Assembly (NCBI RefSeq): GCF_000021645.1
Contig: NC_011661.1
Location: forward strand, 404,723-468,722
DNA: 64,000 bases
Source: Dictyoglomus turgidum DSM 6724
GTDB lineage: Bacteria; Dictyoglomota; Dictyoglomia; Dictyoglomales; Dictyoglomaceae
Direction: 5' to 3'
The translations under genes and the position numbers were made by a program. Positions 1-64,000 of this stretch are shown piece after piece (position 1 is the stretch's first letter; each line of letters begins with the position of its first letter). The notes below the pieces were generated by a model, which saw only the letters and a program-made list of their open reading frames with translations, searched no databases and was not told where the DNA came from.

Positions 1-2
1 TA

Positions 3-1193
3 ACGGTAAGAAGTAGCCAAGGTTTCAACGTAGTTCAGGCAGTAATACTCGCAGAACTTGACGGGCTTCATACTCCTAATGCTAATGGTCATGTACCTCT
101 TATTGGAGACGATCCTGCAAGACCTAATGAGTACTATTTTAGGCATGTGGACAGCGTTATAAAACTTGCTGAGGAAAAAGGAATTTATATGGGGATTCTT
201 CCTACCTGGGGTGATAAAGTTCATAGTGGACTTTGGGGTGTAGGTCCTGTGATTTTTGATAAAAGTAATGCTTATATATACGGTAAATTTCTTGGAGAAC
301 GATATAGAGATTTTACTAATATAATATGGATTTTAGGTGGAGACCGCCCCGGTGAGGGTTATGAAGAGGTTTGGACGTCTATGGCAAGAGGAATCTATGA
401 TGGTTTGGGAAGAAAGCCTATTATCACTTATCATCCTTCAGGAGGACAAAGCTCTTCTCAATGGTTTCATAATGCAGAATGGTTAAGTTTTAATATGTGT
501 CAATCAGGACACTGCCTTATAGATACTCCCAATTGGGATATGATAAGAAGTGATTACAATAAAACTCCTATAAAACCTGTTATTGATGGAGAACCTAATT
601 ATGAGGGGCATCCTATAGATCCTTATTTACGCAAATGGAAACCAGAATATGGGAGATTTACAGATTATGAGGTAAGGAAACAGGCATATAGAGCAGTATT
701 TTCAGGAGCTTGTGGACATACATATGGACACCATTCAGTATGGCAAATGTATGATGAAAGATACAAACCAATGACATTTGCGAATGTCTATTGGTATGAA
801 GCCATATATGCTCCAGGGGCAAAACAAATGATACATTTGAAAAATCTTCTTCTTTCCTTACCTTACTTTACTAGAATTCCTGCTCAAGATATGCTAACTG
901 AAATAACACCTCCCCCTCCTCCAAAGGATATAGATGACAGATTGAATAATAGGAGAGCAAGTTATCCTGTTGCTACTTGCGATAAAGAAGGAAGTTATGC
1001 TTTGATATATTTCCCTTTGGCAAATCAGACCCTCAATATTGATACAAGTTCTCTTTCAGGCCATATAATAAAGGCAAGCTGGTTTGACCCGAGATCAGGT
1101 GAGCGACATTATATTGGGGAGTTTGCTAAGGGAACTTTGAGATTTACTTCTCCTTTGGGAGGCCCGGATTGGATACTGGTATTAGAGGCTTAA
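3..1193 (+). CDS. Apiosidase-like glycoside hydrolase (DUF4038 family), 5' end outside window
   Basis: The reading frame is open from the first complete codon at position 3, so the N-terminus lies upstream of the window. A GTG at 147 is internal: the preceding residues (GFNVVQAVILAELDG...) are conserved family sequence. The visible part is the (beta/alpha)8 catalytic domain, with PTWGDK, IWILGGDRP and a likely catalytic-glutamate segment VIDGEPNYEGHP. About 90 C-terminal residues (YPVATCDKEGSYALIYFP...) resemble the small beta-sandwich domain called putative collagen-binding. Characterised relatives (GH140) cleave apiose from rhamnogalacturonan II, but the family is broad and the substrate here is inferred. 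No signal peptide can be judged because the start is missing. Confidence 0.8.
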   Translation, partial: TVRSSQGFNVVQAVILAELDGLHTPNANGHVPLIGDDPARPNEYYFRHVDSVIKLAEEKGIYMGILPTWGDKVHSGLWGVGPVIFDKSNAYIYGKFLGERYRDFTNIIWILGGDRPGEGYEEVWTSMARGIYDGLGRKPIITYHPSGGQSSSQWFHNAEWLSFNMCQSGHCLIDTPNWDMIRSDYNKTPIKPVIDGEPNYEGHPIDPYLRKWKPEYGRFTDYEVRKQAYRAVFSGACGHTYGHHSVWQMYDERYKPMTFANVYWYEAIYAPGAKQMIHLKNLLLSLPYFTRIPAQDMLTEITPPPPPKDIDDRLNNRRASYPVATCDKEGSYALIYFPLANQTLNIDTSSLSGHIIKASWFDPRSGERHYIGEFAKGTLRFTSPLGGPDWILVLEA

Positions 1194-1294
1194 AATAAGG
1201 TGAAGAAATCGGTGCAAAGGTGAAAATAGGTGGATTATTATTAGGATAGAAGCATTATGATTAGGAAGATCTTGCTACCTTAGTATACTGTAGA

Positions 1295-1318
1295 TAGAGA
1301 AAATGCTACTTTTCTCTA
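1295..1318. other. Stem-loop, possible weak terminator after the hydrolase gene
   Basis: A perfect 9-bp stem (TAGAGAAAA / TTTTCTCTA) with a 6-nt loop lies in the 162-bp gap after the apiosidase-like gene. It is A/U-rich, and the nearest T-run (TTTTTTAT) starts 12 nt further on, so termination is possible but not convincing. Confidence 0.35.
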
Positions 1319-1355
1319 TGGTTATGAAGTTTTTTATATTAGACCGTATTGAAGA

Positions 1356-2411
1356 GTGATTTCTCCTAAAGAAGGAAAATGTAAAGTATGTGGTAAAGAG
1401 TCAATTTTGATATCCTCCTTCTTAGGGGTGTGTAGGGATTGTATTTTGAATAGATTTGATGAAGCTTTACCGATTATTGAATCTGCCCATAAAAGAGCAC
1501 GAACCTATTTTGACCTCTCTTATCCTGCTTATTCTCAGAAACCTTATTGCGATATATGTATTCATAAATGTGCTCTTGATTCTGAGAAGAGCTTTTGTGG
1601 ACTTATAGAAAATAGTATTAGATGGGCTGGAAGCTCTGAGAAGGGGTTGTTAGAATGGTATTATGATCCCCTTCCTACAAATTGTGTGGCAACTTTTATC
1701 TGCCCTGAAAAAGAGCATTATGGTTATAAAAATTTAGCCATTTTCTATGCGAGCTGTAACTTTAATTGTCTTTTTTGCCAGAATTGGCACTTTCATGATT
1801 ATTTAAAAAGAAGATCTCCTATTTATTCTGTAGAAGACTTAATAGGGAAAATAGATGATAAAACTTCTTGTATATGTTTTTTTGGAGGAGACCCTACTAC
1901 TCAAATTGCTCATGCTTTAGCTTTAGCTAAAAAGGTTAAAAATAGGGTAAGGATATGTTGGGAGACTAATGGTTCTATGAACCTTAAGATTTTGAAAGAA
2001 ATGTTTTATATTTCTGTAGAAAGTGAAGGAATAATAAAATTTGATTTAAAGGCCTTTGATGAAAGGATTCATATTGCATTAACGGGGGTCTCTAATAAGA
2101 ATACTCTTGAGAATTTTAGATGGGTAGGAGAGAAGAGTAAGGAGATTAAAGATAGGGTGGTGGTGGTTGCTAGTACTTTGCTTATTCCCGGTTACGTGAA
2201 TGAGGAAGAAGTGGAAAAGATTGTAGATTTTATTGTAAATATTAATCCTAACATTCCTTATTCTCTCCTTGGTTTTGCTCCTAATTTTTTCTTTGATAAT
2301 CTTCCTACTACCTCAAAGGCTCATGCTGAAAGAAGCTTTAAACTTGCAAGGGAAAAAGGATTGAAATATGTAAATATTGGGAATAGATTTCTTCTTTCCC
2401 ATTATTATTAG
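1356..2411 (+). CDS. Radical SAM protein with N-terminal cysteine (zinc-type) motifs
   Basis: This 351-aa protein carries the radical SAM [4Fe-4S] motif CNFNCLFC at residues 134-141, followed by family-typical FFGGDPT and ICWETNGSM segments. The first 75 residues hold two cysteine pairs (CKVCGK...CRDC, then CDICIHKC...CG) that look like zinc or accessory cluster ligands. The layout resembles pyruvate-formate-lyase-activating-enzyme-like proteins of the PflX/COG1313 type; the target is unknown. A GTG at 1356 is the only plausible start, because an in-frame TGA lies just upstream at 1350. The SD signal is poor, so expression may be weak or the N-terminus may be altered. It stands alone between two short gaps. 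Confidence 0.7.
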   Translation: MISPKEGKCKVCGKESILISSFLGVCRDCILNRFDEALPIIESAHKRARTYFDLSYPAYSQKPYCDICIHKCALDSEKSFCGLIENSIRWAGSSEKGLLEWYYDPLPTNCVATFICPEKEHYGYKNLAIFYASCNFNCLFCQNWHFHDYLKRRSPIYSVEDLIGKIDDKTSCICFFGGDPTTQIAHALALAKKVKNRVRICWETNGSMNLKILKEMFYISVESEGIIKFDLKAFDERIHIALTGVSNKNTLENFRWVGEKSKEIKDRVVVVASTLLIPGYVNEEEVEKIVDFIVNINPNIPYSLLGFAPNFFFDNLPTTSKAHAERSFKLAREKGLKYVNIGNRFLLSHYY

Positions 2412-2707
2412 GCTAATCTTCTTGAAAATCTGAACTATAGTATGCTGATGTTCTCTGCGGGAAAATCCACAACCTCAACTACTAAATTTGATACAGCTAA
2501 AAGGCTTTTTTGAAAGACTATGACAATTTTCTCTTATGGGAAGACAGGTTCAAGTTAGGTTTTCAGGATATGAAGGTTTACTGTTATTTTGAAAATCGTA
2601 ATACATGGGTAAAGATTCAAAATGAAAAGGGAAGAATAGGTTGATAGTGTTACAAATTTGTTTTTAATTTTTTTAAGGACTGCTACAATTTCCTTTCCCT
2701 TTACATT
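2412..2707. other. Intergenic stretch with a probable decayed gene remnant
   Basis: No intact gene is visible. One frame is open for about 43 codons from roughly 2513 to a TGA at 2641-2643, reading KDYDNFLLWEDRFKLGF and later WVKIQNEKGRIG. It lacks a start codon and SD, and another frame upstream ends at a TGA at 2511. This looks like the tail of a lost protein-coding gene, but I do not recognise the family. Confidence 0.3.
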
Positions 2708-2716
2708 TGATATAAT
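2708..2716 (+). promoter_or_regulatory. Extended -10 promoter for the FAH-family gene
   Basis: TGATATAAT at 2708-2716 is a perfect -10 hexamer (2711-2716) preceded by the TGn extension. No good -35 is seen 16-18 bp upstream, which is normal for extended -10 promoters. It lies 39 nt before the ATG at 2755. Confidence 0.6.
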
Positions 2717-2754
2717 TAACTCTAAGATTTTTGCTAAAAGGGAGGAGCTATTAT

Positions 2755-3648
2755 ATGAAGATAGCTAATCTGAAATCAGGAGAGAGATTTTTTATAGGTC
2801 TCCTTTTTGAGGATAAGATTTTAAATCTTACCAAGGCTATTTTAATGTATTCTTCTATTTATGAAAAAAATTTAAGGTATGTGGAAAAAATTGATGATAT
2901 TCTTTATATGGATAATCTTCAAGAGTATTTAAATAAGGTTCAGGATTTTATCTTTGAGCATAATCTTATATATAGTTTAACCGAAGAAAAATATAAATTT
3001 CTTCCCCCCATAATAAAGCCTCAAAAGATTCTTGCTCTTGGAAGAAATTATGTAGAACATGCCAAAGAGTTAGGGCATAAAGTACCTAGGGAGCCAGTGT
3101 TTTTCAGTAAGTCTCCTTCCTCCCTTATAGCCCATGAAGAGGAAATTGTTTATCCTAATTTTCTAACAAGAGTAGATCCTGAAGTTGAACTTGGAGTAAT
3201 TATCAAAAAGAGAGGAAAATATATTAAAGAAGAGAATGCAATGGATTATGTTCTTGGCTATACTGTAGTGAACGATGTAACGGCAAGAGATATGCAGGCT
3301 GAAGATTTTTCCAATACCAATCCATGGTTTAGGTCAAAGAGTTTTGATACCTTCTGTCCTGTAGGTCCCTATTTAGTTTTGAAGGAAGGCATTAAGGATC
3401 CTCATAATTTAAATATAGAGCTTAGGGTAAACGGAGAAATGAGACAAAAGGATAATACTAAAAATATGATCTTCAAAATACCCCAAATAATTTCTTACAT
3501 TTCTAAGCATTTAACTCTTCAGGCGGGAGATATTATTGCTACTGGCACTCCTTCTGGGATTTCTCCTATCTATCCGGGAGATACTGTAGAATGTATCGTA
3601 GAAAAAGTTGGTGTCTTGAGAAATGAAGTAGTTAATGAAGATCTATGA
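2755..3648 (+). CDS. Fumarylacetoacetate hydrolase (FAH) family protein
   Basis: The protein has a divergent N-terminal domain of about 90 residues and a C-terminal FAH domain. Metal-site segments are visible (GRNYVEHAKELG, DPEVELGVII) and it ends with the conserved GDIIATGTPSGIS motif. Family members use Mg2+ or Mn2+ to hydrolyse or decarboxylate beta-diketo and 2-oxo acids; the substrate here cannot be told. The open frame extends to a TTG at 2731, but the ATG at 2755 is preferred because GGGAGGAG sits about 7 nt before it. An extended -10 promoter lies upstream. The 3' end overlaps the convergent peroxiredoxin gene by 6 bp. Confidence 0.85.
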   Translation: MKIANLKSGERFFIGLLFEDKILNLTKAILMYSSIYEKNLRYVEKIDDILYMDNLQEYLNKVQDFIFEHNLIYSLTEEKYKFLPPIIKPQKILALGRNYVEHAKELGHKVPREPVFFSKSPSSLIAHEEEIVYPNFLTRVDPEVELGVIIKKRGKYIKEENAMDYVLGYTVVNDVTARDMQAEDFSNTNPWFRSKSFDTFCPVGPYLVLKEGIKDPHNLNIELRVNGEMRQKDNTKNMIFKIPQIISYISKHLTLQAGDIIATGTPSGISPIYPGDTVECIVEKVGVLRNEVVNEDL

Positions 3649-4107
3649 GGCACTTATCAGTTCGTCAAGCTTTTTGAGAACTTCTTCTACATGGCCATCC
3701 AGCTTTACATTTTTCCATTCGTGAAGAATTTCACCTTCCGGTGAGATAATAAAGGTATTTCTTAGGGTACCCTCAGTTTCCTTTCCGTACATCCTTTTCT
3801 TTCCCCAGGCTCCATACTCTTTTATTACTTTGGCATCTTTGTCAGAAAGAAGGATTATTTCTAAATTATATTTTTCTGCAAATTTTTTGTGACTTTCTAC
3901 TGTATCCTTACTTATACCAATTACTACTGAATTTCTCTTTTTGAATTCATCGATTTTTTCAGAAAAACTTACTGCTTCTTTGGTACATCCTGAGGTCATA
4001 TCTTTGGGGTAAAAATATAAAACTACCCATTTTCCTTTATAATCAGAAAGAGAAACTTCCTTCCCATTTTGATCAGGGAGAGTAAAATCAGGAGCTTTTT
4101 TACTCAT
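3643..4107 (-). CDS. bcp: Peroxiredoxin of the Bcp/PrxQ type, single-cysteine form
   Basis: This 154-aa protein has the thioredoxin-fold peroxiredoxin pattern: PDFTLPDQNG at the N-terminus, YFYPKDMTSGCT with the peroxidatic Cys at residue 41, and a conserved distal segment EGTLRNTFIISPEG. It would reduce H2O2 or organic peroxides. The usual Bcp resolving cysteine five residues after the first (GCTKEAC) is Val46 here. No other cysteine exists in the chain, so it should act as a 1-Cys enzyme needing an external thiol. It is the last gene of the minus-strand fabI block, 15 bp after the flavin oxidoreductase gene. Confidence 0.9.
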   Translation of the reverse strand: MSKKAPDFTLPDQNGKEVSLSDYKGKWVVLYFYPKDMTSGCTKEAVSFSEKIDEFKKRNSVVIGISKDTVESHKKFAEKYNLEIILLSDKDAKVIKEYGAWGKKRMYGKETEGTLRNTFIISPEGEILHEWKNVKLDGHVEEVLKKLDELISAS

Positions 4108-4122
4108 TATTAAATATCCCTC

Positions 4123-5196
4123 CTATATATTTTCTTCGGCTTCCTTAACTAACTCTCTCATAAGATCTTTTACCTTTACTATCTTATCAACCCTATAGGC
4201 ATTAGCTCCTGCAAAGGCAAAACCATATTTGAAATTTCCCTTTTTAGCGTTAAGAAGAGCTATGGCAATACAATAAGGAGAGTTTTGATAATCACAGGTT
4301 CTTATACAGTGGAATGGACACTTGTAGGGCTTTTTCTCTCCTCTTTCTACTGCTTCAAGGAACTCGTTTTTTATAGCCCTTCCAGGAAGTCCTACAGGAC
4401 TGTCTATAATCACTATGTCTTCTTTTTTGCATTTTAAATAGGCTTCTTTAAATTTTTCGTCTGCATCGCATTCATAAGTAGCTACAAATCTTGTTGCCAT
4501 TTGAACTCCTTTTGCTCCTAATTTTAGGAATTTTGCAATGTCTTTTCCGTCGTATATTCCTCCTGCTGCTATGACTGGTATCTCTTTATTATATTTTTCT
4601 TCTATAATTTTTGCCTCATCCAACACTTCTTTAAGTCTATTTTCAAGGGTGATCTCTGGATTTTGTAATTCTTCTCGTTTAAATCCAAGATGTCCCCCTG
4701 CTAAGGGACCTTCTACTACAAAGGCATCGGGCACATAGTTATATTTGTTAATCCAATTTTTTGCTATAATCCTTGCCGCTCTTCCTGAGGAAACTATAGG
4801 GATAAGTTTTGTTTTATGTACTTTTTTAAGGTATTTAGGAAGATCTAAAGGTAGTCCTGCTCCTGAAAAGATTATGTCAATTTTTTCTTCCAATGCAGTC
4901 TTTACCATATCTGCAAAATTAGAAAGTGCAACCAAAATATTTACTCCTATAATTCCTTTTGTTTTTTCTTTTGCTTTTCTGATCTCTTTTCTTAGAGCTC
5001 TAATATTCGCTTCTATGAAGTTTTCAAAAAAGTCTTCCTCTTCCATTCCTATGCCTGCTGTTCCTATCACCCCGATTCCTCCTTCTTCTGCTACTGCAGA
5101 GGCAAGACCAGAAAGGGATATCCCAACAGCCATTCCTCCTTGTACTATGGGAACTGATGCTACTAAATCTCCAATTTTTAAACTTGGTAATTTCAT
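4123..5196 (-). CDS. FMN-dependent oxidoreductase, nitronate monooxygenase / FabK-like family
   Basis: A 357-aa TIM-barrel flavoprotein. The N-terminus (VPIVQGGMAVGISLSGLASAVAEEGGIGVIG) and the segments EGPLAGGHLG and AAGGIYDGKDIAKFLKLGAKGVQMATRF are the FMN-site and catalytic-His motifs of the 2-nitropropane dioxygenase/FabK family. A C-terminal cysteine-rich stretch, CPFHCIRTCDYQNSPYC, holds four cysteines in 17 residues and could bind a cluster or zinc. It sits 24 bp downstream of fabI on the same strand. A role as a second enoyl-ACP reductase is possible, but a nitronate-oxidising or other flavin role cannot be excluded. Confidence 0.75.
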   Translation of the reverse strand: MKLPSLKIGDLVASVPIVQGGMAVGISLSGLASAVAEEGGIGVIGTAGIGMEEEDFFENFIEANIRALRKEIRKAKEKTKGIIGVNILVALSNFADMVKTALEEKIDIIFSGAGLPLDLPKYLKKVHKTKLIPIVSSGRAARIIAKNWINKYNYVPDAFVVEGPLAGGHLGFKREELQNPEITLENRLKEVLDEAKIIEEKYNKEIPVIAAGGIYDGKDIAKFLKLGAKGVQMATRFVATYECDADEKFKEAYLKCKKEDIVIIDSPVGLPGRAIKNEFLEAVERGEKKPYKCPFHCIRTCDYQNSPYCIAIALLNAKKGNFKYGFAFAGANAYRVDKIVKVKDLMRELVKEAEENI

Positions 5197-5220
5197 CTTA
5201 AGACTCCTTTTTAATTAAAA

Positions 5221-5988
5221 TTACATACCCATTATGTTATATCCAGCATCCACGTAGATTACCTCACCTGTAATTCCTGAAGAAAGATTACTCAAAAGAA
5301 ATACTGCTGTATCTCCTACTTCTCTATGCTCAATATTTCTCCTTAGTGGGGCTCTTTCTTTATGGTATTCTAACATGTCGGTAAATCTTGCTATACCTCT
5401 TGCTGCTAAAGTGCTTAAAGGACCAGCAGAAATAGCATTAACTCTTATATTTTCTCCACCAAGATCATAAGCAAGGTATCTTACTGAGGCCTCCAATGCT
5501 GCCTTTGCAACTCCCATTACATTGTAATTAGGTATGACTTTTTCAGAGCCATAATAGGTGAGGGTAATTATGCTAGAATTTGTATTTAAAATAGGCTTAA
5601 AAATTCTACTCATGGCAACAAAGGAGTAAACACTAACCTCCATAGCAGTAAGAAAAGCTTCTCTTGATGTTTCTATATAGGGGTTTTTAAGGGCATCAGA
5701 AGGTGCAAAGGCAATGGAATGAACAAATCCATCTATCTTACCCACATTATTTTCTATCTCTTTAGCTACTTTTTCAATGTTTTCGTCCTTTGAAACATCA
5801 CATTCCACAATTAGAGGTTTAGGATTTAAATCAGCTATGAGTTCTTCTACATTTTCCTTAAGCCGCTCATTTTGATAGCCAATTATTACTTCTCCTCCGA
5901 ACTTCATTATGGATTGGGCAATAGCCCAAGCAATACTCTTTTTATTAGCCACATTAAAAACAGCTATTTTCTTCCCTTGAAGAAGCAT
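5221..5988 (-). CDS. fabI: Enoyl-[acyl-carrier-protein] reductase (NADH), FabI
   Basis: A 255-aa short-chain dehydrogenase of the FabI subgroup. The N-terminus KKIAVFNVANKKSIAWAIAQ matches the FabI version of the nucleotide-binding loop. The catalytic region TYYGSEKVIPNYNVMGVAKA has the characteristic Tyr-x6-Tyr-x6-Lys-type spacing. RVNAISAGPLSTLAARGI and GEVIYVDAGYNIMGM complete the pattern. It carries out the last reduction of each fatty-acid elongation cycle in the cytoplasm. The SD GGAGTG and an extended -10 promoter lie upstream. The flavin oxidoreductase and peroxiredoxin genes follow on the same strand. Confidence 0.93.
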   Translation of the reverse strand: MLLQGKKIAVFNVANKKSIAWAIAQSIMKFGGEVIIGYQNERLKENVEELIADLNPKPLIVECDVSKDENIEKVAKEIENNVGKIDGFVHSIAFAPSDALKNPYIETSREAFLTAMEVSVYSFVAMSRIFKPILNTNSSIITLTYYGSEKVIPNYNVMGVAKAALEASVRYLAYDLGGENIRVNAISAGPLSTLAARGIARFTDMLEYHKERAPLRRNIEHREVGDTAVFLLSNLSSGITGEVIYVDAGYNIMGM

Positions 5989-6020
5989 AAAGCGACACTC
6001 CTTTCCTTTCAGTTTTTAAA

Positions 6021-6029
6021 ATTATACCA
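6021..6029 (-). promoter_or_regulatory. Extended -10 promoter for the fabI block
   Basis: Read on the minus strand the sequence is TGGTATAAT: a perfect TATAAT (6021-6026) with the TG extension at 6028-6029. It lies 33 nt upstream of the fabI ATG, and no strong -35 is visible. It implies that fabI can be transcribed separately from the DeoR regulator upstream. Confidence 0.6.
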
Positions 6030-6057
6030 TGTAAAGAGTTAATGAAAGAGGTAAAAA

Positions 6058-6831
6058 TTAATCCTCTACAGGGGCTATTATTACCTCTACACCTCGTTTT
6101 TTTAACTCCTCTATATATTGAGGAGACACTTTTTCATCTACTATTATCTTACTCATCGCATTTGTTGGAGCAACAAAAGCAAAACACTCTTTTCCAAATT
6201 TACTATGATCACTAACTCCTATTATTTCTCTTCCCATTTCTATAATTAGCTTTTTAATTTGAGCTTCAGCTATACTTGCTGTGTACATTCCTTTAGAGGG
6301 AATGATCCCTGATATTCCTAAAAATACTTTGTCTACTCTAAATTCCCTTAAAACCCTTTCTGCAATAGGACCGACAAGAGCTACAGTTTCCTTTCTTAGT
6401 AGACCTCCTGTTAGAATGACTTCTACTCCTCTTGCACTTAAGAGCTCTCTTGCTACTTCTATAGAGTTTGTAACTACTGTAACATCGTGCTTGTGTTTAA
6501 TATTTTTAGCAATTTGTAAAGTAGTACTTCCTGTCTCAATAAATACACTTTCTCCATCGTTTATTAATTCTGCAGCTATTTTCCCTATAGCTTGTTTTTC
6601 TTTGAGATTTTGACGCTTCTTAGTTATATATAAAGGTTCAAAGGAAAAACTATGAGGTAGAACTGCACCACCATGAGTCCTTTTAAGAAGGCCTTCTTTT
6701 TCCAAGATCTCCAAATCTCTTCTAATGGTTGCTCCTGTAACGTTAAAAATCCTTACTAAGTCAGAAACCTTAATTCCTCTTTCTTTCTCTAATAATTCTA
6801 ATATTTTTGTTCTTCTTTCTTCTGGCAACAT
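6058..6831 (-). CDS. DeoR-family transcriptional regulator
   Basis: The 257-aa protein has the DeoR N-terminal helix-turn-helix (residues 1-57: RRTKILELLEKERGIKVSDL...GATIRRDLEILEKEGLLKRTHGGAV). A C-terminal sugar-phosphate-sensing domain of the ribose-5-phosphate-isomerase fold follows (ETGSTTLQIAK, VTNSIEVA, LTGGLLRKET, KVFLGISGI, GVSDHSKFG). Such proteins usually repress sugar operons and respond to phosphorylated intermediates. It is divergent from the LacI-family gene at 7056, and the DNA between them carries both promoters. Its targets may include the nearby deoxysugar genes, but no operator could be assigned. Confidence 0.9.
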   Translation of the reverse strand: MLPEERRTKILELLEKERGIKVSDLVRIFNVTGATIRRDLEILEKEGLLKRTHGGAVLPHSFSFEPLYITKKRQNLKEKQAIGKIAAELINDGESVFIETGSTTLQIAKNIKHKHDVTVVTNSIEVARELLSARGVEVILTGGLLRKETVALVGPIAERVLREFRVDKVFLGISGIIPSKGMYTASIAEAQIKKLIIEMGREIIGVSDHSKFGKECFAFVAPTNAMSKIIVDEKVSPQYIEELKKRGVEVIIAPVED

Positions 6832-6865
6832 TTTTTACCTTTATTAAATCATTTTTTGTTGAAAA

Positions 6866-6895
6866 ATAATAACATAGGATTTGGAGTTTTGTCAA
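6866..6895 (-). promoter_or_regulatory. Promoter of the DeoR regulator gene
   Basis: On the minus strand a consensus TTGACA (6890-6895) is followed after 18 bp by TATTAT (6866-6871). The hexamers and spacing fit a sigma-70-type promoter, and the start codon lies 35 nt downstream. Confidence 0.6.
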
Positions 6896-6982
6896 AAGAG
6901 GAAAGGGGAGAAATTAAGTCTGGGTTATATAAGATTTTACTTTTATCTTTTTCATTTTTATTTATTTTTTCTTTCAAACCTG

Positions 6983-7011
6983 TTTACTATTTTTGATTTT
7001 TATAGTATAAT
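6983..7011 (+). promoter_or_regulatory. Promoter of the LacI-family regulator and fucI operon
   Basis: TTTACT (6983-6988) and a perfect TATAAT (7006-7011) are separated by 17 bp. The predicted start, near 7018, falls inside the inverted repeat at 7010-7025, the usual geometry for repression by a LacI-family protein. Confidence 0.75.
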
Positions 7012-7025
7012 GTTATCGTTAACAT
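7010..7025. promoter_or_regulatory. LacI-type operator overlapping the transcription start
   Basis: ATGTTATCGTTAACAT has perfect 6-bp arms (ATGTTA/TAACAT) around a CG-containing centre. It differs at one position from the ideal palindrome TGTTAACGTTAACA. CG-centred 14-16-bp palindromes are typical LacI/GalR operators. Its place between the -10 and the first gene argues for autoregulation of the downstream LacI-family gene and its operon. Confidence 0.7.
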
Positions 7026-7055
7026 AAAAATAAAATTTTATAGGGGGATTTAATA

Positions 7056-8084
7056 TTGGTTACCATAAAAGACGTAGCTAAAAGAGCAGGAGTTTCAGTA
7101 ATGACTGTATCCCGAGTTATCAATGGAAGTAAGAATGTAAAGGAGAGTACTCGGGAGAAGGTTTTGAAAGCAATTGAAGAATTGGGTTATGTTCCTAATT
7201 CTGTGGCGAGGAGCCTTATTTTAAAGAAAACCTTAACTATAGGTCTTGTAATCTCAGATATAACAAACCCATTTTTTACAACTATTGCAAGAGGTGTAGA
7301 AGATACTGCAATTTCTAAACATTTTACTGTTATTCTTTGTAATACTGATGAGAATCCAGAAAAGGAAATGATGTATGCAGAGGTTTTGGCTAAGAGTAAA
7401 GTTGATGGTGTTATTTATGCTTCTGCTTCAGGAAAAAAAACTCCCCTAAAATCTTTATTTTTAAAAAATATCCCCATTGTTTTAATTGATAGAACCATAG
7501 AGGGCGTAAATGACTTGGACATTGTAAGAGGAGACAGTGTTTTAGGAGCTTATCTTCTTACTAAGCATTTAATTGACTTGGGACATAGAAGAATTGGAAT
7601 TATTGTAGGAAGTCATTTTATCTCAACAGCAAGAGACAGAGTAGAAGGATATAAAAAGGCTTTAAATGAGGCAAATATACCAATAGATGAGTCATTAATT
7701 AAGATTAATAAAAATTCTAAGTTTTCTAAAGACGATGGTTATAGGTTAACTAAGGAACTTTTAGATTTGGAAAATCCTCCTACTGCTATTTTTGGGGGAA
7801 ATAATCTTATGGCTGTTGGAGCTCTTCTTGCCATAAGAGAGAGAGGATTAGAGATACCTGATGATATTTCTCTTGTATCTTTTGATGATATTGAAAGTTT
7901 ATCGGAAGTTTACCCCTTTTTAACTGTTGTTAAACAACCTGCTTATACTATGGGAGTTATTGCCACAGAGCTTTTAATAAGAAGAATAGAGGACAAAGAT
8001 AGGATTAAGGAGAAGAGAGAGATACTTCTTACTCCTGAATTAATTATAAGGAAATCAACCGCTCCACCCAAAAGAAAAATATAG
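7056..8084 (+). CDS. LacI/GalR-family transcriptional regulator of the fucI operon
   Basis: The N-terminus [23 protein letters not shown], with the hinge helix NSVARSL, is the LacI DNA-binding domain (about residues 1-57). The rest is a periplasmic-binding-protein-like sensor ([42 protein letters not shown]). The start codon is TTG at 7056, supported by GGGGG 9 nt upstream and by the MVTIKDVA alignment. The operator at 7010-7025 suggests autorepression. Fucose isomerase follows 22 bp downstream, so the expected ligand is L-fucose or a related sugar; that is inference from position. Confidence 0.92.
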
Positions 8085-8106
8085 ATATAGAGGGGAGGAA
8101 TTTGTA

Positions 8107-9927
8107 ATGAGTAGAATTTTTCCTATGAGAATTGGGGAGAAAAGGTTTATTGAGGATTATCCTAAGGTGGGAATACGTCCAACCATTGATGGTAGATATG
8201 GTGGAGTAAGAGAATCATTAGAAGAGCAAACCATGAATTTAGCAAAAGCTGTGGCTGAATTTATTGAAAACAACGTTTATTTACCTAATGGAGAGAGAGT
8301 TAAGTGTGTAATTCCTCAAAGGTGTATTGGGGGAGTAGCTGAAGCAAGAATGGCAGATGAGCTATTTAGAAAAGAAGGGGTAGGAGTTTCTATTACTGTT
8401 ACGCCCTGCTGGTGTTATGGTGCAGAAACTATGGATATGAGCTTGGATATACCAAAGGCAGTCTGGGGTTTTAATGGGACTGAGAGACCTGGAGCTGTAT
8501 ATTTAGCAGCTGTTTCTGCTGCACATAATCAAAAGGGACTGCCTATATTTAAGATCTATGGAAAAGATGTACAAGATAAAGACGATTACAATATACCGTT
8601 AGATGTGAAAGAAAAGATTTTGAAATTTGTTAAAAGCGCCCTCGCAGTAGCAGTTATGAAGAATAAATCTTATCTTTCCATTGGGAGTGTTTCTATGGGA
8701 ATTGCAGGGTCTATTGTAGATCCAGACTTCTTTGAAGATTATTTAGGAATGAGAGTTGAGTATGTAGATATGACTGAAATTATCAGAAGAATAGAGAGAA
8801 AAATTTACGATGAAGAAGAATTTAAGAGGGCAATGGAATGGGTGAGAAAGTATTGTAAGGAGGGAGAAGATCCAAATCCTCCTGATAAGAGGGTTGATGA
8901 AAAGAAGAAACAGGAGGTTTGGGAATTTGTAGTTAAAATGACTCTAATTATAAGAGATTTAATGGTGGGAAATAAAAAATTAGAAGAATTGGGTTATCCT
9001 GAGGAAAGCTTAGGGCATAATGCGATAGTTGCAGGTTTTCAAGGACAACGTCAATGGACAGATCACTTTCCTAATGGCGATTTTACAGAGGCAATTTTAA
9101 ATACTTCCTTTGATTGGAATGGGTTAAGACAACCATATATATTGGCTACAGAAAATGATAGCCTCAATGGGGTAGTTATGCTTTTTGGGCATTTGTTAAC
9201 AAATACTGCTCAGATCTTTGCTGATGTAAGAACTTACTGGAGTCCTGAAGCAATTTATAGAGTTACAGGTTGGAAACCAGAGGGATTAGCTCAAAACGGA
9301 GTAATTCATCTGATAAATTCAGGACCTGCAGCCCTTGATGGAACAGGTCAACAGGAAATTGAAGGTAAACCAGCAATAAAACCATTCTGGGAGATAAGTG
9401 ATGAGGAGGTTATAAAGTGTTTGGATGCAACCAAATTCTGCTATGCCAATTTAGGCTACTTTAGGGGTGGAGGATTCTCTACTAAGTTCGTTACAAGAGG
9501 GGAAATGCCTGTAACTATAAGTAGATTAAATATAGTTAAGGGGCTTGGTCCTGTGTTACAGATTGCTGAGGGATATACAGTAGAACTCCCTCCTCATGTT
9601 CATGAAGTTCTTGATAAAAGGACAGATCCTACTTGGCCTACCACTTGGTTTGTTCCTAAATTAACAGGGAAAGGTGCTTTTAAGAGTGTCTATTCTGTAA
9701 TGGAGAATTGGGGGGCTAATCATTGTGCTATAACTTATGGACATGTAGGAGATTTGTTTATTACCCTTGCTTCCATTTTAAGAATCCCAGTGAATATGCA
9801 TAATGTGGAAGAAGAAAGAATTTTTAGGCCCAGTGCCTGGTCCATGTTTGGTACCGAAGAGTTAGAAAGTGCAGATTTTAGAGCTTGTATGAATTTTGGC
9901 CCTTTGTATAAGAAAGTAGCAAAATAA
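8107..9927 (+). CDS. fucI: L-fucose isomerase
   Basis: A 606-aa protein with the usual FucI length and motifs throughout. The Mn2+ site residues known in the E. coli enzyme are all present: Glu328 in FTEAILN, Asp351 in TENDSLNG and His539 in GANHCA. The [13 protein letters not shown] signature precedes them. The enzyme converts L-fucose to L-fuculose and often also D-arabinose to D-ribulose, in the cytoplasm as a hexamer. It is the first enzyme gene after the LacI regulator, with a GGGAGG SD. Fuculokinase is not adjacent; the rhamnulokinase and class II aldolase further downstream could serve both sugars. Confidence 0.95.
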
Positions 9928-9970
9928 AAGGAAGGGGTGTGAAACTATAAGTACTGAAACCTTAGTTTTA

Positions 9971-11455
9971 ATGGAGAATATAAACAAAAGCTTCCCTGGG
10001 GTTCAGGCTTTAAAAGATGCCTATTTTGAGCTTAATAAGGGAGAAGTGCACGCATTGGTTGGAGAGAATGGAGCAGGAAAATCTACTCTAATGAAGATTT
10101 TAGTAGGAGCTTATAGAAAAGATTCGGGAAGGATTATTTACAAAGGAAAAGAAGTAGACATTCCTAATCCTCGTGTTGCTCAAGAAATGGGAATAAGCAT
10201 GGTGTTTCAGGAATTAAATTTAATGCCACATTTAACCGTAGCACAAAATATATTTATAGGAAGAGAACCTAAGAGGAAAAATCTACCTATATTCTTAGAT
10301 GATGACGAGATAAACAAGAGGACAAAAGAGCTTCTTAATATGCTTCATTTAAAAGTAGAACCTAATGTTAAAGTCTCTAATTTAAGTGTAGGCAAACAAC
10401 AAATGGTAGAAATTGCAAAGGCACTATCTTTTAATTCAGAAGTTATTATCTTTGATGAGCCTACTGCTGCATTGAGTGAGGCAGAAACCGAGGAACTCTT
10501 TAGTGTAATAAGAAAGCTTAAAAGTCAAGGAATAGGAATAATATATATTTCTCATAGATTAGAAGAATTGAGAGAAATAGCTGACAGAGTGACAGTTATG
10601 AGAGATGGACAATACATAGGTACTGATTATATGAAGAATCTAACCATAGAAAAGATCATAAGCATGATGGTGGGGAGAGAGATATATGAAACTTTACGGG
10701 AGAAGGAAGTAGAAGAAAATGCAGAAGTGGTATTAGAAGTAAGAAATCTTAAAAGAAGTAAGGTTTTTAGAGATATTAGTTTTAGTTTGAGAAAAGGAGA
10801 AATTTTAGGATTTGCTGGCTTGATAGGAGCAGGAAGAACAGAGGTTGCGAGGGCTATATTTGGAGCAGATCCTGTGGATTCTGGTGAAGTTTATGTGAAA
10901 GGTAAAAAAGTGCATATAAGGAATCCATGGGATGCTATCAGTCATGGAATTGCATACCTTTCCGAAGATAGAAAAAGATATGGATTAATGCCTGATCTTG
11001 ATGTTAAATCTAACATTATTTTACCTTCAATGAAAGATTTTTTAAAAGCCTTAGGTTTTGTAGACGATAAGAAGGCTGAAAAGGTGAGTAATGAATATAT
11101 ACAAAGATTGAGAATAAGAACTCCATCGGTTAGACAAAAAGTTAAAAATCTTTCTGGTGGAAATCAACAGAAGGTAGTAGTAGCAAAATGGTTACTTAGG
11201 AACTGCGATATTCTTATTTTTGACGAACCTACCAGAGGGATAGATGTGGGGGCAAAGAATGAAATATATAAATTGTTGAATGAATTAATAGCCGAAGGTA
11301 AGTCAATAATTATGATATCTTCAGAGCTTCCTGAAATTTTGAGAATGAGTCATAGAATTGTGGTGATGTGTGAGGGAAGGATTACAGGGATACTGGATGC
11401 TGATGAGGCAACGGAAGAAAAAATCCTGAAGTATGCTACTATGTACGAGGATTAA
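9971..11455 (+). CDS. Sugar ABC transporter ATPase, ribose/RbsA type (two ATPase domains)
   Basis: Two ABC cassettes lie in one chain. The first has Walker A GENGAGKST, signature LSVGKQQMVEIAKAL and Walker B VIIFDEPTAAL. The second has a degenerate Walker A (GLIGAGRTE), the signature LSGGNQQKVVVAKWL and ILIFDEPTRGID, as in RbsA/MglA. It energises import of a pentose- or deoxyhexose-like sugar with the permease and binding protein that follow. The ATG at 9971 has no SD and would remove the first beta-strand. The frame is open upstream, and the best SD (GGAAGGGGTG, 9930-9939) sits 7 nt before an ATA codon at 9947 that would give the usual N-terminus (STETLVL). Confidence 0.9.
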   Translation: MENINKSFPGVQALKDAYFELNKGEVHALVGENGAGKSTLMKILVGAYRKDSGRIIYKGKEVDIPNPRVAQEMGISMVFQELNLMPHLTVAQNIFIGREPKRKNLPIFLDDDEINKRTKELLNMLHLKVEPNVKVSNLSVGKQQMVEIAKALSFNSEVIIFDEPTAALSEAETEELFSVIRKLKSQGIGIIYISHRLEELREIADRVTVMRDGQYIGTDYMKNLTIEKIISMMVGREIYETLREKEVEENAEVVLEVRNLKRSKVFRDISFSLRKGEILGFAGLIGAGRTEVARAIFGADPVDSGEVYVKGKKVHIRNPWDAISHGIAYLSEDRKRYGLMPDLDVKSNIILPSMKDFLKALGFVDDKKAEKVSNEYIQRLRIRTPSVRQKVKNLSGGNQQKVVVAKWLLRNCDILIFDEPTRGIDVGAKNEIYKLLNELIAEGKSIIMISSELPEILRMSHRIVVMCEGRITGILDADEATEEKILKYATMYED

Positions 11456-11472
11456 AAGGAGGTTTAAATTAA

Positions 11473-12459
11473 ATGGTAGGTAAATTGTCAATTTTATTTT
11501 CTAAAAGTGGTTTGAGACAAATATTAATGTTTGCAAGCCTATTTTTGCTTTTTGTTTTCTTCTCCTTAGCTTCACCTAACTTTTTAACTTATGAGAACAT
11601 AATTGCAATTTTGCTTGCAACTTGTGTAAATGGACTTCTTGCCCTTGGTGTAACCTTTGTAATCATTACGGGAGGCATTGATCTATCTATTGGAACAGTA
11701 ATGACTATTTCTGCTGTCATGACTGGTGTTTTTATAACTTTTTGGAGAATACCTGTTTTTATTGGAGTTCTTGGAGGAATTCTTACTGGGGTTCTGGCGG
11801 GATTTATTAATGGTACTGTGATCTCTAAGATGAAATTACCTCCCTTTATTGCTACCTTAGGTATGATGATGATAGCTAAAGGTTTAGCTTTAGTGGTTTC
11901 AGGGTGTAGACCTATTTATTTTAATGATACTCCTATCTTTAATAAGATTGCTATGGGATCCATATTGGGTAGGATCTTCCCTGGGTTAGGAGATTTTCCC
12001 AATGCAATCCTATGGTTTGTTCTCTTTATAATCATTGCACATATTCTTCTTACAAGAACAGCTCTTGGTAGGTATACCTTTGCAATTGGAAGTAATGAGG
12101 AAGCTGCGAGACTTTCAGGATTAAATGTAGATAAATGGAAGACTATAATATATTCCTTATGTGGAATGTTTGTAGGTATAGCAGGAGTTATAATGGCTTC
12201 AAGATTGAATTCAGCTCAACCTGCCTTAGGACAAGGATACGAACTTGATGCCATAGCTGCTGTAGTAATAGGAGGAACATCCTTAAGAGGTGGAGAAGGA
12301 TCGGTCATTGGGACTGTTATAGGAGCTTTGATAATGAGTACTCTTACCAATGGTTTAAGAATCTTGTCTGTACCCCAGGAGTGGCAGATTGTGGTTAGTG
12401 GAATCATAGTTATTGGTGCTGTATATCTTGACATTATAAGAAGGAGTAGAGAAGCATGA
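11473..12459 (+). CDS. Sugar ABC transporter permease, RbsC type
   Basis: A 328-aa, very hydrophobic protein with about 8-10 membrane helices. It carries the branched-chain/ribose permease motifs: VTFVIITGGIDLSIGTVM, FIATLGMMMIAKGLALV, the cytoplasmic coupling segment AIGSNEEAARLSGLNV, and the late loop DAIAAVVIGGTSLRGGEGS. It forms the channel of the transporter encoded by its neighbours. It starts 18 bp after the ATPase gene behind AGGAGG. The stem-loop at 12469-12500 separates it from the binding-protein gene. Confidence 0.92.
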   Translation: MVGKLSILFSKSGLRQILMFASLFLLFVFFSLASPNFLTYENIIAILLATCVNGLLALGVTFVIITGGIDLSIGTVMTISAVMTGVFITFWRIPVFIGVLGGILTGVLAGFINGTVISKMKLPPFIATLGMMMIAKGLALVVSGCRPIYFNDTPIFNKIAMGSILGRIFPGLGDFPNAILWFVLFIIIAHILLTRTALGRYTFAIGSNEEAARLSGLNVDKWKTIIYSLCGMFVGIAGVIMASRLNSAQPALGQGYELDAIAAVVIGGTSLRGGEGSVIGTVIGALIMSTLTNGLRILSVPQEWQIVVSGIIVIGAVYLDIIRRSREA

Positions 12460-12468
12460 ATAAATTAG

Positions 12469-12500
12469 ATAATATTTGCCAGTATTCTGGCAAATATTAT
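12469..12500. other. Perfect intercistronic stem-loop between permease and binding-protein genes
   Basis: Arms ATAATATTTGCCAG and CTGGCAAATATTAT are exact reverse complements (14 bp) around a TATT loop. The next bases are AAAAAAATC, not a T-run, so a standard intrinsic terminator is not formed on the plus strand. It is placed to protect or process the mRNA and give the downstream binding protein its own expression level. Confidence 0.7.
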
Positions 12501-12532
12501 AAAAAAATCTTAATTTGGGGGAGGTTTTCAAA

Positions 12533-13471
12533 ATGAAGCGTTTTTTAATCGTAACCTTAATTTCTCTTTTCCTAATTGGTTTCTCAATCACGTCAGCACA
12601 AAGGCCATATATTGCGATGATTTCAAAAGGATTCCAACATCAATTTTGGCAAGCAGTAAAAATGGGAGCTGAAAAGGCAGCAAAAGATTTGAATGTTACT
12701 ATCACTTTTGAGGGACCTGAGTCTGAAGCAATGGTGGATAAACAAATTGAGATGTTGCAAGCTGCTCTTGCTAAAAAACCTGCAGCTCTTTGTATTGCAG
12801 CTCTTGATAGTAAAGCGGTTATACCTTATCTTGAAAAGGCACATGCTATGGGGATTCCAGTAATTGGTTTTGATTCTGGAGTAGATAGCGATATTCCTGT
12901 AACCACTGTTGCAACAGACAATATTAAAGCAGCAGGATATGCCGCAGATATGATGGCAAAATTTATTAATAGGGTGGGAGAGGTGGCTTTGGTAGTTCAT
13001 GACCAAGTAAGTAGGACAGGAATTGATAGAAGAGATGGTTTTGTGAATAGAATTAAAGCAAAATACCCATTAATCAAGATTGTAGATATTCAATATGGTG
13101 GAGGAGATCATCTCAAATCTACTGATTTGACAAAAGCTATCATACAAGCCCATCCAAGATTAAAAGGAATATTTGGTGCAAATGAAGGTTCGGCTATAGG
13201 AGTTATTAATGCGGTAAGAGAGATGAATAAGGTTGGAAAAATAGTAGTAATAGGCTATGATTCTGGTAAACAACAGATTGATGCTATAAAGTCTGGTTTA
13301 ATGGCTGGAGCTATTACTCAAAACCCAGTAGGAATGGGCTATATGGCTGTTGAGGCAGCAGTAAAAGCCATTAAAGGCGAGAAATTACCAAAATTCATTG
13401 ATAGTGGATTCTATTGGTATGATAAGACCAATATAGATGATCCTAAGATAAAGCAGTGTCTTTACGAGTAG
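12533..13471 (+). CDS. Periplasmic sugar-binding protein of the ribose-type ABC transporter
   Basis: The ATG at 12533 is preferred over an upstream GTG at 12515, because GGGGGAGG (12517-12524) lies correctly before it and the chain then begins with a clean signal peptide (KRFLIVTLISLFLIGFSITSAQ, cleavage near residue 22). The mature protein is a periplasmic-binding-protein type I fold (IAMISKGFQHQFWQAVKMGAEKAAKDL, ALDSKAVIPYLEKA, VIGFDSGV, GIFGANEGSAIG, VIGYDSG). It should deliver the sugar to the permease/ATPase encoded upstream. Fucose is the likely ligand only because of fucI. A strong terminator follows. Confidence 0.9.
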   Translation: MKRFLIVTLISLFLIGFSITSAQRPYIAMISKGFQHQFWQAVKMGAEKAAKDLNVTITFEGPESEAMVDKQIEMLQAALAKKPAALCIAALDSKAVIPYLEKAHAMGIPVIGFDSGVDSDIPVTTVATDNIKAAGYAADMMAKFINRVGEVALVVHDQVSRTGIDRRDGFVNRIKAKYPLIKIVDIQYGGGDHLKSTDLTKAIIQAHPRLKGIFGANEGSAIGVINAVREMNKVGKIVVIGYDSGKQQIDAIKSGLMAGAITQNPVGMGYMAVEAAVKAIKGEKLPKFIDSGFYWYDKTNIDDPKIKQCLYE

Positions 13472-13506
13472 TTGTAAATCTGATTATTAGTTAATACAAA
13501 ATACTT

Positions 13507-13533
13507 AGGGGAGGCTAAAAAGCCTCCCCTTTT
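13507..13533 (+). terminator. Intrinsic terminator of the fucI operon
   Basis: A 10-bp stem (AGGGGAGGCT / AGCCTCCCCT) with an AAAA loop is followed by TTTT. It lies 36 nt after the binding-protein stop codon. Confidence 0.9.
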
Positions 13534-13548
13534 CTATTTGTTATTTTT

Positions 13549-13577
13549 TTGACAAGCTTGTTATTTTTATGTAAAAT
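13549..13577 (+). promoter_or_regulatory. Promoter of the rhamnose-type transport/catabolic operon
   Basis: A perfect TTGACA (13549-13554), a 17-bp spacer and TAAAAT (13572-13577). The transcript would start near 13584 and carry a leader of about 118 nt before the first gene. TTGACAAGCTTGTTATTTTT contains the short palindrome CAAGCTTG next to the -35 hexamer, a possible regulator site. Confidence 0.8.
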
Positions 13578-13629
13578 AAAAACAAGTGAAAATATAAAAT
13601 GATCAAAAATGAAAAAACTTTGCTATGGG

Positions 13630-13637
13630 AGGAGGTG
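13630..13637 (+). promoter_or_regulatory. SD-like element inside the leader, without a proper ORF
   Basis: AGGAGGTG is a near-perfect anti-SD match 65 nt upstream of the true start at 13702, which has its own SD (GGGGGG). The only reading frame it could serve is a GTG-led frame of three or four codons ending at TAG. The arrangement resembles leader SD elements known to stabilise mRNA in Bacillus (STAB-SD). That function is inferred here. Confidence 0.4.
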
Positions 13638-13701
13638 TGGAATAGTAGATTTTAAATTGGGTCTTGTAATTTAAAAATTTTATTTTTAAGGGGGGAATCC
13701 T

Positions 13702-14706
13702 ATGAAGAAGTTTCTGATTGTTTTACTTCTTGTATTGTTAATTGTATTAGGAACAGAGAGTTTCGCTCAAAAGAAATATGTAATTGGATTAGTAACCAAA
13801 ACAGCAGGTAATCCTTTCTTTGAAGCAGTAAATAAGGGAGCACAAGAGGCAGCAAAAGAGTTGGGTATCACTGTAATACATCAAGCTCCTGCAGCATCCA
13901 GTGTACAAGGGCAAATTGATATAATAAATTCAATGATTGCTCAAAAAGTTAGTGCAATTTGTATTTCCGCAAACGATCCTGACGCTTTAGTACCTGTATG
14001 CAGAAAGGCACAACTTAGAGGGATTCCTGTAGTAACATTTGACTCAGCAGTAAAACCACAAGGGAGAAAATTATTTGTAAACCAGGCAGATATGGAACAA
14101 ATAGGAAGGATTCAGGTACAACTCTTAGCAAAGATGATTAATTATGAGGGTGAAATTGCTATATTAAGTGCTGCATCTACAATGGCAAACCAAAATACTT
14201 GGATTGCTTGGATGAAGGAAGAGTTAAAGAAACCAGAGTATAGCAAGATGAAACTGGTAGCCATAGTTTATGGGGATGACATAAGGGAGAAGAGTTATAA
14301 CGAGGCAATGGGATTGTTTAAGTCTTATCCTAACTTAAAGGGCATAATTGCTCCTACTACTGTTGGTATTGCAGCGGCTGCTCGTGCTATTGAGGATGCT
14401 GGATTATCTGGTAAAGTTCAGCTTACAGGACTTGGATTACCAAGTGAAATGGCAGAGTATGTAAAAAGAGGTACCTGTAAAGCATTTGCTTTGTGGAATC
14501 CTATAGATTTAGGATACGCAACAATTTATGCAACTTATCGTTTATTAAACAGAGAAATTAAAGGGAATGTTGGAGAGAAAGTTAATTTAGGAAGACTTGG
14601 AGAAAGAACCATTGTAGACGAAGGAAACGGTGGAAGAATGATAATTCTTGGACCTCCATTTGTGTTTGATGCTGCCAACATAGATTATTGGTCTAAAGTC
14701 TACTAA
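13702..14706 (+). CDS. Rhamnose-type ABC transporter sugar-binding protein
   Basis: The 334-aa protein starts with a signal peptide (MKKFLIVLLLVLLIVLGTESFAQ). It has a periplasmic-binding type I fold close to the rhamnose/AI-2 (RhaS/LsrB) group: LVTKTAGNPFFEAVNKGAQEAAKELG, ANDPDALVPVCRKAQLRGIPVVTFDS, TTVGIAAAARAIEDAG and FALWNPIDLGYATIY. It would capture L-rhamnose or a similar deoxysugar in the periplasm. The following ATPase and two permeases complete the system. The start has a strong SD (AAGGGGGGAATCCT), and the leader holds the SD-like element at 13630. A terminator-like hairpin follows directly. Confidence 0.9.
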   Translation: MKKFLIVLLLVLLIVLGTESFAQKKYVIGLVTKTAGNPFFEAVNKGAQEAAKELGITVIHQAPAASSVQGQIDIINSMIAQKVSAICISANDPDALVPVCRKAQLRGIPVVTFDSAVKPQGRKLFVNQADMEQIGRIQVQLLAKMINYEGEIAILSAASTMANQNTWIAWMKEELKKPEYSKMKLVAIVYGDDIREKSYNEAMGLFKSYPNLKGIIAPTTVGIAAAARAIEDAGLSGKVQLTGLGLPSEMAEYVKRGTCKAFALWNPIDLGYATIYATYRLLNREIKGNVGEKVNLGRLGERTIVDEGNGGRMIILGPPFVFDAANIDYWSKVY

Positions 14707-14717
14707 CAGAAATTCCT

Positions 14718-14746
14718 AAGGGGAGGATCAGGATCCTCCCCTTTTA
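14718..14746 (+). terminator. Terminator/attenuator after the binding-protein gene
   Basis: A 12-bp stem (AAGGGGAGGATC / GATCCTCCCCTT) with a 2-nt loop is followed by TTATTTTT. It lies between the binding-protein gene and the ATPase gene. As usual in such operons, it probably stops most transcripts so that the binding protein is made in excess, with partial read-through to the ATPase and permeases. Confidence 0.8.
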
Positions 14747-14776
14747 TTTTTGATTTTGGGAGGGGTTTTTATAATC

Positions 14777-16288
14777 ATGGAAGATTATATTTTAGAGGTT
14801 AGAAATATATATAAATCTTTTACGGGAGCAAAACCGGTTTTAGAAGGTGTGAATTTTAATCTAAAAAAGGGCGAGATTCATGCTTTGCTTGGTGAAAATG
14901 GTGCTGGAAAGTCTACATTGATAAAAATTATAAGTGGAGTTTTACAGCCTGATCATGGGGATATTCTACTGAAGGGTAAGAAGGTGTATTTTGGTAATCC
15001 AATGGATGCTCAAAAACATGGTATTGCAGCAGTTTTTCAAGAGCTTGCTTTATTTCCTGAGTTAAGTGTAGCAGAAAATATATTTATTGGTCATTACAAA
15101 TATAGGACTCTATTTAGAAGTATTGATTGGAAAGATCTTTATAAAGAAGCAAACAGTTTTTTGAATTCATTGGGTATTGAAATAGATCCTAAGGCTCTTG
15201 TTAAAGATTTAAGTATTGCGGAAAGACAAATTGTAGAAATTGCAAGAGTTTTGTCCATAAATCCCGAAATTTTGATTATGGATGAACCTACCTCCTCTTT
15301 AACCTTAGAAGAGACTCAAAGGCTCTTTAATATTGTCAGGAGTTTAAAAGAAAAAGGAACATCCATAATTTTCATATCTCATAGATTGGAGGAAGTTTTT
15401 GCAATAGCAGATAGAGTAACGGTGTTGAGAGATGGGCAATATATAGGAACAAAAAATGTGGCAGAGACAAGTGTGGACGAACTCATTCAGATGATGGTAG
15501 GAAGAAAGTTAGAGGATATGTATCCAAAGGTAGAGACAAAAAAGGGAGAACTTCTATTAAAGGTTGATGGTTTGACAAGAAATGGGGAATTTTATGATGT
15601 TTCTTTTGAGCTTTTTGAGGGTGAAGTTCTGGGTATTGCTGGTCTTGTAGGTTCTGGTAGGACCGAAGTTGCTCAGACCATATTTGGTATAAGAAGTAAA
15701 GATAAAGGAAAGATATATATAAGAGGAGAGGAAGTAAATATAAAGAATCCGAAAGATGCTATAAGTCTTGGGATTGTATACGTTCCTGAAGATAGGCATC
15801 AGCATGGTTTACTTTTACCTATGGATATAGTTTGTAATACTACTCTTCCTATTTTAGAAAGTTTGGCAAATAGGGGGATAATAGATAGGAAAGAGGAGGA
15901 AATACTTACAAAAAAATATTTTGAACTTCTTGATATTAGGGCTTCTGGAATAAGACAAAAGGTGATGAGTCTTTCTGGAGGAAATCAGCAAAAAGTTGTG
16001 CTTGCAAAATGGCTTGCTACTAAACCTAAGATCCTTATTCTTGACGAACCTACCAGAGGGATAGATGTGGGGGCAAAGGTAGCTATATATCAACTAATAA
16101 ATAAGCTTGCTCAAGAGGGCTATGGAATAATTCTTATTTCTTCTGAAATGCCAGAAATTATTGGGATGAGTGATAGGATAATTATAATGCATGAGGGAAG
16201 GATAGTTGGTACTATTTCCAGAAGGGAAGCAACTCAGGAGAAGATTTTATCAATGGCTTTAGGGAGAAAAGTATATACAAAAAGTTAA
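14777..16288 (+). CDS. Rhamnose-type ABC transporter ATPase (two ATPase domains)
   Basis: A 503-aa tandem ABC ATPase. Domain 1 has GENGAGKST, LSIAERQIVEIARVL and ILIMDEPTSSL. Domain 2 has a degenerate Walker A GLVGSGRTE, LSGGNQQKVVLAKWL and ILILDEPTRGID. The open frame reaches back to a TTG at 14750, but GGGAGGGG lies 9-16 nt before the ATG at 14777, so that start is chosen. It pairs with the two permeases that follow. A 38-nt block (16041-16078) is identical to the paralogous ATPase at 11220-11257. Confidence 0.92.
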   Translation: MEDYILEVRNIYKSFTGAKPVLEGVNFNLKKGEIHALLGENGAGKSTLIKIISGVLQPDHGDILLKGKKVYFGNPMDAQKHGIAAVFQELALFPELSVAENIFIGHYKYRTLFRSIDWKDLYKEANSFLNSLGIEIDPKALVKDLSIAERQIVEIARVLSINPEILIMDEPTSSLTLEETQRLFNIVRSLKEKGTSIIFISHRLEEVFAIADRVTVLRDGQYIGTKNVAETSVDELIQMMVGRKLEDMYPKVETKKGELLLKVDGLTRNGEFYDVSFELFEGEVLGIAGLVGSGRTEVAQTIFGIRSKDKGKIYIRGEEVNIKNPKDAISLGIVYVPEDRHQHGLLLPMDIVCNTTLPILESLANRGIIDRKEEEILTKKYFELLDIRASGIRQKVMSLSGGNQQKVVLAKWLATKPKILILDEPTRGIDVGAKVAIYQLINKLAQEGYGIILISSEMPEIIGMSDRIIIMHEGRIVGTISRREATQEKILSMALGRKVYTKS

Positions 16289-16303
16289 CAATTTGGGGAG
16301 GAT

Positions 16304-17314
16304 ATGATGGCAAAAATGGGTTCTATAAATGGGTTAAGAGAAAAAAGTTACGATATTGCAAAATTAAGAGAGATCGGAATAATCTTCCCTCTTTTCCTTT
16401 TTGGATTAATCATAGCATTGAGAAATCCTTATTTTATAAGCTGGGAAAACCTTAGATATATTTTTCTTGACGCATCCATATTAACTATTGTTGCTATAGG
16501 AGAAATGATGGTTATACTTACTGGTGGGATAGATCTTTCTGTAGGTTCTAATCTTGCTTTAACAGGAATGACCGTATCAATGATTTATAGAGATTTTCAT
16601 AATTTTCCTGTAATATTAGCTCCCTTAATTGGAATTTTAATTGGAGGAGTATGTGGGGCTATAAATGGCCTTTTTGTGGCAAAGGGAAAGGTTATTCCTA
16701 TAATTGCTACTCTTTCTACGATGTATATATTTAGAGGAATTGTATATATAATTAGTGGGGGTAGATGGGTTAATGCTCATGAGATGCCTGAAGGCTATAA
16801 ACTTCTTACCCGAGTTGAGATATTAGGCATCCCCATATTAGTAATTTATGCTCTTATTGTTTTTCTCTTTTTTTATTATCTTTTGAATTATAAGGCTATT
16901 GGAAGAAGTATATATGCTGTTGGAAATAATCCTCAATCTGCAATATATATTGGTATTAATAAAGTAAAAGTATTATTCTTAGTTTACCTTATTTCAGGTA
17001 TTCTTGCTGGACTCAGCGGTGTTTTATATACTTCTCGTTTTGCTTCTGCAGAAAGTAGTGCTGCTATAGGATTTGAACTTTCTGCTATTTCTGCCGTGGT
17101 TATTGGAGGAGTAAAAACTACAGGTGGATCCGGAAAGATAGGTGGGGTAGTTTTAGGAGCTTTACTTTTGACAATGATTGTTAATGGATTGAATGTTATG
17201 AAGATATCACCTTTTTATAAGCTCGCTCTTCAAGGCTTGATGTTCTTAATTGCTGTAATTGTAGATTCTTTAATTGCGGAGAGATATTATAAGGGACGTA
17301 GGAGGAGGGTATGA
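16304..17314 (+). CDS. Rhamnose-type ABC transporter permease 1
   Basis: A 336-aa membrane protein of the RbsC/RhaP family. It has the helices and motifs MMVILTGGIDLSVGSNLALTG, IPIIATLSTMYIFRGIVYIISGGRW, SIYAVGNNPQSAIYIGI, and the late loop LSAISAVVIGGVKTTGGSGKIGG. Two adjacent ATG codons (16304 and 16307) follow GGGGAGG; the second has the better spacing. It overlaps the next permease gene by 4 bp (ATGA), showing translational coupling. Two different permeases next to one ATPase match rhamnose and AI-2 transporters rather than ribose transporters. Confidence 0.92.
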   Translation: MMAKMGSINGLREKSYDIAKLREIGIIFPLFLFGLIIALRNPYFISWENLRYIFLDASILTIVAIGEMMVILTGGIDLSVGSNLALTGMTVSMIYRDFHNFPVILAPLIGILIGGVCGAINGLFVAKGKVIPIIATLSTMYIFRGIVYIISGGRWVNAHEMPEGYKLLTRVEILGIPILVIYALIVFLFFYYLLNYKAIGRSIYAVGNNPQSAIYIGINKVKVLFLVYLISGILAGLSGVLYTSRFASAESSAAIGFELSAISAVVIGGVKTTGGSGKIGGVVLGALLLTMIVNGLNVMKISPFYKLALQGLMFLIAVIVDSLIAERYYKGRRRRV

Positions 17315-18267
17315 AGATAAGGTTAAGAATAACTTGGGAAATAATACTTCTCATATTAATTGTTCTGGTCTTTTTAGTAAGTAGTTTTTTCTCGCCTTAC
17401 TTTTTAGATATAGTTAATCTGTTGGACAATACTACAAACTTTATGGAAAAAGGGCTTATTTCTCTTGCAATGACTTACATTATTATAAGTGGCAATATAG
17501 ATATCTCAGTGGCATCTAACATGGGAATGACTTCTGCTTTTATGGGAGTTCTCCATAGAATGGGAACTAATATTTGGATCTGTGCCCTTGTGGGGCTTAT
17601 AATTGCTACCTTAGGAGGTTATTTAAATGGGTATTTGATTGTAAGATTTAGGCTTCCAGCTATTGCAGTGACCTTAGGTACCTATGCTCTGTATAGGGGA
17701 ATAGCTTATATTTTGCTTCAAGATACAGCTGTTGGGATTGAATCAGAGAGCTTTATGTATTTAGGACAGGGTTATATTGCAGGGACTCCTGTTCCTTTTT
17801 CCTTAGTTTTGTACGTTATTTTTGCTATCATTTTTGGTTTTGTCTTACATAAAACCACCTTTGGAAGATATGTTTATTCTATCGGAAATAATGAACAGGC
17901 TTGTAAGTTTTCAGGAATTCCAGTGGAAAAGATAAAAATAGTTCTTTTTACCATTGCTGGTTTTATGTCTGGATTAGGAGCTATTCTTCTTACCTCCCGA
18001 TTGAGTAGCATAAGGCCGGATATTGGTAGTGGTTTGGAGCTTGAGGTTATTGCAACGGTAGTTCTTGGAGGGGTTAGCATTCTTGGAGGATCTGGAAATA
18101 TGATTGGGGTTGTTTTGTCTTTGTTTTTAATTGGTTTCTTAACCTATAGTCTAAATTTGTTAAACATACCCAGCCAGGTAATAACCATAATTATGGGTTC
18201 ACTTCTTGTAGGAACAGTAGTCATATCTAATTTGTTAGAACAAAGAAGGGCAAGGGCAGTCAAATAA
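17311..18267 (+). CDS. Rhamnose-type ABC transporter permease 2
   Basis: The 318-aa integral membrane partner of the preceding permease. Motifs are MTYIIISGNIDISVASNMGMTS, LPAIAVTLGTYALYRGIAYILL, YSIGNNEQACKFSGIPV and LEVIATVVLGGVSILGGSGN. It begins inside the stop of permease 1 (ATGA overlap), so the two are made together, presumably as a heterodimer. It ends 22 bp before the small ASRT-family gene, which belongs to the same transcript. Confidence 0.92.
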   Translation: MKIRLRITWEIILLILIVLVFLVSSFFSPYFLDIVNLLDNTTNFMEKGLISLAMTYIIISGNIDISVASNMGMTSAFMGVLHRMGTNIWICALVGLIIATLGGYLNGYLIVRFRLPAIAVTLGTYALYRGIAYILLQDTAVGIESESFMYLGQGYIAGTPVPFSLVLYVIFAIIFGFVLHKTTFGRYVYSIGNNEQACKFSGIPVEKIKIVLFTIAGFMSGLGAILLTSRLSSIRPDIGSGLELEVIATVVLGGVSILGGSGNMIGVVLSLFLIGFLTYSLNLLNIPSQVITIIMGSLLVGTVVISNLLEQRRARAVK

Positions 18268-18289
18268 AGAGAAAGGTGGTGTGAAGAAT

Positions 18290-18664
18290 ATGAATAAAGA
18301 AATAGGTGCAAAGATTTGGCTTATTCCTGATGCTTATTTGCCTGAAATTGGCGATCCTAATTTACCAAGCCATGAATCAACTTGTATTTTAAATGTTAAT
18401 GATAAACCCGCTAAGGTTAAATTCACTTTTTATTTTGAAGATAGGGATCCCATAGAATCTAAAGAAATAATTGTACTTCCCGAAAGAACTTGGCATGTAA
18501 GACTGGATAAATCAGAGGAGATTCTTGGAGTTAAACTTGAAAGAAATGTGCCTTTTGCAATAAAGGTGGAGAGTGATGTAAAGATTGTAGTTCAGCATTC
18601 AAGACTGGATACTCGTCAACCTAATCTTTCTTATATGACTGCCATAGCATGGAATGTTGATTAA
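18290..18664 (+). CDS. ASRT-family protein (sensory rhodopsin transducer-like) in a sugar operon
   Basis: A 124-aa soluble protein. WLIPDAYLPEIGDPNLPSHE, STCILNVNDKPAKVKFTFYF, IVLPERTWHVRLD and VVQHSRLDTRQPNLSYMTAIAW match the family named after the Anabaena sensory rhodopsin transducer, a small beta-sandwich that forms tetramers. No rhodopsin is present. The family also occurs next to sugar genes, and a sugar-binding or accessory enzyme role is plausible but unproven. The ATG at 18290 is preferred over GTG 18281 because the SD (AGGTGG) is too close to the latter. It is the last gene before a gap with a new promoter-like sequence. Confidence 0.75.
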   Translation: MNKEIGAKIWLIPDAYLPEIGDPNLPSHESTCILNVNDKPAKVKFTFYFEDRDPIESKEIIVLPERTWHVRLDKSEEILGVKLERNVPFAIKVESDVKIVVQHSRLDTRQPNLSYMTAIAWNVD

Positions 18665-18676
18665 TGTTATTTTAAC

Positions 18677-18709
18677 TTGACATTGTGCTTATAGATGATA
18701 CTATATAAT
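18677..18709 (+). promoter_or_regulatory. Possible internal promoter before the E1 dehydrogenase gene
   Basis: TTGACA (18677-18682) is perfect and TATAAT occurs at 18704-18709, but the 21-bp spacer is too long. TACTAT at 18699-18704 gives 16 bp. The A-rich stretch after it looks like an untranslated leader. The promoter is plausible but its exact -10 is unclear. Confidence 0.45.
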
Positions 18710-18785
18710 GAAAAAAAATAAAAAATAAAATTGAAATAAAACGAAAATAAAAATAAAAAACTGGGTAAGATAGGAGGTGTTTAGA

Positions 18786-21161
18786 TTGCCAAAAGAAATA
18801 CCTGTACTTCCAGAATTTGAACCAGGATATATTGAGGTAGGTGGAAAGGTACCTAAGTTTCAATATAGAAAATCTTTAAAAGAAGAATTAAAAGAGGGGA
18901 GCATAACTAAAGAAGAGAGCATAGATCTTTTCAAATGTATGCTTATGATCCGAAATTTTGAAGAGATGATCTATGAGTTAAGGGTTAATAAAGGTAAATA
19001 TGGGAATATTAGGTATCTATATATAGGTGCTACTCATCTTTCCATTGGACAGGAAGCAGTTCCCACAGGCGGAATTTCAGTTATTAAGAAGGATGATTAT
19101 ATTACTAGTACCCATAGAGGGCATGGTGATGCCATAGCTAAAAGCTATTTTGGATTAAAAGATATGAGTGAAGAGGAGCTGATAGCTTTTATTGAAAATA
19201 ACAAAGAAATTGCAAATTTTTTAGGATATGATTGGAAGAACAAAAATAAAAATATTCTTTATCAATATGCCCTTGATATTGAATTATTCAAAGCAATAGG
19301 GGAGCTTTTTGGAAAAGAGTGGGGTGCTTGTAGGGGAAGAGGAGGATCCATGCATATTGCGGACTTTAGTGTAGGACATTTGGGGGCAAATGCTATTGTT
19401 GGTGGTAGTATGGGAATAGCTGTAGGGTCTGCTATGGCTTCAAGATATATGGAAGATGGTAGAGTAACTTTATGTTTTATAGGGGATGGAGCAATGAATA
19501 CAGGAATAGCTCATGAGGCAATAAATATGGCATGTATGGCACAATTTACTAATGGTCTTATGAGTAAAAAATTTGGAGTTCCTGTAATATTTATGGTTAT
19601 GAATAACCAATATGGTGAGTCTGGACAACAAAGGGGCGAAGTAACAGGAATAGATTTTATTGCAGAGAGAGGTTTTGCGTATAGTAAGAATGGTATGCAT
19701 GCAGAAGTAGTAAATGCTATGAATGTGCTTGCAGTAAGAGATGCAGTCAAAAGAGCCGTGGAAAGGATAAGAAAAGGAGAGGGGCCAGTTCTTCTTGAAT
19801 TTTGGGGATACAGATTTATGGGACATTCTTTAAGTGATACTTTGGAAAAACCAGAAAATGGTACTTATAGAACCTACAATGAGTTACAAGCATGGAAAAA
19901 ATATGATCCATTGGAGATTTATGCGAAAGAGTTGATAGATGCAGGAGTACTTACTCCTCATGAGATTGAAAATCTGAAAAAAGAATATAGACAGAGAAAT
20001 GAGAATATTGCTGCAAAGGTAATTGAATCTCCTAATCCCGACCCTAAGGATATGACAAAATATGTTTTTAAAGAAGACTCCATAGATAGTTTTGTGCCTG
20101 AGAAGTTTAGAAACGTTACAGTGCTTAAGGAACCAAAATTTAAGGACAGAGATCCAGAGGTAGAGATAAACTACAAAGAAGCAATTATTGAGGCATTATA
20201 TCAAGAAATGAGGAGAGATGGAAGAGTACTAATGTGGGGAGAAGATATAGCTGATTATGGTGGTTCTTTTGGAGAAACAAAGGGACTCTTAGAAATATTT
20301 GGAAGGGATAGGATATTTAACACCGCAATTTCTGAAGCAGCAATAGTAGGAGCAGGAGTTGGAGCGGCAATGAGAGGTCTGAGGCCTGTGGTGGAGATAA
20401 TGTATATAGACTTTATTTTAATTGCTATGGATCAAATAGCAAATCAAGCTGCTAAAATGCGCTATATGTCAGGAGGACAAGCGGAAATTCCTCTCACCAT
20501 AATAACCACTATTGGTGGTGGTAAAGGATATGCAGGTCAACATTCTCAGAGTATTGAGTCAATTTTGACCCATTTCCCTGGATTAAAAGTTGTTGCTCCA
20601 TCAGATGCTTATGATGCCAAAGGTTTATTGATAGCTTCTATAAGGGACAAAAATCCTGTAATTTATATAGAGCATCAAAATTTACTTCAAGATCCTTTAT
20701 TACTTTCTTTGTCCAAGAGAAAAGTCCCCAAAGAAGATTATATAGTCCCTATTGGTAAAGCAGACATTAAGAGAAGAGCTAAAAATTATGATAAAAGTGT
20801 TACTGTAGTTTCGTGGTCTGCCATGATTTACGCCGTATTAAAAGCAGCAGAGGAATTGGAAAAAGAGGGTATTGAATTGGAGGTAGTAGATCTTAGAAGT
20901 CTCTATCCTTTAGATATGGATACTATTATTGATTCTGTAAAGAGGACAAGAAGGTTTGCTGTTGTTACACAAGCTGTGGAATTCATGTCTCTATCTTCCG
21001 AGATAATAACTCAACTTTATCAAAAAGCCTCATCTTTTCTTATTAGACCTCCAATAAGAATAGGCGCTCCTTTTTGTCCTCCACCAGCTTCTCCTGTTCT
21101 TGAAAAAGCATACTTACCTAATGACAAAAGAATTATAGAAGAAATTAAAAAGTTATTCTAA
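18786..21161 (+). CDS. Fused E1 alpha-beta subunit of a thiamine-dependent 2-oxoacid/acetoin dehydrogenase-like complex
   Basis: A 791-aa fusion. Residues about 1-430 are the alpha subunit, with GATHLSIGQEAVPTG, THRGHGDAIAKS, RGRGGSMHIAD and the thiamine-diphosphate motif GDGAMNTG (from residue 233) ending in NNQYGES. Residues about 455-791 are the beta subunit (YKEAIIEALYQEMRRDGRVLMWGEDI, NTAISEAAIVGAGVGAAMRGLRPVVEIMY, GGGKGYAGQHSQS, VVDLRSLYPLD). Start is TTG 18786 with AGGAGGTG 7 nt upstream. Lipoyl and E2 genes follow directly. Pyruvate, acetoin or a sugar-derived keto compound could be the substrate; the deoxysugar context favours the last, as an inference. Confidence 0.88.
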   Translation: MPKEIPVLPEFEPGYIEVGGKVPKFQYRKSLKEELKEGSITKEESIDLFKCMLMIRNFEEMIYELRVNKGKYGNIRYLYIGATHLSIGQEAVPTGGISVIKKDDYITSTHRGHGDAIAKSYFGLKDMSEEELIAFIENNKEIANFLGYDWKNKNKNILYQYALDIELFKAIGELFGKEWGACRGRGGSMHIADFSVGHLGANAIVGGSMGIAVGSAMASRYMEDGRVTLCFIGDGAMNTGIAHEAINMACMAQFTNGLMSKKFGVPVIFMVMNNQYGESGQQRGEVTGIDFIAERGFAYSKNGMHAEVVNAMNVLAVRDAVKRAVERIRKGEGPVLLEFWGYRFMGHSLSDTLEKPENGTYRTYNELQAWKKYDPLEIYAKELIDAGVLTPHEIENLKKEYRQRNENIAAKVIESPNPDPKDMTKYVFKEDSIDSFVPEKFRNVTVLKEPKFKDRDPEVEINYKEAIIEALYQEMRRDGRVLMWGEDIADYGGSFGETKGLLEIFGRDRIFNTAISEAAIVGAGVGAAMRGLRPVVEIMYIDFILIAMDQIANQAAKMRYMSGGQAEIPLTIITTIGGGKGYAGQHSQSIESILTHFPGLKVVAPSDAYDAKGLLIASIRDKNPVIYIEHQNLLQDPLLLSLSKRKVPKEDYIVPIGKADIKRRAKNYDKSVTVVSWSAMIYAVLKAAEELEKEGIELEVVDLRSLYPLDMDTIIDSVKRTRRFAVVTQAVEFMSLSSEIITQLYQKASSFLIRPPIRIGAPFCPPPASPVLEKAYLPNDKRIIEEIKKLF

Positions 21162-21178
21162 CAAGGAGGTAAGAATTT

Positions 21179-21439
21179 ATGGTTAAAAACATTGTTATGC
21201 CTAAGGTTAGCGATGTGATGGAAAACGGTACTGTTACTTCTTGGCTTAAAAAAGAGGGAGATAAAGTGGAAAAGGGTGAGCCTTTATTGGAGATTGAAGT
21301 GGAAAAAGCCATAATGGAGATAGAGAGTGAATACGATGGGTATTTGAGAAAGATACTTGTAAAAGAGGGAGAAACAGTACCTGTAGGAACTGTCTTAGCT
21401 TATATTACTGATACCTTAGATGAAAGTATACCTGAGTAA
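21179..21439 (+). CDS. Free-standing lipoyl-domain protein (E2 N-terminal part)
   Basis: Only 86 residues long and entirely one biotinyl/lipoyl domain: NIVMPKVSDVMENGTVTSWLKKEGDKVEKGEPLLEIEVEKA, then a matching second half. The lipoylation lysine is Lys43 in EVEKA, where most E2 proteins have ETDKA. In ordinary complexes this domain is fused to the E2 catalytic core. Here it is a separate gene 17 bp after E1 and 13 bp before the E2 core, with a strong SD (AAGGAGG). It should carry the acyl group between E1 and E2. Confidence 0.9.
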   Translation: MVKNIVMPKVSDVMENGTVTSWLKKEGDKVEKGEPLLEIEVEKAIMEIESEYDGYLRKILVKEGETVPVGTVLAYITDTLDESIPE

Positions 21440-21452
21440 GGAGGTTTAAACT

Positions 21453-22157
21453 TTGAGTGGTAATAATGTGATAAAGAGAATCCCTTTGAATACAGTAAGA
21501 AGAACTATCGCTGAGAGGTTATTAAAAAGTAAGCAATCAATACCCCATTTTTACGCTATTGCCGAAGTTGATACTACAAACTTAGTTGAGACAAGAGCAA
21601 ATTTTGTTAATGAGAAAAATATAAAAATTTCTTATGATGATTTCATAATTAAGGCTACTGCTCTTTCTATGAAAGAGTTTCCGTTAATAAATGCCCGATT
21701 TAAAGATACAGAGATAGAGCTTTTGGAAGACATAAATGTGGGTTTTGCTGTAGCTTTAGGGGAAGAAGGTGTAGTGGTACCTGTTATAAGAAATGCTGAT
21801 AAAAAGCTTATAGCTCAAATATTTGAAGAAAGGATTTCTCTTGTAGAAAAAGCAAGAAATAGAAAGTTAAGAGTGGAAGATATATCTGATAGAAGCATTA
21901 CTGTAAATAATGTTGGTGTGTTTGGAGTAAGATCTATACTTGCTATAATTAATCCCCCTGAAGTAGCTATTGTTACCTGTGGGGCTATTCAAGATAGAGT
22001 GGTGGTAATTAATGGAGAAATAAAAATTAGGAAGATGATGGATATAACTCTCTCCGCAGATCATAGGGTAATAGATGGGGCATACGGATCTAAGTTTCTC
22101 ATGAAAATAAAGGAGTTTTTAGAGAATCCTGATTTATTATTGAGTAAGGGGGAATAA
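21453..22157 (+). CDS. E2 acyltransferase catalytic core without lipoyl or E3-binding domain
   Basis: The 234-aa protein is just the catalytic domain of 2-oxoacid dehydrogenase E2 (IPLNTVRRTIAERLLKSKQSIPHFYAIAEVD, GFAVALGEEGVVVPVIRNAD, SITVNNVGVFGVRSILAIINPPEVAIVTCGA). It ends with the active-site DHRVIDG: His204 and Asp208. It transfers the acyl group from lipoyl to CoA. The peripheral subunit-binding domain that normally tethers E3 is absent, and no E3 gene is nearby. Start is TTG 21453 with AAGGAGG 8 nt upstream. The dehydrogenase at 22160 follows 2 bp later. Confidence 0.9.
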   Translation: MSGNNVIKRIPLNTVRRTIAERLLKSKQSIPHFYAIAEVDTTNLVETRANFVNEKNIKISYDDFIIKATALSMKEFPLINARFKDTEIELLEDINVGFAVALGEEGVVVPVIRNADKKLIAQIFEERISLVEKARNRKLRVEDISDRSITVNNVGVFGVRSILAIINPPEVAIVTCGAIQDRVVVINGEIKIRKMMDITLSADHRVIDGAYGSKFLMKIKEFLENPDLLLSKGE

Positions 22158-22159
22158 GA

Positions 22160-23431
22160 ATGGAAACAATAGCTTTAAGAATGTATGGGAAGATGGATTT
22201 AAGACTTGAGAAATTTGAACTTCCTGAGATTAAGGAAGATGAAATACTTGCGGAGATAATTTCAGATACCAGTTGTCCTTCCACCTACAAAGAAATTGTT
22301 CAAGGTCCGGATCATCCAAGAGTTCCAAAGGATGTGGACAAAAATCCTGTTATTGTAGGGCATGAAATGGCAGGAGTAATTTTGAAAGTGGGGTCTAAAT
22401 GGAAGGGAAAATATGAGGAGGGTCAAAAGTTTACAATTCAACCTGCTTTGCTGTATGAAAGGGGACCTGTAGGAGTATTAAGTGCTCCAGGATATTCATA
22501 TAAATATTTGGGGGGTCTTGCCACAAAGGTTGTTATTCCTAACGAGGTTATGGAACAAGATTGTCTTTTAATTTATGAGGGTGATGCTTTTTATAAAGCA
22601 TCCTTAATAGAACCTTTGTCGTGCGTGATAGGTGCTGTGAATGCTCAATATCATACTAGGGAAAATTCTTATGAGCATATCATGGGGATAAAACGTGGAG
22701 GGAAGACTGCCATTCTTGGTGGTGCAGGACCTATGGGTCTTGCTTTTCTTGCCTATCTTATTTATGGTCCTCAGAATCCAAGCTTACTTGTTATCACTGA
22801 TATTGATGATGCAAAGTTGCAAAGAGCTATGAAGGCTTTTCCCAAAGAAGAAGTTAATAAAAAGGGAATAGATATTAGGTTTGTGAACCCAACAAGAGAT
22901 CAATCCTATAAAGAAATAAAATATGATGATATTTTTATTTTATATCCAAGTCCTAAGCTGGTTGAGGAGGCAGACTCTCTTCTTGCAAGAGATGGTTGCT
23001 TAAACTTCTTTGCAGGACCTACTGATCATAATTTCATTGCTTGTGTTAATTTTTATAAGGTTCATTATGATAAACATCATTTTGTGGCTACATCGGGTGG
23101 TAATGCTGATGATATGAAAATAGCATTAGATCTTATACAAAGGGGAGTTATAGACCCTTCCCCTATGATTACCCATATAGGTGGACTTAATGTAGCAAGA
23201 GATGTGCTTTTAAATTTCCCTAATATCTCTGGGGGTAAAAAGTTAATCTATACCCATATAAGATTTCCATTGTCAGAAATAGAGGATTTTGAGAGATTAA
23301 GTGTAGAGGGTCCTGAGGAATTGAAAGATATATACAGAGATTTAGCTCAAATAGTGAAGGATAATAATGGCTGGTGGTGTAAAGAAGCTGAAGAATATCT
23401 ACTAAAAAGGGGGGAGAAAATAGATGTGTGA
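22160..23431 (+). CDS. Zinc-type medium-chain dehydrogenase, L-sorbose-1-phosphate reductase-like
   Basis: The 423-aa chain is an MDR enzyme: a GroES-like N-terminal half with PVIVGHEMAGVILKVG, then a Rossmann half with GGKTAILGGAGPMGLAFLAYLI. The length and the late segments (HFVATSGGNADDMKIALDLI, PSPMITHIGGLNVARDVL) fit the SorE-type sugar-phosphate reductase subgroup rather than simple alcohol dehydrogenases. It probably oxidises or reduces a sugar or sugar phosphate. It overlaps the following SDR gene by 8 bp, so the two are translationally coupled, like a sorE/srlD-type pair. The exact substrate is unknown. Confidence 0.75.
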   Translation: METIALRMYGKMDLRLEKFELPEIKEDEILAEIISDTSCPSTYKEIVQGPDHPRVPKDVDKNPVIVGHEMAGVILKVGSKWKGKYEEGQKFTIQPALLYERGPVGVLSAPGYSYKYLGGLATKVVIPNEVMEQDCLLIYEGDAFYKASLIEPLSCVIGAVNAQYHTRENSYEHIMGIKRGGKTAILGGAGPMGLAFLAYLIYGPQNPSLLVITDIDDAKLQRAMKAFPKEEVNKKGIDIRFVNPTRDQSYKEIKYDDIFILYPSPKLVEEADSLLARDGCLNFFAGPTDHNFIACVNFYKVHYDKHHFVATSGGNADDMKIALDLIQRGVIDPSPMITHIGGLNVARDVLLNFPNISGGKKLIYTHIRFPLSEIEDFERLSVEGPEELKDIYRDLAQIVKDNNGWWCKEAEEYLLKRGEKIDV

Positions 23432-24221
23432 TTGCCAAAGATTAAAAAATAGAGTGGCAATTGTTACAGGTGCAGCTCAAGGGCTTGGAGAAGCTCTTTC
23501 TTATAGACTTGCAAAAGAAGGATGTAATGTAACTGTAGCTGATATAAAAGTAGAAAAGCTTCAAGAAGTGGCAAAAAGGATTGAAGAGGAATATGGCAGT
23601 AAGGCTCTTGCGGTCAAGTGCGATGTTACTAACGAGGAAGATGTAAAAAATATGGTAGAAAAAACTGTTGAGACTTTTGGAAAACTTGATATAATGGTAG
23701 CTAATGCTGGTATTTTAATTGCTCATGATATTACGGAATTTCCTCTTGAGGATTGGAAGAAGGTAATAGATGTTAATTTAACGGGATATTTTCTTTGCGC
23801 AAGAGAGGCTGCCAAGGTAATGGTAAAACAGAAATCCGGAGTAATAATTCAGATTAATTCAAAATCAGGAAAGAAAGGGAGTTTTAGAAATGCTGCTTAT
23901 TCTGCCTCAAAATTTGGAGGAATAGGATTTACCCAAAGTATTGCATTAGATCTTGCACCGCATAATGTAAGGGTAGTGGCGGTATGTCCAGGAGATCTTT
24001 TGGATTCTCCATTATGGAAGGAAAGCCTTTATGATCAATATGCTAAAAGATTGGGAATAAGTAAAGAAGAGGTAAGAGAAAGATATTTAAAGCAGATACC
24101 TCTTGGTAGGGCATGTACTTATGATGATGTGGCAAATGTAGTGGTATTTCTTGCAAGCGATGAAGCTTCTTATATTACTGGAGATGCAGTAAATGTAAGT
24201 GGTGGGGTAGAAATGAGGTGA
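23424..24221 (+). CDS. Short-chain dehydrogenase, sorbitol-6-phosphate dehydrogenase-like
   Basis: A 265-aa Rossmann enzyme with VAIVTGAAQGLGEAL, CDVTNEEDV, NAG and catalytic Ser in QINSKSGKKGS. YSASKFGGIGFTQSIALDLA holds the YxxxK pair. Several stretches (VNLTGYFLCAREAAKVM, QINSKSGK, PGDLLDSPLW, LGISKEEV) are characteristic of the SrlD subgroup, which converts sorbitol-6-phosphate to fructose-6-phosphate. In a rhamnose/fucose operon it may act on a deoxysugar (phosphate) or on lactaldehyde. It overlaps the preceding dehydrogenase, and the TIM-barrel gene begins 4 bp after its end. Confidence 0.82.
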   Translation: MCDCQRLKNRVAIVTGAAQGLGEALSYRLAKEGCNVTVADIKVEKLQEVAKRIEEEYGSKALAVKCDVTNEEDVKNMVEKTVETFGKLDIMVANAGILIAHDITEFPLEDWKKVIDVNLTGYFLCAREAAKVMVKQKSGVIIQINSKSGKKGSFRNAAYSASKFGGIGFTQSIALDLAPHNVRVVAVCPGDLLDSPLWKESLYDQYAKRLGISKEEVRERYLKQIPLGRACTYDDVANVVVFLASDEASYITGDAVNVSGGVEMR

Positions 24222-24225
24222 AGAA

Positions 24226-25215
24226 ATGAAGGTACATATAGATATCGGTATTAATGGGGCTTTTTTGACAAGAAGGTGGGAAGATCCTGAGAATTTTATA
24301 AAACTTACTAAGGAATTAGGATATGACTATCATTCTTTTTGTAGTGATGTTTTAGACCCATTTTTTAGTGGAGATAAAATTTATCAGATAGAAACTGCAA
24401 AGAAGATAAGAGAGTATGCAGAAAAATATAATGTTAAAATATGGGACTATTACACAGGTATGGCAACTCATAGGTTTCATGGTCTATCTCACAGTGATGA
24501 AAGAGTAAGACAAAGAATGAAGGAATGGATAATATCTGCTATGGACATTGTTAAAGAAATGGGGGCAAAATATCTTGGAGGACATTGGGATGCTTTATCT
24601 GTGGAAGTTTTGCAAGATCCAGAAAAGACAAGAGAAAGGATCAAGTATGTTTATGAAACTTTTAAAGAACTTGCAAAGATAGCAAAAGAAAAAGGACTTT
24701 TAGGTATATCTAATGAACAAATGTATATACCCAGTGAAAAACCCTGGACTCTTCAAGAGGCTGAAGAATTTCTTATTGAAGTAAATAAAAAAAATGACGG
24801 TGTTCCTATATATATAACCATTGATGTGGGACATCAAGCTGGAATGCACTATGGTCTTTCTGGAGAAGATTTATCCTATGAAGAATGGTTAAAAAGGTTT
24901 GCAGTATTCTCCCCTATAATTCATTTACAACAAACTACGAGGGATGCTAGTGCGCATTGGCCCTTTACTGAAGAGTATAACGCTATAGGTCATGTAAAGA
25001 TTGAGAAAGTTCTTTCTGCAATTGAATACTCTTTCAAGCATTATAAAGAAAGTCCTATTTCTCAGTATTTAAAGCCTGTGGAAGAAATTATTCTTATTGC
25101 TGAAATTATTCCTTCATCTACGAAAACTGAGGAAAAACTTTTGAAAGAACTTAAAGAAACTGCTGAATATTTGAGGAATTATATTCCCAAAGGAGGAATT
25201 TATTATGAATTCTGA
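24226..25215 (+). CDS. Xylose-isomerase-like TIM-barrel protein (sugar isomerase/epimerase)
   Basis: A 329-aa AP-endonuclease-2 fold protein. Candidate metal ligands sit in the expected places: Glu in GISNEQMYIP, Asp-His in ITIDVGHQAG and His in IIHLQQTTRD. These proteins isomerise or epimerise sugars or sugar phosphates, and a few are decarboxylases or hydrolases. The subgroup (GAKYLGGHWDALS, PSEKPWTLQEAEEFL) is not one I can name. It lies between the SrlD-like dehydrogenase and the class II aldolase and overlaps the aldolase by 11 bp, so it should supply or use the same intermediate. Confidence 0.72.
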   Translation: MKVHIDIGINGAFLTRRWEDPENFIKLTKELGYDYHSFCSDVLDPFFSGDKIYQIETAKKIREYAEKYNVKIWDYYTGMATHRFHGLSHSDERVRQRMKEWIISAMDIVKEMGAKYLGGHWDALSVEVLQDPEKTRERIKYVYETFKELAKIAKEKGLLGISNEQMYIPSEKPWTLQEAEEFLIEVNKKNDGVPIYITIDVGHQAGMHYGLSGEDLSYEEWLKRFAVFSPIIHLQQTTRDASAHWPFTEEYNAIGHVKIEKVLSAIEYSFKHYKESPISQYLKPVEEIILIAEIIPSSTKTEEKLLKELKETAEYLRNYIPKGGIYYEF

Positions 25216-25873
25216 AATAGAGAAGGTAAAAAGGGAACTTGTAAAAATAGGGAAAAGGATAGCACAGGAAAATTTAATTGTGGGACCTGGAGGAAATATT
25301 AGTGCAAAAGTTGGAAATAGAGTTTATATAAAGGCGAGCGGTATTTCTTTTGAAGATGCCACAGAAGATGACTATATTGGTGTTGATTTTAATTCTGGCG
25401 AAGTAATTGAAGGTGATAAAAAACCTTCTTCCGAAATATGGATGCATCTTGAATGTTATAAAGTAAGAGAGGATGTTAAGGCAGTAGTACACACCCATCC
25501 TATATATTCAATTGCTTATGCTTTTCAAGATGAACCTTTAAAATTATTCACACCTGATATGGTGGCTCTTCTTGGGGGAGAAATTCCTGTAGTAGAATAT
25601 GTGGTGCCCGGTGGTAAGGAGTTTGCAGGAGTAGTTGGAGGCGTTATAAAAAATCATAATGGGGTCCTTGTTAAAAATCATGGATTGGTAACAGTAGGAA
25701 GTAATCTCAAAGAAGCGCTTTATAGAACTCTCTTAATTGAGAATTCCATAAAGACAATATTTGTAGCAAAATTGTTTGGTAAGATGGGCTTCTTTACAAA
25801 AGAACAAATTGAAGAAATTGACAGCTTAGAGGTGGAAAAATATAGGAGAAAACTACTAAAAGAAAAAGGTTGA
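25205..25873 (+). CDS. Class II aldolase (fuculose/rhamnulose phosphate aldolase family)
   Basis: A 222-aa protein of the AraD/FucA family: GPGGNISAKV, KASG for phosphate binding, PSSEIWMH with the catalytic glutamate, zinc ligands in VVHTHP and a further His in LVKNHGLVTVG. The expected reaction is cleavage of L-fuculose-1-phosphate or L-rhamnulose-1-phosphate to dihydroxyacetone phosphate and L-lactaldehyde. Rhamnose isomerase and rhamnulokinase lie just downstream and fucose isomerase upstream, so it may serve both pathways. The subgroup also contains epimerases and decarboxylases. SD AAAGGAGG lies inside the end of the TIM-barrel gene. Confidence 0.82.
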   Translation: MNSEIEKVKRELVKIGKRIAQENLIVGPGGNISAKVGNRVYIKASGISFEDATEDDYIGVDFNSGEVIEGDKKPSSEIWMHLECYKVREDVKAVVHTHPIYSIAYAFQDEPLKLFTPDMVALLGGEIPVVEYVVPGGKEFAGVVGGVIKNHNGVLVKNHGLVTVGSNLKEALYRTLLIENSIKTIFVAKLFGKMGFFTKEQIEEIDSLEVEKYRRKLLKEKG

Positions 25874-26599
25874 TTATCTCCAGGGGATATTATCTTTTCT
25901 TCTTACTTGTATCTCGTCAATAACAGCATTATTTCTAAATTTTAATAAGAAAACAATTATTTCTGCGATCTCGGAGGGCTGAATCAGTAATGCCTTTTCA
26001 AGATCAGGCCTTACTTTATTTACAAGATCTGTTGCTACACCCCCTGGGGAAATTAAGTGCACTCTTATTCCATATTCGTGGACTTCTTGAGCAAGGACTT
26101 TTGTAAATCCATGTAATGCATGTTTTGAGGCAGTATAAGCACTTTGATTTACATAACCCTTGTACCCTACCACCGAAGAGATATTTATAATTGTAGGAAT
26201 CTCTGAATTCTTTAAATAGGGAATAGCATACTTACATAAAAAATAAGGCACTTTTGCATTAATGGTCATTATTTCATCCCATTCCTCTTCTGAAGTTTCA
26301 ATAATAGGCTTAGATAAGGCTGTTCCTGCATTATTTATTAGTATATCTAACCTTTCAAAATGTCTTATTACTTCTCCTATTACAGTTTTTGGTGCATTTT
26401 TCTCTCTTAGATCTATGGATAATATGAAAACATTTATATTTTCCTTCTCTAATTTCTCTTTAAGTTCCCTTAGTCTTTTTTCATCTCTTGCTATAAGAGC
26501 AAGATTAACTTTTTCTTTTGCAAGTCTCTTTGCTATTTCTTCTCCTATCCCCCTACTTGCCCCAGTTATTAATGCTATTTTATTTTCAAGACTTCTCAT
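25874..26599 (-). CDS. Short-chain dehydrogenase/reductase of unknown substrate
   Basis: A 241-aa classical SDR: ALITGASRGIGEEIAK, NNAGTALSKP, catalytic ISSVVGYKG and YTASKHALHGFTKVLAQEV, then LISPGGVATDL. It resembles 3-oxoacyl-ACP reductases, but the C-terminus (AVIDEIQVRRKDNIPWR) is not FabG-like, so the substrate is unknown. It is the only minus-strand gene within the deoxysugar block. Its stop abuts the aldolase stop with no gap and no visible terminator. Its 5' side faces the transporter remnant. Confidence 0.85.
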   Translation of the reverse strand: MRSLENKIALITGASRGIGEEIAKRLAKEKVNLALIARDEKRLRELKEKLEKENINVFILSIDLREKNAPKTVIGEVIRHFERLDILINNAGTALSKPIIETSEEEWDEIMTINAKVPYFLCKYAIPYLKNSEIPTIINISSVVGYKGYVNQSAYTASKHALHGFTKVLAQEVHEYGIRVHLISPGGVATDLVNKVRPDLEKALLIQPSEIAEIIVFLLKFRNNAVIDEIQVRRKDNIPWR

Positions 26600-26630
26600 G
26601 ACTTTATTATAGCAAATCTATTTGTCCTCT

Positions 26631-27006
26631 GAAATGTATCCTTACATAAAGATAACTCCTGAATATACTTCTTGGAGCGATTATTGGACTAAACTTAACA
26701 CTCAAGCTGCTGCACAGAATGGGTAAATAAAGGACTCCTTTTACCTTTGGATGATTTTGTAAAGAATAATGTTATTAATCTCAAGGATGTGGCTCCTAAT
26801 TACATAAAGCCTGGAATAGTAAACGGTAAACTTTATGGTATCAATTTAGGTGTAAATGCATTAGGATTAGTATACGATCCTGAGATTTTTAAGCAAGCAG
26901 GAATTCCTATACTACGCTTTCCTTAGTTCCCATATTCTTTATCTTTGTGTTCTTTCAAAAATATATGGAAACTGGAATTGCTACTACCTCAGTTTCAAAG
27001 TTGTGA
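26631..27006 (+). pseudogene. Remnant of a CUT1 sugar transporter: binding-protein fragments joined to a permease tail
   Basis: The first piece reads YPYIKITPEYTSWSDYWTKL and stops near 26727. A shifted frame continues WVNKGLLLPLDDFVKNNVIN and later GKLYGINLGVNALGLVYDPE to about 26910. Both match the intact binding protein at 39381 (EYTGWSEYYTKL, WVEKGLLLPLDDL, GKLYAINLGNNSQAF), with about 16 residues missing between them. At 26914 the text switches to TLSLVPIFFIFVFFQKYMET, which aligns with the C-terminus of a MalG-type permease (compare 42367-42464). A large deletion therefore removed the rest of a binding protein, one whole permease and most of the second. No function remains. Confidence 0.85.
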
Positions 27007-27024
27007 GTTCTTTTGTTGACCTTC

Positions 27025-27045
27025 AAGGGTTTTTGTGATACCCTT
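27025..27045. promoter_or_regulatory. Inverted repeat upstream of rhamnose isomerase, possible operator
   Basis: AAGGGT and ACCCTT are separated by 9 nt. A TTGACC (27016-27021) overlaps the left side, but no -10 with normal spacing is evident. No T-run follows, so a terminator is unlikely. The site may be a regulator target for the rhamnose isomerase-kinase operon. Confidence 0.35.
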
Positions 27046-27116
27046 AAAGTAATAGAAAATGAAAATAAAAAATAAAAATTATAGATAAAAAATAAAAATT
27101 AATAGGGGGATTTTTT

Positions 27117-28310
27117 ATGAAGAATTATGAAAAGAGATATGAAATTTTAAGAGGTATGTTAGAAGAAGAGGGTATCAATGTGGATGAGGTTGAGAAAAAG
27201 TTAAAAAATTTTAGGATAGAAACTCCTTCTTGGGGTTATGGTGATTCGGGAACAAGATTTGCAGTTTTTAAGCAAAAGGGATCTGCTAGGAATATAAAGG
27301 AGAAACTTCAAGATGCTGCAATAGTGCATAAATTAACAGGGATATGTCCCACTGTAGCTCTTCATATTCCATGGGATATGTATGATGATTGGGATGAACT
27401 TCTAAAATATGCTGAGTCTCTTGGAGTAAAACCAGGAGCAATTAATCCTAACCTCTTTCAAGATGACGATTATAAGTTGGGAAGTTTAACTCATCCTGAT
27501 AAAAGAGTAAGAGAAAAAGCCATAAAGCATATTTTAGATTGTATTGAAATAGCGAAAAAACTTGGTTCAAGGGATATTTCTTTATGGCTTGCCGATGGGA
27601 CTAACCATCCAGGTCAAGATGACTTTAGATTTAGAAAACACAGATTGGAAGAGAGTTTAAAAGAAGTATACTCTCATTTGGAACCTGACATGAGGCTTTT
27701 AATAGAGTATAAATTCTTTGAACCTGCTTTTTATCACACTGATATTCCCGATTGGGGAACCGCTATTATACTTTCTAAAAAACTTGGAGATAAAGCTTAT
27801 GTTCTGGTGGATTTGGGGCATCATCCTCTTGGGACTAATATTGAGCAGATAGTTGCTATTCTTCTTGATGAAGGAAAACTTGGTGGTTTTCATTTTAATA
27901 ATAAGAAATATGCAGATGACGATTTAACTACTGGTTCTATTAATCCCTATGAACTGTTTTTAATCTTTAATGAACTTGTCTCTGCTGAGCAAGATGGTTT
28001 AAAGATGGATATAGCTTATATGATAGATGAATCACACAATTTAAAGAATAAGATAGAGGAAATGATACAAAGTGTAGAGAATATATTTAGGACCTATGCT
28101 AAAGCTCTAATTGTCAATAGAAAAGCTCTTAGAAGATATCAAGAGGAGCAAGACATAGTCATGGCTGAGAACACTTTAGTTAAAGCTTTTGAAACTGATG
28201 TGATGCCTTTGATATACAAAGTTAGGGAGGAGATAGGAGTTCCTCTTGATCCCTTAAAAGCCTTTAGGGAAAGTGGATATATGGAAAAAGTGATTAAAGA
28301 GAGAGGATAA
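27117..28310 (+). CDS. L-rhamnose isomerase, bacterial TIM-barrel (RhaI) type
   Basis: A 397-aa xylose-isomerase-like protein. TPSWGYGDSGTRFAVFKQKGSARNIKEKLQDAA, HIPWDMYDDW, LWLADGTNHPGQDD, RLLIEYKFFEPAFYHTDIPDWG and DLGHHPLGTNIEQI carry the metal and substrate residues typical of the Pseudomonas/Thermotoga-type L-rhamnose isomerase. It converts L-rhamnose to L-rhamnulose and is often active on related sugars. It begins with ATG behind GGGGGATTTTTT. Rhamnulokinase follows 11 bp later, which supports the assignment. E. coli RhaA is unrelated in much of its length, so no symbol is given. Confidence 0.88.
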   Translation: MKNYEKRYEILRGMLEEEGINVDEVEKKLKNFRIETPSWGYGDSGTRFAVFKQKGSARNIKEKLQDAAIVHKLTGICPTVALHIPWDMYDDWDELLKYAESLGVKPGAINPNLFQDDDYKLGSLTHPDKRVREKAIKHILDCIEIAKKLGSRDISLWLADGTNHPGQDDFRFRKHRLEESLKEVYSHLEPDMRLLIEYKFFEPAFYHTDIPDWGTAIILSKKLGDKAYVLVDLGHHPLGTNIEQIVAILLDEGKLGGFHFNNKKYADDDLTTGSINPYELFLIFNELVSAEQDGLKMDIAYMIDESHNLKNKIEEMIQSVENIFRTYAKALIVNRKALRRYQEEQDIVMAENTLVKAFETDVMPLIYKVREEIGVPLDPLKAFRESGYMEKVIKERG

Positions 28311-28321
28311 GGGGGAGGCGT

Positions 28322-29803
28322 ATGGAAGAGAGGAAATTTCTTGCTATCGACCTTGGAGCAGAAAGTGGTAGGTTAATTGTAGGTATACTGAGAGATGGAA
28401 GATTAGCCATTGAAGAAGTTCACAGATTTATAAATAGACCTGTAGATATTTTGGGAAGATTATATTGGAATGTAACCCAAATGTTTCAAGATATAAAGGA
28501 TGGTTTGGTGAAAGCATTCTCTAAGTATAAAGATATAGAGAGTATAGGAATTGATACATGGGGAGTTGATTTTGGGTTAGTAACCAAGGAGGGTTATTTT
28601 GCTGGCATACCTGTATGTTATAGAGATCATAGGACTGATGGTATCCTTGAAAAGGCTTTTGAAGTCATGCCTAAGGAAAGAATCTACGAATTAACAGGAA
28701 TACAAATAATGCAGATTAATACGCTTTTTCAACTTTACAGCATGGTTCTCGAAAATTCCTCTCTTTTTAATTCTACCTATAAACTATTGTTTATGCCTGA
28801 CCTTTTTAATTTTATGTTAACAGGAGAGATAAAAACGGAGTTTTCCATAGCAACTACCTCTCAAATTTATAACCCTATAAAGGATGGATGGGAGGAGGAA
28901 ATATTAAGAAAATTTAGCATACCAAAGGATATCATGCCCGAAGTTGTACCACCGGGAACAGTGATAGGAAAGTTATATAAAGGTATAGAAGAAGATTTAG
29001 GAGTCAAAAATATTCATGTTATAGCTCCATGTGAGCATGATACAGGCTGTGCAGTGGTGGGAGTTCCAGGAGAAGGTGATGATTGGGCTTACATTAGTTC
29101 TGGTACTTGGTCATTAATGGGGGTTGAATTAAAATCTCCAATTATTAATAATGATTCTTTAAGAGCTAATTTTACTAACGAGGGAGGATATAATAAGACT
29201 TTTAGGTTTTTGAAAAATATTATGGGACTTTGGTTATTGCAGAGGGTAAAAAGGGAATGGGCGAAGGAGGGTGAAGATTTATCTTACACCGAGATTACGA
29301 GGCTTGCAGAAGAAGAAAAGCCCTTTAAATATTTTATAAATCCTGATGATGTTTCTTTCCTAAATCCTACCAGTATGGTTAAGGAGATACAAGATTACTG
29401 TAAGAAAACAGGGCAAAAAGTTCCCGAGAAAAAGGGTGAAATCGTAAGGTGCATATTAGAATCACTTGCTTTTAGATATAAAGATGTATTTACAGATTTG
29501 GAGAGAATATTAAATAAAAAGATTAAGGTGTTGCATATTGTAGGTGGTGGTTCGCAAAACCAATTACTCTCACAATTTACTGCTGATGTTCTTGGAATAC
29601 CGGTTATTACAGGACCTAAAGAAGCCACTGCTCTTGGAAATATTGTGGTTCAAGCTATAACAAAAGGGGTTGTTAAAGATATCATAGAGGCAAGAAAGAT
29701 TATAAGAGATTCTTCTGAAATGAAAGTTTATCAACCCCAAAATACTGAAGAATGGCTTAGAAATTATGAAAAATATAAAGAAATAACACAAGGAGTAAAT
29801 TAA
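28322..29803 (+). CDS. rhaB: Rhamnulokinase
   Basis: A 493-aa FGGY-family kinase: AIDLGAESGRLIVG at the N-terminus, SIGIDTWGVDFGLV, CYRDHRTDG, EHDTGCAVVGVPG, the ATP-site segment YISSGTWSLMGVE and the late HIVGGGSQNQLLSQFTADVL. The residues match the rhamnulokinase subgroup (TWGVD, NRPV near the start), which phosphorylates L-rhamnulose at O-1. The product would feed the class II aldolase at 25205. SD GGGGGAGG is strong. The gene ends 74 bp before the separately promoted superoxide reductase gene. Confidence 0.93.
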   Translation: MEERKFLAIDLGAESGRLIVGILRDGRLAIEEVHRFINRPVDILGRLYWNVTQMFQDIKDGLVKAFSKYKDIESIGIDTWGVDFGLVTKEGYFAGIPVCYRDHRTDGILEKAFEVMPKERIYELTGIQIMQINTLFQLYSMVLENSSLFNSTYKLLFMPDLFNFMLTGEIKTEFSIATTSQIYNPIKDGWEEEILRKFSIPKDIMPEVVPPGTVIGKLYKGIEEDLGVKNIHVIAPCEHDTGCAVVGVPGEGDDWAYISSGTWSLMGVELKSPIINNDSLRANFTNEGGYNKTFRFLKNIMGLWLLQRVKREWAKEGEDLSYTEITRLAEEEKPFKYFINPDDVSFLNPTSMVKEIQDYCKKTGQKVPEKKGEIVRCILESLAFRYKDVFTDLERILNKKIKVLHIVGGGSQNQLLSQFTADVLGIPVITGPKEATALGNIVVQAITKGVVKDIIEARKIIRDSSEMKVYQPQNTEEWLRNYEKYKEITQGVN

Positions 29804-29813
29804 GATTCGAAGG

Positions 29814-29842
29814 TTGCAATCCCTCTCTAATTGGTATAAAAT
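29814..29842 (+). promoter_or_regulatory. Promoter of the superoxide reductase gene
   Basis: TTGCAA (29814-29819), a 17-bp spacer and TAAAAT (29837-29842) lie 35 nt upstream of the ATG. This gives the superoxide reductase a transcript independent of rhaB. Confidence 0.65.
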
Positions 29843-29877
29843 TAGATGAAAATAATTCTCAAAGTGGAGGGATAGAA

Positions 29878-30267
29878 ATGGTGAACATAAAGGATCTTTT
29901 CCAAAGTGCGGATTGGGCAAAAGAAAAGCATGTTCCTGTTATTGAGATATTAGAAAAGGACAAAGAAAAAGGTGTTAGAATTAGAGTTTCTGTGGGAAAA
30001 GAAATTCCACATCCCAATACTACTGCTCATCATATTGCCTGGATAGAGGTATACTTCCAGCCAGAGGGAGATAAATACCCATATCATGTAGGAAGATTTG
30101 AATTTGTAGCCCATGGAGCCACAGTGCAAGGGCCTGACACAAGTACTGTTTATTCAGAGCCCGTAGTAGAATTTGTTTTTAAAACCCAAAAGGATGGTGT
30201 GATTTTTGCAACATCTTATTGCAATATACATGGTCTTTGGGAGAACTCAGCTGAGCTAAAGTTATAA
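29878..30267 (+). CDS. Superoxide reductase (neelaredoxin type)
   Basis: A 129-aa protein. The non-haem iron site ligands are all visible: His in EKHVPVIE, two in HPNTTAHHIAW, and the Cys-x2-His pair in YCNIHGLWENS. There is no N-terminal desulforedoxin domain, so it is the one-iron neelaredoxin form. It reduces superoxide to H2O2 in the cytoplasm using electrons from rubredoxin or a similar donor, a typical defence of anaerobes. The 1-Cys peroxiredoxin at 3643 could remove the peroxide formed. It is a single-gene transcript with its own promoter and terminator. Confidence 0.93.
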   Translation: MVNIKDLFQSADWAKEKHVPVIEILEKDKEKGVRIRVSVGKEIPHPNTTAHHIAWIEVYFQPEGDKYPYHVGRFEFVAHGATVQGPDTSTVYSEPVVEFVFKTQKDGVIFATSYCNIHGLWENSAELKL

Positions 30268-30300
30268 AAGAAAAAGATTAGTTTAATTATGGATATAAAT

Positions 30301-30337
30301 AAAAGGAGGAGGGATTAATTTCTCTCCTCCTTTTTTA
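30301..30337 (+). terminator. Intrinsic terminator after superoxide reductase
   Basis: AAAAGGAGGAG pairs with CTCCTCCTTTT around a 12-nt loop and runs into TTTTTTATTT. It separates the superoxide reductase gene from the pectin region. Confidence 0.85.
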
Positions 30338-30406
30338 TTTATTATGAAAAAACAATTGCTGTGCTAAAATATGTTTCCAAAAGAGCTATAATTAAGGAGG
30401 TTAAGT

Positions 30407-31414
30407 ATGAGGAAGTATATAATTGTTTTGATGATTCTTTTAGGGGTAATTTTAGTCCTTGGCTTTTCCCAAGAAGAACTTAAAGAAAATGTACTTACCC
30501 TAAATGACAAACCTGTAGGATTTGGAGAAGCCACCACAGGGGGTGCTGGAGGAAAAATTGTAACCGTTGATAATGTGAATGATTTTAAGAACTACGCTCA
30601 AGTTCAAGAACCCTATATAATACTTGTGAAAGGAGTAATAGATACTAGTAAAGAAACGGGACAAGTAAATATTGCATCAAATAAAACTATAATTGGAGTT
30701 ACCCCTGATGCGAGTATAATAGGTTGGGGAGTATATTTAAAGGGAGTAAATAATGTGATAATAAGAAACTTGACAATAAAAAATAAAGTTGAAAATCCTA
30801 AAAATGATGCTATTACTGTTGAAGCATCTCAAAATGTCTGGATAGATCATTGTACCTTATCCAGCGATATGGTTGTAGCTCCTGAAAGAGAAAAAGATAA
30901 AGATAAGGTTGATGCACTTCTTGATATAATAAAGGGATCTAAAGGCATAACGGTGTCTTGGAATATTTTTGAAAATAGTTGGAAATGTACTCAAGTGGGA
31001 AGTAGCGATAATTCTACAATAGACGCAGAGGCAAGGGTTACTTACCATCATAATATATTTAGGAATACAAATTCAAGAAATCCCAGTGTGAGGTTTGGAA
31101 CAGTACATATATTTAATAACTACTATCAAAATATACTTCTTTATGCTATTGCATCTAGAATGGGGGCAAAACTTCTTGTGGAAAATAACTATTTTGAAAC
31201 TGTAGCTCTGCCTATTACAACTCAATTTGAAAGTCCTCAAGATGGGTATGTCAAAGAGTCTGGAAACCTTTATTGGGAATGTGGAGATAATAATATAACT
31301 CAGGAGTTAAAAGAATTAAGAGTTCCTTATCAATATGAATTAGACGAGGCAGATGTAGTACCTTATCTTCTTGATAAAGGTGCAGGTGCGGGGAAAGAGG
31401 TAGAGATTAAATAA
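30407..31414 (+). CDS. Secreted pectate lyase, polysaccharide lyase family 1
   Basis: A 335-aa protein with a signal peptide (RKYIIVLMILLGVILVLGFSQ) and a single right-handed beta-helix domain. The N-terminal VGFGEATTGGAGG, IASNKTIIG, the calcium-site segment WIDHCTLSSD and the catalytic region VTYHHNIFRNTNSRNPSVRFG (Arg229) are PL1 hallmarks. It cleaves de-esterified homogalacturonan by beta-elimination outside the cytoplasm. Unlike the two other PL1 genes nearby, it lacks a lipobox cysteine and extra domains, so it is probably released. SD AAGGAGG is strong, and a terminator follows. Confidence 0.93.
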   Translation: MRKYIIVLMILLGVILVLGFSQEELKENVLTLNDKPVGFGEATTGGAGGKIVTVDNVNDFKNYAQVQEPYIILVKGVIDTSKETGQVNIASNKTIIGVTPDASIIGWGVYLKGVNNVIIRNLTIKNKVENPKNDAITVEASQNVWIDHCTLSSDMVVAPEREKDKDKVDALLDIIKGSKGITVSWNIFENSWKCTQVGSSDNSTIDAEARVTYHHNIFRNTNSRNPSVRFGTVHIFNNYYQNILLYAIASRMGAKLLVENNYFETVALPITTQFESPQDGYVKESGNLYWECGDNNITQELKELRVPYQYELDEADVVPYLLDKGAGAGKEVEIK

Positions 31415-31418
31415 TCAA

Positions 31419-31447
31419 AGGGGAGCATATTTGCTCCCCTCTTTATT
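31419..31447 (+). terminator. Intrinsic terminator after the first pectate lyase gene
   Basis: AGGGGAGCA pairs with TGCTCCCCT around a 4-nt loop, followed by CTTTATTTTT. It ends the single-gene transcript. Confidence 0.85.
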
Positions 31448-31561
31448 TTTAGGTGCTTTAAAATTCTCTTCTATACCTTTAAACTTAATTTTCCTCTTTT
31501 GATCTTTTAGCATAATTTATTAAAAAACCTTAAAATTTTTAACAAATTTTTAATTTTTTCT

Positions 31562-31590
31562 TTGACTGTAAATATTATTGGTGATATACT
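31562..31590 (+). promoter_or_regulatory. Promoter of the main pectin-degradation operon
   Basis: TTGACT (31562-31567), a 17-bp spacer and TATACT (31585-31590), near consensus. The transcript would start near 31597, right at the upstream edge of the repeat element at 31601-31630. Confidence 0.8.
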
Positions 31591-31600
31591 TCTTTTGAAT

Positions 31601-31630
31601 AAAATATGCAATATTTTTGTATATTATGCA
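31601..31630. promoter_or_regulatory. Candidate operator of the pectin regulon
   Basis: The element contains TTTGTATATTAT at 31616-31627, the exact reverse complement of ATAATATACAAA found twice at 39248-39279 before the CUT1 transporter. It also contains TATGCAATATTTT, close to TATGCAAATATTTT at 36787-36800 before another pectate lyase. It lies just downstream of the predicted start of transcription, a typical repressor position. The IclR protein at 45986 is a candidate binder. Confidence 0.5.
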
Positions 31631-31644
31631 AGGAGGTAATAAAT

Positions 31645-33228
31645 TTGTTGCGGAGTAAAGTAAAATGGATTATATTATTGATGTTTCTATTGCAAATAGT
31701 TTCAGGCTGTTCCTCTAAGCAGACTACTGATTCTACAAACATACCCCCAATAGCGGTGCCTACAAATTTAAAAGCAGAAATTTTAAGTGAAAAAAGAGTA
31801 TTGCTAACATGGCAGGACAATTCCAATAACGAGGATGGATTTAAGGTTGAAAGAAAAGAAGAGGAAAAAGATTGGATACAAATTGCAGTTGTCGGATTCA
31901 ATACAGTAAATTATATAGATTCTAACCTAACTCCCGGAAAAACTTATTCTTACAGAGTAAGAGCATATAATTCTTCTGTTAATAGTGATTATTCCAATGA
32001 AGTCAGTATAACAACTCCTTTAATTATAGCACCAGAGCTATCTTTATCTATTGACGAAAACAATCATGTTAAATTGTATTGGACAACGAAGTCAGAGGTA
32101 ACGCAAGGTTATGTTATTGATAAAAAAGAAGAGAATGGAGATTGGCAAGAGCTTTTAACCTTAGATGTATCTTCTAAGTCTTATACTGATCCAGATGTGA
32201 TATCTGGAAAAGTTTATTGGTATAGAATAAAGGCCTTTAGTTCTAACATTGAGAGTGATTATTCTGAGGCTTACGTATATGTTCCCTTAATAAATCCAAG
32301 TAATTCTCCTGACTTTTCTCTTGTAGGATTTGCTACTTTAAATGGCGGAACTACAGGTGGAGAAGGCGGAACAGTAGTTTATGTGAGTACGGGTGTTGAG
32401 TTGCAAAATGAGATAAATAAAGGTGGTCCAAGGATAATTTATGTAAATGGGACTATCACACCTCAAAATAACAATAATAAGTATGTTATTGAGGTAAAAA
32501 ATGTTTCTAATATTTCCATTATTGGAGTTGGGACTTATGGTGAGTTAAATGGTGTGGGTATAAAAATTAATAATGCTAATAATATAGTTGTAAGAAATTT
32601 AATTATACATAATGTAAAAGACCCAGCTATTGCAACGCAAGGCCCAGACTGTATTACTATATCAGGTCCTGCAAGAAATATCTGGATAGATCATTGTGAA
32701 TTGTACAACCAATTCCAAGGTATTGATAAGGATTATTATGATGGGCTTCTTGACATTAACGGCGATGTGTCCTATGTTACTGTTTCCTGGTGTTATTTCC
32801 ATGATAGTTGGAAAACCAGCCTTATAGGATCTTCAGATACTGATAATTACAATAGGACTATTACTTATCACCATAATTGGTTTAGAAATTGTAATTCGAG
32901 ACTTCCAAGCTATAGATTTGGAGAAGGGCATATTTTCAATAATTATTACCAAGATATTGCTGGTTCAGCAATTAACTCCAGAATGGGTGCAAAATTAAGA
33001 ATTGAGCATAATTATTTTGAGAATGTAAGAAATCCTATAGGTTCTTGGGATAGCTCTCAAATTGGATATTGGGACCTTGCTGGGAATGTTTTTGTTAATT
33101 GTTCTGGCAGTATTCCTGAAACTTCCACTTGTTATTATAAGCCTTCTTATGATTATTCTCTTGATTCTGTAGAGAGAGTAAAAGAAATAGTTACCCAATA
33201 TGCAGGAGTTGGAAAGATAACCAAGTAA
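31645..33228 (+). CDS. Lipoprotein pectate lyase (PL1) with two FnIII domains
   Basis: The start is TTG 31645, 8 nt after AAGGAGG; a more upstream ATG at 31606 would precede the SD. The signal sequence ends in the lipobox VSGC (Cys22), so the protein is anchored in a membrane. Residues about 32-118 and 122-212 are fibronectin type III domains ([38 protein letters not shown]). Residues 218-527 form the PL1 beta-helix ([45 protein letters not shown]). It would cut pectate at the cell surface. It heads an operon of pectin genes. The first FnIII is nearly identical to that of the next gene. Confidence 0.93.
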
Positions 33229-33233
33229 AGTTT

Positions 33234-33248
33234 AGAAGGGAGGTGCTG
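33234..33248 (+). promoter_or_regulatory. SD-like leader element before the FnIII lipoprotein gene
   Basis: GAAGGGAGGTGCTGG contains a strong anti-SD match (GGGAGGTG) but can serve only a three-codon frame (GTG CTG GTT TAA). The real start at 33304 has its own SD, AAAAGGGGG. It is the same pattern as the leaders at 13630 and 39277. Confidence 0.35.
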
Positions 33249-33303
33249 GTTTAAATTTCTTTTTATCTCTTAAAAATTTAATTCAAAAGGGGGTTTAATT
33301 GTT

Positions 33304-34326
33304 ATGAAAAACTCTTTAAAAATCATCTTATTAGTGTTAAGTGTAGTTTTGATTGCTCTACTGATTAGTGGATGTGCTCCTAAGGAACAGCCACCAGCAG
33401 TGACAAAGCCGTTTGCTCCTACAAATTTAGTTGCAGAAGCTTTGTCTGCTACTGAGGTGAGGTTAACATGGCAGGATAACTCCAATAATGAGGATGGATT
33501 TAAGATTGAGAGAAAGAAAGAAGGGGAAGATTGGACACAAATCGCAACAGTGGAAGCAAATGTCACTACTTTTACCGATACAGGGTTAAACTCTAATACA
33601 AAATATTACTATAGGGTAAAGGCATATAACTCTGCAGGAGATAGCGATTATTCTAATGAGGCAGAAGTAACCACTTTGGTGAATTGGAGTGTCTATGACT
33701 GGACTAACACTGTAGAGCCTCCCACTGGATGGATAGATGGAAATCTTAATTATCCAATGGCTAATTTCTGTACTCTTCAAGATGGTATATTAAAGATGGA
33801 TACAACAAGTAATGCTGCTGCAACTCCCTCTTTCCGTTTTAACTTTGATTCCGCAAGCTGTCAACCAGGAAGTTTCAAAATGACTATTGTTTTTAAAGCT
33901 AAAGGTGAAGTGGGCATTACAAATGTAACAAGGGCATGGACTCTTGATATACAAACTACCCTTTATAGGGGTGGATTCGAAATACAGCCTACCCAAGTGA
34001 GAATTCTCAATGGTACTGGTACATTAGTCTCTACCACAGGTGTTACTGGTGCTGATTGGCATGTTTATTGGTTTACTATTGAATACAATTTAGATGGTTT
34101 GTATGCAAGATTGTATGTTGATGGAAATCCTACTCCTATCCTTGAAGGAAATATTAATGCTGCCCCCTCCACAATTCCTGATCCTCAATTTATGAGACTT
34201 GGTGATACTTCTACTTCTACCTCTAATCTTTACATTGGTTATATAGACTGGATACTCTGGACCTTTGATGGCGCCTTTGTGCCTGGTCAAGTTCAAATTC
34301 CAGAAGGCTTCTCCTTAAATCCTTAA
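33304..34326 (+). CDS. FnIII-domain lipoprotein with C-terminal beta-sandwich domain
   Basis: A 340-aa protein whose signal sequence ends in LISGC (lipobox). An FnIII domain (about residues 36-125, [20 protein letters not shown]) is followed by about 200 residues that I cannot place in a named family. These have alternating beta-strand patterns (GILKMDTTSNAAATPSFRFN, FKMTIVFKAKGE, WYWFTIEYNLDGLYARLYV-like) typical of concanavalin-A/LamG-type sandwiches. It may bind or cleave pectin side chains at the surface. It lies between a pectate lyase and the pectin esterase, and a perfect palindrome follows its stop. Confidence 0.6.
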   Translation: MKNSLKIILLVLSVVLIALLISGCAPKEQPPAVTKPFAPTNLVAEALSATEVRLTWQDNSNNEDGFKIERKKEGEDWTQIATVEANVTTFTDTGLNSNTKYYYRVKAYNSAGDSDYSNEAEVTTLVNWSVYDWTNTVEPPTGWIDGNLNYPMANFCTLQDGILKMDTTSNAAATPSFRFNFDSASCQPGSFKMTIVFKAKGEVGITNVTRAWTLDIQTTLYRGGFEIQPTQVRILNGTGTLVSTTGVTGADWHVYWFTIEYNLDGLYARLYVDGNPTPILEGNINAAPSTIPDPQFMRLGDTSTSTSNLYIGYIDWILWTFDGAFVPGQVQIPEGFSLNP

Positions 34327-34340
34327 AAGTAATGAGACTA

Positions 34341-34368
34341 TAGGGAAGGGGAATATTCCCCTTCCCTA
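34341..34368. other. Perfect 28-bp palindrome between lipoprotein and pectinesterase genes
   Basis: The 14-nt arm TAGGGAAGGGGAAT is followed immediately by its exact reverse complement. It would form a very stable hairpin in RNA. The next bases are AAAAGAAAAC on the plus strand, with no T-run in either direction, so it is more likely an mRNA-stability or processing element than a terminator. Confidence 0.7.
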
Positions 34369-34391
34369 AAAGAAAACTTGGGGGTAGAAGA

Positions 34392-35765
34392 ATGGAAATC
34401 AAAAATATAATATTGCTTTTGACTCTTATACTTTTGTTGATTATTACTGGTTGTTCTGCAAAGGAAAGTAACCTTGTTTTCAATGTTACAGTTTTGAATC
34501 CTCCATCTTCTGTAGTTATTGATAATCCCTATACTCTAAACCTGATTTCTACTCAAGATGCTTTTGTGACTGTCTACCTTAATGATAACATAGTTTTTGA
34601 GAACTATCCTATTAAAGCCAATAGTACTCAAAGTATTAACATATCTTTTTCTAAATCTCGTGGGAACAATATTAGGGTTGAAGTAAGAAACAGAAATCAA
34701 GAGAAATACGAATATGCCTATGAAAATGTTTTGTATCTCCCTAAAGTAGACATTGTGGTAGATAAAAACTATACAGGAGAAGATGGTACAGAGATCAACG
34801 GTAGAAAGTATTTCAAGAGTGTCTTAAAAGCAATGGTTTATATAACTCTGAATCAATCTGCATATTCTGGAAGAAGAGTTTATGTATTTATTAAAAGTGG
34901 AGATTATTATGAAAAAGTAAATATAATGTCTCCTAATATCAGCCTTATTGGTGAAGATGTGAATACCACAAGGATATATTACGATCTTGCAGCAGGATCT
35001 CCTGGAGCTGGTGGAACATCAGGCAGCGCCAGTGTAACTATTGCAGGTAGTGCTACTGGTTTTACTGCGGAAAATATTACTTTTGAAAATGCCTTTGATG
35101 AGATTGCTAATGCAAATATATCCAGTAAACAGGCAGTAGCAGTATTATCCCAATCTGACAAAGCTGTGTTTAAGAACTGTAGATTTATTGGTAATCAAGA
35201 TACCTTGTATGTGAGGGGTGGAATTCATTACTTTGTAGATTGCTATATTGAAGGAGATGTAGATTTCATATTTGGTGATGGTAGAGCAGTTTTTGAGAAA
35301 TGTGTAATATTCTCCGTAGATAGAGCAGGAATTACTCCAAAAGGTTATGTCACTGCTGCAAGTACAAAAATAGGCAATTTGGGATTCTTATTTACTAATT
35401 GTGAACTGAAAACAAATATAAATGAAGAAGGTTCAGTTTATCTTGGTCGTCCTTGGCATCCAAGCTCAGACCCTTATAGTGTGAATTCTAATGTGGTTCT
35501 TAGAAACTGTTATATGGATAAGCATATTCATCCTGATGGTTGGACTGCCATGAGCTCTAAAGATCCTAATACTGGTGAGACTATATGGTTCTATCCGGAT
35601 ACTGAGAGATTTTATGAGTATGAAAATTATGGACCAGGAGCAATAATAAATGATAAGAGACGTCAGCTTACAGGAGATGATGTAAACTATTACACTAAAG
35701 AAAACTATCTTGGGGGATGGGACGTGGAAAGCTTTATTAAGAATTTATATGAGGCCCCTAATTAA
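34392..35765 (+). CDS. Lipoprotein pectin methylesterase (carbohydrate esterase family 8)
   Basis: A 457-aa protein with lipobox ITGC near residue 21, an N-terminal beta-sandwich of about 110 residues and a beta-helix esterase domain. Catalytic residues are present: Asp270 in GNQDTLY, Asp291 in VDFIFG and Arg353 in LGRPW. It removes methyl groups from homogalacturonan, giving methanol and pectate, the substrate of the lyases around it. The N-terminal extra domain (LNPPSSVVIDNPYTLNLIS) is not recognised and may bind polysaccharide. SD GGGGG lies 9 nt upstream of ATG. Confidence 0.93.
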   Translation: MEIKNIILLLTLILLLIITGCSAKESNLVFNVTVLNPPSSVVIDNPYTLNLISTQDAFVTVYLNDNIVFENYPIKANSTQSINISFSKSRGNNIRVEVRNRNQEKYEYAYENVLYLPKVDIVVDKNYTGEDGTEINGRKYFKSVLKAMVYITLNQSAYSGRRVYVFIKSGDYYEKVNIMSPNISLIGEDVNTTRIYYDLAAGSPGAGGTSGSASVTIAGSATGFTAENITFENAFDEIANANISSKQAVAVLSQSDKAVFKNCRFIGNQDTLYVRGGIHYFVDCYIEGDVDFIFGDGRAVFEKCVIFSVDRAGITPKGYVTAASTKIGNLGFLFTNCELKTNINEEGSVYLGRPWHPSSDPYSVNSNVVLRNCYMDKHIHPDGWTAMSSKDPNTGETIWFYPDTERFYEYENYGPGAIINDKRRQLTGDDVNYYTKENYLGGWDVESFIKNLYEAPN

Positions 35766-35788
35766 CTTTTGAAGGGAGGGAATATAAA

Positions 35789-36772
35789 GTGAAGAAGATA
35801 GTTTATCTTTTTATACTTCTTTTGATAATTGTTCCTGTATATGCTCAAACTTCAATTTCTACAAAAGTTGAGTTTTCAATGAAGTATTATCCTGATTCTC
35901 AAAAAATAAACTTCAATCCTAATTACTATTTGTATTGTAATTTTAAAGATTTGAATATATCCGCCTTTATTGATATGAGAGATTCTGGTTTTAAGGGGGG
36001 ATATCTATCTCTAACAAATATTGGAAATATTTTGGATATTTACTTCGCTAAATACTACATTTCAGTGGAAGGTACTAAAGCTCTTTGGGATTCTCTTTTA
36101 TATAACAGGCTAAATTTAAATGGAATCCAGATTACTCTAAAAACTCCCGTTAAACTTACTCTAACTTATCTTCCATCTCTTATTGAGTCTGATGTAGCTT
36201 TTAATACCGGAAGATTAGTCTTAAAAGCCCAAACTGATGTTCTTTCAAAGTTTTTGGGGCTTAATCTTTATGGCCTTTATGATATGAATATGCAGATGAC
36301 TGTGAACACTTTTTTGGTTGGGGCAGAGGTAAAACCCTTATCTTTTTTGAGTCTCTTCTTTGAATATGGAAATAACTCAAGAAATTGGGCTGTAGGAGGA
36401 ACTATTAAACCAGTCAATAATATAACCTTGTCAGGGTACTATAGGGGAGATGGAGGTTATAATGTTGAAGCAAGTATTTCAGATATTATTCCAAAGCTCT
36501 CTCTTTATGGAGCATATTACTCTGCTCCTGATTCTCCTAACTATGTGTATGGACGTATAGTACTTCCTCCTCTTCCTTTTGGAAATATTGATGCATTATT
36601 TGGACAATATACTTCTTTAAGTACTTCTTACGTATGGTATGTAAGATTAAGCTCAAGCTGGGGTAAGGTCTCAAATACTCTAAGATTTTATAAAGGGTGG
36701 AGCTTTGGAGCAGGTTGGTTTGATACTACGATTCCTACTACTTTGGAGGAAGTGGTTTCGGTTAGCTTTTAA
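35789..36772 (+). CDS. Predicted outer-membrane beta-barrel protein, porin-like
   Basis: A 327-aa protein with a cleavable signal peptide (MKKIVYLFILLLIIVPVYAQ). The mature part is rich in alternating hydrophobic/aromatic strands (FSMKYYPDS, YYLYCNFKDLNISAFIDM, LFFEYGNNSRNWAVGGTI, TLRFYKGWSFGAGWFD). It ends in Phe (VVSVSF), the classical signal for barrel insertion. It has no recognisable enzyme motif. Start is GTG 35789 after GGGAGGG. Within the pectin operon it could let oligogalacturonides cross an outer membrane, a role like KdgM. This is inferred from architecture and position, not homology. Confidence 0.6.
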   Translation: MKKIVYLFILLLIIVPVYAQTSISTKVEFSMKYYPDSQKINFNPNYYLYCNFKDLNISAFIDMRDSGFKGGYLSLTNIGNILDIYFAKYYISVEGTKALWDSLLYNRLNLNGIQITLKTPVKLTLTYLPSLIESDVAFNTGRLVLKAQTDVLSKFLGLNLYGLYDMNMQMTVNTFLVGAEVKPLSFLSLFFEYGNNSRNWAVGGTIKPVNNITLSGYYRGDGGYNVEASISDIIPKLSLYGAYYSAPDSPNYVYGRIVLPPLPFGNIDALFGQYTSLSTSYVWYVRLSSSWGKVSNTLRFYKGWSFGAGWFDTTIPTTLEEVVSVSF

Positions 36773-36781
36773 TTTTTTAAA

Positions 36782-36808
36782 CATTATATGCAAATATTTT
36801 GCATAATG
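36782..36808. promoter_or_regulatory. Near-palindromic element before the third pectate lyase gene
   Basis: CATTAT...ATAATG arms flank an inner GCAAATATTTTGC; the only asymmetry is a 2-nt insertion. The left half shares TATGCAA-TATTTT with the element at 31601-31630. It is 23 nt upstream of the start codon, suggesting an operator of the same regulator. Confidence 0.5.
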
Positions 36809-36830
36809 ATAAAGAGGGGAGGTTAAACAC

Positions 36831-37958
36831 ATGAGATTAAAAAGATATATGAGTATTTTGGTGGTAGGGTTATTTCTATTAGTTATTTCAGGTTGCAGCC
36901 CTAAAATAATAAATGTTCAACCCTCTATAGTTATAGAGGGTTATGATGAACCAATGATAGGTTTTGCTACTATTGGTGACGGTACTACTGGTGGTGCTAA
37001 GGGAGAAGTTGTAGTGGTAAAAGACTATAAAGAGTTCTTCAATGCGGTTTATCATAGTGATGATACTCCAAGGATTGTTCTTGTGGATGGAACCATAACC
37101 TATACTATCTCCTATTATTTAGAAGATCCAAAATATGTGAATACTATAAATATTGCGTCAAATAAAACGATTATTGGGCTTGGTAACGGTGCTACTATTG
37201 ATGGGATATCTTTGAGGATTGGAAGGCAGGGCGATCCTGAAAGTAACATTATTATAAGAAATATTACTTTTGATAATGCTCCAGATGACAATATATCCAT
37301 ATGGTGGGGTTCACACCATATTTGGATAGATCATTGTACCTTTAGGAGAGCAGTTGATAGTAATGTGGATATAACAAGACAAGGAAACTATGTTACTTTG
37401 TCTTGGAACATATTCGAAAAATTTGCAGGGGAAGGGTCAAAAGGTGTAAGTATTGTAGGTGGTTCAGATACTTTGCCTGAGGATGCAGATTACTTAAGAG
37501 TTACTTACCATCACAATTGGTTTAATGGAACCGCAGGAAGAAATCCTAGAATGAGATATGGAATTGTTCATATATTTAACAACTACTATACCGATGTTCA
37601 ACTTGGGCCAAATGGTACTTGTGCAGTAAGAGCTCTTGTAGAGCATAATTATTTTGAAAGGGTACTTACCCCAACTCAGATTTCTACCCCTCCAGGGTTT
37701 ATAGTACTTTCTAAGGAAGATCCAGAGAATGGAGATACAAATGTTTATGTGGATAGTGGCACTCCTACAAGAAATCTTCCTACTTATGATCAGTTAACTG
37801 ATGGAGTTAATTATGATTTTAGAGATAGAGCTAATGAGTGGCTAAATATTTCTAACTGGATACCCTATTCTTATACTCCTGATTTAGCAGCAAGTGTGCC
37901 ACAGATTGTCCAAGAAAAAGCTGGAGCGGGAAAGATTATTGTAAATTATAGCAAGTAA
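36831..37958 (+). CDS. Lipoprotein pectate lyase, polysaccharide lyase family 1
   Basis: A 375-aa PL1 enzyme anchored through the lipobox ISGC near residue 22. The beta-helix begins at MIGFATIGDGTTGGAKGE and carries IASNKTIIGLG, WIDHCTFRRAVDSNVDITR (calcium site), VTYHHNWFNGTAGRNPRMRYG (catalytic arginine region) and VHIFNNYYT. It lacks the FnIII domains of the 31645 gene. It probably has different preferred chain length or methylation, but that cannot be read from sequence. The palindromic element at 36782-36808 precedes it and a strong terminator follows. Confidence 0.93.
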   Translation: MRLKRYMSILVVGLFLLVISGCSPKIINVQPSIVIEGYDEPMIGFATIGDGTTGGAKGEVVVVKDYKEFFNAVYHSDDTPRIVLVDGTITYTISYYLEDPKYVNTINIASNKTIIGLGNGATIDGISLRIGRQGDPESNIIIRNITFDNAPDDNISIWWGSHHIWIDHCTFRRAVDSNVDITRQGNYVTLSWNIFEKFAGEGSKGVSIVGGSDTLPEDADYLRVTYHHNWFNGTAGRNPRMRYGIVHIFNNYYTDVQLGPNGTCAVRALVEHNYFERVLTPTQISTPPGFIVLSKEDPENGDTNVYVDSGTPTRNLPTYDQLTDGVNYDFRDRANEWLNISNWIPYSYTPDLAASVPQIVQEKAGAGKIIVNYSK

Positions 37959-37966
37959 GATGCATT

Positions 37967-38010
37967 ATGGGGGCTTTTCTGAAATTAATAGGAAAAGCCC
38001 CCATTTTTTT
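37967..38010 (+). terminator. Intrinsic terminator after the third pectate lyase gene
   Basis: TGGGGGCTTTTC pairs with GAAAAGCCCCCA around a 12-nt loop and is followed by TTTTTTT. It ends the extracellular part of the pectin operon. Confidence 0.9.
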
Positions 38011-38037
38011 ATTGAATTAAAAGGAGGGAAGAGGTAA

Positions 38038-39213
38038 ATGAGAAGATATTTAAAAATTCTGTTCTTATTACTATTTGTACTTTTCGTAGCAGGCTGTGCT
38101 AATTTTTCTCCTAAAACTACTTGGAAACTTATTCATGGGTATGCAAAAAATGATTCTGTAAATGCTGGAATTGTGTCAAAAGATGGAAATTTTATTTTTG
38201 CAGGATATAGCAATTCAAAGAATCCTAACGGAGAAGATGATGTTTATGTTTTAAAGATTGATAAGTGGGGAAATGTTTTGGGAGAATTATTTCCTTTTGG
38301 AGAAAGGGACGACAATGCTCAATGTATTATAGAGACTAGTGATGGAGGATTTTTAGTAGTTGGAGAAAGCTATTCTTATGCCACAGGGATATCTAAGGAT
38401 CTTTATGTTATGAAATATGATTCCTTAGGTAATCTTTCTTGGGCAAAAAATTTTGGTGGCATGGATATGGATGGTGGAAGATGGGCTATTGAGGATTCTG
38501 AAGGTAATTATGTAATTGTTGGATGGACCAGATCCTTTGGAGCAGGAAATTCAGACTTTTATGTATTGAAGCTCTCTCCCAATGGAACAGTAATATGGAC
38601 TAAAACTTGGGGTGGAGGTAATTTTGATGAAGCTAATTCAATTTTGGAGGTTAGTGATGGATATTTAGTGGTTGGGTTTACTCTTTCTTACAGTGCTGGA
38701 GGAAAAGATGTAGCTTTGGTGAAGTTTGATAAAAATGGGAATGTTCTTTGGTATAAGACTTATGGTGGAAGTAAAGATGATGTGGGAAGTAAAATAATTG
38801 AGACTTCTGATGGAAACTTTTTAATTATTGGAAGTACCCTTTCCTACGGAACTTCAGGTGATATTTATGTGTTGAAGATAGATGGGAATGGGAATCTTTT
38901 GTGGCAAGCAAATTATGGGGGAGAAAAAGAAGATTATGCAAATGATGTTAAGGAGACATTAGATAGGGGATTTATTATAGTGGGAGCTACAAGATCCTTT
39001 AGTTGTCTTGGACTTGGGATTTTCTTAGTTAAAATTGATTCTAAAGGTGAATTAGTATGGCAGAAGGTATATGATGGAGAGGGAGACGATGAGGCAAATA
39101 CTGTGATTTTGATGAATGATGGAGGATTTTTAGTAGGGGGTTATACTAGATCCTGGGGAGCAGAGCAGTCTGATGTAATTATCATGAGGTTAAATTCAAA
39201 GGGTGAGTTATAA
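38038..39213 (+). CDS. Beta-propeller-repeat lipoprotein
   Basis: A 391-aa protein with signal peptide and lipobox VAGC near residue 20. The rest consists of about seven repeats of roughly 50 residues with the pattern DGGFLVVGxTxS-x-G-x-DxYVLKxDxxGNxLWxKxxGG, as in VGWTRSFGAGNSDFYVLK, VGFTLSYSAGGKDVALVK and VGGYTRSWGAEQSDVIIMR. Such repeats build beta-propellers used for binding. There is no visible catalytic motif. It sits between the lyase operon and the oligosaccharide transporter, and a close paralog is at 43876, so a surface carbohydrate-binding role is likely. Confidence 0.75.
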   Translation: MRRYLKILFLLLFVLFVAGCANFSPKTTWKLIHGYAKNDSVNAGIVSKDGNFIFAGYSNSKNPNGEDDVYVLKIDKWGNVLGELFPFGERDDNAQCIIETSDGGFLVVGESYSYATGISKDLYVMKYDSLGNLSWAKNFGGMDMDGGRWAIEDSEGNYVIVGWTRSFGAGNSDFYVLKLSPNGTVIWTKTWGGGNFDEANSILEVSDGYLVVGFTLSYSAGGKDVALVKFDKNGNVLWYKTYGGSKDDVGSKIIETSDGNFLIIGSTLSYGTSGDIYVLKIDGNGNLLWQANYGGEKEDYANDVKETLDRGFIIVGATRSFSCLGLGIFLVKIDSKGELVWQKVYDGEGDDEANTVILMNDGGFLVGGYTRSWGAEQSDVIIMRLNSKGEL

Positions 39214-39222
39214 ATTTTTCAC

Positions 39223-39279
39223 TTGAAGAAAATTTTAAAGTTAGTGTATAATATACAAAAGTATTTCATAATATACAAA
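39223..39279 (+). promoter_or_regulatory. Promoter and twin operator-like repeats before the CUT1 transporter
   Basis: TTGAAG (39223-39228), an 18-bp spacer and TATAAT (39247-39252) form the promoter. ATAATATACAAA occurs at 39248-39259 and again at 39268-39279, two direct copies 20 bp apart. The first overlaps the -10 and the second lies just after the predicted start. The same 12-mer is present in reverse orientation at 31616-31627 in the lyase operon leader. Confidence 0.6.
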
Positions 39280-39287
39280 GGAGGTGG
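39277..39287 (+). promoter_or_regulatory. SD-like leader element before the binding-protein gene
   Basis: AAAGGAGGTGG is a very strong anti-SD match about 94 nt upstream of the true start at 39381, which has its own GGGGGAGG. The only frame available is GTG GAA ATA AGG CAG AAA TAA (six codons). It resembles the leader elements at 13630, 33234 and 55455. Confidence 0.4.
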
Positions 39288-39380
39288 AAATAAGGCAGAA
39301 ATAACGTTTAGATTTCTTTTAGGACTCTTTTTCAATTTTTCTTTTTTAAAATTCATTTTTTGGGGGAGGTTTAAAAAGTT

Positions 39381-40655
39381 ATGAAAAAGTACTTTAAGTT
39401 AACAATTTTAGTATTAGTTTTAGTTAGTTTTATCCTTGCTATTTCTCCAGCTCAACAGCAGATTACATTAAGAATTATCTGGTGGGGTTCTCAGGATAGA
39501 CATAACAGAACTTTGAAAGTAATAGAGCTTTTCCAAAAGAAATACCCCAACATTAAGATTGTATCAGAATATACAGGATGGTCTGAGTATTATACAAAAC
39601 TTACCACTATGGCTGCAGGTGGAAACCTTCCAGATATTATGCAACAGGACCACGCATATATTAGGGGATGGGTAGAGAAAGGCTTACTTTTACCTCTTGA
39701 TGATTTAGTAGCACAAGGTATTATAAATCTTAAAGATGTAGCAAAAAGCATAGTCGATTCTGGAAGATTAAGTGGAAAACTTTATGCCATAAACTTAGGA
39801 AATAACTCTCAAGCCTTTGCTATTGATCCGGAGGTATTTAGAAAGGCAGGAGTTCCTCTTCCACCTACTTTATGGACATGGGATGATTTCAAGAGAATTG
39901 CAAGGATAATTCATAGAAAACTTGGCATATATGGAGCAGCGGAGAACCTTGGCGATCATAACATATTCAGAGTATGGACTATTGAAAACGGTGGATATCT
40001 TTTCAGCGAAGATGGTAAATCCTTGGGATACGAAGATGATAACGTATACGCAAGCTTCTACAAGATGCTTCTTGAACTTCAAGACGAAGGTGTAATTCCT
40101 TCAAGAGATGTAGAAGTTGCAAGGGGTAGTGTAAGTCCAGAGCAAAGATTTATATGTCTTGGAAAGTCTGCAATGCAATTTACTTGGAGTAACCAGCTTA
40201 CAGCTATGAGCAAAGCTCTTAAAGATAAACCTTTGAAACTTTATATGATTCCAACACTAAATGGAAAGGTTGGAAACTTCTTAAAGCCATCAATGTTTTT
40301 TGCAATCAATGCTAAGACTAAATATCCCAAGGAAGCAGCAATGTTTATAAACTTCTTTATTAATGATATTGAGGCTGGAAAGATACTAATGGCAGAGAGA
40401 GGAGTGCCGGTATCCAAGAAAGTACAGCTTGCTCTAAAGCCAATTTTAACTCCTGTGGAGAAAGAAATATTTAACTTCATAGCTACAGTAGAAAAATATG
40501 GAGCTCCAACTCCTGCTCCAGACCCAGAAAGATGGCAAGAAATTTATAACAATGTCTATACTCCCCTTTATGACCAAATAATGTATAAGAAGATTACTCC
40601 AGAAGAAGCTGCAAAGAGATTTAGAGAACAAGTGACTCAAATACTTAGAAAGTAG
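39381..40655 (+). CDS. CUT1 ABC transporter binding protein, probably for oligogalacturonides
   Basis: A 424-aa extracellular solute-binding protein of family 1. It has a signal peptide (about residues 1-25, ending SPAQQ), then LRIIWWGSQDRHNRTLKVIELFQKKYPNIKI, TTMAAGGNLPDIMQQ, RGWVEKGLLLPLDDL and KYPKEAAMFINFFINDIEAG. It should capture an oligosaccharide and pass it to the two permeases downstream. No ATPase gene is adjacent; a shared MsmK-type ATPase elsewhere is expected. GH4 and KDG kinase in the same run suggest an oligogalacturonide ligand. A U-free stem-loop separates it from the permeases. Confidence 0.88.
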   Translation: MKKYFKLTILVLVLVSFILAISPAQQQITLRIIWWGSQDRHNRTLKVIELFQKKYPNIKIVSEYTGWSEYYTKLTTMAAGGNLPDIMQQDHAYIRGWVEKGLLLPLDDLVAQGIINLKDVAKSIVDSGRLSGKLYAINLGNNSQAFAIDPEVFRKAGVPLPPTLWTWDDFKRIARIIHRKLGIYGAAENLGDHNIFRVWTIENGGYLFSEDGKSLGYEDDNVYASFYKMLLELQDEGVIPSRDVEVARGSVSPEQRFICLGKSAMQFTWSNQLTAMSKALKDKPLKLYMIPTLNGKVGNFLKPSMFFAINAKTKYPKEAAMFINFFINDIEAGKILMAERGVPVSKKVQLALKPILTPVEKEIFNFIATVEKYGAPTPAPDPERWQEIYNNVYTPLYDQIMYKKITPEEAAKRFREQVTQILRK

Positions 40656-40667
40656 AGGGAAAACAAG

Positions 40668-40689
40668 GGGAGGGATTATTCCCTCCCCA
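40668..40689. other. Intercistronic stem-loop between binding protein and permeases
   Basis: GGGGAGGGA and TCCCTCCCC form a perfect 9-bp G+C-rich stem with a TTAT loop. The following AAATTATG has no T-run. It probably stabilises the upstream binding-protein mRNA rather than ending transcription. Confidence 0.7.
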
Positions 40690-40716
40690 AATTATGTTAT
40701 GGGAGGTTAACCCTAA

Positions 40717-41625
40717 ATGAAGAAACTTACCAAGAAAAGAAAGCACGATATTTTTATGGGATATCTTTTTACCAGCCCTTGGATATTAGGCTTTCTGTTT
40801 TTCATCGTATTTCCTTTAATAACTTCTTTTTATCTTTCTTTTACAAGATATGATATCCTTTCTGCTCCAAGATGGATAGGACTTCAAAACTGGATAAGGA
40901 TGTTTACTCAGGATCCCAGGTTTTGGAATGCCACTAAAGCCACCTTTAAATATGTGATATTTGAGGTACCTTTGAGGCTTCTTTTTGCTTTTATTGTTGC
41001 TCTTATCTTTAGTCAAAGAGAAAGCAAAATCTTAAACTTATATCGTGCTATTTATTATATTCCTTCTCTTATTGGTGGAAGTGTGGCGATTGCGGTAGTT
41101 TGGAGGCAAATATGGGGATATCCTGACGGTATAGTCAATGCCATATTGTCTATTTTGGGACTTAAAGGTATGAATTGGCTTGGAGACACGCGTACTGCCA
41201 TATGGACCCTTATTTTACTTGCAGTATGGCAATTTGGATCTCCCATGCTTATATTTTTAGCAGCTTTAAAGCAGGTTCCTACTGAGCTTTATGAGGCAGC
41301 AACCATTGATGGTGCAAATTTCTGGGGAAGACTATTTAAAATTACTATTCCTATGGTTACTCCAGTGATTCTTTTTAATCTCATAAACCAAATGATACAT
41401 GCATTTATGGCATTTACACAATCTTACATCATCACTCAAGGTGGACCTTTAGATTCTACACTCTTTTATGCGGTTTATATGTATAGGAAAGCCTTTAATG
41501 ATTTTGAGATGGGATATGCATCTGCTCTTGCCTGGTTTATGCTTACTCTTGTAGGGATATTTACCATCATTATATTTAAGACCTCCAACCGTTGGGTCTA
41601 TTATGAAGCAGAGGAGGGAGTATAG
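40717..41625 (+). CDS. CUT1 ABC transporter permease, MalF type
   Basis: A 302-aa protein with six predicted helices (GYLFTSPWILGFLFFIVFPLI at the N-terminus). It has the permease coupling motif EAATIDGANFWGRLFKITIPMVTPV, the EAA loop that docks to the ATPase. With the MalG-type partner it forms the channel for the sugar captured by the 39381 protein. SD GGGAGG precedes ATG. Its stop codon TAG shares its last base with the GTG start of the next gene. Confidence 0.93.
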   Translation: MKKLTKKRKHDIFMGYLFTSPWILGFLFFIVFPLITSFYLSFTRYDILSAPRWIGLQNWIRMFTQDPRFWNATKATFKYVIFEVPLRLLFAFIVALIFSQRESKILNLYRAIYYIPSLIGGSVAIAVVWRQIWGYPDGIVNAILSILGLKGMNWLGDTRTAIWTLILLAVWQFGSPMLIFLAALKQVPTELYEAATIDGANFWGRLFKITIPMVTPVILFNLINQMIHAFMAFTQSYIITQGGPLDSTLFYAVYMYRKAFNDFEMGYASALAWFMLTLVGIFTIIIFKTSNRWVYYEAEEGV

Positions 41626-42464
41626 TGAGAAAGAAAACTTTAAATACCATAATTTATTATACCTTTGTTACTATAATTGCTTTTTTTATGGTTTATCCTG
41701 CTCTTTGGATGCTAAGTAGTTCTTTTAAACAACCCTGGGAGATATTTGGGAATATTTTAAGCCTTATTCCTAAGGAACCTACCTTACACAATTACAAAGA
41801 GGGTTGGCAGGGATTCGGCGGAATAACTTTTGCGACTTTTTTTAAAAACTCCTTTATAATTGCAGGTTTAAATACCATTGGAACAGTACTTTCTTCCACT
41901 ATTGTTGCTTATGGACTTTCAAGAATTCCTTTTCCAGGAAGAAGAATGATTTTTACCACAGTCATATTAACCCTTATGCTTCCTATGCAGGTGCAAATTG
42001 TCCCAAGGTACATACTCTTTTCTAAACTTGGTTGGATAAATACCTTTTATCCTTTAATTGTACCTGCTTTTTTGGGGGGTCCATTCTTTATATTTATGGT
42101 CATGCAATTTATAAGGGGAATACCAAAGGAGCTTGATGAATCTGCCTTTATTGATGGTGCGGATAGGATTAAGATTTTTTATTATGTTATTCTTCCTAAT
42201 TTAAAACCTGTGGTAACTACCGCTGCAATCTTTGCCTTCTATTGGGCATGGAATGACTTTATGGGTCCTCTTGTATATCTGAATAGCCCCGAAAAATATC
42301 CTGTATCAGTAGCGCTTAGGGCTTTCTCAGATCCTTCTGCTGTAACTAACTGGGGTGCAGTATTTGCTATGTCTACATTATCTCTTATTCCAGTTTTGGT
42401 TATATTTGTATTATTCCAAAAATACATTGTTCAAGGTGTTACAACTACTGGATTAAGAGGCTAA
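41625..42464 (+). CDS. CUT1 ABC transporter permease, MalG type
   Basis: A 279-aa membrane protein with six helices, the lead segment FFMVYPALWMLSSSFKQPWEIF and the EAA loop ELDESAFIDGADRIKIFYYVILPNLKP. It ends in QKYIVQGVTTTGLRG, the C-terminus typical of MalG. Start is GTG 41625, one base into the preceding stop, so translation is coupled. The degraded copy at 26914-27006 is the tail of a paralog of this gene. The GH4 gene follows 16 bp downstream. Confidence 0.93.
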   Translation: MRKKTLNTIIYYTFVTIIAFFMVYPALWMLSSSFKQPWEIFGNILSLIPKEPTLHNYKEGWQGFGGITFATFFKNSFIIAGLNTIGTVLSSTIVAYGLSRIPFPGRRMIFTTVILTLMLPMQVQIVPRYILFSKLGWINTFYPLIVPAFLGGPFFIFMVMQFIRGIPKELDESAFIDGADRIKIFYYVILPNLKPVVTTAAIFAFYWAWNDFMGPLVYLNSPEKYPVSVALRAFSDPSAVTNWGAVFAMSTLSLIPVLVIFVLFQKYIVQGVTTTGLRG

Positions 42465-42480
42465 GAAAGGAGGAAAAAAA

Positions 42481-43863
42481 ATGAATAATGTAAAGATTGC
42501 ATATATTGGTGGGGGTTCAAAAGGTTGGGCGTGGAAATTTATGGCAGATCTTGCTTTAGAGGAGAGCTTTAGTGGAGAAGTAAGGCTATATGACATAAAT
42601 TTTGAGGCGGCAAAAACCAATGAGATTATTGGAAATAGGATCAGCATGCAGAAAGACGCTAAAAGTAAGTGGAGATATAGGGCGGTAAAAGAGATAGGAG
42701 AGGCTTTAGAAGGGGCAGATTTTATAATTATATCTATACTTCCTGGAACCTTCGATGAGATGGAAGTAGACGTTCATCTCCCTGAGAAATATGGAATTTA
42801 TCAGGCAGTAGGAGATACTCCAGGACCTGGTGGGGTAATAAGAAGTCTAAGAACCATTCCTATTTATATGGAATTTGCAGAGGCTATTAAAAAGTATGCA
42901 CCATCTGCTTGGGTGATCAATTATACTAATCCTATGGCTCTATGTGTCAGAACTCTTTATGTTACTTTTCCTAAAGTAAAAGCCATCGGATGTTGTCATG
43001 AAGTTTTTAAAATTCCTAAGATTTTATCTCTCATGCTAAAGGAGAAAGAGGGAATAGATGTAGATCCATCGGAGATAAAGCAAAACGTCCTTGGTATAAA
43101 TCATTTCACATGGGTGGATAAAATCTCATATAAAAATAAAGATCTTTTTCCCATTTATGGAGAGTTTGCAGAAAAATATTACGAAGAGGGTTTTGAAGAA
43201 GAGAAAGATAGATGGAAGAGAGATTACTTTGCATCAGCCAATAGGGTTAAATTTGATTTGTACCGAAGATATAAGCTAATAGCTGCAGCAGGAGATAGGC
43301 ATCTTGCTGAATTTTTCCCCGCTAACTGGTATTTAGAAAATCCTGAAAAGGTAAGAAAATGGAAGTTCTCTCTAACTCCTGTTTCTTTTAGAAAAGAACA
43401 AGCAAAAGAGCTATATGAGATGAGTCAGAAACTTGCAAAGGGAGAAATGGAGTTCCCTATAAAACCTTCAGGTGAGGTTGGGGTACAAATAATGAAGGCA
43501 CTTTTAGGGCTCTCTGATTTTATAACCAATGTTAACTATCCTAATGTGGGACAGATGGATGGAGTACCAAGAGATGTGATAGTAGAAACCAATGTTTGCA
43601 TTACAAGAGATAATATAAGGCCTATATATGCAGGAAAACTACCCAATGATGTTAATTCTTGGGTTTTGAGACACATAATGAATCAGGAAATGATTCTTGA
43701 GGCAGTGTTAAATAAAGATTTGGAACTCGCTTTCAGAGCCTTTTACAATGACCCAATAGTAGAGTCCAAATTAGATTTTGATACTGCGAGAGAGCTATTC
43801 AAGGAAATGATAGAGGGAACTAAAAGGTACCTTCCCAAATATTTTGGAGGAGAAAAAGATTAG
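42481..43863 (+). CDS. Glycoside hydrolase family 4, probable alpha-galacturonidase
   Basis: A 460-aa NAD+- and Mn2+-dependent GH4 enzyme: KIAYIGGGSKGWAWKFMADLA for NAD binding, GDTPGPGGVIRSLRTIP, NYTNPMALCVRTL, the metal/specificity motif CHEVF (Cys172-His173-Glu174) and LGINHFTWV. The CHE version of the motif, rather than CHS, CHN or CHD, is typical of GH4 alpha-galacturonidases such as LplD. It would release galacturonate from imported oligogalacturonides in the cytoplasm. Its position after the CUT1 permeases supports this. An alpha-glucuronidase activity cannot be excluded. Confidence 0.88.
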   Translation: MNNVKIAYIGGGSKGWAWKFMADLALEESFSGEVRLYDINFEAAKTNEIIGNRISMQKDAKSKWRYRAVKEIGEALEGADFIIISILPGTFDEMEVDVHLPEKYGIYQAVGDTPGPGGVIRSLRTIPIYMEFAEAIKKYAPSAWVINYTNPMALCVRTLYVTFPKVKAIGCCHEVFKIPKILSLMLKEKEGIDVDPSEIKQNVLGINHFTWVDKISYKNKDLFPIYGEFAEKYYEEGFEEEKDRWKRDYFASANRVKFDLYRRYKLIAAAGDRHLAEFFPANWYLENPEKVRKWKFSLTPVSFRKEQAKELYEMSQKLAKGEMEFPIKPSGEVGVQIMKALLGLSDFITNVNYPNVGQMDGVPRDVIVETNVCITRDNIRPIYAGKLPNDVNSWVLRHIMNQEMILEAVLNKDLELAFRAFYNDPIVESKLDFDTARELFKEMIEGTKRYLPKYFGGEKD

Positions 43864-43875
43864 AGGGTGAATCTT

Positions 43876-45012
43876 ATGAGAAAGGTATTAATTTTCTTGT
43901 TTTTAGTCTCATTAACATTTACTCCCATCTTCTCCCAGGATAAGTTCCTGGGAGGATGGGAGAAGGTTTATGGTGGGCCAAAAAGTGAAAAGGGATATGG
44001 AATTGTAAAGGTTGAGGATGGATATTTATTGGGGGGAGAGACTACATCTTTGGGAAGTGGTGGAAAAGATATTTATCTTTTAAAGATTGATAAGGAAGGA
44101 AATAAAGTATTTGAAAAGGCTATAGGAGGGCCAAAAGACGATTACTCCTTTTCTATGATTGAAGGGAAAGATGGATATTTTATTGTGGGAGCTACAAGAT
44201 CTTTTGGAGCAGGAAACAGTGATGTATATGTGGTTAAGGTTAATGGAAATGGAGATATTCTTTGGCAAAAAACCTATGGAGGCAGGGGATTTGAGGAGGG
44301 ATGGAGAATAGTAAAAGATAATGAAGGAAATTATATTATAGTGGGAAGGACTAATTCCTTTGGAAGCGGACAATATGATCTTTATCTTATAAAGATAGAT
44401 GAAAACGGAAACCTTCTATGGGAGAGAGCTTATGGAAGAGAAATGAGTGAATACGGATATGGAGTATGTAATGATGAAGATGGATATGTAGCAGTAGGAA
44501 TTACAAATTCTTTCTCTGAAGGACAAGATATTTATGTGATTAAGGTTGATAAAAATGGAAATCTTTTATGGGAAAAAATATATGGTGGTAAAGGGTATGA
44601 TTATGCCTATGACATTACAAATGGTGATGATGGATACTTAATTGTGGGAAATTCTAATTCTTTTTCTGATTCAGTAGATCTATATGTATTAAAAACTAAC
44701 AAAAATGGGGATAAAGTCTGGGAAAAAACCTATGGTGGTAAGGGATATGATACAGGGTTTTCTGTGCTACGAACTGATACTAAGTATTTAATTGTAGGTG
44801 GATCTAATTCACAAGGTGCGGGAAATAGTGATTTATATGTGGTTAAGTTAGACGAAAAAGGAAATTTAATTTGGGAAAAATATTTTGGTGGTGCAGATCT
44901 TGATGAAGGTTGGGGATTAGTTTTAGAGAATTCTTGGTTTATAGCCATAGGAAGATCAGAATCCTTTAGTACTGCCAATAGTGAGCTTTATGTGGTAAAG
45001 TTTAAAGAATGA
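43876..45012 (+). CDS. Secreted beta-propeller-repeat protein
   Basis: The ATG at 43876 is chosen over GTG 43867 because GAGGGTG lies just before it. A signal peptide (MRKVLIFLFLVSLTFTPIFSQ) without lipobox precedes about seven repeats of about 50 residues (VGATRSFGAGNSDVYVVKVNGNGDILWQKTYGG and relatives). It is a paralog of the lipoprotein at 38038 but apparently released or periplasmic. Finding it between the galacturonidase and KDG kinase genes ties it to pectin use. A binding or scaffolding role is inferred; no catalytic residues can be recognised. Its 3' end overlaps the open frame before the kinase. Confidence 0.72.
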   Translation: MRKVLIFLFLVSLTFTPIFSQDKFLGGWEKVYGGPKSEKGYGIVKVEDGYLLGGETTSLGSGGKDIYLLKIDKEGNKVFEKAIGGPKDDYSFSMIEGKDGYFIVGATRSFGAGNSDVYVVKVNGNGDILWQKTYGGRGFEEGWRIVKDNEGNYIIVGRTNSFGSGQYDLYLIKIDENGNLLWERAYGREMSEYGYGVCNDEDGYVAVGITNSFSEGQDIYVIKVDKNGNLLWEKIYGGKGYDYAYDITNGDDGYLIVGNSNSFSDSVDLYVLKTNKNGDKVWEKTYGGKGYDTGFSVLRTDTKYLIVGGSNSQGAGNSDLYVVKLDEKGNLIWEKYFGGADLDEGWGLVLENSWFIAIGRSESFSTANSELYVVKFKE

Positions 45013-45029
45013 TGATTGAGGGAGGTAAT

Positions 45030-45989
45030 ATGATTGATGTAATTTCTTATGGTGAGGTAATGTTAAGATTTACCCCTGAAAGGTATCGCACTTTTTTAAG
45101 TAGTAATACCTGGAATGTGGAGGTGGGAGGAACTGAGGCAAATGTCTTAGTAGCCCTTTCTCTTTTAGGCTTAAAAACTGAATTTATATCCTTTTTTCCT
45201 GACAATTTCCTTGGCTTTAAGGCGATTAGTGAATTAAAAAAGTATGGAGTTGGAGTAGAAAAGGTAAGACTTATACCAGAAGGAAGGATGGGGCTTTATT
45301 TTGTGGAATTACACCATCGCTCAAAAGGAATCAGAGTTCTTTATGATCGGAGGGACTCGTCCTTTTCAATAGGCGTTCTTTCAGATACTGATCTTGAATT
45401 TATAAGAAAGGCAAAACTCATACATCTTACAGGAGTTACTCCAAGCTTAAGTGAAGTTTGTAAGAGTAATGTAATTAAAATATGCACTTCTAAAAAAGAT
45501 AGCCAAATTTTGTCTTTTGATATAAACTATAGAAAAAAACTATGGGGTGAAAAGGAGTGTAGGAGGTTTCTGGATATTATACTACCCTTTGTAGATATTC
45601 TTTTTGTTAAAAAAGAAGATTACAACCTCCTTTTTGAAGAAGAGAATAATGAAGAAAAAATTCTTTATAAACTTCAAAAGACTTATGGAAAGGATAAAAT
45701 TTATGTCTTGACCCAAGGAGAAGAGGGATGTTCGGTACTTTATAAGGATGAATATTTTTCTCAGCAGGCATATAACACTGATGTGGTAGATAGGATTGGA
45801 GCAGGAGACGCTTTTGTGGCTGGATTTTTGTATGGTTATCTAAAGGGAAAAGATTTGAAAAATTCTGCAAAATATGGCAGTTTACTTGCTTCAATTAAAA
45901 TGAGCATCTTTGGAGACTTTCCTGCTTTGGATAGAAAGACCCTTTTGGATCTCTTAGAGTCAGAAAATAATAGGAGTGTGGAGAGATGA
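45030..45989 (+). CDS. kdgK: 2-keto-3-deoxygluconate kinase (PfkB family)
   Basis: A 319-aa ribokinase-fold sugar kinase: YGEVMLRFTPERYRTF, VEVGGTEANVLVALSLLG (substrate lid/GG motif), FDINYRKKLW and the C-terminal PfkB signature DVVDRIGAGDAFVAGFLYG with the catalytic aspartate. The N-terminal EVMLRFTP and the pectin context point to 2-keto-3-deoxygluconate as substrate, giving KDPG. ATG 45030 is preferred to 45009 because GGAGG lies just before it. It overlaps the IclR gene by 4 bp, a common kdgK-kdgR arrangement. Confidence 0.85.
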   Translation: MIDVISYGEVMLRFTPERYRTFLSSNTWNVEVGGTEANVLVALSLLGLKTEFISFFPDNFLGFKAISELKKYGVGVEKVRLIPEGRMGLYFVELHHRSKGIRVLYDRRDSSFSIGVLSDTDLEFIRKAKLIHLTGVTPSLSEVCKSNVIKICTSKKDSQILSFDINYRKKLWGEKECRRFLDIILPFVDILFVKKEDYNLLFEEENNEEKILYKLQKTYGKDKIYVLTQGEEGCSVLYKDEYFSQQAYNTDVVDRIGAGDAFVAGFLYGYLKGKDLKNSAKYGSLLASIKMSIFGDFPALDRKTLLDLLESENNRSVER

Positions 45990-46750
45990 AATCAAAAGTA
46001 GGTATAAGTTCTGCAAATCAGACTCTTGAGATTCTTGAATATATTGTTCTTTCGGGAAGGGAAGTGTCTTTAAAAGAGATTGCAGAGGAAATTGGACTTC
46101 ATGTCTCTACGGTGCATCGTTATCTTTCCTCTCTTTTAGAAAAGGGATATGTGAGGAAGACTCAAAATGGTCTTTATAAGCCTGGATTTAGGATATTAGA
46201 ACTTTCTTCTTACATTCTTCAAGGTTTTGACTTGAGGGAGATTGCTCGCCCTTTTCTTATAGAGCTTATGGAAAATACAAAACAAACTGTTCATTTGACC
46301 ATTAGGGATGCCTACGAAGGGGTTTATATAGACAAAGTTGAAGGTCCTGGTACACTTCCTATGATGTCCCGCATAGGTATGAGAATGCCTTTATACTCTA
46401 CCAGCTTTGGCAAAGTACTTCTTGCATACAGTCCAGAAAGTTTTATCAATGAATATTTGAGAAAAGTACCCCTTATTCCGAGAACTGAAAACACCATAAC
46501 TGATCCTGAAAAGCTAAAGGAAGAACTTTTAAAAGTAAAAAAGCAGGGTTATGCCTTTGATAATGAAGAGAATGAGAGGGGGATTAAATGTATAGGAGCC
46601 CCCATATTTGATTATTCGGGAAATGTGGTTGCAGCAGTTTCCATATCTGGGTATTACAAAGATTTTGAAGGGGAAAATAGGGAAAAGCTTCTTAAAGAAC
46701 TTTTAAGTGCGTGTGATAGGATAAGTTCCGTACTAAGAAGCAAAGCTTAA
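45986..46750 (+). CDS. IclR-family transcriptional regulator, KdgR-like
   Basis: A 254-aa regulator with winged helix in residues 1-65 (QTLEILEYIVLSGREVSLKEIAEEIGLHVSTVHRYLSSLLEKGYV). The IclR effector domain follows (FDLREIARPFLIELMENTKQTVHLTIRD, IGMRMPLYSTSFGKVLLAY, GYAFDNEENERGIKCIGAPIFD). KdgR-type IclR proteins respond to 2-keto-3-deoxygluconate, and the coupling with KDG kinase (ATGA overlap) supports that. The shared elements at 31601-31630, 36782-36808 and 39248-39279 are candidate targets. Confidence 0.88.
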   Translation: MKSKVGISSANQTLEILEYIVLSGREVSLKEIAEEIGLHVSTVHRYLSSLLEKGYVRKTQNGLYKPGFRILELSSYILQGFDLREIARPFLIELMENTKQTVHLTIRDAYEGVYIDKVEGPGTLPMMSRIGMRMPLYSTSFGKVLLAYSPESFINEYLRKVPLIPRTENTITDPEKLKEELLKVKKQGYAFDNEENERGIKCIGAPIFDYSGNVVAAVSISGYYKDFEGENREKLLKELLSACDRISSVLRSKA

Positions 46751-46763
46751 GGAGGTTATTTTC

Positions 46764-47936
46764 ATGGACTTATCCTGTAGTTATGTGGGGCTTAGGCTTA
46801 AAAATCCCATTATTATTGCCTCTTCAGGACTTACAGAAAACTTAAAAAACATGAAAAAATGTGAAGAAAATGGTGCAGGCGCCTTAGTAGTTAAATCTTT
46901 ATTTGAAGAAGAAATTTGTAGGGTTTCACCAACTCCACGTTTTGAAATAATAAGTCGCAGTATGGGACCATTAAGATCTCAGACCTTTTATTCCTTTGAG
47001 CAGGCAAGTCCTTTTGAGCCTGAAGAATACTTCAAAGAAATAAGCAAGGCTCTTAGTGTTTTATCTATTCCTGTTATTCCAAGTATAAACTGTATTACCG
47101 ATGATGGATGGCTAAAATATTCAAAGATGGCAGAAGAAGTAGGGGCTCCTGCATTGGAATTAAATGTTTCTTGTCCTCATGCTTCTATATCCTTTCGTGG
47201 ACAAGATGTGGATGAAACAATTCTTCATGTAGCAAGAATTGTGAGAGAAAATGTGAAGATTCCAATTGTTGTAAAACTACCTATGCAACTTTCCTCTCCC
47301 CTTGCTGTGGCAAAAGCCCTTGAAAACATTGGTGTAGATGGAGTTGTCATGTTTAATAGACTTACAGGGCTTGACATAAATTTGGATACAGAAAAACCAA
47401 TCCTTCATGGAGGTTATGCAGGACACGGAGGTCCTTGGGCTTTTAATTATGTGTTAAGGTGGATCTCCACTTCTCGTCCTCATTTAAAGCTCTCCATAGC
47501 TGGCTCTGGAGGAGTGGGAAGTGGAGATGATGTGGCAAAGTATATACTTACTGGGGCAGATGTGGTCCAGATATGTAGCATTGTATATCTTATGGGGTAT
47601 GAAATCATTCCAAGAATAATTGATGGGCTAAAGAAATTTATGGAAAACAAAAAATATAGTACTTTAAGTGATTTTAGAGGAAAAGTATCAGGTAAAGTTA
47701 TTCTTGGAAATTATGAGATTGATAGAAGACATCTATATGAAGCCTATATAAATTCTGATTTATGTACCTCTTGCGGAATATGTAAAAAAGTCTGTATTTA
47801 TGATGCGCCAATAGAAAAAGATGGTAAGTATTTTATAACTGACCTTTGTGATGGATGTGGACTTTGTGTGAGGCTTTGTCCTACCAAAGCTATAAGTATG
47901 GTTTTTGTGGGAGGAAGAGAGAATGCAAAAAATTAA
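46764..47936 (+). CDS. Dihydroorotate dehydrogenase-like FMN protein with ferredoxin domain
   Basis: A 390-aa protein. Residues 1-295 are an FMN TIM-barrel of the DHOD/PreA class (GLRLKNPIIIASSGLTENLKNM, ALELNVSCPHA, PIVVKLP, GSGGVGSGDDVAKYILTGADVVQICS). Residues 325-385 hold two [4Fe-4S] motifs, CTSCGICKKVC and CDGCGLCVRLCP. This is the architecture of dihydropyrimidine dehydrogenase PreA, but no pyrimidine genes are near. It follows the IclR gene by 13 bp and overlaps the FAD oxidoreductase by 14 bp. It probably takes or delivers electrons for a reaction linked to uronate use; the substrate is unknown. Confidence 0.8.
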   Translation: MDLSCSYVGLRLKNPIIIASSGLTENLKNMKKCEENGAGALVVKSLFEEEICRVSPTPRFEIISRSMGPLRSQTFYSFEQASPFEPEEYFKEISKALSVLSIPVIPSINCITDDGWLKYSKMAEEVGAPALELNVSCPHASISFRGQDVDETILHVARIVRENVKIPIVVKLPMQLSSPLAVAKALENIGVDGVVMFNRLTGLDINLDTEKPILHGGYAGHGGPWAFNYVLRWISTSRPHLKLSIAGSGGVGSGDDVAKYILTGADVVQICSIVYLMGYEIIPRIIDGLKKFMENKKYSTLSDFRGKVSGKVILGNYEIDRRHLYEAYINSDLCTSCGICKKVCIYDAPIEKDGKYFITDLCDGCGLCVRLCPTKAISMVFVGGRENAKN

Positions 47937-49692
47937 AGGAGATGTGATCGTAATTGGGGGTGGAGGTGCGGGTCTAAAATCTGCTATTTCTGCTTATGAA
48001 AAAAATCCTTCTTTGAAAATTGTGCTTATCTCCAAAAAGCCCATTGGAACCGGCGGAGTTACTGCTAATGCTTTCTCTGATAGGATGGCTTTTCATGCAA
48101 CTTTGTCCTATACATTACCTCCTGAAAATAATTACCTATACCATGCCCTGGACATATACAAAATAGGCGGGGAAGTTTCCGATTATAACCTTGCAGAAAT
48201 TCTTGCAAGAAGAAGCGAAGAAGAAATTAGTTATCTTATCTCTCTTGGAGTACCCTTTGTAAGGAAAAAAGATGGGAAGATAGATCAATTCTTAACTGAT
48301 GGCTCTGAATATCCTAGAGCTTGCTATGTGGGACCTAATACCGCTATTGAAATTGCAAAAGCATTAAAAAGAAGACTGAAGGAAACAAAAGTAGAAGTTT
48401 ATGAAAATATAATGGTTTATGATTTTATTGTTAAAGAAAATAGAGTGATTGGAGCAAAGGCAATAAATGTGGTATCTCAAGAGAGATATTTAATTCAAGG
48501 AAAGGCATTTATTTTAGCAACAGGAGGAGCGGGAGAGCTTTATTATCAAAATGTCTTTACCTCGGAGATGACAGGGGATGGTTATGCAGCAGCATTAAGA
48601 GCAGGAGCAGAACTGGTTAATATGGAGTTTATGCAAATAGGAATATGTCATCCTACTATTCTTTTTGCTGAGTCGGGAAGTATGTTCCGGGCTCTCCCTA
48701 AGATTGTAGATGAAAATAGAAAAGAATTTTTGCCGGATTATCTTTCCGAGGAAGATAAGAGAAACTTATGTGTGCTTGAATTTAAAAAAGGAGCTCATTG
48801 GCCTATTTCTTATGAATCTCCTACAAAGGTAATAGACTTAGCAGTTTATTACCACATAAAGAATGGACATAAGGTATTTATGAACTTTATGGAAAATCCA
48901 TCATATTTAGATTATGAAAATATCCCTGAAGAAATTCTTTTGTGGAGTGAAAAGACAGGAAAAGAAATCTTTAAGGGCACTACTCCTTATGAGAGGCTTC
49001 AAAAAATTAATCCCCAAATCATTGATTGGTTAAAACAATATAACATTGATCTTTCTAAGGAGCTTCTTCCTATTCAAAATGCCCTACAACACTTCCAAGG
49101 AGGAGTAAAAATAGGGGAAAATGCAAACACATCTCTTGAAGGTCTTTTTGCTGCAGGAGAAGTAGCGGGGGGTCAGCATGGAGCTAACAGACCTGGTGGT
49201 AATTCTCTTCTGGATACTCAAGTTTTTGGAAGAATTGCAGGTGAAAATGCAGTACTTTATGCAGAAAGGAATGATTTTGTGGAGTTTGAAATAGAGGAGG
49301 AAAGAGTTAATGGAGAAATCTCAGCAACCTTAGCAAGAAAGAAGGTAAAAGATGTAATATCGGAATATGGGTTTTTAGTAAGGATTGAGGAGGATATAAA
49401 GAATGGTCTTTTAGAACTTAAGGAAATTAGGAGGAAAGGGATATATCCTGACGAAAAGGGTCTTTCCTATTATTATGAGACTATAAATATGCTAGACACA
49501 GCCGAATTAATTCTCAACGCAATTTTAATAAGAGATGAGAGTAGAGGTCCTCATTTAAGGTTTTATAGGTTTTCTCCTCCCATTATGGAATTTGTTCCTA
49601 AAAGACCAGAATGGAATAAATATATTGTTTTTTATAAAAGGAATGGAGAATTAAAATTTGAGATAAGGGAACCTGTGAGGCCTAAGGTATGA
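47923..49692 (+). CDS. FAD-dependent oxidoreductase, fumarate reductase/aspartate oxidase flavoprotein-like
   Basis: A 589-aa flavoprotein: VIVIGGGGAGLKSAISAYE at the N-terminus, GGVTANAFSDRMAF, LATGGAGELYYQN, GDGYAAALRAGAELVNMEFMQ and the C-terminal GLFAAGEVAGGQHGANRPGGNSLLDTQVFGRIAGENA. This is the fumarate reductase/AprA/NadB superfamily. The catalytic capping domain (residues about 240-360) is divergent, so fumarate itself need not be the substrate. ATG 47923 fits the GGAGG 10 nt upstream. With the FMN/ferredoxin protein before it and the zinc dehydrogenase after it (ATGA overlap), it forms a coupled redox trio. Confidence 0.78.
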   Translation: MQKIKGDVIVIGGGGAGLKSAISAYEKNPSLKIVLISKKPIGTGGVTANAFSDRMAFHATLSYTLPPENNYLYHALDIYKIGGEVSDYNLAEILARRSEEEISYLISLGVPFVRKKDGKIDQFLTDGSEYPRACYVGPNTAIEIAKALKRRLKETKVEVYENIMVYDFIVKENRVIGAKAINVVSQERYLIQGKAFILATGGAGELYYQNVFTSEMTGDGYAAALRAGAELVNMEFMQIGICHPTILFAESGSMFRALPKIVDENRKEFLPDYLSEEDKRNLCVLEFKKGAHWPISYESPTKVIDLAVYYHIKNGHKVFMNFMENPSYLDYENIPEEILLWSEKTGKEIFKGTTPYERLQKINPQIIDWLKQYNIDLSKELLPIQNALQHFQGGVKIGENANTSLEGLFAAGEVAGGQHGANRPGGNSLLDTQVFGRIAGENAVLYAERNDFVEFEIEEERVNGEISATLARKKVKDVISEYGFLVRIEEDIKNGLLELKEIRRKGIYPDEKGLSYYYETINMLDTAELILNAILIRDESRGPHLRFYRFSPPIMEFVPKRPEWNKYIVFYKRNGELKFEIREPVRPKV

Positions 49693-50786
49693 TTATGAAA
49701 GCGAAAATTGCAGTTCTTGAAGGATTTAAAAAACCCCTTGTAATAAAACATTTTGATATTCCTCCTCTTCCCCAAGGTAGTATTTTAGTAAAAATGGTTG
49801 CTTCAGGTATCTGTGGCTCGGATCTTCACATGGTTGATGGAGAGGATCCAAGGGTACCTTTGCCTATAATATTAGGACATGAGGGGGTAGGGGAGATAGT
49901 AGAGATAAATGGAGAGAAAAAGGATTTAAATGGGGATACTCTTAAAAAGGGAGACCTTATCATATGGGATAGGGGAGTAGTCTGTGGCGAGTGTTATTTT
50001 TGCAAAGTTTTAAAAACTCCTTATCTTTGTGAAAATAGGAAAATTTATGGAATTAATAGATCTTTTAAAGATTATCCTTATCTTACTGGTGCCTATGCGG
50101 AATATATAATTCTTGAGAAGAAGACTGAAATTTTAAAATTGTCTTCTAAGACAGATCCTACGGTACTTGTTATGGCAGGATGTTCTGGAGCAACTGCTGT
50201 TCATGCTATTGACTCCCTTGAAGATAATCTTCTTGATAAAACAGTAGTGGTTCAAGGAGGAGGACCCCTTGGTATTTTTGCTTTAGCTCTTTCCAAGTTT
50301 CAAGGAGCTAAAAATACTATTCTTATTACAGGAAGTAGTTTTAGAAAAGAAATCGCAGAAAAGATAGGAGTAGATGTAGTTCTTGATAGAACTATATTAA
50401 AAGAAGAGGAAAGAATAAATAAAATCCTTGATATGACCTATGGAAAAGGTGCAGATGTAGTTATAGAGGCGACAGGAACTAATAAGGCTATACCAGAAGG
50501 TTTAAGAATTTTAAGAAAGGGTGGCACATATATTGTAGTGGGGGTTGCGTCTCCTCAAGAGAAGGTTCCTGTAGATTTTTATGATGTCTCTTCAAAAAAC
50601 ATTACCATAAAAGGTGTATGGGTAAGCGATGCAGAGCACTTTAAAAAGGCAGTTTCTTTTCTTGAAAAGAATCAAGATTTGTTTGCTCCTGTGGTTACCC
50701 ATAAAATTTCTTTGGATGAGATAAACCATGGATTAGATCTTGTAAGGGAAAGGAAAGCAGGCAAGGTGGTTATAGAAAAATTTTAG
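49689..50786 (+). CDS. Zinc-dependent medium-chain dehydrogenase
   Basis: A 365-aa MDR enzyme: catalytic-zinc region VASGICGSDLHMVDGEDPRVPLPIILGHEGVG, structural-zinc cysteines in VCGECYFCKVLKTPYLCENR and Rossmann motif VVQGGGPLGIFALAL. It should oxidise a secondary alcohol or polyol with NAD(P)+. The start overlaps the preceding stop (ATGA). As the third gene of the redox trio behind kdgK and the IclR gene, it may act on a uronate or its reduced form, but that is inference only. It is the last intact gene of the pectin run. Confidence 0.82.
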   Translation: MIMKAKIAVLEGFKKPLVIKHFDIPPLPQGSILVKMVASGICGSDLHMVDGEDPRVPLPIILGHEGVGEIVEINGEKKDLNGDTLKKGDLIIWDRGVVCGECYFCKVLKTPYLCENRKIYGINRSFKDYPYLTGAYAEYIILEKKTEILKLSSKTDPTVLVMAGCSGATAVHAIDSLEDNLLDKTVVVQGGGPLGIFALALSKFQGAKNTILITGSSFRKEIAEKIGVDVVLDRTILKEEERINKILDMTYGKGADVVIEATGTNKAIPEGLRILRKGGTYIVVGVASPQEKVPVDFYDVSSKNITIKGVWVSDAEHFKKAVSFLEKNQDLFAPVVTHKISLDEINHGLDLVRERKAGKVVIEKF

Positions 50787-50800
50787 GGAGGATTTCGATT

Positions 50801-50893
50801 ATGAATGATGAATCTTTAAGTGGAGAGAACTTAATAACTATATTTAAGGCAGGAAGACGTGCTCTTAAAGTAGGGAACTTTTCTCCTGCTTAG
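50801..50893 (+). pseudogene. 30-codon ORF with good SD, probably a truncated gene start
   Basis: GGGAGG precedes an ATG at 50801 and the frame reads MNDESLSGENLITIFKAGRR, ending at TAG 50891. It follows the zinc dehydrogenase by 14 bp as the next gene of the operon would. The short chain has no features of a mature small protein, and DNA decay is evident directly downstream. A stump of a lost operon gene is the simplest reading. Confidence 0.35.
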
Positions 50894-50912
50894 ATAAAAT
50901 AAAAATTATTTT

Positions 50913-51277
50913 TTATGTGGTCTCTTGCAAAGCAAAAAATGCAACAGCAAGAAGTATTTCAGCTATCACAATCATTATGACTCCTATGAGTAGTATTAAA
51001 GTAATAGTTCCATAAAGATAAAGATTTCCTGCTGTTTTAAAAGTACTAATGTTAGTCAGTTGAGACACTTCTAAGAGGCAATTCCTTAAATGTAGCTATA
51101 ATCTTAATTATGTAAGAGAGAATTAACAATAATATTCCAAAACCAATTAATCTATCCCCAAAAGTAGAACTTAAGGAGAAGACACTAATCCCAATATTAC
51201 CTATTGCAATAAATACAATAATTAAGCTTACGATTGTTAAAATAAACCAAACTTTTTCACTCCTTAGAACTTTATAG
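50913..51277 (-). pseudogene. Frameshifted remnant of a DUF996-like membrane protein
   Basis: On the minus strand one frame reads SEKVWFILTIVSLIIVFIAI and later LIGFGILLLILSYIIKIIATFKEL, ending at TAA. A +1 frame then continues TNISTFKTAGNLYLYGTITL and IAEILLAVAFFALQETT to TAA at 50913-50915. Together they look like one DUF996-type integral membrane protein broken by a frameshift. No start codon or SD is found, and the 5' end runs into the terminator hairpin at 51278, so the N-terminus is also lost. Confidence 0.6.
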
Positions 51278-51305
51278 AGGGGAGAAGGTTCTCCCCTCCC
51301 TTTTT
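51278..51305 (+). terminator. Intrinsic terminator at the end of the pectin region
   Basis: AGGGGAGAA pairs with TTCTCCCCT around a 2-nt core and is followed by CCCTTTTT on the plus strand. It probably ended the pectin operon's 3' gene, now decayed. Confidence 0.65.
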
Positions 51306-51504
51306 AAGCTGTAGATTTATTTATGAGTTTGTAAAGTGGGCAATATCTTAAAGCAGCGGTTAATACAAGAATTGTCCCAATTATATGGAGAATTACACCC
51401 CAAGCAGTCCCTGATACTACTCCCCATTTAGTCAAGTGAGGAAGAACTATACCAATGATAACTCTTATTACTGCATCAGTTTTTCCTACATTCACTTTTT
51501 TCAC
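51304..51504 (-). CDS. Small DUF2892-family membrane protein
   Basis: A 66-aa protein. VNVGKTDAVIRVIIGIVLPHL, a glycine-rich second helix (WGVILHIIGTILVLTAALR) and the C-terminal YCPLYKLINKSTA match the DUF2892/YgaP-like transmembrane module. This module is often found with rhodanese domains or alone. Function is unknown. Start ATG has a good SD (AAAGGGGGTG on the minus strand). It is a single gene divergent from threonine aldolase. Confidence 0.85.
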   Translation of the reverse strand: MKKVNVGKTDAVIRVIIGIVLPHLTKWGVVSGTAWGVILHIIGTILVLTAALRYCPLYKLINKSTA

Positions 51505-51619
51505 CCCCTTTTAAATTTGTAATAAGTATACATATAAATATAAAAAAATTCAATATGTTATTAAAAAATTATGGTTTATAATTTTAACTAGTATCTCTAT
51601 GAGAAGGGAGTGAGCTTTA

Positions 51620-52651
51620 ATGAGATTTATAGATCTAAGAAGTGATACTGTTACAAAACCAACAGAAGAAATGCGTAAGGCCATGTATGAGGCAGAAGTT
51701 GGAGATGATGGATATGGAGAAGATCCTACAGTAAATTTATTAGAACAAAAAGCGGCAGAACTTTTAGGGAAAGAGGCAGGACTTTTTGTGGTATCGGGGA
51801 CTATGGGAAATCAAGTAGCTTTATTAACTTGGACTCGTCCTGGAGATGAAGTTATACTCGAATCAGAATCTCATATTTATTATTATGAGGCAGGAGGAAT
51901 GGCAGGAAATTCTGGGGTTCAACCATTTTTAATTGATGGGGAAGAGGGGGTAATGCCAATAGAAGAGATCGAAAAAGCCATAAGACCTAAGGGGAGGGTT
52001 TTTCCTAAAACATCCCTTATAGTTCTTGAAAATACTCATAATAGAGCTGGTGGGAAAGTTTTACCTCTTGAATATATGAAAGAGGTTTATGAAATAAGTA
52101 GAAAACATGATATTCCTATTCATCTTGATGGAGCAAGGATATTTAATGCGGCTATTTATTTAGGGATTCCTGCTAAGGAAATTGCAAAATATGCGGATTC
52201 AGTCATGTTTTGTCTTTCTAAGGGGCTTTCTTGTCCTATGGGATCAGTTCTTGTAGGGTCTAAGGAATTTATAGAGGAAGCAAGAAGAAAGAGGCAAAGG
52301 CTTGGTGGTGGATTAAGACAGGCTGGAGTAGTTGCTGCATGTGGGATTGTTGCTCTTGAGAGGATGATTGACAGATTAGTAGAGGATCATGAAAAAGCTC
52401 AAAATTTGTATAACTTTTTAAAGGATATAGAAATTTTTAGTGTTAAAAAGCCTGATACTAATATTTTAAAGGTGAGAATTAAAATTAATAAAAAAGCAAG
52501 AGAATTTTTAGAAGAGTTTAAAAAATATGGACTTCTTGCCACAAGTTTTGATGATGAAACTTTAAGGTTTGTAACTCACAAAGATGTATCCTTTGAGGAT
52601 ATAGAAAAGGCAAAGGAAATCATTTATAAAGTATGGGAAAGTATTAGTTGA
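51620..52651 (+). CDS. ltaE: L-threonine/L-allo-threonine aldolase
   Basis: A 343-aa fold-type I PLP enzyme: MRFIDLRSDTVTKPTEEMRKAM, VGDDGYGEDPTVNLLE, VVSGTMGNQVAL, LENTHNRAGGKVLPL, HLDGARIFNAA and the PLP lysine Lys201 in CLSKGLSCPMGS. All these are hallmark segments of low-specificity threonine aldolase, which splits threonine to glycine and acetaldehyde. TATAAT at 51577-51582 is a likely -10 for it, and SD GAAGGGAGTG precedes ATG. The promoter of the next gene overlaps its stop codon. Confidence 0.95.
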   Translation: MRFIDLRSDTVTKPTEEMRKAMYEAEVGDDGYGEDPTVNLLEQKAAELLGKEAGLFVVSGTMGNQVALLTWTRPGDEVILESESHIYYYEAGGMAGNSGVQPFLIDGEEGVMPIEEIEKAIRPKGRVFPKTSLIVLENTHNRAGGKVLPLEYMKEVYEISRKHDIPIHLDGARIFNAAIYLGIPAKEIAKYADSVMFCLSKGLSCPMGSVLVGSKEFIEEARRKRQRLGGGLRQAGVVAACGIVALERMIDRLVEDHEKAQNLYNFLKDIEIFSVKKPDTNILKVRIKINKKAREFLEEFKKYGLLATSFDDETLRFVTHKDVSFEDIEKAKEIIYKVWESIS

Positions 52652-52676
52652 CAGATAGCATTTTTAGTAGTATAGT
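52648..52676 (+). promoter_or_regulatory. Promoter of the polysaccharide deacetylase gene
   Basis: A perfect TTGACA (52648-52653), a 17-bp spacer and TATAGT (52671-52676). The -35 overlaps the ltaE stop codon. Confidence 0.8.
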
Positions 52677-52678
52677 TT

Positions 52679-52696
52679 TATAAAAACGTTTTTATA
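52679..52696. promoter_or_regulatory. 18-bp perfect palindrome at the transcription start, probable operator
   Basis: TATAAAAACGTTTTTATA is a perfect palindrome centred on CG, just 3 bp after the -10 hexamer. A further half-site, TACGTTTTTA, follows directly at 52697-52706. A CG-centred palindrome over +1 suggests repression by a LacI/GalR-type or similar dimeric regulator. Confidence 0.6.
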
Positions 52697-52723
52697 TACG
52701 TTTTTAAAAAGGGGAGGCTTGTT

Positions 52724-53431
52724 ATGAAAGGTCTTGTTGTGATTTTACTTTTTTCCTTGTTCTTTGTACCCTCTTTTGCTATCCAGGAATATCCCAAACC
52801 AGACAAGCTTTGTGCTTTAACCTTTGATGATGGGCCTGACGCAAGACTTACTCCAAGGGTACTTGACAAGCTTGAGAAATACAATGTGGTTGCCACCTTT
52901 TTCTTAGTAGGACAAAGGATAAACAGTAGTGTAAAACCTGTCCTTGACAGAATGGTAGCCATGGGATGTGAGTTTGGAAACCATTCTTGGGACTATAACC
53001 CCATGGACAAAATGGATCCTGAGATGATTAAAGAGTACATAAAAAGGACTAATGAAACTATACAGGCATATACAGGAAAGGTTCCTCAGTTTTTCCGTCC
53101 CCCAAATCTTGCCGTATCAAGGACCATGTTTGATGTGATTGACATGCCTTTTGTAAGTGGAGTTCTTGGTTTTGATTGGGCAGGTTGCGATAGAACTCCT
53201 GAAAATATTGCCAATAATGTTTTAAAAGGCATAAAAGATGGTGCCATCATACTTTTACATGACGTACAGCCAGAGCCCCATCCAACGCCTGAGGCTTTAG
53301 ACATCTTAATCCCAGCTCTCAAGAAAATGGGTTATGAATTTGTCACTTTAACTGAGCTTTTTAAGAGGAAAGGAGTAGATCCTAAAGATCCAAAATATAA
53401 ATATAAGCTTTGGGTCTATGTAGAGCCATAA
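52724..53431 (+). CDS. Secreted polysaccharide deacetylase-family protein (CE4) with altered zinc motif
   Basis: A 235-aa NodB-fold protein with signal peptide (MKGLVVILLFSLFFVPSFA). Motif 1 LTFDDGPD has the catalytic and zinc-binding aspartates. Motif 3 is RPPN, and motif 5 LLHDV has the catalytic His. In motif 2 the expected HSxxH reads HSWDY, so the second zinc-binding His is Tyr. The enzyme would remove acetyl groups from xylan, chitin or peptidoglycan; the substitution makes activity uncertain. It has its own promoter, a palindromic operator and a terminator. Confidence 0.85.
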   Translation: MKGLVVILLFSLFFVPSFAIQEYPKPDKLCALTFDDGPDARLTPRVLDKLEKYNVVATFFLVGQRINSSVKPVLDRMVAMGCEFGNHSWDYNPMDKMDPEMIKEYIKRTNETIQAYTGKVPQFFRPPNLAVSRTMFDVIDMPFVSGVLGFDWAGCDRTPENIANNVLKGIKDGAIILLHDVQPEPHPTPEALDILIPALKKMGYEFVTLTELFKRKGVDPKDPKYKYKLWVYVEP

Positions 53432-53460
53432 AGGCAAGGTAGGGGAAATTTAGGAAAGGG

Positions 53461-53496
53461 AGGGAGAGAGGTTTTATCCTCTCTCCCTATATTTTT
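53461..53496 (+). terminator. Intrinsic terminator after the deacetylase gene
   Basis: AGGGAGAGAGG pairs with CCTCTCTCCCT around a 6-nt loop, followed by ATATTTTTATTTT. It lies between convergent genes, but the T-run favours the plus direction. Confidence 0.85.
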
Positions 53497-55378
53497 ATTT
53501 TACTTCTTCTAACTTAACTTCTTTTAAGTAAACTTTTCCTATAGCGGGATTTGCTGTTTTTCCAAGCTCAAAGGAGAGATTTGCCCTTGGATCTTGAGTG
53601 TTGTTGAAAGTGAATTCAAGAGTAAAGGTTTGCCAATCAGTAGTGAGATTATAACTTTGGTTAGCATATAGAGCATAAGTTGTTGGATTCAAGAATTTTA
53701 CATTTATATCTCTTGGATTTTCTGCCTTTGCCTGGAAGGTTAATCTATAAGTCTTTCCTGCAGAAAGTCCTACCCATTGGTTAAACTGGACATGCCAAGA
53801 CTCCCATCCTGTATCTTGCACATCTACTATTGCCATCTTATTTGTGGTATCAATATTTGCGGATGCGGTTCCACCCATGCCATAAGGTGATCCATACCAT
53901 AAGAACCAATCGTCGGGCCAATTTTGTTGATCGTTTGTGAATGGATATTCAAAGCTTCCATTATTTACTTCTTCCATGGTTACCCCTTTGTATACCTTGA
54001 TGTAGTCTACGTACATTTTCTGTGGAAATACAGTGGTGTCATCAGGATATCCAGGCCAATAACCACCCACTGCTACATTCATTATTATGAAGAATGGGTG
54101 ATCAAATACCCAATTTCCATAAAGTTCAATTTCTGGTCTTGTAATGGTGAAGAATTTCTGATCATCCACATACCATGATATTCCAATGGGATCCCATTCT
54201 ATTGCAAAGATGTGGAAATCCTGGGAGAAATCTCCAGAAGGAAGAGTATAATTACTTCCTTTTCCACTTGCTCCAGAATATCCTGGACCATGTACTGTGC
54301 CATAGACTTTGTTAGGTTCGTGACCTAAAAGCTCCATTACATCTATCTCACCACAATTGGGCCAACCTACAGTGGTGATATCCTCACCAAGAAGCCATAA
54401 AGCAGGCCATATTCCTTTTCCTTTTGGAAGTTTTGCTCTAAATTCTATCCTTCCAAATTTCACATTAAACTTTCCTTGGGTTTTCATTCTTGCGGAGGTG
54501 TAATTGTATGAGCCATATTGGTCAGTGACACTTTCCTGTTTTGCTTCTATAACCAATACTCCGTTATCCACATATGCATTTTCTTGCTTGTAATATTCAA
54601 GTTCTCCGTTGCCCCATCCGGGAATGCCATTTGCCTGTCCGTTTCCAATCTCAAAGCTCCATATATTTTCATTTATTGATGTACTGTCAAAGTTCTCTTC
54701 CCAAACTGTCGCATACCAATACTTTTGTCCTAAGGCTGGTGGAGGTGCAGGAGGTTCTGCAGTACCAACCTTTATAAGTTTTACGTTATCAATATAAATA
54801 GTTCCATCATCTTGACCAAGTTGAAATTCAAACCTTGCGTTTTCGTCAGTTTCATAAACCATCTTAAATTGGAAAGTATAGGTTTGTCTTGTAGTAGTAA
54901 TATTTATGGCATAGCCTCCCGATTGATCTACTTGCCCTGATGGACCTGGATTGTATGGGGTCCATCCTTTATATCCGTTTGCTCCTACCTTAACTCCAAT
55001 CTTTCTATTTTTACTTGCCCATGCATCGAAGCTTACCTCATAGATCCCTAAGTACTCAACTTTAATTGGGGATTGCAATACTTGTACCGACCAACTATTG
55101 GGTCCTCCATTAGTTATGTCAACCTTTAATACTCCATTTTCTACTTTTCCTGTGGCTTGCGCACCATCTCCAATCCTAAAAAGCCATGTTCCTTGTGTAT
55201 CAAAATCACCATTGGGAAGTTCTGGATAGCTCTCACTTATATAAATTAATGGTTTTGAAAAATCTCCATTTTGAAGAATGTTTTGTTCTGTGACAGGTGG
55301 AGTTTGGGGCTTTGGGGCGCAGCCTGTAATAAATAATATCATTAAGGTAAGAAGGAGAAAAGAGAAATATTTTCTCAT
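53495..55378 (-). CDS. Modular lipoprotein laminarinase: CBM - GH16 - CBM
   Basis: A 627-aa protein anchored by the lipobox ITGC near residue 20. Residues about 35-200 are a CBM4/9-like beta-sandwich (NGDFDTQGTWLFRIGDGA, WSVQVLQSPIKVEYLGIYEVSFDAWA). Residues about 215-455 are GH16 with the active site GEIDVMELLG: nucleophile Glu344, Asp346 and acid/base Glu349. Residues 460-627 form a second CBM4/9-like domain. The GH16 type (FHIFAIEWDPIGISWYVDDQ) is endo-1,3(4)-beta-glucanase. It would cut laminarin or mixed-linkage glucan at the cell surface. The leader holds a GAAAGGAGG element at 55455. Confidence 0.93.
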   Translation of the reverse strand: MRKYFSFLLLTLMILFITGCAPKPQTPPVTEQNILQNGDFSKPLIYISESYPELPNGDFDTQGTWLFRIGDGAQATGKVENGVLKVDITNGGPNSWSVQVLQSPIKVEYLGIYEVSFDAWASKNRKIGVKVGANGYKGWTPYNPGPSGQVDQSGGYAINITTTRQTYTFQFKMVYETDENARFEFQLGQDDGTIYIDNVKLIKVGTAEPPAPPPALGQKYWYATVWEENFDSTSINENIWSFEIGNGQANGIPGWGNGELEYYKQENAYVDNGVLVIEAKQESVTDQYGSYNYTSARMKTQGKFNVKFGRIEFRAKLPKGKGIWPALWLLGEDITTVGWPNCGEIDVMELLGHEPNKVYGTVHGPGYSGASGKGSNYTLPSGDFSQDFHIFAIEWDPIGISWYVDDQKFFTITRPEIELYGNWVFDHPFFIIMNVAVGGYWPGYPDDTTVFPQKMYVDYIKVYKGVTMEEVNNGSFEYPFTNDQQNWPDDWFLWYGSPYGMGGTASANIDTTNKMAIVDVQDTGWESWHVQFNQWVGLSAGKTYRLTFQAKAENPRDINVKFLNPTTYALYANQSYNLTTDWQTFTLEFTFNNTQDPRANLSFELGKTANPAIGKVYLKEVKLEEVK

Positions 55379-55454
55379 TTTTTATTCCCCCTTTACTTAA
55401 AGTTTGGGAGTCAAATAAGAGCTAATTTGTTTTAGTGAATTCTGTTTACCTTAT

Positions 55455-55464
55455 CCCTCCTTTC
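55455..55464 (-). promoter_or_regulatory. SD-like leader element before the laminarinase gene
   Basis: GAAAGGAGGG (minus strand) lies 77 nt upstream of the start codon. No ATG, GTG or TTG follows at SD distance, and the real SD, AAGGGGG, is separate. The first nine bases are the same as I remember for the mRNA-stabilising STAB-SD of Bacillus cry3A. Confidence 0.45.
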
Positions 55465-55503
55465 TTTGTTTGATTTCAGAAAATAACAAATTCTTTTAAT
55501 ATT

Positions 55504-55533
55504 AGTTTAAAACTAAGTAAATATTGTTGTCAA
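55504..55533 (-). promoter_or_regulatory. Promoter candidate of the laminarinase gene
   Basis: On the minus strand TTGACA (55528-55533) and TAAACT (55504-55509) are 18 bp apart. This would give a leader of about 120 nt containing the SD-like element at 55455-55464. Confidence 0.5.
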
Positions 55534-55562
55534 TAAGGGGTTAAACCGATTACAGTATAGGT

Positions 55563-55886
55563 TTATTCTTTTTTTCTAAGTTTTACCGCAGTTCCATATG
55601 CCAAAATTTCTGCAACTCCTTGCATAATTTGAGTTGTACCAAACCTCACCCCTATTACTGCGTCAGCGCCTAATCTTTTTGCCTCCTCAATCATCCTATC
55701 TAATGCCTGTTCTCTTGCCTCTCCAATTAATTTTGTGTATTCTACAACCTCACCACCTACTAAATTCCTAAAACTTGCCAATATATCCTTTCCCACATTT
55801 CTTGCTCTTGCAGTGCTTCCTCTCGCAATTCCTAAAATTTCAGATACCTCGTATCCAGGAATATAATCAGTTGTAGTAATAATCAT
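55563..55886 (-). CDS. YbjQ/UPF0145-family protein
   Basis: A 107-aa protein, complete for this family: MIITTTDYIPGYEVSEILGIARGSTARARN, FRNLVGGEVVEYTKLIGEAREQALDRMIEEA and LGADAVIGVRFGTTQIMQGVAEILAYGTAVKL. The family forms pentameric rings; its function is not established, though heavy-metal binding has been suggested. It lies 15 bp downstream of a small membrane protein gene, also minus strand, so they may be co-transcribed after tRNA-Leu. Confidence 0.92.
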   Translation of the reverse strand: MIITTTDYIPGYEVSEILGIARGSTARARNVGKDILASFRNLVGGEVVEYTKLIGEAREQALDRMIEEAKRLGADAVIGVRFGTTQIMQGVAEILAYGTAVKLRKKE

Positions 55887-55901
55887 CTATCTTCAACCCC
55901 C

Positions 55902-56105
55902 TTACCATTTTATGTCTTTATACTTTTCTTCTTCTCTCTTACTTTTAATTCTCTCTTTTAAAACTTTTATGAAGAGGAGACCAAAGGCTAAAATCAAAAG
56001 GAGGCTAATCATACCTACTGGAAATGCCATTATAGAACCAACGATTATTAAGAGAAGCCATACTATCACAATGATAGAAAGAATAATGTAAGCAATTTTC
56101 TCCAT
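55902..56105 (-). CDS. Small membrane protein of unknown function
   Basis: A 67-aa protein: two hydrophobic stretches (IAYIILSIIVIVWLLLIIVGSIMAF and GMISLLLILAFGLLFIKVL) followed by a highly charged tail (KERIKSKREEEKYKDIKW). The open frame extends upstream through the tRNA-Leu gene, which cannot be coding, so ATG 56105, with GGGGG 9 nt upstream, is the start. I do not recognise a family. Adjacent to the YbjQ-family gene. Confidence 0.7.
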   Translation of the reverse strand: MEKIAYIILSIIVIVWLLLIIVGSIMAFPVGMISLLLILAFGLLFIKVLKERIKSKREEEKYKDIKW

Positions 56106-56125
56106 CTCTGAACCCCCATGAAAAT

Positions 56126-56212
56126 TGGTGCGGATGGGGGGACTTGAACCCCCACGGGGTTTTACCCCACAAGATCCTGAATCTTGCGCGTCTGCCATTC
56201 CGCCACATCCGC
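56126..56212 (-). tRNA. tRNA-Leu, anticodon CAG
   Basis: An 87-nt gene with encoded CCA end. The acceptor GCGGATG pairs with CATCCGC (discriminator A), the D-arm begins GCGGAATGGCAGACGC, the anticodon stem CAAGA/TCTTG carries loop TTCAGGA, and the long variable arm TGGGGTAAAACCCCG is the class II type expected for leucine. The T-arm TGGGGGTTCAAGTCCCCCC is intact. Confidence 0.96.
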
Positions 56213-56234
56213 AAAATTTTTCTTTTATATTTTA

Positions 56235-57182
56235 TCAAATTTTAGAAAGAAGTACCATGTATAAAGGCATTATCACAACACTAAATAAAGTAGTGTATGT
56301 AATCATGCTTACTGCAAACTCATAGTCTCCCCCATACATTCTTGCCACAATAGAAGAGTTTACCATAACAGGCATTGCAGACATAATTATGAATACATCC
56401 CTCATAAGCTTAGGAATAGGGATAAAAAATTCTAAAATTATTACAAGAACTGGAGTAATTAAAAATCTTCCTAAAAAGGTTAGAATAGCATCCTTATCAA
56501 GTTTAAATTTCTCAAAGCCCATGTGGTACATTGTTATACCCACATAAAATAAAGAGAGAGGAGTAGTAAGGTTGCCAATTAGTTTGAAGCTATCAAATAA
56601 AAATTTGGGAGGTTTAAAATCTATTAAAACTATTACAACACCTATTAAGAATCCAATAAAGGGGGGATTAAAGATCCTCTTTAATAAAACTAAGCTTAAG
56701 ATCTTTTCTCTTTTTTCTTGAGTATCCAAGATAATCCCATAAACTCCAAAGCTCCACCATATGGTAGTATTCGCCATGTAGTAGAGAAGGGTATAAGGTG
56801 TAGCAATATCTCCAAAAAGAGCTTGGGACATGGGAAGCCCTATAAAAATAGAGTTAGAAAGAGAGAAGATTCCTGCTAAAAGTCCTCTCCTTCCTTTTCT
56901 TGTTTTAAAGATTATGGCTAAAAGGTATCCCAAAAAGTAGGATATAAGGATTGATAAAAATGGAATAATAAGTCCTTTTGCAGAAGAAATAAGGTCATTT
57001 TTTGTGAAAAAAGAAGAGATATTTACAATCATGCTTAGAGGAAGACTGAGATTTAAGACTATTTTGGCAAAAAGATCTGCGGTTTTTCCCTCAAACCATT
57101 TTTTATGGGTGAGTATATATCCTATGGCTATAATAATAACTATTTCTAATACTCCTTGTAGAGCAGAGAAAAATACCCTCAT
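56235..57182 (-). CDS. Auxin efflux carrier (AEC) family permease
   Basis: A 315-aa protein with about ten membrane helices in two inverted halves: IIAIGYILTHKKWF, LNLSLPLSMIVNI, SNSIFIGLPMSQALFGD, LTTPLSLFYVGITMY and the closing FIIMSAMPVMVNSSIVARMYGGD. AEC transporters move organic acids such as malate, malonate or lactate, or amino-acid-like anions; the substrate here is unknown. It stands alone 22 bp upstream of tRNA-Leu on the same strand. Confidence 0.88.
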   Translation of the reverse strand: MRVFFSALQGVLEIVIIIAIGYILTHKKWFEGKTADLFAKIVLNLSLPLSMIVNISSFFTKNDLISSAKGLIIPFLSILISYFLGYLLAIIFKTRKGRRGLLAGIFSLSNSIFIGLPMSQALFGDIATPYTLLYYMANTTIWWSFGVYGIILDTQEKREKILSLVLLKRIFNPPFIGFLIGVVIVLIDFKPPKFLFDSFKLIGNLTTPLSLFYVGITMYHMGFEKFKLDKDAILTFLGRFLITPVLVIILEFFIPIPKLMRDVFIIMSAMPVMVNSSIVARMYGGDYEFAVSMITYTTLFSVVIMPLYMVLLSKI

Positions 57183-57494
57183 AACTTCCTCCGTTTTTTT
57201 TAATAAAGAATAACACAGATTGTTTTTTTAACTAAGATGAAAAACTTAAATTTGAAGTATGTAATATAGCTTTGCTCCTTTCATACATGTTGCAATTTTG
57301 TGTTTTGAACAAGCCTTGCTTATTTTCATTGGGAAGCCTTTTTAGGAGGGAGTCTGATCTTATTACTGCAAGTAAAGAAAATTTTCTAAGGAAAATTTAA
57401 GCTTCTTCTAAATCTCCTTTAAGAGTGTCCATTTACAATTAAAACCGAACTCAAGGGAAACCTTGAGAAAAAAATAAAAAGTGGAGGTGGTATC
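57183..57494. other. Intergenic region with one leader hairpin
   Basis: No ORF or known RNA family is recognised. CTCAAGG (57450-57456), a GAAA tetraloop and CCTTGAG (57461-57467) form a compact hairpin 15 nt before the SD of the next gene, followed by A-rich sequence. It may stabilise the mRNA leader. No clear promoter could be placed. Confidence 0.4.
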
Positions 57495-57938
57495 ATGAAG
57501 TTTAAAGGATTTGCAGTTTTGAGTTTAGTGATTTTAGGATTGCTTTCCTTAGCTTATGCTTATGGCCCTAGGTTTGGAGGATATCTTGCTCAAACTAATG
57601 TACAACTTACCAAAATATCGGGTACAGTTAGTAAAATACTAAATACTCCTGCGTTGACAATAACAGTAAAGACAGCAAGTGGAGATAAAGAAGTAATTCT
57701 TGGACCCGCATGGCTACAGATAAAGGAACTGAAAGTAGGAAGCAAGATAGAGATAGAAGGATTTGAGTCTCCAGTAAGCAAGAATTTTAAAGCAGTTAAA
57801 GTTGTAGTGGATGGAAAAGAAGTTTTGAATTTATCAAAGAGTGTAAGTTATGGAAATCCAGGCTTTGGTAGTCCAAGAGGAAGAAGAGGTTTTAAAAATT
57901 ATCAAAATTGTCCATGTTTAAGTTTACAGACTAATTAA
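57495..57938 (+). CDS. Secreted OB-fold-like protein of unknown function
   Basis: A 147-aa protein with a signal peptide (MKFKGFAVLSLVILGLLSLAYA). A compact all-beta domain at residues 40-110 (ISGTVSKILNTPALTITVKTASG, EVILGPAWL, GSKIEIEGFESP, FKAVKVVVDG) resembles bacterial OB-fold proteins that occur near metal and redox genes. The tail is rich in Gly, Arg and Asn and ends with a CPC motif (NCPCLSLQTN), a possible metal or haem site. Neither family nor ligand can be named. SD GTGGAGGTGG is strong, and a terminator follows. Confidence 0.65.
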   Translation: MKFKGFAVLSLVILGLLSLAYAYGPRFGGYLAQTNVQLTKISGTVSKILNTPALTITVKTASGDKEVILGPAWLQIKELKVGSKIEIEGFESPVSKNFKAVKVVVDGKEVLNLSKSVSYGNPGFGSPRGRRGFKNYQNCPCLSLQTN

Positions 57939-57964
57939 AGAATAAAAATGAATTACAATTCTTT

Positions 57965-57996
57965 GGGGAAGCCTAAAAAGCTTCCCCTTTTTTTTA
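57965..57996 (+). terminator. Intrinsic terminator after the OB-fold protein gene
   Basis: GGGGAAGC pairs with GCTTCCCC around a 7-nt loop, followed by eight T. It sits between convergent genes. Confidence 0.9.
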
Positions 57997-58347
57997 ATTT
58001 TCAGAGAGAGCTTTTTTAATAGTAGAAATTGCCTCTTCGGTATTCATGTTTCTTATATCCACACCTACATGTCTTGTTCTATCAAAGCCTGCTTTTTCAA
58101 AAGCATCTCTAAACATTTTTGCTTGCATTTTAGGGTCACATCCTGCAATAACTAATTTTTCAATACTATCTCCATCTTTTACAAAAGTTGAAAGGAAATT
58201 GTCTCCATCATCAGCACAAAGCTGAGGATGAATAGCTACAAAATCAATAAGTCCCTCTCTCCTTAAAGTATTTGCTATCTCAAAAATGTTCATGTTCTGA
58301 AAAGATGGACAGGTTCCTTGACATACACAAAGAAGAAGTCCCTTCAT
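57994..58347 (-). CDS. HdrA-like cysteine-motif domain protein, free-standing
   Basis: A 117-aa protein. LLCVCQGTCPSFQNMNI, AIHPQLCADDGDNFLS and LVIAGCDPKMQAKMF resemble segments found in heterodisulfide-reductase subunit A and related proteins, where they bind an Fe-S cluster or handle sulfur. There is no FAD domain, so it is an isolated module. It overlaps the ferredoxin gene by 4 bp and is the last gene of the ArsR-controlled cluster. A role as electron or sulfur carrier is inferred. Confidence 0.65.
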   Translation of the reverse strand: MKGLLLCVCQGTCPSFQNMNIFEIANTLRREGLIDFVAIHPQLCADDGDNFLSTFVKDGDSIEKLVIAGCDPKMQAKMFRDAFEKAGFDRTRHVGVDIRNMNTEEAISTIKKALSEN

Positions 58348-58580
58348 TGTAGTTCACCTCCATCGGTCATAATTTTTACTTTATCTCCTACAAAACTTAT
58401 TGCTCCCGTAGGGCATGCACCTTTTAAGCATCCCTTACAAAAATCTACACATTCTTCTGGTCTTACTACTATAGGTTTTTTATCTTTTACATCGTAAACT
58501 CCATGTGGACAAAAGTTTACGCAAGCAAGACAACCTATACATTTTTCATAATTAATAACAGGATACCAAGTTTTGGACAT
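58344..58580 (-). CDS. Ferredoxin-type protein with two [4Fe-4S] motifs, one unusual
   Basis: A 78-aa protein. The first motif, CIGCLACVNFCP, is standard. The second, CVDFCKGCLKGACP, has the spacing C-x3-C-x2-C-x4-C instead of C-x2-C-x2-C-x3-C. That resembles ferredoxin domains in some ketoacid:ferredoxin oxidoreductase delta-like and Hdr-related proteins. It probably passes electrons to the HdrA-like partner encoded with a 4-bp overlap. It is the middle gene of the cluster. Confidence 0.85.
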   Translation of the reverse strand: MSKTWYPVINYEKCIGCLACVNFCPHGVYDVKDKKPIVVRPEECVDFCKGCLKGACPTGAISFVGDKVKIMTDGGELQ

Positions 58581-58608
58581 GCTTTTTAACCTCCCTTTTT
58601 ATGAGTGT

Positions 58609-59013
58609 TTATTTATTTAAAACTTCCTTTGCAATTTTCTCTGCTATTCTTTCCACATCTTCATCATCAAAATCTAAAGTAGGAGCTTTTTCTATACCTT
58701 CTTTCGCTATGGTTATCTCGTATGTAGGCTCAATTCCCTGATTTCTTATTACTTTTGAGGCACATTCTAATTGACATCCATTTATAACTATTAATTTTCT
58801 TGCATTTTTAGCAATATTAATATGGACTTTTGAGCCTGCAGCTATGGCACTCAAACAGCACATTCTTGCTCCTTCATTTTCTTTTGTTAATTTAATTGCC
58901 ACTTCATTTCCTACTTGTCCTACCGAGGAGGCACCATCACAGGCCACTATAATGTCAAGATTTTCAGCTTCCGAAGCACAGTGTGGTAAAATTTGCCACC
59001 CACCCTTAGACAT
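58609..59013 (-). CDS. Putative zinc-binding DGC-domain protein
   Basis: A 134-aa protein of the DGC family: VACDGASSVGQVGNEVAIKL carries the DG-C signature in this variant order, GARMCCLSAIAAG has a Cys pair, and ARKLIVINGCQLECASKVI has two more. Seven cysteines in 134 residues suggest metal or Fe-S binding. DGC proteins are of unknown function and are often encoded near metal or sulfur redox genes. It is the second gene after the ArsR regulator, 25 bp apart, on the same transcript. Confidence 0.78.
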   Translation of the reverse strand: MSKGGWQILPHCASEAENLDIIVACDGASSVGQVGNEVAIKLTKENEGARMCCLSAIAAGSKVHINIAKNARKLIVINGCQLECASKVIRNQGIEPTYEITIAKEGIEKAPTLDFDDEDVERIAEKIAKEVLNK

Positions 59014-59038
59014 AACTCATCATCTCCTTTCAAAATTT

Positions 59039-59434
59039 TCATTTCACTGCTTTTGCTATTTCTGACCAACGAGGATCATTTACTCCTATTACGCACTTAT
59101 TTTCTTCCCTTAAAGATACCCTTAATTTTAAAAGCTCCATATTTCTTGAGATTAGTTCATTGGGAATACTTAAAACTGCTTTATATATATTTTTTAAAAA
59201 CTCATCTTCAGGATCTTTTATGGAATAAAGTACTCCTCTTCCTACTCTCTTTTCTTTTACTAGCCCTTCTTTTTTAAGGTCATTTAAATATTTGGAAGTA
59301 TTATAGTGAGACTCTTCAAGAGCATCGGCAATCTCGCAAACATAATACTCTTCTCCCATTTTAAGAAGAAGAGAAAAAACTTTTAATCTTTTTTCTTCGG
59401 AAAGGACTTTAAATATCCTCTCATATCTTTCCAT
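59039..59434 (-). CDS. ArsR-family winged-helix regulator
   Basis: A 131-aa protein with ArsR winged helix: ERIFKVLSEEKRLKVFSLLLKMGEEYYVCEIADALEESHYNTSKYLNDLKKEGLVKEKRVGRGVLYSI. Cys at residue 33 (YYVCEIA) occupies the ELCVCDL-like position that binds arsenite or metals in ArsR, but only one cysteine is there. The C-terminal part has another (NKCVIG). It is the first gene of the minus-strand cluster, and the inverted repeat at 59446-59483 overlaps its promoter, so autorepression is expected. The inducer is unknown. Confidence 0.88.
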   Translation of the reverse strand: MERYERIFKVLSEEKRLKVFSLLLKMGEEYYVCEIADALEESHYNTSKYLNDLKKEGLVKEKRVGRGVLYSIKDPEDEFLKNIYKAVLSIPNELISRNMELLKLRVSLREENKCVIGVNDPRWSEIAKAVK

Positions 59435-59445
59435 TTATAACCCTC

Positions 59446-59483
59446 CATATGCTAATTTTTCCATTTGCCCATATTAGCATATG
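59446..59483. promoter_or_regulatory. Inverted-repeat operator of the ArsR cluster
   Basis: CATATGCTAA (59446-59455) and TTAGCATATG (59474-59483) are exact reverse complements separated by 18 bp. One arm overlaps the -10 of the minus-strand promoter and the other lies between it and the start codon. Long AT-rich inverted repeats of this kind are typical ArsR/SmtB targets. Confidence 0.75.
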
Positions 59484-59499
59484 AAAAATTAAAATTCAA
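59471..59499 (-). promoter_or_regulatory. Promoter of the ArsR/DGC/ferredoxin cluster
   Basis: On the minus strand TTGAAT (59494-59499), a 17-bp spacer and TAATAT (59471-59476). The -10 is covered by the inverted repeat. Confidence 0.7.
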
Positions 59500-59506
59500 G
59501 TTAAAG

Positions 59507-59534
59507 TTGTGTTAAGACATTTTTTTGATATAAT
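59507..59534 (+). promoter_or_regulatory. Divergent promoter of the broken MFS gene
   Basis: TTGTGT (59507-59512), a 16-bp spacer and a perfect TATAAT (59529-59534), 37 nt before the ATG at 59571 with SD AAGGAGGTG. Promoter and SD are intact although the gene is not. Confidence 0.65.
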
Positions 59535-59570
59535 TTTTAAAAAGTATTTCCCAAGGAGGTGTTCTATTTC

Positions 59571-60711
59571 ATGGAGAATACTGCTCTTTTGAAAAAGAGA
59601 TAGATTCTTATATTTTTAGGAATAATCATCTATGTTTGTCTTGGGACTGTTTACTCATGGAGTGTATTTAGAAAGCCTCTTGAAAGTATTTTACAGATTT
59701 CGGCTTTTCAAAGTGGACTTCCCTATATGCTCTTTTTATTCTTCTTTGTTCTCTTTATGGCATTCTCTGGAAGATATATCAGTAGGTTTTCTCTCAAATT
59801 AATTATTTTCGTAGGAGGACTTTGGGTTGGTATTGGTTGGATCCTTTCTGGAATTTTTAAGAGCATAAATGTCATTGCCATAACTTATGGAATTATCGCA
59901 GGAAGTGGAGTAGGAATAGTATATGGGGTACCTATTTCAGTAATTTCCAAATGGTTTCCAGATAAAAGGGGACTTGCTATGGGGCTTGTAATTTCTGGAT
60001 TTGGGTTATCTCCCCTTTTACTGCACCCTTAGCAAGGTATTGATAGTGCTTATTGGTATGGTATTTAAGCTTCCTCCAGCTAATTTTTCTGTGGGTTCTG
60101 TAAAACTTGAAAAGAAAAAGATATTATCAGAGTTAACCACAAAAGAGATGTTAAAGAACCCTAAGTTTTATGGGCTTTGGTTATGTTATACTGTAGGTAC
60201 TTTAATAGGGCTAATGATTATAGGAATAACGAGTCCTGTAGGAGAAGAAATAGTAGGACTTGATCCTAAATTTACTGCAAGTTTGGTTTCCTTTTTTGCA
60301 ATTTTTAATGCTGTAGGAAGACCCCTTTTTGGATGGATAACAGATAAGATTTTTCCAAGAAAAGCAAGTTTTATCTCTTATCTTATGGCTATAACTGCAT
60401 CTTTCTTTATGATTATAACTGGTGGTAATAATTTGACATTGTATATAATTTCTTTTTCTCTTTTCTGGTTAATTTTAGGATCTTGGCTTGCTATTGCTCC
60501 TGCATCTACCGTTATTCTTTTTGGAGAGAAGAATTATAGACAAAATTATGGTATAGTTTTTACTGCTTATGGTTTTGGAGCAATTCTTGGTGGAATCATT
60601 TCAGTTATGTTGAGGGATATTTGGGGAAGCTATTTTTATGTATTCCATGTAATAATAGGATTGGGTATTATTGGTATGCTTATTGCAGGAATATTATTGA
60701 AAGAAGATTAA
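59571..60711 (+). pseudogene. Major facilitator (oxalate/formate antiporter-like) transporter, multiply disrupted
   Basis: From ATG 59571 the frame reads ten codons to an in-frame TAG at 59601. It then continues in the same frame (LIFLGIIIYVCLGTVYSWSV, GLAMGLVISGFGLS) to 60032. Near the CCCC at 60012 a shifted frame carries PFTAPLARY, followed by a stop and a short deletion. The 60001 frame resumes VLIVLIGMVFKLPPANF and runs intact to 60711 (GIVFTAYGFGAILGG). Joined, these pieces form one 12-helix OFA-type transporter. One nonsense codon, a frameshift and a deletion argue against sequencing error. It is divergent from the ArsR cluster. Confidence 0.85.
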
Positions 60712-61361
60712 ATTACCTCTTTTAAATACTCCTTTACTTCCCATAGAGAATTAAAGACTTTATAGGCTCTTTTGAGGGTTTCAGGATGGGGTGGCTTAAA
60801 GTCAATAATAAGAAGGGGGGTCATCCCAGCCCTTTTTGCTGCAAGCACTCCATTATCTGAATCCTCAAGAACAATACATTCCTTAGGGTTAGCCTTAAGT
60901 CTTTGAGCAGTAAGCAAAAATATATCAGGCTCTGGTTTGCTTTTTTCTACATCGTCTCCACACACAATCACGTCAAATTTATTTAAAATTTTAGCTCTTT
61001 CAAGAAGGGGAATAGCCCTTTCCCTCTCTGTAGATGTAGCTATTCCTCTTGGTATCTTCTTTTCATCAAGAAAATCTAAAAGTTCAAAGAATCCGCCCTT
61101 TACAGGTAGACCATTTTTCTCAATATATTCCTCTATAAGCTCCTTTTTTCTTTTATATATCTCGTCAAAGGGTATATCTCCTAAATACTTTTTAAAAATT
61201 CTTTCTGTCTCTAAAATGTTAACTCCCACAGTCTCATAATAAATCTCTTCGTTTATAATATATCCAAACTCTTCTAAGGCTTTTTTCCAGAAGATATAAC
61301 CCAGCCTCTCAGTATCAAAAATGACTCCATCCATATCAAAAATTACTGCCGAAACCTTCAT
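60708..61361 (-). CDS. HAD-superfamily sugar-phosphatase/beta-phosphoglucomutase-like
   Basis: A 217-aa HAD subfamily IA protein: AVIFDMDGVIFDTERLG (nucleophile and acid/base aspartates), IATSTERERA, KSKPEPDIFLLTAQRL and VLEDSDNGVLAAKRAGM. The cap (residues 16-80) is the small helical type of beta-phosphoglucomutase and sugar phosphatases. ATG 61361 is used because GAGGAG precedes it; the open frame starts further upstream. The substrate is unknown. It overlaps the 3' end of the MFS pseudogene by 4 bp. Confidence 0.88.
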   Translation of the reverse strand: MKVSAVIFDMDGVIFDTERLGYIFWKKALEEFGYIINEEIYYETVGVNILETERIFKKYLGDIPFDEIYKRKKELIEEYIEKNGLPVKGGFFELLDFLDEKKIPRGIATSTERERAIPLLERAKILNKFDVIVCGDDVEKSKPEPDIFLLTAQRLKANPKECIVLEDSDNGVLAAKRAGMTPLLIIDFKPPHPETLKRAYKVFNSLWEVKEYLKEVI

Positions 61362-61403
61362 ATTCTCCTCTTCAAAATTTTTATAATAAAAATAGTAAAA
61401 CAT

Positions 61404-61783
61404 ATTGATTTTTGTTTTTCAAGGGTAATGGATATTACTGACTATGATTTAGAGGTTGAATATGCCCAAGAGATGAAGAAAAAGAATCAGGCAAAAAGTA
61501 TGTGAAATTTGAAAACAGAATGATTTTAATATAAAAAGTTAAAATCTATCTTTTCAAGGCATGGAATATAGTTTTTGCATACATTTTAAGGGACAGTAAA
61601 GAGAAGAGCTATTCCATTAAGTGTTGATGAAGTTCTTATTTCCTTAAAAGGCAGGACAATACAAAATAGGATTTGGGTTATAAATAGAAGTAAGTCGTTG
61701 GACTGTTTTTTAAATCTTTGATCTTGAAGGAATTTTTTGTTTTTTCTATACTTTAATTGATAGATAAAAGTTGGGAGGCATTT
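61404..61783. other. Intergenic region with short coding-like remnants
   Basis: Two fragments are visible on the plus strand: a 25-codon frame from 61428 (MDITDYDLEVEYAQEMKKKN) and a 40-codon open stretch at about 61590-61722 (RRAIPLSVDEVLISLKGRTI). Neither has a proper SD or family match that I can name. They look like relics of deleted genes. A GGGAGG at 61773-61778 is the SD of the next gene. Confidence 0.3.
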
Positions 61784-63040
61784 ATGGTTAAGTATAAATT
61801 TCCTGAGGGTTTTTTGTGGGGGACTGCAACCGCATCTCATCAAATTGAGGGCGACAATTTTTACAATGATTGGTGGGAATTTGAAAAACAAGGCAAGGTG
61901 AAAAATGGACAAGTTTCTGGAAAAGCTTGTGATAGTTGGAATAGGTATGAAGAGGATTTTGATCTTATTGAAAAGCTGAACAATAATGCCTATAGGTTCT
62001 CCATAGAGTGGAGTAGGATAGAACCCGAGGAAGGAAGGTTTGATGAGTCTGCTCTTGAAAGATATAGATCTATGCTTATTTCTTTGAGAAGGAGAAACAT
62101 AGAGCCGTTTGTTACTTTGCATCACTTTACTAACCCCTTATGGATGGCCAAAAGGGGTGGATGGCTAAATCCAGATATTATTGATTATTATTTACGCTAT
62201 GTAAAGAAGATTGTAAGTGAGTTTAAAGATCTAGTAAATTATTGGATGACCATAAATGAGCCCAATGCCTATGCTTTTATGGCATATCTTTATGGACAAT
62301 TTCCACCCCAAGGAAAAAGTTTAATAAAGATGCTCCGAGTTTTGAATAACATGGCAAAGGCTCACGCTAAAGCCTATGAGGTTATCCATCAGATATCTCC
62401 TGACGCAAAGGTAAGCATTGCCTATAATGTGATCTATTTTGAACCTAAAAACCCTAATTCTTTTATAGATAGAAAATTTGCTAATTTTGGGGATAGAATT
62501 TACAATAGGGTATTCATAGAAACTCTTCTTACTGGGAAATTTTCCTCTCCCTTTATTAAAGAAGAAATTCCATACGCAAAGAATACCTTAGACTATCTTG
62601 GAATAAACTATTACACTAGGATACTTATGGGGCTAAAGATGGGATCTCCTGAGGGAGAAACTTCAGATTTTGGTTGGGAGATTTATCCTGAGGGAATTTA
62701 TAAAGTAGTAAAAAGATTTTACGGTTTAACAAAAAAGCCTATTTACATTACAGAAAATGGGATATCTGATGCCAAGGATGAAAAAAGACCAAAATATCTC
62801 ATCTCTCACCTTATTCAGCTTCATAGAGCTATAGAGGAAGGAGTAGATGTGAGGGGATATTTCCATTGGTCATTGATGGACAATTTTGAGTGGGCTGAAG
62901 GATTTTTACAAAGGTTTGGACTTTTTGAGACCGATTTTAATACCTTTGAGAGGAAATGGAGAGAAAGTGCCAGGATATATAGTGAGATTGCAAAAAACAA
63001 TGGAATAACAGAAGCTATGGAAGAAAAATTTCTTAAATAG
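61784..63040 (+). CDS. Beta-glucosidase/beta-galactosidase, glycoside hydrolase family 1
   Basis: A 418-aa GH1 enzyme: FPEGFLWGTATASHQIEGDN at the N-terminus, RFSIEWSRIEPEEG, acid/base Glu159 in TINEPNAY and nucleophile Glu324 in YITENGI, closing with YFHWSLMDNFEWAEGF. It hydrolyses cello- or other beta-linked disaccharides in the cytoplasm and could finish products of the GH16 laminarinase. It is slightly shorter than most GH1 (440-480 residues). ATG 61784 follows GGGAGG; the longer frame from 61757 lacks an SD. Convergent with the next gene, with an 8-bp overlap. Confidence 0.93.
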   Translation: MVKYKFPEGFLWGTATASHQIEGDNFYNDWWEFEKQGKVKNGQVSGKACDSWNRYEEDFDLIEKLNNNAYRFSIEWSRIEPEEGRFDESALERYRSMLISLRRRNIEPFVTLHHFTNPLWMAKRGGWLNPDIIDYYLRYVKKIVSEFKDLVNYWMTINEPNAYAFMAYLYGQFPPQGKSLIKMLRVLNNMAKAHAKAYEVIHQISPDAKVSIAYNVIYFEPKNPNSFIDRKFANFGDRIYNRVFIETLLTGKFSSPFIKEEIPYAKNTLDYLGINYYTRILMGLKMGSPEGETSDFGWEIYPEGIYKVVKRFYGLTKKPIYITENGISDAKDEKRPKYLISHLIQLHRAIEEGVDVRGYFHWSLMDNFEWAEGFLQRFGLFETDFNTFERKWRESARIYSEIAKNNGITEAMEEKFLK

Positions 63041-64000
63041 TATAGATTTTATCTTCGGGGATGTAATTTTTAACTTTTGAGGATATAAAATTTAAAAGTT
63101 CTTCTTTTGTGGAAGGAGAGTAAGTATAGGCATCTATATCCTCTACATAAGGGAAGAGAGTAATCTCATTTTCAAACTTTTTTCTCATCCTTTTTAAATA
63201 CTCCTTAGGAATTCTAAATACACCTATGGTGATATCTTGAATTTTAGATGCTGGTATTTCACTAAATATATAATCTATAAATTTTTTATAAATCTCTTTC
63301 CAATTTTCCACGAGTATTATAGGATCAAAGCTCAATCTTACTTTCCATCCATCATGAATTGCCCTCTTTATGGTATTTATCCTTAAAGAAAGATTCGGAG
63401 TTTTCTCATACCTTTCAATAATCTCTTGGGGAAGGAGGGTCCAGGCTAAGATAATATTAGGGGACGGCTTTAAATTTTTAATTGCCGTATAATTGACACT
63501 TTTTGTTCTCACTTCAAGAATTAGATTTTCTTTTGAATAAGCATAATTTACAAATCTGCTAAAAAAGGGCACTATTTCTTCCATAGCTAAAAGATCAGTC
63601 TCATAAGAAGGAGACAAATAAAGGGGATGTTTTTTAAGGATTTCATCTATCTCTTTAAAGTAATCTTCTATATTAACAAATATAACTATGTTAGCAGAAG
63701 AGTACATGCCCTTTAAGAAACAATAATCACAGTTGAAAATACAATTTACTATAAGATTGGCGTAATAAAAATATGGGTGTCCAAAATTTTGGCAAAGGGA
63801 TGATGCAGGGGAGAGGAATTTTTCTCTTTTTTTTGCAAGGATTAATTTTTTACTCAGCTCTTGTAATTTATAATTTTGTCTTGGCCTTGAAAATACCTCT
63901 TTATAATGGTTAACAGTGATTATTTGAGAATTGGGAAATTTTTTAAGGATCTCCTTAGTTATTTCATGAGATATTATCTCCTTTTCCACATATATATGGG
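63033..64000 (-). CDS. Radical SAM protein, spore photoproduct lyase-like, 5' end outside window
   Basis: The visible 318+ residues hold the radical SAM motif CIFNCDYC (near residue 82), LVNYAYSKENLILEVRTKS, LSFDPIILVENWKEIYKKFIDYI and the terminal segment of SplB-like proteins. A GTG at 63989 could start the chain, but the frame stays open to the window edge (HIYVEKEI...), and homologs have similar residues upstream, so the true start is probably beyond 64000. Spore photoproduct lyase repairs UV-damaged spore DNA. Here a related but different function is likely, since sporulation is not otherwise suggested. Confidence 0.75.
   Translation of the reverse strand, partial: HIYVEKEIISHEITKEILKKFPNSQIITVNHYKEVFSRPRQNYKLQELSKKLILAKKREKFLSPASSLCQNFGHPYFYYANLIVNCIFNCDYCFLKGMYSSANIVIFVNIEDYFKEIDEILKKHPLYLSPSYETDLLAMEEIVPFFSRFVNYAYSKENLILEVRTKSVNYTAIKNLKPSPNIILAWTLLPQEIIERYEKTPNLSLRINTIKRAIHDGWKVRLSFDPIILVENWKEIYKKFIDYIFSEIPASKIQDITIGVFRIPKEYLKRMRKKFENEITLFPYVEDIDAYTYSPSTKEELLNFISSKVKNYIPEDKIYTI

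Follow-up and report, generated by a model that had tools for sequence, protein, structure and literature searches.

An ArsR-controlled ferredoxin and a stand-alone HdrA N-terminal domain in Dictyoglomus turgidum: a candidate electron-transfer pair for metalloid defence

Our preferred, if tentative, reading of a four-gene operon of the thermophile Dictyoglomus turgidum is that it encodes an ArsR-autoregulated, low-potential electron-transfer pair which serves an anaerobe's defence against thiol-seeking metalloids, with arsenic as the best candidate; we hold this to be quite possible, somewhat short of probable. The pair consists of a ferredoxin and HdrN, a homologue of the N-terminal domain of HdrA. 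The genome is a single contig of 1,855,560 bp, and the window, i.e. the whole stretch analysed, covers its bases 404723–468722 (64,000 nucleotides). The gene set, the operator, the fold of HdrN, its invariant cysteines and the arsenic-island context of its relatives are all supported by sequence comparisons and predicted models. The features of the operon, in window coordinates, are the following:

59494–59499, minus strand: –35 box TTGAAT, read from the sequence; TTG kept in related promoters
59471–59476, minus strand: –10 box TAATAT with TGC before it (extended –10), read from the sequence; kept in related promoters
59462–59483, no strand assigned: predicted operator CATTTGC-N8-GCATATG, minus strand CATATGCTAATATGGGCAAATG, overlapping the –10 box; from promoter comparison
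59446–59456, no strand assigned: second arm of the inverted repeat noted originally; absent from related promoters, the closest included
59039–59434, minus strand: ArsR/SmtB-type repressor, 131 aa; HTH_5 (Pfam), HTH_metalloreg (NCBIfam)
58609–59013, minus strand: DGC-domain protein, 134 aa; PF08859
58344–58580, minus strand: dicluster [4Fe-4S] ferredoxin, 78 aa; Pfam Fer4_10; core member
57994–58347, minus strand: HdrN, stand-alone HdrA N-terminal-domain homologue, 117 aa; core member, by profile and fold
57965–57987, plus strand: terminator hairpin of the convergent gene 57495–57938, just past the operon end

The original prediction placed the four small genes in one transcript, and this was borne out as far as layout can tell: all four lie on the minus strand, and the gaps of 25, 28 and –4 nt, in the order ArsR, DGC, ferredoxin and HdrN, are consistent with a single operon. 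Around it, the convergent gene 57495–57938 (plus strand) encodes a secreted-looking protein of 147 aa without Pfam or NCBIfam match and is followed by the strong terminator at 57965–57987. A Mem_trans (auxin efflux carrier family) transporter gene (56235–57182, minus strand) lies downstream of the operon, with the opposite-strand gene in between. On the other side, a divergent MFS transporter gene of the lactate/oxalate type (59571–60711, plus strand) is split in two frames (59727–60032 and 60001–60711) with early stops closing its start region, and looks like a pseudogene.

We examined the promoter of the operon together with those of related loci. The –35 and –10 boxes are separated by 17 nt, and the –10 box scored under the threshold of a generic promoter scan. 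The upstream regions of five related loci (L009, L012, L014, L076 and L077) contained the element ATGCTA-NN-AT-NN-GCA(A/T)AT over the –10 box, and L010 contained it more loosely. At one mismatch or less, the motif was found in six promoters, the window included, and at no other place in 258 kb of loci; genome-wide, there was one perfect copy, and the next best had two mismatches. The conserved element over the –10 box in six promoters and its single genomic copy led us to place the operator at 59462–59483. A search for a second operator elsewhere in the genome, as expected of a regulon, returned a single site with two mismatches, a yield no higher than that of a control with the pattern reversed. 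The operator had been located at 59446–59483 on the basis of a perfect 10+10 inverted repeat holding the –10 box. The repeat is real, though it measures 11+11 (59446–59456 and 59473–59483, with a 16-nt spacer), and the pairing of its two arms is not conserved among the related promoters, so that the predicted site was misplaced by about half and its conserved part is 59462–59483. The repeat by itself says little, because the window contains other perfect 11-bp repeats, also with short spacers, at several places; the arm at 59446–59456 is perhaps an auxiliary site or due to chance.

The repressor scored 63 bits against the NCBIfam model HTH_metalloreg (cut-off 55) and also passed Pfam HTH_5. 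A repressor of the ArsR family with a putative operator over its own promoter is the arrangement of an ars operon. The protein holds only two cysteines, C33 and C114, both kept in the ArsRs of L004, L009, L010, L012 and L014. In an alignment to Lmo1102, C33 takes the place of the second cysteine of the alpha-3 C-x-C site, and the pair that marks As(III) sensors is incomplete in the window ArsR, which has this second cysteine alone (Y31-V-C33). Two related ArsR frames (L011 1–405 and L042 2208–2609) start with a DAHP-synthase-like stretch joined at the common word EIADAL, and are probably metagenome chimeras. In the D. thermophilum-like ArsR (L041 2280–2543; L076 8806–9069) the frame seems broken after about 85 aa, with ferredoxin, HdrN and operator intact.

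HdrN had no Pfam match, and its NCBIfam HdrA matches were weak. A profile built from 32 relatives (alignment A1) matched solved HdrA chains over their first ~105 residues in an hmmsearch of the PDB (9sfi, E=4e-6; 7bkb, 4.6e-5; 5odc, 5.3e-4). The AlphaFold (AF2) model of HdrN had a pLDDT of 93, and all seven of its Foldseek matches under E=0.001 were HdrA, with TM scores of 0.71–0.80. Since the profile and Foldseek matches all point to HdrA, HdrN is, by homology at the level of sequence profile and predicted fold, a stand-alone version of the HdrA N-terminal [4Fe-4S] domain; the earlier description of this gene as HdrA-like was correct. Alignment A1 contained five invariant cysteines (C7, C9, C13, C44 and C70). 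The C-x-C motif, C44 and C70 are common to HdrN and HdrA, and C13 is absent from the HdrA alignments and present in 47 of the 48 stand-alone HdrN rows. One ligand of the N-terminal cluster of HdrA, Cys197, is supplied by the partner HdrA subunit (PMC9012536), and C13 may replace this borrowed ligand.

The homology to an HdrA domain might suggest that HdrN works in trans in a heterodisulfide reductase or an electron-bifurcating Hdr complex. We consider this extremely improbable and, for this genome, largely refuted. The FAD-binding thioredoxin-reductase and ferredoxin domains of HdrA were not found by Pfam in the 117 aa of HdrN; a model search of the genome, in which 12 of 14 controls were positive, detected no CCG-domain protein (PF02754, HdrB/HdrD type), and no second HdrA N-terminal domain was detected in the genome either. 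HdrN therefore does not work as a heterodisulfide reductase of the customary type here, as far as the models reach.

The ferredoxin carries eight motif cysteines in two four-cysteine motifs, as in dicluster ferredoxins: motif 1 is C-x2-C-x2-C-x3-C and motif 2, of non-standard spacing, is C44-x3-C48-x2-C51-x4-C56. The unusual C-x3-C-x2-C-x4-C motif, which had been singled out from the window, is present as described but is a family trait: all 30 ferredoxin relatives of alignment A2 contained C-x3-C-x2-C-x3/4-C, 11 of them with x4. Two rows of the same alignment had Asp as second ligand of motif 1. An HgcB identity was rejected (43.6 bits against an NCBIfam cut-off of 99).

A genome scan for HdrN gave 31 loci, and of 386 broadly sampled genomes 21 contained a match (16 short stand-alone proteins and five of HdrA length); two queries found no HdrN on plasmids. 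Bacteria and Archaea of at least 15 phyla were represented among the named loci: Dictyoglomota, Thermotogota, Caldisericota, Atribacterota, Omnitrophota, Stahlbacteria, Chloroflexota, Bipolaricaulota, Bacillota, Thermodesulfobacteriota, Myxococcota, Acidobacteriota, Actinomycetota, Thermoproteota/Methanomethylicota and Thorarchaeota. We took 48 loci and recorded the neighbours within 6 kb of HdrN by BLAST, with the key assignments spot-checked against family models. A ferredoxin gene was within this distance in 44 of the 48, and, judged by these comparisons, the conserved unit is the ferredoxin–HdrN pair. The four-gene order, which the original prediction had suggested looking for across thermophiles, turned up in no group other than Dictyoglomaceae, the label of the nearest relatives of the window genome. 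The lack of a conserved order elsewhere, named beforehand as an argument against a common system, accordingly holds for the four genes, which are local, and not for the two-gene core, which is widespread. The full set varies even within the genus: in one relative (G002; 1,959,987 bp) the ArsR (with a broken frame), ferredoxin and HdrN genes were present and the DGC gene was absent.

The D. thermophilum-like genome has no DGC gene, nor do many relatives, and the four-gene set is therefore optional; gene content across these genomes indicates that DGC is an optional, not a core, member of the module. This absence would suit the view that the four cysteine-rich genes are unrelated neighbours without common function, a view that is nonetheless very improbable, given the linkage of ferredoxin and HdrN across 15 named phyla, the 4-nt overlap of their genes in the window, the location on the HdrN strand of 32 of the 33 ArsR genes within 6 kb, and the conserved operator. 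Chance association is refuted for ArsR, ferredoxin and HdrN, and may apply to DGC alone.

Within 6 kb of HdrN, the 48 loci contained ArsR (29 loci), small thioredoxin (15), CcdA (14), the arsenite efflux permease Acr3 (13), DGC (12), an ArsP-type permease (11), ArsC (6), ArsA (4), ArsD (4), DUF2703 (3) and ArsM (2). At least one arsenic-specific gene (Acr3, ArsA, ArsD, ArsC or ArsM) was present in 15 of the 48, and such genes lay on the strand of HdrN in 29 of 34 cases and on the opposite strand in five. Their density was about 0.08–0.09 per kb within 6 kb and dropped to 0.018 per kb at 6–8 kb, a comparison internal to the same loci. Mapping of the arsenic label onto the HdrN tree forced at least six changes on starred branches, so the arsenic link recurs across lineages and does not come from one clade. 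In Geomobilimonas luticola (L032) the order was Acr3-ArsA-ArsD-HdrN-Trx-Fd-ArsR-DUF2703-ArsP-Trx-Trx-CcdA, with Acr3, ArsA and ArsD accepted by their NCBIfam models at the cut-off, and the permease and CcdA by Pfam; Athalassotoga saccharophila (L028) had ArsR-ArsC-Acr3-Fd-HdrN, and L073 had ArsR-HdrN-Fd-ArsA-ArsD. No arsenic-specific genes were found near the pair in Dictyoglomus, Atribacterota and most Thermotogota loci, and in 11 of the 48 loci, several of them on truncated contigs, where linkage may have been lost, there was neither an ArsR nor any ars, permease or CcdA gene nearby. In the window genome we detected no arsenite efflux protein of the Acr3 type (PF01758), no ArsB (PF02040) and no ArsP (PF03773), except for the Mem_trans transporter of the window, which matches PF01758; an operon directed against arsenic would thus have to work without a known pump. 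Some neighbours resembled the NCBIfam Sao/Tso selenoprotein families only below the cut-offs, and a literature search for TsoR with ArsR found nothing relevant.

The DGC protein is a clear member of its family (113.7 bits against PF08859, cut-off 27), with C25, G79, C80 and C84 invariant in alignment A3. Its AF2 model (pLDDT 91) is alpha/beta and flavodoxin-like. We found no sequence match in the PDB and no Foldseek match at E≤0.001, with weak flavodoxin-like folds only; a homology of DGC to HdrN had no support in profile comparison. The open-access literature returned nothing relevant on DGC or PF08859. DGC relatives without a nearby HdrN adjoin ArsR, permease, small thioredoxin and CcdA genes, and in three loci a DGC domain fused to a GcvH lipoyl domain lies beside ferredoxin–HdrN (L035 987–1850, L036 4639–5532 and L068 6801–7655). 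Both domains were above the Pfam cut-offs in L035 and L036, and the L068 fusion was assigned by BLAST. The fusion sequences contain a lysine of the lipoylation type (E-x-x-K), and lipoate-ligase genes were found near the fusions in L036 and L068.

These lipoyl fusions and ligase genes could also point to a sulfane-sulfur or polysulfide module, in which ArsR would sense persulfide through its two cysteines, and ferredoxin, HdrN and DGC would exchange electrons, in one direction or the other, with sulfur that is persulfidated or lipoyl-bound, on the model of sHdr–LbpA. The sulfane-sulfur sensors sHdrR, SoxR and SqrR have two cysteines, which in sHdrR are Cys50 and Cys116 (PMC12423496), and the window ArsR has exactly two conserved ones; lipoyl proteins are essential for sHdr sulfur oxidation (PMC6067878). 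However, C33 and C114 have a spacing of 81 residues, compared with 66 for the sHdrR cysteines (PMC12423496), C33 aligns with the C-x-C site of arsenic sensors, the ArsRs adjoining most other HdrN pairs carry the full CxC, and among the recurrent neighbours we noticed no sulfur-oxidation or sulfide-quinone genes, while Acr3, ArsA, ArsD, ArsC and ArsM recur. The window ArsR scored 20 bits with the BigR model, against a cut-off of 155. We regard the sulfur module as unlikely. The original prediction had proposed a redox system induced by metal or sulfur stress, and of its two branches the metal(loid) one is best supported (ars genes in 15 of 48 loci and ArsR in 29 of 48), with less support for sulfur.

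A similarly low likelihood attaches to a role in Fe-S protection or repair, in which ferredoxin and HdrN would store or carry clusters and rebuild those damaged by metalloids, together with SmsBC and HesB-like proteins. SmsC-like genes were found near HdrN in 8 loci and SmsB-like genes in 5 (SufC/SufB-type; one or both in 8, both in 5), and HesB/IscA-like genes in 4, which in relatives from the Dictyoglomaceae immediately precede arsR. The window operon has neither an Sms nor a HesB gene, though, most neighbourhoods lack such genes, and the SmsC assignment comes from a BLAST comparison with an ABC ATPase, which belongs to a large family. SufB/SmsB-like and SufC/SmsC-like genes lay beside ferredoxin–HdrN in L014, L021, L069, L072 and L087. 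The HesB/IscA-like gene upstream of arsR was observed in L009/L002, L010 and L012, where the operator fronts hesB, and Pfam PF01521 confirmed it in L009.

For the preferred reading, a defence against metalloids, we infer the inducer, the cluster content, the direction of electron flow and the client as follows. ArsR dimers on 59462–59483 would block the –10 box until their cysteines bound As(III), or a soft metal(loid) related to it, and the repressor was released. Ferredoxin and HdrN would then be made together; the ferredoxin would draw electrons from the reduced-ferredoxin pool of the cell and deliver them to HdrN, whose [4Fe-4S] cluster would be bound by C7, C9, C44 and C70, with C13 in the role of HdrA's borrowed ligand. 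From HdrN, the electrons would reach a thiol/disulfide client, which may be DGC here and, elsewhere, DGC–lipoyl fusions or the small thioredoxin, CcdA and ArsC machinery, so that the client thiols stay in the reduced form in which they could bind the metalloid, reduce it or pass it on. A narrower proposal, which we consider speculative and somewhat unlikely as it stands, is that ferredoxin–HdrN and a DGC or DGC–lipoyl client form an undescribed ferredoxin-driven metalloid pathway of anaerobes, where low-potential electrons passing through the HdrN cluster would reduce or transfer arsenic on DGC or lipoyl thiols independently of NADPH/thioredoxin reductase and, in Dictyoglomus, of any known pump.

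With this operon, two orphan protein types gain a setting and partners: the DGC family and the free HdrA N-terminal domain, the latter overlooked by the present Pfam and NCBIfam models. If the metalloid reading is true, anaerobes from Dictyoglomus to Geobacterales and Thorarchaeota would have ferredoxin tied directly to their defence against arsenic or soft metals, and the ars islands of hot springs and anoxic sediments would have to be read differently. C13, for its part, gives a sharp prediction on how a ligand-borrowing HdrA domain could have become self-sufficient.

In the open-access literature we found no description of the ferredoxin–HdrN pair as an ars component, or with lipoate/sHdr and ArsR; in Fusibacter, ferredoxin and redox-active disulfide genes occur in arsC/acr3 contexts without Hdr-like proteins (PMC9751042). 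Among known systems, the mercury-methylation ferredoxin HgcB is the best NCBIfam match of the window ferredoxin, which differs by falling far under the cut-off, by its 78 aa and by the absence of a C-terminal cysteine pair. In the sHdr–LbpA system, as in L036 and L068, a protein of the Hdr type goes together with lipoate ligase and a lipoyl protein resembling GcvH, but the HdrN loci have only the HdrA N-terminal domain, with no HdrB or HdrC noticed beside it, and their setting is arsenic islands and anaerobes. The DGC family PF08859 differs here in that its fusion with a GcvH lipoyl domain adjoins ferredoxin–HdrN. Ars operons and islands share the ArsR-type autoregulation and, in many phyla, contain ferredoxin–HdrN, whereas in this Dictyoglomus genome no Acr3, ArsB or ArsP efflux gene was detected outside the Mem_trans match. 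Finally, HdrN resembles HdrA in fold, in the C-x-C...C...C positions and in the length of the whole domain, and differs from it in being free at ~117 aa, without flavin and ferredoxin domains, and in carrying the extra invariant C13.
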